DNA from: Thermodesulfobacteriota bacterium
GTDB lineage: Bacteria; Desulfobacterota_D; UBA1144; Nemesobacterales; CSP1-2
DNA length: 34,090 nt
Direction: 5' to 3'
Assembly: GCA_036397855.1 (NCBI GenBank)
Contig: DASWID010000091.1
Coordinates: forward strand, 1 to 34,090
Positions 1 to 34,090 of this stretch are shown in pieces. The notes below the pieces were generated by a model. The model saw nothing but the letters and a program-made list of their open reading frames with translations. It was not told the DNA's origin and made no database searches. The position numbers and the translations under genes are program-made. Each line of letters begins with the position of its first letter. Position 1 is the first letter of the stretch.

Positions 1-83
1 CCCATAAGTAGCAACAATAACATTGGTAGCATCATAGACATCACAGTCTTCATGCCCCAATATCTCAACAAACACCTTTTCAT
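1..83 (-). CDS. 5' end of an exported or membrane protein gene, cut by the window edge
   Basis: An open frame starts with ATG at 83 and stays open to base 1, giving about 27 codons. The peptide begins MKRCLLRYWGMKTV and continues into a hydrophobic stretch rich in Met and Leu. This is the pattern of a signal peptide or first membrane segment: basic n-region, then a Leu-rich core. An AGGAGG ribosome binding site lies about 10 bases upstream (94-99), and a strong sigma-54 promoter match lies at 126-141, leaving a leader of roughly 30 bases. It does not look like a type IV prepilin, because there is no G-F-x-L-x-E segment in the visible part. The family cannot be named from so little sequence. 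The promoter and ribosome binding site are the main reasons for calling it a gene. Confidence 0.6.
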   Translation of the reverse strand, partial: MKRCLLRYWGMKTVMSMMLPMLLLLLM

Positions 84-125
84 CTGACCCTTTCCTCCTT
101 TGAGAGGGATTTCCAAGTCAAGTGC

Positions 126-141
126 AGCAAAAGCTGTGCCA
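126..141 (-). promoter_or_regulatory. sigma-54 promoter (-24/-12) of the left-edge gene
   Basis: Read on the minus strand, TGGCAC (141-136) is followed by five bases and then TTGCT (130-126). This matches the RpoN consensus TGGCAC-N5-TTGCW at every core position with exact spacing. It lies about 43 bases before the ATG at 83, so the predicted start of transcription (near 115) leaves room for the AGGAGG site. Such promoters need an AAA+ activator bound upstream; a GAFTGA-type activator is encoded at 3665-5053. Confidence 0.75.
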
Positions 142-230
142 TTGAGAAGATAGAACACTAATTCCCCGTGTTCATTAGATTTGACAAATCGACTCAAGAG
201 ATGTCTGAAACAATTTATGGAAGGAAAAAA

Positions 231-287
231 TGCTTACTGCCTAGTAATTAAGCATTTAAGACCCTCAATTAGGCACTTAAATACCCT
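231..287 (-). promoter_or_regulatory. Cluster of dyad and direct repeats, candidate enhancer for the sigma-54 promoter
   Basis: Three related elements lie 90-146 bases upstream of the -24 box. First is a dyad at 231-254, with arms TGCTTACT and AGTAATTAAGCA separated by GCCT; the second arm pairs with the first if two Ts are looped out. Second and third are two imperfect direct copies (246-266 and 267-287), which on the minus strand share TTAARTGCYTAATT. This is the usual position for an NtrC-type activator binding site. Which protein binds here is inference. Confidence 0.4.
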
Positions 288-436
288 GCAAAATATTGAA
301 AAAAATTCCAACTGTGTTTCTTATTAAAAATTTATAGAACTCGTGTTGTGTTCTACAAGTTGCAAATCAATATACAAGTATACTTGCGACATTAGCAAAC
401 AGAGACAAAAAATCAACAGTAATCGCCTTTTTCCAC

Positions 437-1735
437 TTAAATTTCCAGTTGTTTTCCCTTCGTTTCAGGGAGGGTCATCACAACTATTGCTGCGGCAATT
501 GCAAACACTGCTACAGTAATAAGTGCATGACCATAGCCATATAATCCAGCAATAAACCCTACCATCGGCGGAGCTATAGCAGAAACACCCCTACCAACGT
601 TGTAACAAAATCCCTGAGCGGTTCCTCTTGCTCTAGTAGGAAATATCTCAGAGAATATAGCACCAAAACCAGAATAAAATCCAGTACCAAAAAATCCAAT
701 GAATGGCCCAAGAACGAGAACCGTAGTCAAGTCTTTTGCATGTCCAAAAAACCATACCAACACAGCCATGGCAAGAAGGTAAATAACAAAAACGGGACGT
801 CTTCCAAAACGATCACTGATCCAACCAAATGTATTACAACCTACAAACGCTCCAACATTGATCGGAATAATCCACGCAAATCCCTTCGGTCCCAATCCCA
901 CTCCGCCCTCCTCAACCGGCCTAGATAGAAATTGGGGAATCCAAAAATAAAGCCCCCAGTAGGCTATCATACATAAGCTCGTAAGGACCGTAGCCGTAAT
1001 GGTATACCTGATCAAATCCCTCCTAAAAATTTGTCCAAGTGTAAAACTTTGTCCTTTCTCACCGAGTTTCCCCTCTTTCCTCATGTCTGCAGTTTTCTGC
1101 CAGATCTCGGGTTCATCAAGGTGTCTCCTGATATAGAAAACCAAAAAAGCAGGAGTTATTCCAACCAAGAATAGAATCCTCCATCCAACATTCACATCAA
1201 AACCTGGAATAATTAAAGTGGCAAGTATTCCTGCCAAAATGTAACCAACAGCCCATCCACTTTGTACCATACCAATGACCTTACCCCTATGCTGCTTCGG
1301 CCAGCTCTCTGCGACTAAAACCTCGCCGGATGCCCATTCCCCCCCCATACCGAGACCCAGAAATAAGCGACAAACTATCAGAAACCACACGGTAGGGGAA
1401 AAAGCGCTAAGACCTGTGAATAGAGAATACACGAGTATCGTATAAGTTAACGCCCGAACCCTGCCTATATAATCTGAAACTATTCCGAATACCGCTCCGC
1501 CGAAGGCCGATGAGAAGAGTGTTACGGAGAAAATGGTTCCCACCTGTGACGGAGAAAGGGAAAATACTTCAGCTATGCTTGAAACCGCAAAGGCAAATAA
1601 TAGAAGATCCATGGCATCCAATGTCCATCCTAAAAAGGCTGCTATGAATGCCTTCCACTGATCTGAATTTATGTCCCTATACCAACCAAATAGACCTGGT
1701 TTTGGTGCGGTAAAACCTGTTAGCTCATTACTCAT
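437..1735 (-). CDS. MFS transporter, sialate/carboxylate:H+ symporter type
   Basis: This 432-residue protein has about twelve hydrophobic segments and is a member of the major facilitator superfamily in the inner membrane. The loop 2-3 signature is visible around residues 84-95 (GIVSDYIGRVRA), and a second D-R-F-G-R-R copy sits around residue 305 after the central loop. The N-terminal pattern W-T-L-D-A-M-D and the G-M-G-G-E-W segment resemble the NanT/JEN1 (sialate/lactate:H+ symporter) branch, so a small organic acid is the likely substrate. The exact substrate cannot be read from sequence. A GAGG site stands five bases before the ATG. It is divergent from miaB, with a TTGACA promoter candidate in the 131-bp gap. 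No metabolic genes lie beside it to suggest its substrate. Confidence 0.88.
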   Translation of the reverse strand: MSNELTGFTAPKPGLFGWYRDINSDQWKAFIAAFLGWTLDAMDLLLFAFAVSSIAEVFSLSPSQVGTIFSVTLFSSAFGGAVFGIVSDYIGRVRALTYTILVYSLFTGLSAFSPTVWFLIVCRLFLGLGMGGEWASGEVLVAESWPKQHRGKVIGMVQSGWAVGYILAGILATLIIPGFDVNVGWRILFLVGITPAFLVFYIRRHLDEPEIWQKTADMRKEGKLGEKGQSFTLGQIFRRDLIRYTITATVLTSLCMIAYWGLYFWIPQFLSRPVEEGGVGLGPKGFAWIIPINVGAFVGCNTFGWISDRFGRRPVFVIYLLAMAVLVWFFGHAKDLTTVLVLGPFIGFFGTGFYSGFGAIFSEIFPTRARGTAQGFCYNVGRGVSAIAPPMVGFIAGLYGYGHALITVAVFAIAAAIVVMTLPETKGKQLEI

Positions 1736-1779
1736 AATTGCCTCTCCGATAAAATTACAACTAGAAATTTCATTCGACC

Positions 1780-1808
1780 ATCCTACTAAATTTAAACTTT
1801 CGTGTCAA
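1780..1808 (-). promoter_or_regulatory. Candidate housekeeping promoter of the MFS gene
   Basis: On the minus strand a perfect TTGACA (1808-1803) is followed by 17 bases and TAGGAT (1785-1780). The expected transcription start lies about 38 bases before the MFS ATG. The -35 box and spacing are good; the -10 box matches four of six. Confidence 0.45.
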
Positions 1809-1866
1809 TGACAATATTAAGTTTGTTGACTTGAGGATCTTATAGCGTTAAATTGTAAGGTAAGCA

Positions 1867-3168
1867 ATGAATAAAAAATTTCTATACTTGGAAACCTATG
1901 GCTGTCAGATGAATGAATACGATTCGGACAGGATCAGGAATAGTGTCGACTTAGAGATAACTCAAGATCCTCAAAAAGCCGATGTAGTTATCATTAATAC
2001 ATGCGCCATAAGAGAAAAAGCCGATCAAAAAGCATTCAGCAGTTTGGGAAGATTTAAACACTTAAAAGCTAAAAATCCAAACTTAATAGTTGGTATTGCC
2101 GGGTGTGTCGCTCAACTCTACGGAGAAAAGCTCCTGAAAAAGATCCCACATTTAGACCTTGTCTTGGGACCGCGCGCCATTCCCAGTTTGCCTAAACTCT
2201 TAACACAGATCGAAAAAGAGAAAATGAGAAACGTGGAAACCTCCCTCGATTTAGAGGAGATATTCGAAGTTGAACCATATCATGAAAATGGCAAAGTATC
2301 CGCATTCGTATCTGTGCAGCAAGGTTGTAATAAAACGTGCTCATACTGCATTGTCCCCTTTGTGAGAGGAAAAGAAATCAATAGACCTTTAAATGATATA
2401 TTAACTGAAACCAAAAACTTGCTTACAAAAGGTGTGAGAGAAGTTACGCTCATTGGACAAACTGTGAATTCTTGGAAGGCCAACGGTTACAAATTTGGCG
2501 ATCTCTTAAGAAAAGTCGCAGAAATAAAAGAATTACTTAGAATTCGCTTTACAACATCATACCCTCGTGATGTCACTAAAAAGATGATCTATGCCATGAG
2601 AGAGGCGCCAAAGGTATGTCACCATATTCACCTTCCGGTTCAGTCTGGCTCAAATAGAATATTGGCGATGATGAAGAGGACTTATACAAAGGAATCATAT
2701 TTAGATATAATAAAGGCATTAAGAGAGTCGATCCCTGATATCGCAATAACAACAGATCTGATAGTCGGATTCCCAGGGGAAACGGAGCAGGATTTCAACG
2801 AAACTTTGGAATTGATCAAGGAAGTGGAATTTGACACCAGCTTTTCTTTTAAATTTTCGCCACGCCCCGGAACGCCAGCAGCCGAAAGCAACAAACTAGT
2901 ACCAGAAATTATCTCAAACAAAAGATTAGCTATGTTACAGAACATTCAAAAAGAAATCACAATTCGCAAGAATCAAAAAAAGGTAGGCACCGTAGAAGAG
3001 GTTTTGGTTGAGGGTGAGAGCAGAAATGATCCATCATGGCAATCTGGCAGGAATACTCATAATCAAATAGTTAATTCCCCTGGACCACTTAGTCTCAAAG
3101 GTAAGATAGTGAATGTGCGGATCTCTGAAGGTCTACAAAACTCCCTCAGGGGAGAATTGTTACAATAA
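1867..3168 (+). CDS. miaB: MiaB, tRNA A37 methylthiotransferase
   Basis: This 433-residue radical-SAM enzyme converts N6-isopentenyl-adenosine-37 to its 2-methylthio form in tRNAs reading UNN codons. All three methylthiotransferase parts are visible. The N-terminal UPF0004 domain carries the auxiliary cluster cysteines C13 (YGCQMN), C46 (NTCAIRE) and C80 (AGC). The radical-SAM motif is C154-x3-C158-x2-C161 (GCNKTCSYC). A C-terminal TRAM domain covers roughly residues 370-433. The length is normal for the family. An AAGG site lies just before the ATG. The BFN-domain gene follows after 19 bases, so the two probably share a transcript. The SIRPG-type variants of MtaB and RimO are less likely, because the N-terminal and radical-SAM motifs are MiaB-like. 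Confidence 0.96.
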   Translation: MNKKFLYLETYGCQMNEYDSDRIRNSVDLEITQDPQKADVVIINTCAIREKADQKAFSSLGRFKHLKAKNPNLIVGIAGCVAQLYGEKLLKKIPHLDLVLGPRAIPSLPKLLTQIEKEKMRNVETSLDLEEIFEVEPYHENGKVSAFVSVQQGCNKTCSYCIVPFVRGKEINRPLNDILTETKNLLTKGVREVTLIGQTVNSWKANGYKFGDLLRKVAEIKELLRIRFTTSYPRDVTKKMIYAMREAPKVCHHIHLPVQSGSNRILAMMKRTYTKESYLDIIKALRESIPDIAITTDLIVGFPGETEQDFNETLELIKEVEFDTSFSFKFSPRPGTPAAESNKLVPEIISNKRLAMLQNIQKEITIRKNQKKVGTVEEVLVEGESRNDPSWQSGRNTHNQIVNSPGPLSLKGKIVNVRISEGLQNSLRGELLQ

Positions 3169-3187
3169 AAACTAACGGAGGTGTATT

Positions 3188-3664
3188 ATGATATTCGAAA
3201 TGAAGGTCTCTGGTATAGCTTTAGATCCTTTTACTAACAGCCCAATTGTAATTCTCAAGGATCTCTCTGGAGAAAAAATACTTCCAATCTGGATAGGGTT
3301 TATGGAAGCCAGTTCAATTGCAATGGAACTTGAAAAAACACCAAGGGTCAGGCCTTTAACCCACGACCTTATGAAAAATTTATTGGAAAACTTGAATTTT
3401 TCCGTTTCAAGAGTCGAGGTAACTGATTTAAGAAACGACACATTTTACGCAGAAATACATATAAAAAGGGATAGCGAGGAATACATTCTGGACTCCAGGC
3501 CCAGCGATGCAATAGCCATCGCGCTAAGGACTGGTTCAAGCATTTGGGTCAAAGACGAGGTTTTTGAAAAATCCAAGAAGTTGGATTTTGATGAGAGTAA
3601 AGAAAAACTTTCCGATCTTCTCGATAAGATTCCACCAGGTGATTTTGGAAAATATAAGATGTAA
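3188..3664 (+). CDS. Bifunctional nuclease (BFN/DUF151) domain protein
   Basis: This is a 158-residue single-domain protein of the BFN/DUF151 family. Family members have been described as nucleases acting on DNA and RNA; the role in this group of bacteria is not well defined. The visible signature includes L-P-I-W-I-G near residue 36, the long helix with A-S-S-I-A-M-E-L, the R-P-L-T-H-D segment, and the S-R-P-S-D-A-I-A-I-A-L-R block near residue 105, the most conserved part of the family. GGAGG lies six bases before the ATG. It follows miaB after 19 bases, an arrangement I recall from deltaproteobacterial genomes. Its stop codon directly abuts the stop of the convergent response regulator, leaving no room for a terminator between them. 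Confidence 0.88.
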   Translation: MIFEMKVSGIALDPFTNSPIVILKDLSGEKILPIWIGFMEASSIAMELEKTPRVRPLTHDLMKNLLENLNFSVSRVEVTDLRNDTFYAEIHIKRDSEEYILDSRPSDAIAIALRTGSSIWVKDEVFEKSKKLDFDESKEKLSDLLDKIPPGDFGKYKM

Positions 3665-5053
3665 TTATAAATGCATTTGAGATGTACTAATTTCATGCTT
3701 TGATAATCTGTACCGTAGCGAACGCAAGGAGATACCGAGATTTTTTGCCGCTTCTGTTTTGTTTCCTTTGCTAGCTTTTAGAGCACTACCTAACAATTGT
3801 TTTTCGACATTATTGAGTATGGTATCCAAACCCATCTTTGAATAGTTGTAGTTATCAAGTTCCACTAAATTTTCCCCATAAACAAGATTCGGTAATGTCT
3901 CTGGAAGAATCAGATCAGCGTTTTCAAGCGCTATACACCTCACTATTATATTTTCAAGCTCCCTGACATTTCCAGGGAACTGATAGCTCTCCAATATGCT
4001 AAGTGCAGCCCGAGAAATATCATGAATGTCCGTCCCCATCTCCTTCGAATACTTATTGATGAAATGTAAAACCAATAACGGTATATCTTCCTTACGTTCT
4101 CTTAAGGGTGGGAGTGATATCTTTATTACATTAAGTCTGTAGAATAGATCCTCACGAAAATTACCATTTAGCACCTCTTCCTCAATTTTCTTATTCGTGG
4201 CTGCAATAACTCTTAAATCAACTTTAGTGTCTTCAGATGCGCCTAAGGGTCTGATCTTTTTCTCCTCAATTGCCCTCAGAAGTTTTACTTGAAGGTGTGG
4301 GGATAACTCGCCGATCTCGTCCAACAAAATGGTACCACCGTCAGCAATCTCGAAAATTCCTTTTTTATCTCTAAGGGCTCCAGTAAAGGCACCTCTCCTG
4401 TAACCGAAAAGCTCACTCTCGATAAGGGAATCTGGTAGTGCACCACAATTAACAGGAACGAACGGACCAGCATGCCTTATCCCACTATGGTGTATCGCCA
4501 AAGCTACAAGCTCTTTACCCGTTCCGCTCTCACCCGATATTATAACGTTTACATTTAGCTTCGATACTTTCTTAATGAGGTCGAAGACTCCGAGCATGGA
4601 AGGACTATTCCCAATTATATGACCAAAGCCGTATTGTTTCTCCATTTCCTTTTTCAATCTTAGACATTTGCGATCGCTCTTTTTCTTTTCGAGTGCCTCC
4701 TCTATTACCTTTTTCAATTCATCAATCTTGAACGGTTTTGCAATGTAGTCATAGGCACCAAGCTTCATTGCTTCTAAAGCAGTTTCGTGTGAGGCGTATG
4801 CCGTAATCATTATTACGCTCGTTTCGGGACTCTTTTCGTTTATTGTTCTTAACAGGTCAATGCCATTTATTGTTGGCACTACGATGTCAAGAACAGCTAA
4901 GTCGTAAAGATTATTTTCCATCCTGTTAATCGCTTCACTACCGTCTGCCACAGTTTCAACCATATAGCCAATTTTGTTAAGCATCATGCCCAGAAATTCT
5001 CTTATGCCTGGTTCATCGTCGACCACTATGATCCTGCTCGGTTCATTCCCCAT
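3665..5053 (-). CDS. Sigma-54-dependent response regulator (NtrC/PilR family)
   Basis: This 462-residue activator has the full NtrC layout. The receiver domain covers residues 7-120, with acidic pocket D12/D13, phospho-acceptor D56, T84 and K106. The AAA+ domain has Walker A GESGTGKE (174-181), the sigma-54 contact loop GAFTGA (221-226) and Walker B ILLDE (242-246). A Fis-type helix-turn-helix lies at about 415-455. It should be a phosphorylation-controlled enhancer-binding protein for RpoN holoenzyme. GGAGG lies seven bases before the ATG. No histidine kinase is adjacent; upstream is a 716-bp gene-free stretch and then pilBTC. That position suggests PilR, but the receiver and HTH alone cannot separate PilR from other NtrC members. 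The sigma-54 promoter at 126-141 is a possible local target. Confidence 0.93.
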   Translation of the reverse strand: MGNEPSRIIVVDDEPGIREFLGMMLNKIGYMVETVADGSEAINRMENNLYDLAVLDIVVPTINGIDLLRTINEKSPETSVIMITAYASHETALEAMKLGAYDYIAKPFKIDELKKVIEEALEKKKSDRKCLRLKKEMEKQYGFGHIIGNSPSMLGVFDLIKKVSKLNVNVIISGESGTGKELVALAIHHSGIRHAGPFVPVNCGALPDSLIESELFGYRRGAFTGALRDKKGIFEIADGGTILLDEIGELSPHLQVKLLRAIEEKKIRPLGASEDTKVDLRVIAATNKKIEEEVLNGNFREDLFYRLNVIKISLPPLRERKEDIPLLVLHFINKYSKEMGTDIHDISRAALSILESYQFPGNVRELENIIVRCIALENADLILPETLPNLVYGENLVELDNYNYSKMGLDTILNNVEKQLLGSALKASKGNKTEAAKNLGISLRSLRYRLSKHEISTSQMHL

Positions 5054-5769
5054 AATTCGCCTCCGATCTCATATGATTGGATATAGTACTTATCAATTTC
5101 AGCCAACGCGATAATCTTAAATATCTACATAGATCCTAACCTTGTTTTCTGGACCGTTTGTATCAAAGTGACGATATGGGCTTCAGTTTTCAATCATAAG
5201 ACATTAGAGTACAACCGTTACCAAAATGCTTTATCTTAAGAAAAGAACCAACAATTTCAATAAATGACAATTCCATCAATTCGATCGCAATCACGCAATC
5301 TGCTACCAACCCCTGACTGCCTTATTAATTTGATCAGTCAAGTATCAACTCAGGTAGGAAATCAACAAAATAATTATATTACTAGAACCCATAAATATTA
5401 TAGCCAATAGAAATACAAAAGTGCTCAGTTTTAATCATTAATCAAATTTTTCGGGTAGTGTGTAATCCTGCGGGAAGCCGAAGGGCATAAGGGTGGCTAA
5501 AGACATACATCTTGGTCAAAGACACCCATTTTAGTCATTGATGACATTTCAGAAACTGTCATTTTTATACTGAAGAGAGAATGTAGCAACCGCTCCCACC
5601 GAACGGCCATAATTCTTCCTTGTCATTGGGTTTTGTTTGAACTTATTTCAGGCTCAGGGGGGAGTACATTCCTTTACAAAGGTAACATGATAGCATGTAA
5701 TTATGAGATTATTGCTCGAATGACTTTCTTGGCCCTGTGACAAGATATATAGAATTTGCAATTCAAAAA
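5054..5769. other. 716-bp stretch without a supportable gene
   Basis: Both strands are broken by frequent stops and no family was recognised. Three things can be seen: the ribosome binding site of the response regulator near 5061-5064; a locally more GC-rich block (about 5455-5500) leading into three imperfect 19-bp tandem repeats at 5497-5552; and an inverted repeat ATGACA/TGTCAT at 5541-5546 and 5557-5562, followed by a short T-run. A small hairpin (ACATG-ATAG-CATGT) lies near 5690. The GC-rich repeated part looks like a remnant of a mobile element rather than a regulatory region. No pilin or kinase relic was recognised. Confidence 0.5.
5497..5552. repeat. Three imperfect 19-bp tandem repeats, possible insertion-sequence terminus
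   Basis: Units start at 5497, 5516 and 5535. The first two agree at about 13 of 19 positions around AAAGACA-N3-CAT; the third is more diverged and runs into an inverted repeat. Multiply repeated ends of this kind are known from IS21-family elements, but no transposase frame remains nearby. The IS reading is therefore a weak inference. Confidence 0.35.
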
Positions 5770-6984
5770 TCAAGAAGCAAGTGTTGAGATGAGTTTGAAC
5801 ATTGGTAGATACATCGCAATTACAATAACCCCTACAGTAACTCCTAAAAATACAATTATTGCAGGCTCGAGTGCTGACATTAAAGCGGCTATGGCAACAT
5901 CCACTTCGTCGTCGTAAAAATCACCAATCTTGTTAAGCATTTCTTCTAAACCGCCAGTTTGTTCTCCAACAGAAATCATCTGAACTACCATCGGAGTAAA
6001 GATCTGAGGCCTTATTGAAAGCGGCTGGGCGAGCGTTTGTCCCTCGCTAACACTCTTCCTCGCTTCCAGTATCGCTTCTTGAACAACTATATTACCCGAT
6101 GCTTTTGAAGTTATTTCTAATCCATCTAAAATTGGAATACCACCAGCGATAAGTGTAGCCAGAGTCCTGGAAAACCTCGCAATAATTATTTTGAGCCTTA
6201 GGTCTCCCACTATCCAAAGTTTTAGGAGAAAATAATCGAAAATCCTCCTAACCCTAATTGAGCGACGATAGAGTAGAATTATAAATATCGAAATAAGCAT
6301 AATTGATCCGATAATGTAGAGAATATTACTCCTCGCAAAAAAACTGATGTTAATAATATACTGAGTAAGTGTAGGAAGGGTCGTACCCAAATCTTTGAAG
6401 ACCTCAGCAAATGTGGGAACAACAAATATTATTACAAGAGAAAGCACGAGTATAGCAACGAGTATTACAATTGCTGGATAAATTAAGGCACCCTTAACTC
6501 TTCTCCTAATGGCCTCAATCTTCTCTAAATAAATCGCAAGTCTCAGAAGCACTACATCAAGAACACCACCTGCCTCGCCTGCCCTAGCCATGTTCACATA
6601 TAGACTATCAAAAGCTTTCGGATGCTTTGAAAGTGCATCGGCAAAAGCTGAACCACTCTCGACTTCTTCCTTAACCAAGGATATTATATTTTTAAATTTC
6701 GCGTTATTTTGTTGAGAGGATAGGACTTCTAACGACTTGACAAGCGGGAGTCCTGCGTCAATCATGGTAGCCAACTGCCTTGTAAAAACAACGAGTTCTC
6801 TTGTTGAGACTCCGCCCAGTTGAATGTTGAAACTAAAAAGTTTTCCCTTTTCCTTCACCCTGCTGGGTATCGGCTTAACCTGCATTTGCCTGAGGCGAGT
6901 AAGAACAGCAGATTTGCTTGGCGCTTCCATCTCACCCTTCTGAATTTTTCCTCTAACAACTCCTTCCCAAGCAAAAACAGGCAT
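5770..6984 (-). CDS. pilC: PilC, type IV pilus inner-membrane platform protein
   Basis: This 404-residue GspF/PilC family protein is the inner-membrane platform that couples the pilus ATPases to pilin insertion and removal. The N-terminal segment (M-P-V-F-A-W-E-G) and two repeated GspF domains are visible, the first near residues 68-195 and the second near 270-395. Signatures include F-T-R-Q-L-A-T-M-I-D-A-G-L-P-L in the first copy and F-S-R-T-L-A-T-L-I-A-G-G-I-P-I in the second. Hydrophobic segments lie near residues 170-190, 215-240 and the C terminus (about 370-395). AGGAG stands seven bases before the ATG. It is the last gene of pilB-pilT-pilC, 38 bp after pilT. GspF of a type II secretion system is the alternative, but PilT beside it argues for a pilus. 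Confidence 0.93.
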   Translation of the reverse strand: MPVFAWEGVVRGKIQKGEMEAPSKSAVLTRLRQMQVKPIPSRVKEKGKLFSFNIQLGGVSTRELVVFTRQLATMIDAGLPLVKSLEVLSSQQNNAKFKNIISLVKEEVESGSAFADALSKHPKAFDSLYVNMARAGEAGGVLDVVLLRLAIYLEKIEAIRRRVKGALIYPAIVILVAILVLSLVIIFVVPTFAEVFKDLGTTLPTLTQYIINISFFARSNILYIIGSIMLISIFIILLYRRSIRVRRIFDYFLLKLWIVGDLRLKIIIARFSRTLATLIAGGIPILDGLEITSKASGNIVVQEAILEARKSVSEGQTLAQPLSIRPQIFTPMVVQMISVGEQTGGLEEMLNKIGDFYDDEVDVAIAALMSALEPAIIVFLGVTVGVIVIAMYLPMFKLISTLAS

Positions 6985-7022
6985 GACTAGACTCCTATAA
7001 TTCGAAATCTCCTTGAATAATT

Positions 7023-8120
7023 TTAACGTCTAGCAATTCTTTCAGCTCTAGCAGCAGACCGTTCGGCAAGTATTCTCCTTAATTCATCTGGCTCCTGTGT
7101 TTTAGCCATCGCATCTTCATATGTTATCAGATTCCTGAGATTTAAATCAACCAGGCTTTGATTAAGGGTCTGCATCTGCCACTTTTCCTGGCCAATCTGT
7201 TGTTGCGAATATATTTGATGAACCTTATCCTCCCTTATCAAGTTCCTTATTGCGGGATTAGGCACCAACACCTCAACACCTAGAACTCTACCGCCCCCAA
7301 TTTTTGGAATAAGTGTCTGACAAAGGATTCCCTCGAGTACAAACGAAAGCTGAGCCCTGATCTGTGACTGTTCATGTGGAGGAAATACATCTATGACTCT
7401 GTTTATTGTCTGTACTGCCGTGTTTGTGTGTAGAGTAGCGAGGGTAAGATGGCCAGTTTCTGACAGAATAAGAGCAACTTTGATTGTCTCCAGATCTCTC
7501 ATTTCCCCAATCAGAATTACGTCCGGATCCTCCCTCAATACGCTCCTTAGAGCATTGTTAAAGCTCTTCGTATCACTGCCAACTTCCCTTTGATTGACTA
7601 TGCAATTCTTGTGGAAGAAAATATACTCTATCGGATCTTCAATGGTAACAATGTGCTCGTGTCTCTCATTGTTGATCTGATCAACCATCGCGGCAAGTGT
7701 AGTAGTTTTTCCGGATCCTGTAGGACCGGTAACGAGTATTAGACCCCTTGGCTTCCTCAAAAGCTGGGATGCCACCGGAGGAAGGCCCAGTTCTTGAAGA
7801 TTTCTAATTTTTACCGGTAGTAATCTAAAGGCTCCCGATATTGCCCCCCTCTGGGTATATATGTTTCCCCTAAACCTTCCTAACTCCTCGATACCAAAAG
7901 AGAAATCAAGCTCCCAGTTCTCTTCTAACCTATGTTTCTGCGCATCGGAAAGAATGCTGTAGCACAAATCCTTTGTTTCTAAAGGGGTGAGTGGTGGATG
8001 TTTCACCGGTACAAGCTTGCCATCTATCCTCAACATAGGCGGCGCACCAGACGCCAAATGGAGATCTGAAGCCCCGTTTTCCACAACTACTTTTAATAGC
8101 TCATAAAATGCTACTGCCAT
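7023..8120 (-). CDS. pilT: PilT, pilus retraction ATPase
   Basis: This 365-residue hexameric ATPase would power retraction of type IV pili (twitching, DNA uptake). It has the N-terminal PAS-like domain with A-S-D-L-H-L-A-S-G near residues 17-25, Walker A GPTGSGKTTT (132-141), an Asp box (IEDPIEYIF), Walker B (DVILIGEMRD) and the His box (LATLHTNTA). The C-terminal A-I-R-N-L-I-R-E motif, characteristic of PilT and not of PilB/GspE, is intact. The start follows an AAGGGGG-containing stretch. It lies 12 bp after pilB and 38 bp before pilC, so the three are almost certainly one operon. A PilU paralogue is less likely given the intact AIRNLIRE motif. Confidence 0.95.
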   Translation of the reverse strand: MAVAFYELLKVVVENGASDLHLASGAPPMLRIDGKLVPVKHPPLTPLETKDLCYSILSDAQKHRLEENWELDFSFGIEELGRFRGNIYTQRGAISGAFRLLPVKIRNLQELGLPPVASQLLRKPRGLILVTGPTGSGKTTTLAAMVDQINNERHEHIVTIEDPIEYIFFHKNCIVNQREVGSDTKSFNNALRSVLREDPDVILIGEMRDLETIKVALILSETGHLTLATLHTNTAVQTINRVIDVFPPHEQSQIRAQLSFVLEGILCQTLIPKIGGGRVLGVEVLVPNPAIRNLIREDKVHQIYSQQQIGQEKWQMQTLNQSLVDLNLRNLITYEDAMAKTQEPDELRRILAERSAARAERIARR

Positions 8121-8132
8121 CGCAACCCCCTT

Positions 8133-9884
8133 TTAATTATCATTAGCGGTATTTCTTACAACCTCTTCAATGGTAGTGATTCCCTGCTTGAGCTTATTAA
8201 GAGAGCTTTGCCTTAGTGTTTTCATTTTCTGTCTCATTGCTTCACGTTTGATTTCGTATGCCGAAGCACCACTAAGTATAAATTCCTTAAGTTCTTCTGA
8301 TATAACCATTACTTCGTATACCGCGATTCTTCCCTTATAGCCTGTCCCCAAACATTTTTTGCAACCATTATCCGATTTTTTATAAACTACAAAATCCGAA
8401 ACCTCCTTCGGTGGTACACCCAAATCGATGAGCACCTGAGGCGAAACATCGCACTCAACCTTACAATCCTTACAGACCTTCCTGACCAGCCTTTGAGCTA
8501 CAACTGCATTCAAAGAAGCTGTAACCAGAAATGGCTCCACACCCATGTTAAGAAGTCGAGTAATCGATGACGGTGCGTCATTTGTGTGGAGGGTCGACAA
8601 TACAAGATGCCCAGTAAGCGCCGATTTAATAGCTATCTCTGCAGTTTCGTAATCTCTGATCTCACCCACCAGTATCACGTCTGGATCCTGTCTTAGGAAC
8701 GATCTTAGACAAGAAGCAAACGTAAGCCCGATATCGTCGTGGACCTGGACCTGGTTTACTCCAGGAAGGCTATATTCAACAGGGTCTTCAGCCGTGGAAA
8801 TATTGACTTCCGTACTGTTTAATTCCATCAGGCTTGAATACAAAGTGGTTGTTTTTCCACTACCTGTGGGCCCGGTTATCAGAACCATTCCAAATGGTCT
8901 AAATATGGATTGCCTAAACTCTTTCAGTTGTTCTTCATCATAACCCAGCTTTGTTAAATCGAGTTGAAGAGATTCCTGATCAAGTATCCTCATAACCGCC
9001 TTTTCTCCAAAGAGTGTGGGTATGACCGAGACCCTGAATTCTACATTTCTATCCTTTCCAAATTTAATTCTTATTCGTCCATCCTGAGGTAGTCTCCTTT
9101 CAGCAATGTCTAAATTCGCCATAACCTTAATCCTCGACGATACCGCATTTCTCAGCTTCGTGGGTGGACGTATGATGTCATAGAGAACGCCGTCGATTCT
9201 ATATCTTATCCTGTAATCCTTTGAATAAGGTTCTATGTGAATGTCACTCGCCCCCCTTCTCATTGCATCTAAGAGCAAGTGGTTTACGAGCCTAATTACG
9301 GGTGCCTCTCCCGAAGCCCTCTCCAACTCCTTAACGCTTATGTCCTCGTCAAATTTGATTTCTACGGAATAATCTTTAAGTTCACCAATTAGCTTGTCTA
9401 CTGCTTTATGTGTTTCCTTATTCCGTACTGTTTCCTCCCATTCCCTTTCAGTTCCGTAGTACTCATGTATTGATTTTTCTATTGAGCGTTCAGTTGCAAC
9501 TACAACTTCGACGCTTTGACCCGTGGCAAACTTAATTTCATCTATTGCGAAAATATTTGAGGGATCAGACATCGCTATGACTAAAGCAGAATCGGTATGA
9601 TTTATGGGTATAAGATTGTATTTTATAGCGGATTCTCTTGACACATATTTTAGGGCTTCCAGGTCAATATCAAAATTGTCGAGATTAATCGCCGGCACAC
9701 CGTATTGCTTGCTCAGGTATGTGGCTAACTGATATTCATCAATATAGCCCATGCTGAGAAGCACGTCACTCAATCTATCGCCGCTTTTTTTTTGTTCCTC
9801 AAGGGCTTCTTGAAGCTGGTGAGGATTAACCAACTCTTCCTTTAAGAATATATCGCCTGTGAGAATGCTTTTTTGCTGCTCCAT
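8133..9884 (-). CDS. pilB: PilB, pilus extension ATPase
   Basis: This 583-residue GspE/PilB-type ATPase powers pilus assembly. The N-terminal MshEN-type domain (about residues 1-150) contains the L-x-x-x-L-x-x-Q pattern and a segment resembling c-di-GMP-binding MshEN domains; whether it binds the nucleotide here is unknown. The catalytic core has A-S-D-I-H-I-E-P near 215, Walker A GPTGSGKTTT near 336-345, an Asp box (AEDPVEY), Walker B (DVILVGEIRD) and a His box (LSTLHTNDA). The zinc-binding four-cysteine motif is visible as C-x2-C-x3-C plus C-x2-C near residues 470-510. It is the first gene of pilB-pilT-pilC. The ribosome binding site is weak. A TTGACA promoter candidate lies about 70 bases upstream, back-to-back with one for trmFO. 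Confidence 0.95.
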   Translation of the reverse strand: MEQQKSILTGDIFLKEELVNPHQLQEALEEQKKSGDRLSDVLLSMGYIDEYQLATYLSKQYGVPAINLDNFDIDLEALKYVSRESAIKYNLIPINHTDSALVIAMSDPSNIFAIDEIKFATGQSVEVVVATERSIEKSIHEYYGTEREWEETVRNKETHKAVDKLIGELKDYSVEIKFDEDISVKELERASGEAPVIRLVNHLLLDAMRRGASDIHIEPYSKDYRIRYRIDGVLYDIIRPPTKLRNAVSSRIKVMANLDIAERRLPQDGRIRIKFGKDRNVEFRVSVIPTLFGEKAVMRILDQESLQLDLTKLGYDEEQLKEFRQSIFRPFGMVLITGPTGSGKTTTLYSSLMELNSTEVNISTAEDPVEYSLPGVNQVQVHDDIGLTFASCLRSFLRQDPDVILVGEIRDYETAEIAIKSALTGHLVLSTLHTNDAPSSITRLLNMGVEPFLVTASLNAVVAQRLVRKVCKDCKVECDVSPQVLIDLGVPPKEVSDFVVYKKSDNGCKKCLGTGYKGRIAVYEVMVISEELKEFILSGASAYEIKREAMRQKMKTLRQSSLNKLKQGITTIEEVVRNTANDN

Positions 9885-9931
9885 AATTAAGAAGACTACT
9901 TTATATAAATAATACTCTCCAAATTAAAAAA

Positions 9932-9960
9932 TATCTAAGTTATAACCATTCGTTTGTCAA
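9932..9960 (-). promoter_or_regulatory. Candidate pilB promoter
   Basis: On the minus strand TTGACA (9960-9955) is followed by 17 bases and TAGATA (9937-9932). The -35 box is perfect; the -10 box matches only three of six, so the call rests on the -35 box, spacing and position about 50 bases before the ATG of pilB. Confidence 0.35.
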
Positions 9961-9982
9961 TAATTAATTTTTCTATTATACA
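9954..9982 (+). promoter_or_regulatory. Candidate trmFO promoter overlapping the pilB -35 box
   Basis: TTGTCA (9954-9959) is followed by 17 bases and TATACA (9977-9982). Its -35 box shares five bases with the opposite-strand TTGACA of pilB. It would leave a leader of about 145 bases before trmFO, which is long, so another promoter nearer the gene is possible. Confidence 0.3.
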
Positions 9983-10132
9983 TTAAATTAAAAGGATATT
10001 CGATAAAAACAGATTCACAAAAAGAAATTGAAGAAGACTTCCTATTTGATTCATCTATAGAGACCTAAGCTAATTAATCGTTTAGGATTGCTTTTATTGA
10101 ACCGATCATGATCTCAGGTAGTATTAAGCGCT

Positions 10133-11467
10133 ATGTCATCCGGTGGAAACGTAACAGTTGTCGGTGCTGGTTTAGCAGGATCAGAAGCCGCATATTATTT
10201 AGCCAGGCATGGTATCAAAGTAAGACTCTTTGAAATGAGACCAAAAGTTTTTACGCCCGCACATAATACATCACTTTTCGGGGAGCTCGTCTGCAGCAAC
10301 TCTCTCAAATCAAGTTCATTGATAAATGCCAGCGGAGTCCTGAAGGAGGAAATGAAAAGACTGGGCTCAGTAGTTATGGAAGCTGCCGAGATGACCAAGG
10401 TTCCCGCTGGTCAAGCCCTGGCGGTTGACCGAGAAAAGTTCTCAGATTATCTAACAAAAAAGTTGCGACAAAATCATCTGATCGAAATTATTATCGAAGA
10501 GGTCAAAGGAATTCCTTCCGTCAATGAAGGGCCGGTAATTATAGCCACAGGACCTCTTACTTCAAATCATTTGACTCAAAAGATACTTCAGCTCACTGAA
10601 TCGGAAAATCTTTATTTCTACGATGCAATATCTCCTATAATAGACACAGAATCAATCGACCTTTCAAAGACCTTTAAGGGTTCAAGATACGGGAAGGGTT
10701 CTGATGAAGAGGGTGATTATTTAAACTGTTCTTTAAACGAATATGAATACGATAAATTTGTAGATGAAATTATAAATGCACAAAAGGTCGAAATCAGGGA
10801 TTTTGAAAAGGAAATCTATTTTGAAGGCTGCCTACCCATTGAAATTTTAGCGCAAAGGGGTAAAGACTCTTTGCGATTCGGCCCAATGAAACCTGTGGGT
10901 TTAATTGATCCGCGAACAAGGAAAAGACCTTTTTCCGTAGTCCAACTCAGGAAGGAAAATAACTCTTCATCAATGTACAATATCGTAGGATTTCAAACAA
11001 AGCTCAAATATCCTGAACAGAGAAGAGTCTTTAGGTTAATACCAGGACTAGAAAATGCGGAGTTTATGAGATACGGGAGCGTTCACAGAAATACATTTAT
11101 AAACTCACCAAAAGTTCTTCATCCAAGCCTTCAGATAAAAGGGAATGAAAAGATAATGCTAGCAGGTCAAATAGTAGGCGTTGAAGGGTATGTTGAATCG
11201 GCAGCCATGGGCCTACTTGCTGGAATTAATGCCTTGAGAATTGTAAAAGATTTTAAAACTGTCGTTCCTCCGCATGAAACAGCTATCGGATCCTTGATAA
11301 GGTATATATCTGACCCAAGCACAAAAGACTTTCAGCCCATGAATATAAACTTTGGTTTATTTCCCGAGGCGGAGATTGGCAAGACAAAGTCAGAAAGGAG
11401 AAAACTTATCGCGGAAAGGGCGATCTCCAAGCTTTGCGAGTTTAATCAAAATTGTCAGCTTTCTTGA
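10133..11467 (+). CDS. trmFO: TrmFO, folate/FAD-dependent tRNA U54 methyltransferase
   Basis: This 444-residue flavoprotein makes ribothymidine at position 54 of tRNA, using methylenetetrahydrofolate as the methyl donor. The FAD-binding Rossmann motif G-A-G-L-A-G-S-E-A-A is at residues 11-20, followed by E-M-R-P. The two functionally important cysteines are both present: C54 in L-V-C-S-N-S-L-K and C233 in F-E-G-C-L-P-I-E. The C-terminal segment with G-V-E-G-Y-V-E-S-A-A-M-G-L is typical. The length is normal. It is the first gene of a plus-strand row leading to glyQ (74 bp downstream), glyS and ppdK; with miaB this gives two tRNA modification genes in the window. GidA/MnmG is a relative but is much longer. 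Confidence 0.95.
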   Translation: MSSGGNVTVVGAGLAGSEAAYYLARHGIKVRLFEMRPKVFTPAHNTSLFGELVCSNSLKSSSLINASGVLKEEMKRLGSVVMEAAEMTKVPAGQALAVDREKFSDYLTKKLRQNHLIEIIIEEVKGIPSVNEGPVIIATGPLTSNHLTQKILQLTESENLYFYDAISPIIDTESIDLSKTFKGSRYGKGSDEEGDYLNCSLNEYEYDKFVDEIINAQKVEIRDFEKEIYFEGCLPIEILAQRGKDSLRFGPMKPVGLIDPRTRKRPFSVVQLRKENNSSSMYNIVGFQTKLKYPEQRRVFRLIPGLENAEFMRYGSVHRNTFINSPKVLHPSLQIKGNEKIMLAGQIVGVEGYVESAAMGLLAGINALRIVKDFKTVVPPHETAIGSLIRYISDPSTKDFQPMNINFGLFPEAEIGKTKSERRKLIAERAISKLCEFNQNCQLS

Positions 11468-11541
11468 CCTTGATTATTTAATCAGTTTCTTAGGTAATAT
11501 GATTAGTCATACCTCAACTATTTTTTCATTATGTCCTTGAA

Positions 11542-12429
11542 ATGAATTTTCAAGATTTGATACTGAAATTGCAGATTTTTTGGTCAAAGAGGGGTTGCAT
11601 AATACTTCAACCATATGACATTGAAAAAGGCGCGGGAACTTTCCATCCAGCCACATTCCTCAGATGTTTAGGTCCTGAGCCCTGGCGCGTGGCGTATGTT
11701 GAACCTTCGAGAAGGCCGACCGACGGAAGATATGGAGACAACCCTAACAGACTTCAACACTATTACCAGTTTCAGGTGATTATAAAACCCTCTCCGAGTA
11801 ACATACAAGATCTATATCTAGACAGTTTACGATCCCTTGGTATCGACCCCCTTATGCATGATATAAGGTTCGTGGAGGATGACTGGGAAGCTCCTACGCT
11901 AGGTGCATGGGGATTGGGTTGGGAAGTCTGGCTTGATGGAATGGAAATAACTCAATTTACATACTTTCAGCAGGCTGGTGGAATTGACTTAAAACCAATT
12001 TCCGCAGAAATCACTTACGGTACGGAAAGAATAGCAATGTATTTACAGGGTGTGCAAAGCGTTTTTGACCTGGAATGGACGAAGAATGTAACATATGGAG
12101 AAATTCATCATCGAGATGAAATTGAATTTTCAAAATACAACTTCGAAGAATCAAATCCACAAATGTTAAGAGAAATGTTTGATATGTTTAAATCTGAATG
12201 TGAGCAGCTCATTGGTAAGAATCTACCGATCCCAGCCTACGATTACTGCTTAAAATGTTCACATACATTCAATCTTCTAGATGCACGGGGTGTAATTGGT
12301 GTAGTCGAGCGTGAAAATTATATTGGAAAGATTCGAACCCTAGCAAAGATGTGTGCTGAATCCTATTTAAAGGAAAGAGAAGAATTGGGGTTCCCACTTT
12401 CTAAAAATAACCCATGGGAAAAGAATTAA
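11542..12429 (+). CDS. glyQ: Glycyl-tRNA synthetase alpha subunit
   Basis: This 295-residue class II synthetase catalytic subunit forms glycyl-adenylate in the alpha2-beta2 bacterial-type enzyme. The sequence is highly conserved, with [10 protein letters not shown] near residue 31, [12 protein letters not shown] around 54, and the [14 protein letters not shown] block near 128. A-E-I-T-Y-G-T-E-R carries the motif 3 arginine. No clear Shine-Dalgarno sequence precedes the ATG, but the conserved N terminus starts here. Its last 16 bases overlap glyS in another frame, so the two subunits are probably translationally coupled in equal amounts. Confidence 0.97.
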
Positions 12430-14504
12430 TACTTGAAATTGGCACAGAAGAGATTCCCGCACGATTTATGGAAGATGCTATACGGGACCTGAGCCGTGTT
12501 ACTGAGCGGGAACTAAAGGAAAACCTTCTAAAATATGATGATATTAGTAGTTACGGAACTCCTCGAAGACTAATACTAAGAATCACCTATCTTTCCGGAA
12601 GACAGATTGATAGGTTAATTGAAGCAGTTGGTCCCCCGAAGCGAATTGCATTTGATAAAAGTGGTAAACCGACAATGGCAGCAATCGGATTTGCCCGTGC
12701 CCAAGGGGTAAGAGTAAATGATTTAGTAATCTCAGTCGGAGAAAAAGGTGAATTCGTTGCCGTAAGAAGAACTATTAAGGGAGAAAAAACTGAAAAGATA
12801 TTGCGGCATCTTCTCCCAAAGATAATACAATCCATTTCCTTTAGAAAATCTATGAGATGGGGCGAAGGGAACGAAGCTTTTGTGAGACCAATTAGATGGA
12901 TACTATCTATTTATGGTGGAAAGCCTATTAAATTCAAGCTAGACGGAGTGTTAAGTGGATCAAAGACTCGGGGTCATAGATTCATGTCTAAAAAGCCATT
13001 CCATGTAGAAAATTGGAACGAATACAGTAGTGAGCTAAGAAAAAGGTTTGTCGTCTTCGACCAGGAGGAAAGAAAGAAAATTATCCAAGAGAGTATAGAT
13101 CTAAGAGCAAGAGAAATTGGAGGAATACCGCTAGATGATGAGAAATTGCTCGAGACAACATCCCATTTAGTTGAATATCCAATCATGCTTAAGGGAAGTT
13201 TCGACAGAGATTTCTTAAAACTTCCCACCGAGGTTCTAACAAGTGTTATGAAAAATCAACAGAAGTATTTTCCTGTTTTCTCAAAGGCTGTTGATAATCA
13301 GAAACTTCTTTCAAATTTTATATTTGTTTGTGGGACACCCGTGAAAGACCAAGAAATCGTCATTAAAGGCAATGAACGAGTTATCAACGCCAGATTTAAA
13401 GATGCGAGCTTCTTCTTCGAAGAAGACTTAAAATCTCCACTCTCCTCGAAGCCGGAGAAATTAAAAAGTATGGTTTTCCTTTCAGAATTGGGTACATATT
13501 ATGATAAAACAATGAGAATGGAAGATTCAGTTGAACAAATTGGAATTAGACTTGGATTTAAGAGCACGATCGTAGACATAAAAAGGGCGGCTAAGTTATC
13601 AAAAGCGGATCTCACATCAGAGATGGTCTTTGAATTCCCGGAGCTACAAGGAATAATGGGGAAATACTATGCACTGTTTTCTGGGGAGAATAAGGAAGTT
13701 GCAAAAGCAATAGAGGAACAATACCTGCCAATTACCCGTGAAGGAATTCTTCCCGAAACGAAATATGGAAGTATACTCAGCATAGCAGATAAGGTAGATA
13801 ACATTTCTGCAAACTTTATTACAGGGCATATTCCCACAGGAACTTCTGACCCCTATGCCCTGAGAAGACAGGCAATTGGAATAATAAATATAATTCTTCA
13901 TCAGGAATTCCATTTAAGCTTAAAAGAAACGTATGACTTCAGCCTCAATCTGTTCCGTGATCAACAAAAAATAAAAGACAGTTCAAAAATTGATAAGATT
14001 TTGGACGAAATCCTGGACTTTATGGTTGAAAGATTTAGGAACCTGATGCTATCCGAGGGTAATCCAAACGATTTAGTAGATTCAGTAATTTCATCATCAT
14101 GTGATGATTTGGTTGATACCAAATATAAGATCGAGGCCCTTTCAGAATTCCGCAAGGAACCTGATTTTAATTCGCTCGCTATTGCTTTCAAGCGAGTGTT
14201 CAACATCGTAAAGAATCAACCGAGGGACAACTTCAATTGCAAACGCTTAATCGAACCTACTGAAATGCTACTCTTTAGAAATTATTCAATTGTGAAGGGA
14301 GAGGTGGAAAAAAGCCTATCTGATGCAAACTATATAGATGCCCTCTTAAAAATGAGGAGTCTGAAAGAACCAATAGACAAATATTTCGATGACGTACTAG
14401 TCATGGATAAGGACGAAGAGATCAGACGGAATCGCATCTCGATGTTATGGGAAATCAGGGATCTTTTTTTCAAACTCGCGGACTTTTCAAAAATTAACAC
14501 TTAA
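12414..14504 (+). CDS. glyS: Glycyl-tRNA synthetase beta subunit
   Basis: This 696-residue beta subunit recognises and binds tRNA-Gly and completes the alpha2-beta2 enzyme with GlyQ. It begins with the conserved [13 protein letters not shown] segment, has M-R-W-G-x-G and F-V-R-P-I-R-W near residues 144-163, and an HD-type stretch in the middle (G-I-M-G-K-Y-Y-A near residue 413; A-D-K-V-D-N). The C terminus carries the DALR-type anticodon-binding helices, including V-L-V-M-D near residue 660. The length is normal. The ATG lies inside glyQ, 16 bases before its stop. The gene ends 64 bases before the preferred start of ppdK, in the same direction. Confidence 0.96.
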
Positions 14505-14568
14505 AAAAACAGCATAAACAATGACAAAAATTAACTATACACTGAAAACATCGGAGAAAAAGCTGACA

Positions 14569-17313
14569 ATGAATAATAAGAGGGAAAAGTATATTTATTT
14601 CTTCGGAGGTGGTAAAGCAGATGGAAGAGGAGTTATGAAGGATGTGCTTGGGGGTAAAGGGGCAGGACTCGCAGAAATGTCAAGTATTGGGATCCCAGTT
14701 CCACCAGGTTTTACTATCTCAACCGAAGTTTGTCGTATCTTCTATGAAAACAGAAAGCGAATTCCTCACCAGACGATAAGTGAGATAGAGGAGTACCTTA
14801 CAAAACTAGAAAAGCTATCCAGAAAGAAATTCGGCGACCCGGGAAACCCACTTCTGGTTTCAGTACGGTCCGGCGCTAAATTCTCCATGCCGGGAATGAT
14901 GGATACTATCCTAAACTTAGGGCTAAACGACATGAGTGTTCAGGGGCTGTCGGTTAAAACAGGGAATCCGAGATTCGCTTGGGATGCGTACAGAAGATTT
15001 ATTCAAATGTTCAGTGACATTGTTTTAAAGATTAAAAAGGAAGAATTTGAGAAAATTCTAGAGACCACGAAGCAAAAGCATAAATGTAGGTCTGATGTTG
15101 AGCTTACGACACAAGCAATCAAAGATGTTGTTAAAGAGTATAAGAGGCTTGTAAAAAGGAAATCAAAAAATGAATTTCCTCAGAGCCCTAAATCGCAGCT
15201 ATTTAGCGCAATAAATGCAGTTTTCTTATCTTGGAACAATCCGAGAGCAGTCTTCTATAGGAAGCAGTATGGAATCTCTGATGAAATAGGAACTGCTGTA
15301 AATGTGCAGGAAATGGTTTTTGGAAATATGGGTGAAAATTCGGGTACGGGTGTAGGCTTTACGAGAGACCCCGCATCAGGAAATAACCAGCTCTACGCTG
15401 AGTACCTGATGAATGCTCAGGGTGAGGATGTTGTAGCAGGCATAAGAACTCCTAACCACTTGGAAAGTTTAAAGCATGATATGCCTGAACTTTATAAGCA
15501 GTTGAGTAAAACTTCAAAGGCTTTGGAAAGCCATTTTAGAGACATGCAGGATTTCGAATTTACATTTGAGGGAAATACGCTCTACATCCTTCAGACCCGC
15601 AGTGGAAAAAGGACAGGGATAGCGGCGGCAAAAATCGCCCACGACATGGTTAAAGAGAATTTAATCACAATAAATGAGGCCATCCTGAGAATCCATCCCG
15701 AGCATATCGAACAATTTTTATTTCCAATTTTTGACCCCGATGAAAAGAGGAATTTCAACCTGCTCACAAATGGGCTTTCTGCATCGCCTGGTGCCGCGGC
15801 TGGCAAAGTAGCCTTCGATTCAGAAACAGCGGTAAAAATGAGTAAAAGGGGAGAGCGTGTGGTATTGGTTAGAAAAGAGACCAGTCCGGACGACATTCAT
15901 GGCATGGCGGTCTCCCAAGGTGTACTTACAGCCAGGGGAGGACGCACAAGTCATGCAGCAGTTGTGGGAAGACAGATGGGTAAAGTTTGTGTGGTTGGAG
16001 CGGAAGAGTTAATTGTGGATGAAGAAGAAAAGCATTTCAAATCAGGAGACTCTATCATTAAAGAAGGAGATTTCATATCTATAGATGGTTTTGATGGAGA
16101 TGTGTATTCGGGTGATATTCCGGTAATTTCCTCTGAGGTTCTTCAAGTAATTGAAGGAAAACTAAGACCCGAGCAATCTGAAAGATACACCATATTTTCT
16201 GCAATACTTAAGTGGGCTGATAAGATAAGAAAACTTGGTATAAGGACTAACGCTGATACGCCACATGATTCGAAAATAGCGGTTAATTTCGGAGCAGAAG
16301 GCATAGGACTTTGCCGTACCGAGCATATGTTTTTTCACGAAGACAGAATACCATTAATGCAGAGTATGATCCTCGCCAGAACTACGAAGGAAAGGGAGAA
16401 ACTTCTTGAAAAATTACTGCCAATGCAAAAAGAGGATTTCAAAGGGATATTTCGTGAAATGCGAGGATTTCCAGTAACGATAAGGCTTCTTGATCCACCA
16501 CTCCACGAATTCCTTCCGAAAAGAGAAGAACTTATGGTAGAAATTACAGTACTTGAACTAAAAGGCAAGAAATCCAAAAAAATAAAAGAAAGGCGAAAGC
16601 TCCTTGAAAGGGTCGAAGAACTACACGAATTCAATCCAATGCTCGGTCTTCGCGGTTGCAGACTGGGAATTCTGATGCCAGAAATAAGCCGAATGCAGGC
16701 GAGAGCGATAATAGAGGCTGCGTGTGAAGTTGAACAAGAAGGAATAAAGGTTATACCAGAAATCATGGTCCCTCTCGTAGGAATGCTCACTGAGATAAAA
16801 GCGCAAAAGGACATTATTGTGGAAACAGCCAAAGAGGTCATGGATAAATATAAAGGAAGAATCAAATACTATGTTGGCACTATGATCGAAGTTCCAAGAG
16901 CAGCAGTCGTAGCTGATGAAATTGCGACGGAAACAGATTTTTTCTCCTTTGGAACAAATGACCTGACTCAAATGACTTTCGCTTTTTCACGTGATGACGC
17001 CGGGAAATTTATAAAGGCCTATACCGAAAAGACGGTTACAATTAATGGAAAACAGGTCGAAATTCTAAAAAAGGATCCTTTTTCAACTCTTGACGTTGAT
17101 GGGGTTGGGGCATTAATCAAGATGGCGATCGATAATGGTAGAAAAACTAAACCGAATCTAAAACTTGGCATATGTGGAGAGCATGGAGGTGACCCTGCCT
17201 CAATCGAATTTTGCCATAGTGTTGGAATGAACTATGTGAGCTGTTCTCCATACAGGGTTCCAATCGCAAGACTTGCGGCAGCAAGAGCCGCATTGATGTT
17301 TAATATAGCATAA
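14569..17313 (+). CDS. ppdK: Pyruvate, phosphate dikinase
   Basis: PPDK interconverts pyruvate, ATP and phosphate with phosphoenolpyruvate, AMP and pyrophosphate, and can serve gluconeogenesis or PPi-linked glycolysis. The order is the ATP-grasp nucleotide domain (Y-I-Y-F-F-G-G-G-K start, then G-G-K-G-A-G-L-A-E-M), the phosphohistidine domain with G-G-R-T-S-H-A-A-V-V-G-R-Q-M-G (catalytic His near residue 462), and the C-terminal PEP-utilising barrel. The barrel has G-L-C-R-T-E-H-M-F and the proton-donor loop L-G-I-C-G-E-H-G-G-D. It is about 914 residues from the ATG at 14569, which has a GGAG site 12 bases upstream and matches the usual N terminus. An in-frame ATG at 14521 has no ribosome binding site and would add 16 unusual residues. 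The order glyQ-glyS-ppdK recalls deltaproteobacteria. Confidence 0.94.
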   Translation: MNNKREKYIYFFGGGKADGRGVMKDVLGGKGAGLAEMSSIGIPVPPGFTISTEVCRIFYENRKRIPHQTISEIEEYLTKLEKLSRKKFGDPGNPLLVSVRSGAKFSMPGMMDTILNLGLNDMSVQGLSVKTGNPRFAWDAYRRFIQMFSDIVLKIKKEEFEKILETTKQKHKCRSDVELTTQAIKDVVKEYKRLVKRKSKNEFPQSPKSQLFSAINAVFLSWNNPRAVFYRKQYGISDEIGTAVNVQEMVFGNMGENSGTGVGFTRDPASGNNQLYAEYLMNAQGEDVVAGIRTPNHLESLKHDMPELYKQLSKTSKALESHFRDMQDFEFTFEGNTLYILQTRSGKRTGIAAAKIAHDMVKENLITINEAILRIHPEHIEQFLFPIFDPDEKRNFNLLTNGLSASPGAAAGKVAFDSETAVKMSKRGERVVLVRKETSPDDIHGMAVSQGVLTARGGRTSHAAVVGRQMGKVCVVGAEELIVDEEEKHFKSGDSIIKEGDFISIDGFDGDVYSGDIPVISSEVLQVIEGKLRPEQSERYTIFSAILKWADKIRKLGIRTNADTPHDSKIAVNFGAEGIGLCRTEHMFFHEDRIPLMQSMILARTTKEREKLLEKLLPMQKEDFKGIFREMRGFPVTIRLLDPPLHEFLPKREELMVEITVLELKGKKSKKIKERRKLLERVEELHEFNPMLGLRGCRLGILMPEISRMQARAIIEAACEVEQEGIKVIPEIMVPLVGMLTEIKAQKDIIVETAKEVMDKYKGRIKYYVGTMIEVPRAAVVADEIATETDFFSFGTNDLTQMTFAFSRDDAGKFIKAYTEKTVTINGKQVEILKKDPFSTLDVDGVGALIKMAIDNGRKTKPNLKLGICGEHGGDPASIEFCHSVGMNYVSCSPYRVPIARLAAARAALMFNIA

Positions 17314-17378
17314 AGCATCATGTTAATCGGTTTAAATTAAGTGATCCTAGACATTGACTTTTAGCTTGATTAGATGCT
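17314..17378. repeat. Bulged inverted repeat between convergent ppdK and ymdB
   Basis: Immediately after the ppdK stop, AGCATC plus TAATC (17314-17319 and 17324-17328, four bases looped out) pairs with GATTAGATGCT at 17368-17378, 11 pairs in all around a 39-base loop. It may mark a shared 3' end of the two convergent transcripts, but there is no T-run and the loop is long, so it is not called a terminator. Confidence 0.35.
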
Positions 17379-17422
17379 TGATAATATAGTCTCTATAAGA
17401 ATGAAGGTCAGAAGTTCATATT

Positions 17423-18235
17423 CTACTGCTCTAACGGTTGGTTAATCCTTTTAATACCGGTGGCTTTTCCACTTTCATAGTCTATATCGATTATTATCCC
17501 ATTAAGCCATATATTTTCTTCTGCGGGCTCCAGCCTCTGAGGCATGAGAGTCAGAAAACGCTTAATCGATTTTTCCCTATCCATACCGATCACAGAATCC
17601 ATGGCTCCTGTCATCCCCACATCTGTAATATACGCCGTTCCATTCGGAAGGATTCTTTCATCCGCAGTTTGAACGTGCGTATGTGTACCAACTAACGCAC
17701 TTATCCTTCCATCCAGGTACCAGCCAAAAGCTATCTTCTCTGAGGTCGCCTCCGCATGAAAATCCAAAATTACTATACTCGTTTTATCCTTTAATTCGTC
17801 GATCAAATTCAATGCTGAAGTATATGGATTTTCATAAGAATCCATAAAAAGTTTTCCACAAAGGTTTACTACTCCAACCTGCCTGCCATGATTGTCGTTG
17901 AATACTCCATGCCCTCTTCCCGGAGTTGAGTCAGGGTAATTAGCTGGGCGAAGTATCCTCGGCTCAGTATCAACATAAGGTATGATCTCCTGCCTGTCCC
18001 AGATATGATTTCCTGATGTGAGGATATTTACTCCGCAGTCGAATAGAAATTCAGCTATCTTGGGAGTAATCCCCCTGCCGGCAGCCGCATTCTCGCAGTT
18101 TGCTATGACAAGATCAATTTTATGGTGTTCGATTAATTCCGGAACTAGCGCCTTCACAGCCAGTCTTCCAGCCTTCCCAACAATGTCCCCAATAAAAAGA
18201 ATGCAGCAATCCGTGCTAGCTTCAATCTTTTCCAT
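17423..18235 (-). CDS. ymdB: YmdB-family metallophosphoesterase
   Basis: This 270-residue protein belongs to the TIGR00282/YmdB branch of calcineurin-like metallophosphoesterases; the Bacillus subtilis member is a cyclic-nucleotide phosphodiesterase affecting biofilm and motility programmes. Metal-binding signatures are all visible: F-I-G-D-I-V-G-K-A-G-R near residue 14, N-C-E-N-A-A near 46, T-S-G-N-H-I-W-D near 73, D-F-H-A-E-A-T-S-E near 158, and G-T-H-T-H-V-Q-T-A-D near 183. It is the last gene of the zapB-like/zapA/cyclo-ligase/rny/ymdB row, 56 bp after rny. The rny-ymdB pairing is widely conserved, which suggests a shared role in RNA turnover or signalling. No clear ribosome binding site precedes the ATG. 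Confidence 0.92.
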   Translation of the reverse strand: MEKIEASTDCCILFIGDIVGKAGRLAVKALVPELIEHHKIDLVIANCENAAAGRGITPKIAEFLFDCGVNILTSGNHIWDRQEIIPYVDTEPRILRPANYPDSTPGRGHGVFNDNHGRQVGVVNLCGKLFMDSYENPYTSALNLIDELKDKTSIVILDFHAEATSEKIAFGWYLDGRISALVGTHTHVQTADERILPNGTAYITDVGMTGAMDSVIGMDREKSIKRFLTLMPQRLEPAEENIWLNGIIIDIDYESGKATGIKRINQPLEQ

Positions 18236-18291
18236 GAATATACAAAAATTACTGATAGTGTGATTTGAGTATTGCTAAATTTTATGTCTAC

Positions 18292-19848
18292 CTAGTTTGC
18301 ATATGCGGTAGCACGTACTTCCCGTATTACGATTATTTTTATTTGTCCTGGGAATGCAACCTCTTTCTCAATCTTTTTAGCAATCTCATGAGAAAGCAAA
18401 ACCCCCTCTTCGTCATTCACCTTACCACTCTCAACAATGACCCTTACTTCTCTACCCGCCTGGATTGCGTAACACTTTTCGACGCCGCGAAAAGAACCGG
18501 CAATACTCTCGATTTCTTCTATTCTTTTTACATATGTTTCATATGTCTCCCTTCTTGCCCCTGGTCTCGCCGCAGAGATTGCGTCTGCCGCCTGAACAAG
18601 GATCGGTAAAATAGCCTGTGGTTGAGGATCATGTGCCTTAGCAACAGCTTCTATAACCTCCGGAGGCTCTTGGTATTTCCTAACTACTTCTTCTCCAATT
18701 TCTACATGAGAGCCCTCAACGTCATGATCAAGCGCCTTTCCAATGTCATGGAGGAGACCCGCCCTTCTCGCCAGTTTTTCATTATAGCCAATTTCCGCCG
18801 CCATTACTCCGCATATAAAAGCCACCTCAAGGGAATGGCTCAATATATTCTGTGAAAAGCTGGTTCTGTATTTCAATTTTCCTACGAGCTTTACAAGCTC
18901 AGGATGCATGTTATGCGCACCTATATCAAAAACAGCTTCCTCTCCCGCCTTCTGGATCTCCTTTTCAATCTCGGCTTCCACATCGCTAACGACCTCTTCG
19001 ATTCTGGCAGGATGAATCCTTCCATCCGATATGAGAGATTCTAACGCGAGCCTAGCGATTTCTCTTCTTATAGGGTTCAATGAGGATATTACCGCGGTCT
19101 CGGGTGTATCATCTATAATAATATCCACACCAGTTCTAGACTCGATTGAGCGTATATTTCTACCCTCGCGGCCTATGATCCGTCCCTTCATATCATCACT
19201 TGGGAGGTTCACGACCGAGATTGTCTTTTCACTCGTATATTGTCCGGCGTATCTTTGTATTGCGAGTGCAATAATATCCTTTGCCTTTCTTTCTGAAGCT
19301 TGTTGCAGCTCTTCTTCTATCTGTTTTAGCTTCTTTGCAGATTCATGCCTAGCTTCGTCTTCTATGATATTAATAAGCTCATTTTTTGCCGCTTCCTTTG
19401 TCATGCCAGCTATACTCTCGATCTTCTTTTTCGCATCCTCAATAATCATGTTTAGTTCTTTTTCTTTGTCCAAAATAGACTTTTCTTTTGTAGAGAATTC
19501 CCTTTCCTTTTTACCTACTTCCAACTCTCTTCTCTCAAGAGATTCGAATTTTCTATCTAAATTGTCTTCGCGATTCTGAAGCCTATTTTCCATCTTAGAA
19601 AATTCCTTGTGTTTCTCTCGCGATTCTCTCTCAATCTCAGATTTTGCCTTTTCTTTAATCTCCCGTACTTTGAGCTCAGCTTGCATCTTAATTGCCTCAG
19701 ACTCTTTTCTTGCCGCTTCTAAAATTGTCTGAGCTTTCCTCTTATCCTTCCCAGCATTCCTTTTCTCCAAGGTTGTTCGCAACAAATAATAAAGGACAAG
19801 ACCTATTACGAATCCCGATACAGCTGACCCGATTATCCATTCAATCAT
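18292..19848 (-). CDS. rny: Ribonuclease Y
   Basis: This membrane-anchored endoribonuclease starts mRNA decay. Starting at 19848 it has 518 residues: an N-terminal membrane helix (I-I-G-S-A-V-S-G-F-V-I-G-L-V-L), a long charged coiled coil (about residues 30-190), a KH domain with G-R-I-I-G-R-E-G-R-N-I, and an HD domain with H-S-L-E-V-A and L-L-H-D-I-G-K-A-L-D-H-D. The start at 19848 is preferred because GGAGGG lies seven bases upstream and the protein then begins M-I-E-W-I-I, as in the family. A GTG/ATG further upstream at 19890 would overlap the cyclo-ligase. Only one base separates its ATG from the upstream stop codon, so translation is probably coupled. Confidence 0.95.
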   Translation of the reverse strand: MIEWIIGSAVSGFVIGLVLYYLLRTTLEKRNAGKDKRKAQTILEAARKESEAIKMQAELKVREIKEKAKSEIERESREKHKEFSKMENRLQNREDNLDRKFESLERRELEVGKKEREFSTKEKSILDKEKELNMIIEDAKKKIESIAGMTKEAAKNELINIIEDEARHESAKKLKQIEEELQQASERKAKDIIALAIQRYAGQYTSEKTISVVNLPSDDMKGRIIGREGRNIRSIESRTGVDIIIDDTPETAVISSLNPIRREIARLALESLISDGRIHPARIEEVVSDVEAEIEKEIQKAGEEAVFDIGAHNMHPELVKLVGKLKYRTSFSQNILSHSLEVAFICGVMAAEIGYNEKLARRAGLLHDIGKALDHDVEGSHVEIGEEVVRKYQEPPEVIEAVAKAHDPQPQAILPILVQAADAISAARPGARRETYETYVKRIEEIESIAGSFRGVEKCYAIQAGREVRVIVESGKVNDEEGVLLSHEIAKKIEKEVAFPGQIKIIVIREVRATAYAN

Positions 19849-19849
19849 C

Positions 19850-20449
19850 TCATGTCCCTCCACTTCCCCCCGCGCAACTGACAATACCAAGTTCCGTAAT
19901 CAAATATCCCATTTTTATGTCGAATTTCGAAACAGGGATCGAATTTTGGATCTGAAAACTATAAGCCAATGCGATCCTTTTCTCTCTATTTATTAATTTG
20001 GTTGAACGGTCGTAGTATCCCTTTCCGTACCCTATCCTTCCACCAGCAAGGTTAAAAACCAATCCCGGAACGATTACTAGATCAAGGTCTTCAGTTAAGA
20101 TCGCGGGGGAATTTTCATTTGGTTCAGGAATTCCGAAATTTCCTGATTTAAGACTTTCTGTACTATCTACCCCATGGAAACTCAAAAAATACCCATCTAC
20201 CCGAGGATAATAAACTTTCTTGCCACTTTCGGTAGCGTTTTTAAAAATTCTATACGTATCTACTTCGTTTTTTATCGGAAAGTAAAGAGCTATACTCTTA
20301 GCTAGTTTATAACACGGAAGTTGAATAAGAAAACTTGAAATTAGTTCGCTTTTTTTATCAACTTCATCTTCACTTAGACGTAACCTGGCATTTAAAAACT
20401 CGCGGCGAATCCGCGGCTTAACAATAGAAATGCTGTAATCCTCTTCCAA
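19850..20449 (-). CDS. ygfA: 5-formyltetrahydrofolate cyclo-ligase
   Basis: This enzyme converts 5-formyl-THF to 5,10-methenyl-THF using ATP, returning the folate store to active one-carbon metabolism. Visible family blocks are I-R-R-E-F-L-N-A-R at the N terminus, I-A-L-Y-F-P-I-K-N-E-V-D-T near residue 50, K-K-V-Y-Y-P-R near 76, the F-G-I-P-E-P segment, and the ATP/substrate motif V-P-G-L-V-F-N-L-A-G-G-R-I-G-Y-G-K-G-Y-Y near 130-149. The start is uncertain. The frame is open back to 20641 but overlaps zapA; TTG at 20449 gives a normal 199 residues but has no close ribosome binding site. It lies between zapA and rny. The zapA-cyclo-ligase neighbourhood is also seen in E. coli, with 6S RNA between; here only about 40 bases separate them. 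Confidence 0.88.
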   Translation of the reverse strand: MEEDYSISIVKPRIRREFLNARLRLSEDEVDKKSELISSFLIQLPCYKLAKSIALYFPIKNEVDTYRIFKNATESGKKVYYPRVDGYFLSFHGVDSTESLKSGNFGIPEPNENSPAILTEDLDLVIVPGLVFNLAGGRIGYGKGYYDRSTKLINREKRIALAYSFQIQNSIPVSKFDIKMGYLITELGIVSCAGGSGGT

Positions 20450-20489
20450 TAAATTAGGTGATGATAATCTGACTCCCTCTGAAACACAA

Positions 20490-20846
20490 TTATTTGAAAG
20501 CCTCCCCTCCCTCTTCTTTTGATTTTTTCCCCACTCGATCTTCACCTTGAGTAACAAAGGTTTCAATAGATTTAAGAGAATTATCCAACAGTTCAACCAG
20601 GCTATTTGATTTTTGTTCAGCACGATTTTTAAACTCCTCAAACTCTCTTTTCAATCTGAAATACTCATCCGCTATCTTGAGAGTAGCAAGAAGAAATGGT
20701 CGAGGTGCAGATATGGTATCTTCATTGGGTGATGCCTCTCTTAATTTCTCTTCTAAATAACTGGCGATTTCACTCACGTACTCATCGTCGGCATCTGTCT
20801 TTATAAAATAATCTTTGTTGAATACGCTTATCTTCATTCGCCTCAT
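20490..20846 (-). CDS. zapA: ZapA, FtsZ-associated cell division protein
   Basis: This 118-residue cytoplasmic protein should bundle FtsZ filaments in the division ring. It begins with the ZapA head (K-I-S-V-F-N-K-D-Y-F-I-K-T-D-A-D) and continues with Y-V-S-E-I-A-S-Y-L-E-E-K-L-R-E-A, then A-T-L-K-I-A-D-E-Y-F-R-L-K-R-E-F-E and a C-terminal coiled coil. A lysine/glutamate-rich tail ends it. The ATG at 20846 has GAGG six bases upstream, so it is preferred to the in-frame ATG at 20837. It follows the coiled-coil gene by one base and precedes the formyl-THF cyclo-ligase by about 40 bases. Confidence 0.88.
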   Translation of the reverse strand: MRRMKISVFNKDYFIKTDADDEYVSEIASYLEEKLREASPNEDTISAPRPFLLATLKIADEYFRLKREFEEFKNRAEQKSNSLVELLDNSLKSIETFVTQGEDRVGKKSKEEGGEAFK

Positions 20847-20847
20847 T

Positions 20848-21057
20848 TTAAGCCTCGGACCTGTTTATATATAACTCTACTTTCTCAATTACCTTTCCCA
20901 ACCTTGAATTTGCCTCCTGCCTGTCCTTTTCCAACTCTTTTATACTTTCTCGAAGTATTCTGACTTCTTCTAATAGTTTTCGATGCTCCTCGGTTATTTT
21001 CTTCTCTCTTGAAATTGCTTCTTTAATTCTACTCTCAAGAATATCCATTGATTTCAT
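20848..21057 (-). CDS. Short coiled-coil protein, probably ZapB-like
   Basis: This 69-residue protein is almost entirely heptad-patterned helix rich in Glu, Lys, Arg, Ile and Leu (for example R-I-K-E-A-I-S-R-E-K-K-I and V-R-I-L-R-E-S-I-K-E-L-E-K). It resembles the small coiled-coil ZapB-type proteins that lie directly before zapA in deltaproteobacteria. Size, coiled-coil character and position one base before zapA support a divisome role; sequence alone does not prove it. The ATG at 21057 has no strong ribosome binding site and the in-frame ATG at 21048 is possible. It is the first gene of a five-gene minus-strand operon and is divergent from prfA across 67 bp. Confidence 0.7.
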   Translation of the reverse strand: MKSMDILESRIKEAISREKKITEEHRKLLEEVRILRESIKELEKDRQEANSRLGKVIEKVELYINRSEA

Positions 21058-21124
21058 GATATTACTGGAACAAGTTTAAACTTATCTTGAATTTTTTGCA
21101 AGTTGTGTAAACATTATCTTAAAA

Positions 21125-22198
21125 ATGATAGAAACCGGACTGCTAAAACGTCTCGATGAAGTCGAGAAAAAGTATTTGAAAATAGAGAGATACCTAAGTA
21201 ATCCCAGTTTAACTCCCTCTGAAATACATCGTTATTCCAAGGAGCGCTCTGAGTTGGGTGAATTGGTCGAAATATATAGAGAATACAAACAAACATCGAA
21301 AGAAATTGAGGAGAACAAAGCTTTAATCTCGGATAAGGAACTTGGAGCTCTCGCACGCGAAGAAATAACAATTTTGGAAAGAAAGCTCCAAATGCTTAAC
21401 GATAAGATGCAGCTAATGCTTCTACCGAAGGATCCAATGGATGACAAAAACGTATTTCTAGAAATCCGTGCCGGAGCTGGTGGTGACGAAGCAGCTTTAT
21501 TTGCTGCCGACCTTCTCAGAATGTATTCCAGATACGCGGAAAGGAATGGATGGAAAACAGATATACTGAATATCAATGAGACAGGAATCGGCGGCATAAA
21601 GGAGATAATTTTAGCAATTGAGGGCAAAAGGGTTTATAGCAGATTGAAATATGAAAGTGGAGTACACAGGGTTCAGAGAGTACCAACCACAGAAGCGGGA
21701 GGAAGGATTCATACCTCTACTGCGACCGTAGCAGTGCTTCCTGAACCTGATGATGTTGAGGTAAATATTGATACCAGGGACTTAAAGGTCGACACCTTTA
21801 GAGCCTCTGGCCCTGGAGGCCAGCACGTTAATAAGACTGATTCGGCAATAAGGATAACCCATATTCCCACGGGAATAGTTGTACAATGCCAGGAGGAGAG
21901 GTCTCAGCACAAAAATAGAGCTAAAGCAATGCGAATGCTAAAGGCTAAGCTTTACGAACTTGAAGAATTTAAACGTCAAAATGAGATTTCATCTATTCGT
22001 CGTAACCTTGTCGGGAGTGGTGATCGAAGTGAAAAGATAAGGACCTATAATTTCCCACAGGGTAGAATTACAGACCATAGAATAAAACTTACTCTTCATA
22101 AAATCGAAGCTATCCTGGACGGCGATCTAGAAGGGTTGATAGATCCATTGGTCAATTACCACCAATCTGAAAACCTCAAACAAATTTCCTATCAATAA
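21125..22198 (+). CDS. prfA: Peptide chain release factor 1
   Basis: This 357-residue factor reads UAA and UAG stop codons and triggers peptide release. The catalytic GGQ is at residues 231-233 within S-G-P-G-G-Q-H-V-N-K-T-D-S-A. The codon-recognition tripeptide of the RF1 P-x-T type is present as P-T-T in R-V-P-T-T-E near residue 187, which excludes RF2 (S-P-F). E-R-S-Q-H-K-N-R follows the GGQ region as usual. The length is normal, with no programmed frameshift. No clear ribosome binding site precedes the ATG. It is divergent from the zapB-like gene; 94 bp downstream, in the same direction, is the cytochrome c biogenesis gene. No prmC (release-factor methylase) follows, unlike in many genomes. 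Confidence 0.97.
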   Translation: MIETGLLKRLDEVEKKYLKIERYLSNPSLTPSEIHRYSKERSELGELVEIYREYKQTSKEIEENKALISDKELGALAREEITILERKLQMLNDKMQLMLLPKDPMDDKNVFLEIRAGAGGDEAALFAADLLRMYSRYAERNGWKTDILNINETGIGGIKEIILAIEGKRVYSRLKYESGVHRVQRVPTTEAGGRIHTSTATVAVLPEPDDVEVNIDTRDLKVDTFRASGPGGQHVNKTDSAIRITHIPTGIVVQCQEERSQHKNRAKAMRMLKAKLYELEEFKRQNEISSIRRNLVGSGDRSEKIRTYNFPQGRITDHRIKLTLHKIEAILDGDLEGLIDPLVNYHQSENLKQISYQ

Positions 22199-22292
22199 AT
22201 ATTTATAGAGTAAGGGAGCGTACTAAATTCATGTTCACTTTTCATTTAAGTTGATTGTTGTGATAGAATATTATGAAAATTAAAAAATAAAA

Positions 22293-23105
22293 ATGGATTG
22301 GAAATGGATAGTACCGGTATTTTATTTGATTTCATCTGTTTTTTATTGCAGCTACCTTTGGACAAAAAACCCCAGGGTATCTGTTTGGGGATCAGCAGCC
22401 GTCAAAATTGCATTAATCAGCCAGTCCATCATACTTCTTACTCTTTACCTGAAGGGAACCCCCCTAGCCGGTGGTCTTGACAGATCTCTTTATTTCTTCT
22501 CGTGGTTTATCACGTTAGTCTACACAATCTTACAGTCAAGGATAAAGGCCGATATCATTGGGGCATTTGTCGCTCCCCTTGGCCTAATCATGACTTTACC
22601 CTCGGTGATTCTTCCAGAAGGTATCATTCACAATGATCCTTCGCTAAAAAACCCATGGATTTTAATTCACATAGTACTGGTCTTTCTTGGGGAAGCATTG
22701 TTCACCGTTGCATTCATTGCCGGGTTGTTGTATATCTTTCAGGAGCAGAGAATAAAATCAAAGCGCATTGGAAGCTTCCTAAAAAAATTACCTTCATTAA
22801 CAACACTTGATAAAATAAACCACGTCTGTCTCTTAATAGGTTTTCCATTAATAACTATAGGACTGGCTCTAGGTTTGCTGTCTGCTAAAATTGTATGGGC
22901 TGATCATTGGGATTGGGGCCAGAAAGAAACTTGGTCGTTAATTACATGGTTTCTATATGCAATCCTGATTCACGGGAGACTGGCTTCGGGTTGGAAAGGC
23001 AAGAAAGCTGCAATAGGAGCTGTGTTAGGATTTGCTATTATCCTCTTTTCGTTCATCGTAATTGGTTATGTAGCACCAGGTAAACATGATTTTTTGGGAA
23101 GATGA
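22293..23105 (+). CDS. CcsA/HemX-type cytochrome c biogenesis membrane protein
   Basis: This 270-residue protein has about eight membrane helices and belongs to the CcmC/CcsA/HemX heme-handling family. The hallmark tryptophan-rich segment W-A-D-H-W-D-W-G-Q-K-E-T-W-S-L lies near residues 202-216, followed by I-T-W-F-L-Y-A-I-L-I-H. Conserved histidines that could ligate heme are seen at I-H-I-V (near 125), at the end of the WWD helix (near 227), and in G-K-H-D-F-L near the C terminus. The family includes CcsA (heme export and attachment in system II) and HemX (next to hemA). Neither ccsB/resB nor hemA is adjacent here, so the two cannot be separated. No ribosome binding site is clear. Confidence 0.82.
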   Translation: MDWKWIVPVFYLISSVFYCSYLWTKNPRVSVWGSAAVKIALISQSIILLTLYLKGTPLAGGLDRSLYFFSWFITLVYTILQSRIKADIIGAFVAPLGLIMTLPSVILPEGIIHNDPSLKNPWILIHIVLVFLGEALFTVAFIAGLLYIFQEQRIKSKRIGSFLKKLPSLTTLDKINHVCLLIGFPLITIGLALGLLSAKIVWADHWDWGQKETWSLITWFLYAILIHGRLASGWKGKKAAIGAVLGFAIILFSFIVIGYVAPGKHDFLGR

Positions 23106-23165
23106 TAACAAACTATAACATGGTAAAAATAGTATGAGTAAATAACTTAGAGACTGAAAGAAATG

Positions 23166-23211
23166 ATCCATAACCTATACATCTGTACACCAAAAAACGA
23201 TGCTTATGGAT
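23166..23211. repeat. 8-bp inverted repeat downstream of the ccsA-like gene
   Basis: ATCCATAA (23166-23173) and TTATGGAT (23204-23211) are perfect inverted copies around a 30-base loop, 60 bases after the ccsA-like stop. No T-run follows, so a terminator is not claimed. Confidence 0.3.
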
Positions 23212-23317
23212 GGTAAGTCACGAATCACATGCAACCGCATTGTTATAACATGATAAGAGTAAATATCTAATGAGCAAAAACCCTCTAATCTTTGATTATG
23301 TGTATTTATCAGGTAAG

Positions 23318-23340
23318 TTTAAATACGTTATTAATTTAAA
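23318..23340. promoter_or_regulatory. Operator-like dyad before the PhaE/phasin-like genes
   Basis: TTTAAAT (23318-23324) and ATTTAAA (23334-23340) form a perfect 7-bp dyad with a 9-base spacer, centred about 45 bases before the TTG start at 23375. The low base complexity means it could be chance. Confidence 0.25.
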
Positions 23341-23374
23341 TCTGTTGATGATAAAATAACAAGGAAGCGATATC

Positions 23375-23734
23375 TTGTCTGAAAAAAACAAACAGACAAA
23401 ACCATTCTATTTAAGCTATTTTGAAAAGCTTTATGAATCTTGGGAGATATCTGCTGAAAAGGCACTAACGTTATGGTTTCATAATCCTCTGTTCAGTAAT
23501 TTTATGGATAGGGCCGTTGAAAAATCACTTGAATTTAAAAACTACACTCAAGAAATCATCGATAAAACGTTAAAATATAGATTTTTCCCGATTGACAACG
23601 ATTTGGCGAAACTTACAGATTCCATCGCGAATTTTGATGAAAGACCATCCAGGTTGGAAGGCAAAATTATAAAAGCAAAAAATACAAACATCAAAAAAAA
23701 GGGGAAAGCAAAGCGACGGAGGAATAGAAAGTGA
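23375..23734 (+). CDS. Small PhaE/phasin-like protein with a basic tail
   Basis: This 119-residue protein starts at TTG with AAGGA nine bases upstream. Residues 12-90 are helical and align closely with the C-terminal part of the next gene product: Y-F-E-K-L-Y-E-S-W-E here against Y-Y-K-K-F-Y-E-T-W-E, then N-P-L-F against S-P-L-F, and V-E-K-S-L-E-F-K against V-E-K-S-S-E-L-K. The pattern resembles the PhaE subunit of class III polyhydroxyalkanoate synthase and phasins, but PhaE is normally around 350 residues. The last 20 or so residues are strongly basic (K-K-K-G-K-A-K-R-R-R-N-R-K), as in granule proteins that also touch DNA. It overlaps the next start by four bases (GTGA). The PHA link rests on this resemblance and on phaC 0.6 kb downstream. 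Confidence 0.65.
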   Translation: MSEKNKQTKPFYLSYFEKLYESWEISAEKALTLWFHNPLFSNFMDRAVEKSLEFKNYTQEIIDKTLKYRFFPIDNDLAKLTDSIANFDERPSRLEGKIIKAKNTNIKKKGKAKRRRNRK

Positions 23735-24180
23735 GCAATGAGGATATTGAACATGGCGAGTACTACAAGAGATTTTACGATATATGGGAAAAGTCCATGT
23801 TAGAAGCCTTAAATATCTGGAAAAAAAATTCAGATATGAATATTAAAAATGAAGGAGACAAATCGACAGAGTTCGATATAGTTGAATATTACAAAAAATT
23901 CTATGAAACTTGGGAAAAAACTACTTCTGAAGCACTCGAGAAATATATCAACAGCCCACTGTTTGCTCTAAACATGGGGAAATTTGTTGAGAAGTCGTCT
24001 GAGCTCAAAAAATACTTTGATGAGATTGTGGAGAAAAGTCTAAAAAACCTGCGTCTACCATCTAAGAACGATATAGACAGGATTCATAGCTCAATCAACA
24101 CCATCGAAGCAAAGATTAATGACCTTTCCGAGATGGTCGAAGAACTAAAGAGTTCAAAGAAACCATCCAAAAAGAGGTAG
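23731..24180 (+). CDS. PhaE/phasin-like protein with a duplicated N-terminal motif
   Basis: This 149-residue protein starts at GTG inside the stop of the previous gene (GTGA), implying translational coupling. It contains the aromatic motif twice: Y-Y-K-R-F-Y-D-I-W-E-K near residues 11-21 and Y-Y-K-K-F-Y-E-T-W-E-K near 53-63. The second copy continues into a region paralogous to the preceding protein. It then carries L-R-L-P-S-K-N-D-I-D-R-I and a coiled coil, which is the arrangement at the end of PhaE and some phasins (a Leu-Pro-[ST] start of the final helix). A lysine-rich tail ends it. Its likely partner is PhaC, encoded 176 bp downstream. The family assignment is by eye and could be tested by profile search against the PhaE domain. 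Confidence 0.68.
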   Translation: MSNEDIEHGEYYKRFYDIWEKSMLEALNIWKKNSDMNIKNEGDKSTEFDIVEYYKKFYETWEKTTSEALEKYINSPLFALNMGKFVEKSSELKKYFDEIVEKSLKNLRLPSKNDIDRIHSSINTIEAKINDLSEMVEELKSSKKPSKKR

Positions 24181-24263
24181 AGATATTCTTTGCCGCTCAG
24201 TAATCAAATTTGAAATTCCTTATTCTTAACATTTAGCAATTAAATATTTGTAGCTGAAGCATT

Positions 24264-24285
24264 AGACATATTAATATCAATGTCT
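24264..24285. promoter_or_regulatory. Dyad in the gap before phaC
   Basis: AGACAT (24264-24269) and ATGTCT (24280-24285) are perfect inverted copies with a 10-base spacer, about 70 bases before the phaC start, inside a 176-bp gap long enough for a separate promoter. No protein can be assigned to it. Confidence 0.25.
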
Positions 24286-24356
24286 GGATTGCTTTAAGCC
24301 AGGTTAGTGGTAATATTCTAAACGACTCAATAAAAAAATTGGAGGACTTTAGATTA

Positions 24357-25430
24357 ATGTCATCAGATTATATAAATGCCGTTATTCAAGAGACTGAAAA
24401 AATTAAACAAAAGGTCTCTAAAGCAATAGATATGGCTCTAATTAACCCACCAGAAGTAAAGGTTGGTACGACTCCTCATAAAGTGGTTTTTACAGAAAAC
24501 AAACTGCGTGTACTCCACTATTATCCTACTGCTGAAAAAACATACCCTGTACCGCTTGTCATGATATTTGCCCTCGTGAACCGTCCATATATACTGGACT
24601 TAAAACCAGGAAGAAGTGTAGTTGAGGTTTTGCTCAATAAAGGCATTGATATATATATGCTTGACTGGGGGGTCCCTGGTGATGAGGATAAAGACCTCAA
24701 TCTAGATCACTATATAAATAGATATATATATAAAGTGATCAGTAAGGTTAAAAAGATCTCAGGCGCCGATAAGGTAAGTGTTTTGGGGTATTGCATGGGC
24801 GGAACCATGTCCGCTATGTATACCGCACTCCATCCAGAAGATATTAAAAACCTAATCCTTTTGGCTGCAGGAATTGACTTTAAGGTCGAAGGTACATTAA
24901 ACCTTTGGGGTGATAAACACTACTTCGATGTGGATAAATTTGTTGATGCATTTGGAAATGTTCCGCCCGAATTTCTCCAATCAGGGTTTCTTTTTATGAA
25001 ACCTGTTCAAAATCTAGTGTCGAAATATGTGAATTTTTATGAAAACATAGAAAATAATAACTTCATCGAAAACTTCCTGGCAATGGAGAAATGGTTAAAC
25101 GATAATATCCCGGTTGCGGGGGAGGTTTTCAGAGAGTTTATAAAGTACTGTTATCAAGAAAATCTACTCGTTGAAAACAAACTTAGAATAAACGGTAAGA
25201 TAGTTGATCTCAGTAAGATTAAGTGCTCTGTATTGAATCTAATCGCTGAGAATGATCATCTTGTACCACCGGCATCAAGCAAAGCCTTTAACGATTTAAT
25301 ATCCAGTAAAGACAAAGAAGCCATTATTTATCCTACAGGCCACATTGGAATGTCTGTGAGCAGCAAATCTTTAAGGGATCTATGGCCTAAGGTTGCCGAT
25401 TGGTTGATAGCTAGATCAAAATCCGATTAA
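24357..25430 (+). CDS. phaC: Class III poly(3-hydroxyalkanoate) synthase subunit PhaC
   Basis: PhaC polymerises (R)-3-hydroxyacyl-CoA into storage polyester at the granule surface. From ATG 24357 the protein has 357 residues, the size of class III subunits and far shorter than class I/II enzymes. The lipase-like box G-Y-C-M-G-G contains the nucleophile C146. D300 (A-E-N-D-H-L-V-P-P) and H329 (P-T-G-H-I-G-M-S) complete the Cys-Asp-His triad at almost the same numbers as in Allochromatium vinosum PhaC. The start at 24357 is chosen because GGAGG lies 11 bases upstream; a TTG at 24339 would overlap that site. Class III enzymes need PhaE, and here two short PhaE-like genes precede it. A FabG/PhaB-type reductase is convergent downstream. 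Confidence 0.93.
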   Translation: MSSDYINAVIQETEKIKQKVSKAIDMALINPPEVKVGTTPHKVVFTENKLRVLHYYPTAEKTYPVPLVMIFALVNRPYILDLKPGRSVVEVLLNKGIDIYMLDWGVPGDEDKDLNLDHYINRYIYKVISKVKKISGADKVSVLGYCMGGTMSAMYTALHPEDIKNLILLAAGIDFKVEGTLNLWGDKHYFDVDKFVDAFGNVPPEFLQSGFLFMKPVQNLVSKYVNFYENIENNNFIENFLAMEKWLNDNIPVAGEVFREFIKYCYQENLLVENKLRINGKIVDLSKIKCSVLNLIAENDHLVPPASSKAFNDLISSKDKEAIIYPTGHIGMSVSSKSLRDLWPKVADWLIARSKSD

Positions 25431-25463
25431 CTTCATAAATTTGCATGATTTCGTATTAATGCA

Positions 25464-25501
25464 TATGTACCCTTGCAGTTCATCAGTCTTTTGAGTACAT
25501 A
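25464..25501. repeat. Inverted repeat between convergent phaC and fabG/phaB
   Basis: TATGTAC (25464-25470) and GTACATA (25495-25501) are perfect 7-bp arms with a 24-base loop in the 99-bp gap between two convergent stops. It could lie at the common transcript end, but lacks a T-run on either strand. Confidence 0.3.
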
Positions 25502-25529
25502 GGCACAAAGAATATCATAAATCGGCAAA

Positions 25530-26288
25530 TCAAATGTAGTGACCACCGTTGATTCTTAGAGTCACACCTGTGATCCAGCTCGCTGCTGGCGAACAAAGAT
25601 ATAATACCGCAAGGGCAATTTCTTCAGGTGTCCCAAATCTACCTAATGCAATCTGACCCCTTATTTGATTCCTGATGTCTTCTGGTACTGTACCAAGCAT
25701 ATCAGTTTCGATAAACCCGGGCGCTATAGCGTTCACGCGAATGTTGTTTTTTGCGAGCTCTCTAGCCACACTCTTCGTAAATCCAATTATTCCAGCCTTT
25801 GTTGAGGCATAGTTGGCCTGACCAACATTACCCATCTCTCCAATAATGGATGAAACAGAAATTATTACGCCGCTGTTTTGAGCAATCATAGGCTCAAGCA
25901 CAGCCTTGGTACAATTAAATATGCTTGAAAGATTAGTCTGTATAACCTCGTTCCACTGTTCTGGAGTCATTCTGCGCAGTGTCCTGTCTCTGTTCACACC
26001 GGCATTATTTATCAATATATCGACCTTCCCAAAATGATTCATAACAGCCTTGCCAAGGTTTTGGGCTTGCTCAAACCTTCCAACATCTGCACGAACGGTA
26101 ACACACTTCCTTCCCATCTTTTCAATCTCTTTCTTCACCTGATCAGCCTGTTTATCACTCCTCGAATAATTCAATAATATATCAGCACCCGCTTCAGCTA
26201 AAGCTAGAGCAATTGCCCTACCTATACCCCTGGAACCTCCAGTTACAAGTGCAACCTTGCCTTTCAAATCAGTTAATTCCTCAATCAT
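25530..26288 (-). CDS. 3-oxoacyl-ACP / acetoacetyl-CoA reductase (FabG/PhaB type)
   Basis: This 252-residue short-chain dehydrogenase reduces a 3-ketoacyl thioester with NADPH. The cofactor motif T-G-G-S-R-G-I-G-R is near residues 16-24. The N-N-A-G-V motif is near 90, the catalytic Ser is in V-S-S-I-I-G, and the Y-A-S-T-K catalytic pair follows at about 155-165. It ends L-R-I-N-G-G-H-Y-I. The N-R-D-R-T-L-R-R-M-T segment and the position tail-to-tail with phaC fit PhaB, which supplies (R)-3-hydroxybutyryl-CoA. General FabG of fatty acid synthesis has nearly the same sequence features, so both remain possible; no acpP or fabF lies nearby. GGAGG stands seven bases before the ATG. Confidence 0.88.
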   Translation of the reverse strand: MIEELTDLKGKVALVTGGSRGIGRAIALALAEAGADILLNYSRSDKQADQVKKEIEKMGRKCVTVRADVGRFEQAQNLGKAVMNHFGKVDILINNAGVNRDRTLRRMTPEQWNEVIQTNLSSIFNCTKAVLEPMIAQNSGVIISVSSIIGEMGNVGQANYASTKAGIIGFTKSVARELAKNNIRVNAIAPGFIETDMLGTVPEDIRNQIRGQIALGRFGTPEEIALAVLYLCSPAASWITGVTLRINGGHYI

Positions 26289-26336
26289 GCTGTCGCCTCC
26301 TCGAGATTGTAAGAGTTACGGTAAAAAGGATATAGA

Positions 26337-26365
26337 TTTTTAACTCTTAAATAAATATTTGTCAA
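26337..26365 (-). promoter_or_regulatory. Candidate promoter of the fabG/phaB-type gene
   Basis: On the minus strand TTGACA (26365-26360) is followed by 17 bases and TAAAAA (26342-26337). The predicted start would leave a leader of about 40 bases carrying the GGAGG site. Confidence 0.4.
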
Positions 26366-26476
26366 ATATTATAGAATTAATCATCGAATGGGGCATTTTG
26401 AGGTCCTATTAATTTTTATTTCAATCATCCCCTAAACTGGAGCGAATCATAGTATAAAATGAAAGTTTCAGGGCCT

Positions 26477-26526
26477 ATTACCGGTGAAGCTAACCTTAGG
26501 GAACGCATATCAGCGTCCCCTGTAAT
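26477..26526 (+). ncRNA. Possible structured leader RNA upstream of dapF
   Basis: Nested complementary segments could form a compact three-way junction. The closing stem is ATTAC (26477-26481) with GTAAT (26522-26526). A short stem GGT/ACC (26483-26485, 26493-26495) has a seven-base loop. A longer hairpin pairs AGGG and ACGC (26498-26501, 26503-26506) with GCGT and CCCT (26513-26516, 26518-26521) across one A-C mismatch, with loop ATATCA. No known riboswitch consensus was matched and no T-run follows, so this rests only on base pairing seen by eye. Confidence 0.3.
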
Positions 26527-26603
26527 TTATAGAAAAATTTGTTATATTCCAGTATGATGGAAATGCGGTTTTACGCCAAAAATTAATCATGAGGGAAGAT
26601 AAC

Positions 26604-27470
26604 ATGAATAATTTTGTTAAGTCTCACGGGCTTGGTAATGACTACGTTGTATTGGATCAGGCCAAAATATCCTTCCAACTCAATCCCGAAACAATAAGGC
26701 TCATCTGCCACAGAAATTATGGAATAGGATCCGATGGAATCCTCCTCGTCGTTAAATCTACCAATGCAGACTTTGGACTAAGAATTTTTAACCCGGATGG
26801 TACACCCGCAGAAAAGAGCGGTAATGGTCTCAGAATCTTCGCGAAATTCCTTTATGAACATGGCTACACTGACAAACACAACTTAAGTATTGATACTCCA
26901 GGAGGTATTGCAGCCGCAGAATTGGGGATAAATAATGAAAATATCGAATCTGTAACGGTGGAGATGGGTAAAGCAACATTCCAAAGTAAACTAGTACCAG
27001 TCGACGGTGAAGATAGAGAAGTAGTTGATGAAGTGATGAGAATTAATGGTGAGATACTGAAGATTACTGCAGTCTCAGTCGGGAATCCCCATTGTGTTGT
27101 TTTTATGGATGAGCTCGATGAAGGTTATGTGAGGAAACTCGGTCCTGTCATTGAAAATCACCAAATGTTTCCGAACCGAACTAATGTTCAGTTTGCACGG
27201 GTGATATCTAGACACAAAGTAGAAATACTCATCTGGGAGCGCGGTGCAGGTTATACACTGGCATCGGGAAGCAGCTCTTGTGCGGTAGCTGCAGCCTCAT
27301 TTAAAAACGGTTTCACAGACAGATCGGTGACTGTTTTAATGCCTGGTGGAGAACTCCAGATCGAAGTGAGAGAAGATTGGTCAATCAGGATGAGGGGTCC
27401 GGTTGAAGAGATTTGCAGCGGAACAATCAGTGAGGATCTAATCCTAAAAATATCCAAATTCCCTAAATAG
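26604..27470 (+). CDS. dapF: Diaminopimelate epimerase family protein lacking both catalytic cysteines
   Basis: The family interconverts LL- and meso-diaminopimelate for lysine and peptidoglycan. The fold signatures are clear: S-H-G-L-G-N-D-Y at the start, G-I-G-S-D-G, N-P-D-G-T-x3-K-S-G-N-G-L-R, V-G-N-P-H-C-V and E-R-G-A-G-Y-T-L-A-S-G. The two catalytic cysteines (C73 and C217 in the E. coli/Haemophilus enzymes) are both replaced by serine: S72 (AGC) and S221 (TCG), counted from the ATG at 26604. A cysteine four residues after S221... (C226) does not align with the active site. ATG 26604 is chosen because GAGGGA lies seven bases before it; an ATG at 26589 precedes that site. It may be a divergent active subfamily or a paralogue with another substrate. 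An amidohydrolase follows after 26 bp. Confidence 0.85.
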   Translation: MNNFVKSHGLGNDYVVLDQAKISFQLNPETIRLICHRNYGIGSDGILLVVKSTNADFGLRIFNPDGTPAEKSGNGLRIFAKFLYEHGYTDKHNLSIDTPGGIAAAELGINNENIESVTVEMGKATFQSKLVPVDGEDREVVDEVMRINGEILKITAVSVGNPHCVVFMDELDEGYVRKLGPVIENHQMFPNRTNVQFARVISRHKVEILIWERGAGYTLASGSSSCAVAAASFKNGFTDRSVTVLMPGGELQIEVREDWSIRMRGPVEEICSGTISEDLILKISKFPK

Positions 27471-27496
27471 GTCTACCTAAAACAGCTAATTAAAGA

Positions 27497-28747
27497 ATGT
27501 CAAAGATCCTTCTAGCAGCAAAGATGATATTACCAATTTCATCCCCTCCGATGAAAGAAGGCGCATTATTAATAGCAGAGGGAAAGATTAAAGAAATTGG
27601 AGAAGGGAAAAAGCTAAGAAAAAGATACTCTCGAATAAATAATATAGAACTCGGGAACGGAATTTTACTCCCCGGATTCGTAAATGCACACACCCATCTT
27701 GAACTTGGATGGATAAAGAGAAAGATAGGAAATTTCAATGGATTTATTGAATGGCTTGAGCAAATAATAAAGGCAAAACAGATAGATACAAAAAGAGAAG
27801 AGATTGAAAAATCGATTAGAAAGGGCATCAAATCACTAATAGTAAATGGTGTAACTACGGTAGGCGAAGTTTCTTCTTATGGAGGCATTGACAAACCCCT
27901 ACTCAAAAAATCCGGACTCAGAACAGTCTTATTCATAGAGCTATTTGACAGACACGCAGACTTTTGGAAAAACCTGACATTTGAGAAAGAAGAGCTTTTT
28001 GAAGAAAGACCCTTTCCACACGCTCCTTACTCTTGCTCAGCGGATTTTCTTAAGAAGCTCGTAAGATTTCAAAGAAAGACGCGAATACCTTCGGGTATCC
28101 ACCTTGCCGAAAGTCCAGATGAGGTAAAATTTTTAAGAGGCTATAAGAACGGTTTCGAAAAGAGGATATTTCCATTAATAGAAAAAGAAAACTTTCACAG
28201 GATTAAAGCGGATTCGCCTTTTAAGTATCTAAAGAAATTAAAATTTTTTTATAAAAGCAAAGTTACTGCAGTGCACATGGTGCAGGTTCATCCTGCGGAA
28301 ATTGAAGAAATAAAAAAAGACGATATTGGTGTGGTGTTATGTCCAAGAAGCAATTACTTTCTTAAAGTTGGTGCTCCACCTTTCAAGCATTATTCTGGCC
28401 TCGATAGGATAGGGATTGGGACAGACGGCCTTTCGAGTAACTTCAACTTTGAATTCTTTGAAGAACTTAGATTTTTTTACCTTACTTCGAATAAGATATT
28501 AGGAATGGATGCCTCCTTCTTTACAGTCTATGCTGCCACACTCGGTGGAGCAAAATCGATTTTTCTCGAAGATAAGATTGGAAGTATTGAAAAGGGGAAA
28601 GATGCCGATTTAATATTCCTCGGTCCAGCGAACGCCTATACCGACCCCTATCTCTCAGTAATATCTTCCACAAACAAAGACTTACAGCTTTCGATGGTAA
28701 GAGGTAAAGTTATTTACTCAAAGAAAAAAGCCTGGAAAAACATTTGA
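27497..28747 (+). CDS. mqnX: Amidohydrolase, probable aminodeoxyfutalosine deaminase
   Basis: This 416-residue metal-dependent hydrolase is of the TRZ/ATZ/SsnA-like amidohydrolase group. The N-terminal beta segment and G-x-L-L-P-G-F-V-N-A-H-T-H-L-E place the metal ligands H65 and H67. Further ligands are H202 (G-I-H-L-A-E-S), probably H260 or H265 (V-H-M-V-Q-V-H), and D310 (G-I-G-T-D-G-L-S-S-N). The C-terminal G-S-I-E-K-G-K-D-A-D-L is typical. Deamination of 6-amino-6-deoxyfutalosine by this superfamily is known for the futalosine menaquinone route. mqnD and mqnA lie 1-4 kb away on the other strand, which is the reason for the proposed role; a different deaminase is possible. It lies 26 bp after dapF, and its TGA overlaps the TTG of the next gene. 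Confidence 0.68.
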   Translation: MSKILLAAKMILPISSPPMKEGALLIAEGKIKEIGEGKKLRKRYSRINNIELGNGILLPGFVNAHTHLELGWIKRKIGNFNGFIEWLEQIIKAKQIDTKREEIEKSIRKGIKSLIVNGVTTVGEVSSYGGIDKPLLKKSGLRTVLFIELFDRHADFWKNLTFEKEELFEERPFPHAPYSCSADFLKKLVRFQRKTRIPSGIHLAESPDEVKFLRGYKNGFEKRIFPLIEKENFHRIKADSPFKYLKKLKFFYKSKVTAVHMVQVHPAEIEEIKKDDIGVVLCPRSNYFLKVGAPPFKHYSGLDRIGIGTDGLSSNFNFEFFEELRFFYLTSNKILGMDASFFTVYAATLGGAKSIFLEDKIGSIEKGKDADLIFLGPANAYTDPYLSVISSTNKDLQLSMVRGKVIYSKKKAWKNI

Positions 28748-29805
28748 GCAATGAAATAAAAAAGCTTTTTGTATATGGAACACTCCTACAGGGCGAGCCA
28801 AGAAACGAGTTTTTATACGACAGCGATTTGCTTGGATCCCTGGAGATACCGGGAGAGCTTTATATCACCGATATGGGATACCCGACAGCTTTTTTTACAC
28901 AGAATGTAAATCACCATGTAAGTGGAGAGCTTTACGAACTATCCGGAGATAATATCACTGATAAGATCATGACCTTGGATGAGATAGAAGGAATTGACGA
29001 TGGTTTATTTAAAAGGAAGGTTCTGAGAATGAATGGCCACAACTTTTTTACTTACGAAGCTGGAGAGGCATTAGGCAATTTCCTAAACAGCAGATTCAAA
29101 ATCAAATCGGGAAACTGGAGATTACACGGATCTATAGCTAAGAGGGACCCAATCAAATTTGCCCTTGCCTTTGAAAAATACTCTGCAAAAGGCTACAGAG
29201 AGTTTCCTATAAAAGACTCATCAGAATCGATCCATGTACGAGGAGTAGCTCCCATTCTTTTAACCGCACCACACGCATGTGCTCATATTCGAATGAATAA
29301 GTTAAAAAGTCCAGAGACATTCACAGGGTCACTCGCGGTTATACTTCACTCGATTACGGGATCCCATGCCCTTTACACCCACAGGGCTTCTGAAATTGAC
29401 CCGAATTTTTATGATGAGTCTCCATTTAAAGAAAAGATTGCCACAATCGTGAAAAGATTTGGGATCAGGTTTGTGCTCGACATTCACGGTACCTCTACAA
29501 CAAAGTTAGGGGATGTATTTCCAGGAGTTGGTTCCGACCATGAATTTCTCCTTGGCAATGAATCCTTCATAGACAAACTATTCGAATGCTCAGCGAGATT
29601 CGGAATCAGACTTGGAAGTCCGAGAATTTTTCCAGCATCGCGCCAGATGACCGTAACCAGATTCGTTGCTAGAAAGCTCGGAATAACATCTATGCAAATT
29701 GAGATTAATGAAAGGCTTAGAACCCCTGACAAATTACCTCAGAGCTTTGACAAATTAGTAAGATTTCTTGTCGACTTTTTAGGTACTGCAAAAAACCCTT
29801 GTTAA
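28744..29805 (+). CDS. Fusion: gamma-glutamylcyclotransferase-like plus formylglutamate-amidohydrolase-like domains
   Basis: This is a 353-residue two-domain protein starting at TTG inside the preceding stop (TTGA). Residues 6-125 match the gamma-glutamylcyclotransferase/AIG2 fold: F-V-Y-G-T-L-L-Q-G near 9-17 and the likely catalytic acid E82 in L-D-E-I-E-G. Residues 165-350 resemble the N-formylglutamate amidohydrolase superfamily: T-A-P-H-A-C-A-H (H177, H181) and F-V-L-D-I-H-G (D246, H248) as probable zinc ligands or catalytic residues. Both domains act on gamma-linked or N-acylated glutamate in known relatives, so a combined role on a glutamyl compound is plausible but unproven. The C-terminal match is by motif only. 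Its TAA shares the palindrome TTAA with the stop of convergent mqnD. Confidence 0.72.
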   Translation: MSNEIKKLFVYGTLLQGEPRNEFLYDSDLLGSLEIPGELYITDMGYPTAFFTQNVNHHVSGELYELSGDNITDKIMTLDEIEGIDDGLFKRKVLRMNGHNFFTYEAGEALGNFLNSRFKIKSGNWRLHGSIAKRDPIKFALAFEKYSAKGYREFPIKDSSESIHVRGVAPILLTAPHACAHIRMNKLKSPETFTGSLAVILHSITGSHALYTHRASEIDPNFYDESPFKEKIATIVKRFGIRFVLDIHGTSTTKLGDVFPGVGSDHEFLLGNESFIDKLFECSARFGIRLGSPRIFPASRQMTVTRFVARKLGITSMQIEINERLRTPDKLPQSFDKLVRFLVDFLGTAKNPC

Positions 29806-30635
29806 TTGCCCAAAATATCCAGTCTTGCACTTTCACTAATAAGTCCCTTTTCATGAGCCTTTGTAAAAAGACACTCTAAAGCTTTTTTTCCCCGCTTCCC
29901 CATTTTTTTCGTAAATTCATTTACATACATGAGCACAAACTTTTCTCCCAAGTCCTTATTCATCCCTCTCCCAAACTTAAGTGCATACTCCAAGGCTTCA
30001 TCTATATGGGCGAGGCCATATTCTATGCTTTCCTGATGAACTCTTAATACCTCATCCTCAATGCTCCCATCAAATCCCCTTTTTATGACATTTAACCCCA
30101 AGGGCAGAGGAAGATCGGTTTCTTCAGACCACGATTTACCAAGATCGAAAATTGACTCTAGACCATAGTCTTTATATGTAAGCTGTCCCTCATGTATTAT
30201 AAGACCAGCATCAACATGCCCATCCCTGACAGCATTAAAGATTTTATCAAAGGGAAATTCAACTGGTATAAATCCATCACAGTAAATACGGAGGAGTAGA
30301 TATGCCGTCGTTAATTTGCCTGGAATGGCTATCCTTTTGCCCTCCAGTTCCTTTATCATTTCCCTTGCCACTACGATGGGGCCGTAGCCTGCCCCCATAC
30401 TAGCGCCACATGAAAGAATCCTATACTTATCCTGTACCATAAGATACGTGTGAGCCGAAACTGCGGTCACTTCCAGCTCCCCTTTTAATGCTCTTTCGTT
30501 AAGGGACTGAATTTCTTGAATAACATGTACAAAATCGATCTTGTCTGATGAAACCTTGCCACTGGCGAGTCCATAAAACATGAAGGCATCATCGGGGTCA
30601 GGGCTGTGCCCGAGTCTCATTGTGATTTTACTCAA
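29802..30635 (-). CDS. mqnD: MqnD, 1,4-dihydroxy-6-naphthoate synthase
   Basis: This 277-residue enzyme converts cyclic dehypoxanthine futalosine to 1,4-dihydroxy-6-naphthoate in the futalosine menaquinone route. The family start G-H-S-P-D-P-D-D-A-F-M-F-Y-G-L is at residues 9-23. V-S-A-H-T-Y follows near 59, G-A-G-Y-G-P-I-V-V near 82, I-A-I-P-G-K-L-T-T-A near 101, I-I-H-E-G-Q-L near 145 and L-P-L-P-L-G near 174. It starts at TTG with AAGGAG nine bases upstream; the in-frame ATG at 30620 is too far from that site. It lies 229 bp after mqnA in the same direction, so it may have its own promoter. Bacterial solute-binding proteins share the fold, but the N-terminal motif is specific. Confidence 0.93.
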   Translation of the reverse strand: MSKITMRLGHSPDPDDAFMFYGLASGKVSSDKIDFVHVIQEIQSLNERALKGELEVTAVSAHTYLMVQDKYRILSCGASMGAGYGPIVVAREMIKELEGKRIAIPGKLTTAYLLLRIYCDGFIPVEFPFDKIFNAVRDGHVDAGLIIHEGQLTYKDYGLESIFDLGKSWSEETDLPLPLGLNVIKRGFDGSIEDEVLRVHQESIEYGLAHIDEALEYALKFGRGMNKDLGEKFVLMYVNEFTKKMGKRGKKALECLFTKAHEKGLISESARLDILGN

Positions 30636-30864
30636 GATTTGTGTCTCCTTTTTTCAATAAATCTTCTCACAGGATGGTATCAGCTCGCCCTGAATGGTAG
30701 AAGATCTCAGTCAAAACCGCATCATCCCTATACCTTATGATATCTCAACAATCAAAATAGACCTCAGGAGTTGATTTCAAAATCTGAACTTTCAGATAAT
30801 GAAAAATCCAACTCATGTTAAGACATCGGAAACCTTCATGTTTCGAACCATTGACAGACCTTAT

Positions 30865-31662
30865 TTAGGCCTTATAAAACTTCAATCCTGAATTCTTGAT
30901 GTCGGCACCAATCTTTGACAATAAATATCTAAAAGCATTTATTCCTTCGATCTCTTTATCACCCAGATTATAGTGAATTCTTTCAGTCAGATATTCGTAA
31001 CAAATATTCTCACTCAAATTGATTTCATTGGCGTAAATTTTTGCGATTCTCTTTGTAAGCTTAAGTCCCATCACTTTAGCCATCTCTAGAGCCTCAAGAT
31101 TCTTCCCGAGATTTACCCCTTCTCCCACTGCATATACTGCATACACGAATGGGAGGCCCGTCTCCTTAGTCCATACCTCGCCAAGGTCTATCACTTTATA
31201 GCCGCCAGGGGGCGAATGCCTCATCCTGAGACCAGCATTTCCTATGTACATCCCAGCATCTACTCCATCCAAAAAGTTGTCATCAGGATTTCTTTCAACA
31301 TAACCGGGATTAATATTATTGAATCTCTCTAGAATAATTCTAAGAAGCGATGAAGAGCTCTGCGATCTCGAATCTACCGCTACGGTTTTTATCTCCCCAA
31401 CTGATTTCTTAGACAACAATACGACACTGGCTACCTCACCATTGGATGAAATTGATACATTCGGGACTATCCTATAAATATCTCTTTTAAGTAATTCAGC
31501 AACGGGAATTAGACCCAGGTCAACTTTCTTTTCGAATAGTAATCTGGATAATCTGGACGGATTTTCATACACAATCTCAAAGTCATTTTTTATTAAACCT
31601 TCCTCTAACGCGTACACAAGAGGTCTTACATTTAAAAATGGAACAGCTCCAAGCTTGATCAA
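30865..31662 (-). CDS. mqnA: MqnA, chorismate dehydratase
   Basis: MqnA dehydrates chorismate to 3-[(1-carboxyvinyl)oxy]benzoate, the first step of the futalosine route to menaquinone. The 265-residue protein opens with L-G-A-V-P-F-L-N-V-R-P-L, the characteristic start. It has D-L-G-L-I-P-V-A-E near residue 49, A-V-D-S-R-S-Q-S-S near 93, Y-I-G-N-A-G-L near 138 and D-L-G-E-V-W-T-K-E-T-G-L-P-F-V near 158, the last shared with MqnD. It starts at TTG with GGAG seven bases upstream; a nearby ATG is out of frame. It lies 72 bp after hisF. The other steps (mqnE, mqnC, mqnB) are not in the window. Confidence 0.93.
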   Translation of the reverse strand: MIKLGAVPFLNVRPLVYALEEGLIKNDFEIVYENPSRLSRLLFEKKVDLGLIPVAELLKRDIYRIVPNVSISSNGEVASVVLLSKKSVGEIKTVAVDSRSQSSSSLLRIILERFNNINPGYVERNPDDNFLDGVDAGMYIGNAGLRMRHSPPGGYKVIDLGEVWTKETGLPFVYAVYAVGEGVNLGKNLEALEMAKVMGLKLTKRIAKIYANEINLSENICYEYLTERIHYNLGDKEIEGINAFRYLLSKIGADIKNSGLKFYKA

Positions 31663-31734
31663 TTTCGGTCTCCATGTTGCAGAACTAGTGATATATAAAC
31701 AACAGTGAAAATTTATTTTTCATTAAACCAGAAA

Positions 31735-32493
31735 TTAAAGTCTAATTTCTATTCCGTTTTCTTTTAAATACCTTTTGGCTTCAAATATTGAATATTCACC
31801 ATAATGGAAAATAGATGCAACCAAGACAGCATCTGCCTCTCCCAAAGTAATTCCATCATAGAGATCCTTCAGATTTCCAGCACCACCTGATGCAATTACC
31901 GGAATACCAACCGCTCTGGAAACAGCCTCAGTTAGTTTCAAATCATATCCATTCTTTGTCCCATCCATATCCATACTAGTAAGAAGTATTTCACCCGCAC
32001 CAAATAACTCCATTTTCTTCGCCCACTCAACAGCGTCGATTCCCGTAGGATTTCTCCCCCCATGTGTATAGACCTCCCAATTTGAATCGGAAACGCTTCT
32101 TGCGTCTATAGCAACAACAATACATTGACTACCGAATTTCCCCGCAGCTTTTTCAACAAAGTCAGGTCCTTTGACCGCCGCGGTGTTAATTGCAACCTTA
32201 TCGGCACCTGCCAAAAGAAGGTTTCTTACATCCTCAAGGGTTCTAACACCTCCGCCAACTGTTAGTGGTACAAAGACCTCACTAGCGGTTTGTTTAACGA
32301 CTTCTATCATTATATTTCTTTTCTCATGCGAAGCTGTAATGTCAAGAAAAGTAATCTCATCGGCCCCCTCATCACTATAACGCTTAGCAATTTCAACCGG
32401 ATCACCTGCATCGCGGAGATTAAGAAACTTCACCCCCTTTACCACCCTTCCGTCCTTAACATCCAAACAGGGAATTATTCTTTTCGATAGCAT
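31735..32493 (-). CDS. hisF: HisF, imidazole glycerol phosphate synthase cyclase subunit
   Basis: This 252-residue beta/alpha barrel, with HisH, converts PRFAR and glutamine-derived ammonia to imidazole glycerol phosphate and AICAR. The catalytic aspartates are in place: D11 (I-I-P-C-L-D-V) and D130 (V-V-A-I-D-A-R). Phosphate-binding glycines appear in V-G-G-G-V-R near 79-84 and A-S-G-G-A-G in the C-terminal half. The length is normal. It follows hisA in the same direction after an unusually long 155-bp gap containing a short heptamer repeat. The partner subunit hisH is not in the window. No strong ribosome binding site precedes the ATG. Confidence 0.97.
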
Positions 32494-32566
32494 TTTAAAA
32501 CCATTGGTTTATTAGGCACTCGGACATAAAAATTAGAAATCAGTGATGATATTGATAAGTTCCTCT

Positions 32567-32601
32567 TCTGACTACTGCATTCTGGCTTCTGACTTTTGAA
32601 G
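32567..32601. repeat. Degenerate 7-bp tandem repeat between hisA and hisF
   Basis: Five consecutive heptamers read TCTGACT, ACTGCAT, TCTGGCT, TCTGACT and TTTGAAG (32567-32601), with TCTGACT as consensus. Short heptanucleotide repeats like this occur in intergenic DNA of several bacterial groups. Confidence 0.45.
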
Positions 32602-32648
32602 TTTATTTGAAACTCAGTCACTTTATTTTTGTCTTTGCACCTTTGTTG

Positions 32649-33377
32649 TTAATAATCTGAAAATCTGTTTATTGCATCTCTTAGATCAATCTTACCGCTG
32701 TAAATTGACTTGCCAAGTATTACCCCCAAAAGCCCCACCGTAGTTAGGTCAGACAGTTTTTCTAATTCATTAAGGGATGAAATTCCACCAGAAGCAATTA
32801 TAGGTATTGGAGAGTTTCTAACAAATTCTTCAACTGCATTAATATTCATACCCTCCAAAGTTCCATCACGATCTATATCAGTGTGTATAACTAAAGAGAC
32901 ACCCGCTGCCTTCAAATAATCTAGAAAAGATTTTAGATCGAAATCTATAGTTTGTTTCCATCCCCTTACAGCGATCCTCCCATTCTTTGTGTCAATTCCA
33001 ACGGCGACCCGCTGTGGAAACTTTCGGTTAGCTTCAGCTAAAATCTCCGGTTTCTGAACTGCCACAGTTCCCAGTATGACTCTATCCAGCCCTGTTTCTA
33101 AATATCTTTCAATGGTTTCAATATCCCTGATTCCACCACCTATTTGAACGGAGCATGAAACGGAATTCACGATTTCTTTTATTAATTCAAAATTCCTCGG
33201 TTTACCTGAAAATGCACCATCAAGATCAACAACATGTATGCGCCTAGCTCCGCATTCCTCCCATTTCCTAGCCACAGCCAGCGGATCTTGAGAAAATACT
33301 GTTTCAGTCCCCTCCTCTCCCCTTAACAACCTTACACATTTACCTTCCTTTAGATCTATGGCAGGAATAATAAGCAT
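32649..33377 (-). CDS. hisA: HisA, ProFAR isomerase
   Basis: This 242-residue beta/alpha barrel isomerises ProFAR to PRFAR, the step before HisF in histidine synthesis. The catalytic acid/base pair is present: D8 (I-I-P-A-I-D-L) and D129 (V-G-I-D-T). Other visible elements are V-D-L-D-G-A near 50, Q-I-G-G-G-I-R-D near 78 and H-T-D-I-D-R-D-G-T near 165. The length is normal. Its ATG directly follows the stop codon of the upstream lipoprotein gene with no spacer, so the two are co-transcribed and probably coupled. It lacks the extra motifs of the bifunctional PriA of actinobacteria. Confidence 0.96.
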   Translation of the reverse strand: MLIIPAIDLKEGKCVRLLRGEEGTETVFSQDPLAVARKWEECGARRIHVVDLDGAFSGKPRNFELIKEIVNSVSCSVQIGGGIRDIETIERYLETGLDRVILGTVAVQKPEILAEANRKFPQRVAVGIDTKNGRIAVRGWKQTIDFDLKSFLDYLKAAGVSLVIHTDIDRDGTLEGMNINAVEEFVRNSPIPIIASGGISSLNELEKLSDLTTVGLLGVILGKSIYSGKIDLRDAINRFSDY

Positions 33378-34016
33378 TTAAGGCTGCCCTAGGAATTCCG
33401 CAAGATTGTCTACAACTTCTATTACACCCTCTTTTGCGAGTTGATTCGCAGTAATCCATTTACCCTTCCGTTTAAAAAACTTGCCAATTTTAGTAACGTT
33501 CTGTAGGAGTGTTTCCTGTGTCTCTGCGTAATAATCCTCCCAAAGCCTTTCACCATTATTTGGGTTTATCAATTGAACGCCAAAGGCTACAGAAGCCGGG
33601 GAAGCTGTGCCCAACTCTCCGCCTTCCCTCTCCCTAAAAGTGGATATATTACCAATCAAGACGGAGTCAGAGTTAAGGTTCTTCCCAACTTCCATGGCTA
33701 AATTCACATAACCTCGCTCCGGATTTTCTTCCTTCAATTTTATAAATTCATCAGTTGAACTTCCTAATGCAACGATGGTTATCCCCTTAATCCTGTTATT
33801 CAATTCCTGATACAACTCACTGGTCAAAAACCTGCCTCTTTCTACAGAAATTTCATCCCGAACCTCCGGACTAGTAAACATCGGGAGTACCACGATCTTA
33901 TGTATCTCGATTGGCTTTTTTGAATAACTACCCTTTTCTGATACGGCACCGGCGCAGGATATTAGATAAAAGCAAACGGCCAACGTTAAATGAAAACAGG
34001 TGCTATAACTTCTCAT
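33378..34016 (-). CDS. Predicted lipoprotein of unknown function upstream of hisA
   Basis: This 212-residue protein has a type II signal: basic start, a hydrophobic core, then the lipobox L-I-S-C with the lipidated cysteine at residue 21. The mature part begins with a low-complexity linker and then H-K-I-V-V-L-P-M-F. The alternating strand/helix pattern that follows, including S-D-S-V-L-I-G-N-I and G-E-R-L-W-E, recalls CsgG- or TolB-N-like lipoprotein domains that present a nucleotide-fold-like surface to the periplasm. I do not recognise a definite family. Its stop codon touches the hisA start. The gene starts 74 bases from the right edge and no clear ribosome binding site is visible; what lies upstream is unknown. 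Confidence 0.8.
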   Translation of the reverse strand: MRSYSTCFHLTLAVCFYLISCAGAVSEKGSYSKKPIEIHKIVVLPMFTSPEVRDEISVERGRFLTSELYQELNNRIKGITIVALGSSTDEFIKLKEENPERGYVNLAMEVGKNLNSDSVLIGNISTFREREGGELGTASPASVAFGVQLINPNNGERLWEDYYAETQETLLQNVTKIGKFFKRKGKWITANQLAKEGVIEVVDNLAEFLGQP

Positions 34017-34090
34017 TTCTCTATAAATATACTGGATAATGAGGTTAATAAAAGAAGTTAAACTACGCAGGTTTTTAATACAACAAGACA

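Follow-up and report, generated by a model that had tools for sequence, protein, structure and literature searches.

DapF, the diaminopimelate (DAP) epimerase, is the classic example of an enzyme in which a weak thiolate base abstracts a very weakly acidic proton, and it is an antibacterial target that has been attacked with cysteine-reactive aziridines. The window analyzed here is a stretch of 34,090 nucleotides from a Thermodesulfobacteriota genome (contig C91 of a 3.1-Mb assembly that is 95.65% complete). It encodes a DapF-like protein that lacks the hallmark of the family, a thiol-thiolate pair of two catalytic cysteines, and has Ser72 and Ser221 instead. Does such a protein still epimerize DAP, and by what chemistry? 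An initial annotation, which had noticed both replacements, left the choice between a variant chemistry and a new substrate. Judging from the comparative sequence evidence, the protein is likely the genome's working DAP epimerase, converting LL-DAP to meso-DAP, and a member of a Ser/Ser subfamily that would employ a two-base mechanism with serines.

The open reading frame is full length by translation (288 amino acids) and contains the motifs AEK-S72-GNG and TLA-S221-GSSSCA; a GAGG box lies 5' of the start at 26604, and an alternative in-frame ATG is found at 26589. Translation and codon reading confirmed the serines reported at both catalytic positions (AGC for Ser72 and TCG for Ser221). The protein scores 259.8 bits with the DapF equivalog model TIGR00652 (cut-off, 114.65) and 196.5 with PF01678 (cut-off, 34.7), both of its halves being matched; PF01678 is the only family retrieved in a Pfam scan, and the proline racemase profile is not matched. 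The PROSITE DapF signature, which requires Cys (as quoted in PMC8225329), does not recognize the protein. Substrate-contact residues are those of the Cys types (N12, N63, N74, N161, H163, N194, E212, R213, G222, and S/T223), and the GNPH and WERG motifs of DapF are present. An AlphaFold model (mean pLDDT, 92.2; pTM, 0.86) gives a confident DapF fold, whose best Foldseek matches in the PDB are DapF crystal structures, far above proline racemases; in this predicted model, the catalytic positions lie at helix N termini.

Table 1. The Ser/Ser-type dapF gene of the window and codons of its active-site region
Feature	Position	Strand	Remarks
Ser/Ser-type diaminopimelate epimerase gene (dapF)	26604..27470	+	288 codons plus stop; sole PF01678 gene of genome
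Lys71 (AAG)	26814..26816	+	Residue preceding first catalytic position
Ser72 (AGC)	26817..26819	+	Replaces first catalytic Cys (Hi-DapF Cys73); directly before helix 73-85
Ile78	26835..26837	+	Cys-type enzymes nearly always Cys here (RC motif)
Ser221 (TCG)	27264..27266	+	Replaces second catalytic Cys (Hi-DapF Cys217); directly before helix 222-234
Ser224 (AGC)	27273..27275	+	Three residues after Ser221; Cys types have Gly

The Ser/Ser type is widespread. Among the 61 relatives searched, 55 genomes of the same class (including that of the window) have one homologue each, with 48 to 77% identity to the query; the relatives that bear a name, at 75% identity or less, belong to “Candidatus Dadabacteria,” and the window genome is likewise taken as one of these. 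Every Dadabacteria homologue that could be read has kept Ser/Ser, and the motifs around the two serines, AEKSGNGLRI and WERGAGYTLASGSSSC, are near-invariant. Thus, conservation across the whole class, together with a total of 131 distinct Ser/Ser sequences, rules out a sequencing error at both codons, which the initial annotation had considered, as well as a frameshift. In 175 readings across loci, Ser72 is encoded by AGC, AGT, TCG, or TCC and Ser221 by TCN.

A scan of named genomes returned at least 591 pattern matches, and 555 of the matches listed were relatives. All but one of the best 80 of the matches listed are Ser/Ser; one scan pattern included Ser72, so that this residue, and not Ser221, was selected for. 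The Ser/Ser sequences among them come from Dadabacteria, Rokubacteria/Methylomirabilota, Armatimonadota, Prolixibacteraceae and other Bacteroidota, Aquificota, FCPU426, Chloroflexota, Clostridium, and Neobacillus. All searches together yielded about 226 different DapF sequences, comprising 131 with Ser/Ser, 92 with Cys/Cys, and 4 with Cys72/Ser221; the combination Ser72/Cys221 does not occur among them. Two Chloroflexota Ser/Ser DapFs (L284 and L285) have GSG in place of the otherwise invariant GNG (Asn74 to Ser). The IMG/VR viral collection yielded a single relative, a Ser/Ser dapF of 44% identity with Gln71 and Gly224 (L133:2944-3753), which may represent host DNA or a phage-borne copy.

A tree of Ser/Ser homologues, as proposed in the initial annotation, was built without the catalytic and coupled columns and without two long rows. 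It contains a well-supported Ser clade (bootstrap, 100, not fully settled; SH-aLRT, 95) with 25 Ser/Ser and 3 Cys/Ser representatives. The clade spans Dadabacteria, Methylomirabilota/Rokubacteria, Armatimonadota, part of Aquificota and Chloroflexota, and Prolixibacteraceae, with scattered members in Clostridium, Neobacillus, Flavobacterium, and Paraflavitalea. Because three Cys72/Ser221 hybrids of Bacteroidales (L131, L216, and L219) nest inside it, Ser72 has probably reverted to Cys in these proteins. A Ser/Ser protein (L279) and a Cys72/Ser221 protein (L280), both of Chloroflexota, are placed among the Cys types and represent separate events. The Ser/Ser pair marks an old and widespread branch of DapF that is apparently doing the normal job.

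Two neighbors of the catalytic residues change together with them. In a set of 119 representatives of less than 70% identity, 50 of the 52 sequences with Ser221 have Ser at position 224, compared with none of the 67 with Cys221 (66 of which have Gly). Lys occupies position 71 in 45 of the 48 sequences with Ser72 and in none of the 71 with Cys72. Fisher P values are near 1e-29 (S221-S224) and 1e-31 (S72-K71), in tests that ignore kinship; independent events number only a few. Independent hybrid cases are more telling than such kinship-blind counts: the three Bacteroidales hybrids have Asn71 for Lys71 but have retained Ser224, and in L280, a hybrid of separate origin, the residues are Met71 and Ser224. 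Both kinds of hybrid fit a coupling of each neighbor to its own catalytic position. Two Ser/Ser proteins, L133 and L279, have neither Lys71 nor Ser224; therefore, either these residues are not strictly required or the two proteins are inactive.

How could hydroxyl groups take over? In Anabaena DapF, backbone amides are close enough to hydrogen bond with the catalytic sulfurs, that of Gly227 (+3 from Cys224) being one of them, and no basic residue lies within 4 Å of the sulfurs (PMC12039745). Where enzymes of the proline racemase superfamily use a catalytic Ser, this residue is positioned by an Asn at +3, and Ser/Cys enzymes epimerize hydroxyproline (PMC4113996). On the basis of these precedents, the +3 Ser, and Lys71, we propose that Ser72 and Ser221 would form a two-base pair, one acting as an alkoxide-like base and the other as a hydroxyl acid, with both residues capping the N terminus of a helix and lying on opposite faces of the substrate. 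Ser224 would hydrogen bond to Ser221 and orient it, in the way that Asn at +3 acts on the catalytic Ser in the superfamily enzymes, and Lys71 may aid deprotonation of Ser72 or stabilize its alkoxide; the rest would be supplied by the closed, water-free cleft and the helix dipoles, as in Cys-type DapF. The observation that residues of the position-71 loop make no substrate contact in the Cys enzymes (PMC12039745) counts against the role of Lys71. The weak point of the proposed chemistry is that single Cys-to-Ser mutants are nearly dead: those of PddB have under 0.1% activity, with the same reported there for Mycobacterium tuberculosis DapF (PMC8225329), and those of HisR have greatly reduced activity (PMC11602996). 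The fuller picture is, in our judgment, evenly poised between right and wrong: a natural cofactor-independent epimerase in which a serine pair takes the alpha-proton, one face being served by a Ser-Lys unit (K71-S72) and the opposite one by a Ser-Ser helix cap (S221-S224). Such an enzyme could be exchanged in vivo for the Cys/Cys type and would have no catalytic thiol to be oxidized or trapped by thiol-directed DapF inhibitors.

Another residue might transfer the proton (Cys164 beside the active-site His163, Cys226, Cys35, or Lys71), the serines being merely structural. Conservation provides candidates, since Cys164 is found in 129 and Lys71 in 128 of the 131 Ser/Ser sequences and Cys35 is invariant in a ten-sequence alignment (A2), but Cys226 is replaced by Ser in 13 of the 131. 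Moreover, Ser72 and Ser221 never vary within the Ser/Ser set and stand where the catalytic cysteines do, at the starts of helices, and with purely structural serines the coupled changes at positions 71 and 224 would need another reason. We consider this explanation unlikely.

The pathway context bears on the substrate. DapL produces LL-DAP, while LysA and MurE of the DNPR type, a motif that marks the meso-DAP-adding enzyme, are users of meso-DAP. The genome encodes DapL (TIGR03540, 632.7 bits; cut-off, 593.25), LysA (527.3 bits; cut-off, 297.9), and MurE with the DNPR motif (544.4 bits; cut-off, 257.3). DapL is below the cut-off of TIGR03542, which is not the right model for it. No DAP dehydrogenase was found in this genome or in six other Dadabacteria, which speaks against a bypass through this enzyme for the window genome; among 43 genomes, one has a DAP dehydrogenase above the cut-off. 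Nor does the genome, at 95.65% completeness, contain a second PF01678/DapF gene, so that the additional Cys/Cys DapF that the initial annotation had proposed to look for is not there. Since LL-DAP is made, meso-DAP is used, and DAP dehydrogenase is lacking, the Ser/Ser DapF is the sole candidate for the intervening step, and the meso-DAP that it would provide most likely feeds both lysine and peptidoglycan. A single TIGR00652 match is likewise the rule in the Ser clade (32 of 36 genomes); the other four (Clostridium intestinale, Clostridium sp. LS, Paraflavitalea, and Neobacillus cucumis) have a second copy, which is Cys/Cys.

Gene neighborhoods and the distribution of the two types among close relatives provide further evidence. 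In Bacteroidota, a dapL homologue is located within 1.6 kb of the Ser-type dapF on the opposite strand in 14 loci, and a lysA homologue adjoins it on the same strand, mostly at a distance of 41 to 112 bp, in 11 loci. In Flavobacterium, 2 of 60 genomes (Flavobacterium panacis and one relative) have the Ser type only, and 28 others that were read have Cys/Cys only; in Aquificota, the Ser type is present in 19 of 61 genomes, the remainder having a distant DapF, which is Cys/Cys in the four read. From these distributions we read that, in both groups, one type has naturally taken the place of the other; a single copy of either the Ser or the Cys type per genome is what is expected if the two are interchangeable.

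The Dadabacteria dapF context offers no functional lead. Beside dapF, positions 27497-31662 of the window encode an aminofutalosine-deaminase-like amidohydrolase, which scores below its curated threshold, then a protein with a GGACT domain and two proteins of the VitK2_biosynth family (MqnD/MqnA-like). The same arrangement is repeated at Dadabacteria loci such as L052, L061, and L064, which suggests a conserved futalosine menaquinone neighborhood. In the 353-amino-acid GGACT protein (28744-29805), the domain is limited to residues 8 to 126, and the remaining residues (approximately 225) match no Pfam family at 1e-5.

These data also bear on the possibility that the Ser/Ser protein acts on another substrate, racemizing an amino acid or catalyzing a dehydration or elimination, with meso-DAP coming from elsewhere. 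DapF homologues have reached other substrates, as in HisR (PMC11602996), the diaminobutyrate racemase PddB (PMC8225329), and O-ureidoserine racemase; a catalytic Ser occurs in both dehydratases and epimerases of the proline racemase superfamily (PMC4113996); and four carrier genomes do have a Cys/Cys DapF in addition. Against this, the window genome and most carriers contain no other DapF or DAP dehydrogenase, the window genome has the enzymes on both sides of the step, dapL and lysA are the neighbors in Bacteroidota, the substrate-contact residues are unchanged, and the two types swap one for one in Flavobacterium and Aquificota. We therefore regard a different substrate as improbable. Of the two readings offered initially, variant chemistry is thus the one retained, being favored by an ancient clade, a usually sole DapF, and covarying active-site neighbors, and the new substrate is not. 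A catalytically dead, vestigial protein, with meso-DAP and lysine imported or LL-DAP used directly, would agree with the near inactivity of single Cys-to-Ser mutants of Cys-type enzymes but is hardly credible given motif positions frozen across proteins 48 to 77% identical to the query, the presence of just one copy in most carrier genomes, LysA being encoded there as well, and a Flavobacterium Ser type that stands in for the usual Cys type.

Returning to the Ser/Ser DapF as a DAP epimerase, this essential step of wall building probably does not depend strictly on a pair of cysteines, because Ser/Ser defines an old branch that apparently does the normal job. If active, so large a natural clade without either Cys would mean that the DapF fold manages proton abstraction with hydroxyls, and the coupled residues point to compensations worth testing in ordinary DapF mutants. 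Annotation rules that require Cys would miss the sole DAP epimerase of whole lineages or wrongly call it inactive. We found no description of a Ser/Ser DapF subfamily in the open literature searched, although one may still exist, and no documented Ser/Ser dyad in the same literature.

In comparison with known systems, the window protein resembles DapF (TIGR00652 and PF01678; Escherichia coli, Haemophilus influenzae, and Anabaena) in full-length homology, fold, contact residues, and pathway position. It differs from the Cys types in its Ser/Ser pair and in having Lys just before the first catalytic position (mostly Met in the Cys types), Ser three residues after the second (Gly in the Cys types), and Ile at position 78 (Cys in the Cys types). 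Because it is homologous and takes the place of DapF but is devoid of the defining cysteine pair, we file it, on sequence grounds, as a Ser/Ser variant subfamily of DapF and not as an ordinary member. With the histidine racemases HisR/CntK, PddB, and O-ureidoserine racemase it shares the DapF-like fold and, as proposed here, a two-base mechanism, whereas HisR and PddB have been shown to be Cys/Cys enzymes with other substrates, and their Cys-to-Ser mutants are little active. The likeness to the proline racemase family noted initially is borne out, as dyads of Ser/Cys (B9JQV3, a 4-hydroxyproline epimerase) and Ser/Thr (B9K4G4, a trans-3-hydroxyproline dehydratase) are documented there; these enzymes likewise have a catalytic Ser, the same overall fold, and a +3 residue that holds the Ser (PMC4113996). 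However, they belong to another family and substrate class and pair one Ser with a Cys or Thr partner, and their +3 residue is an Asn in the N-terminal half, whereas that of the window protein is a Ser in the C-terminal half.
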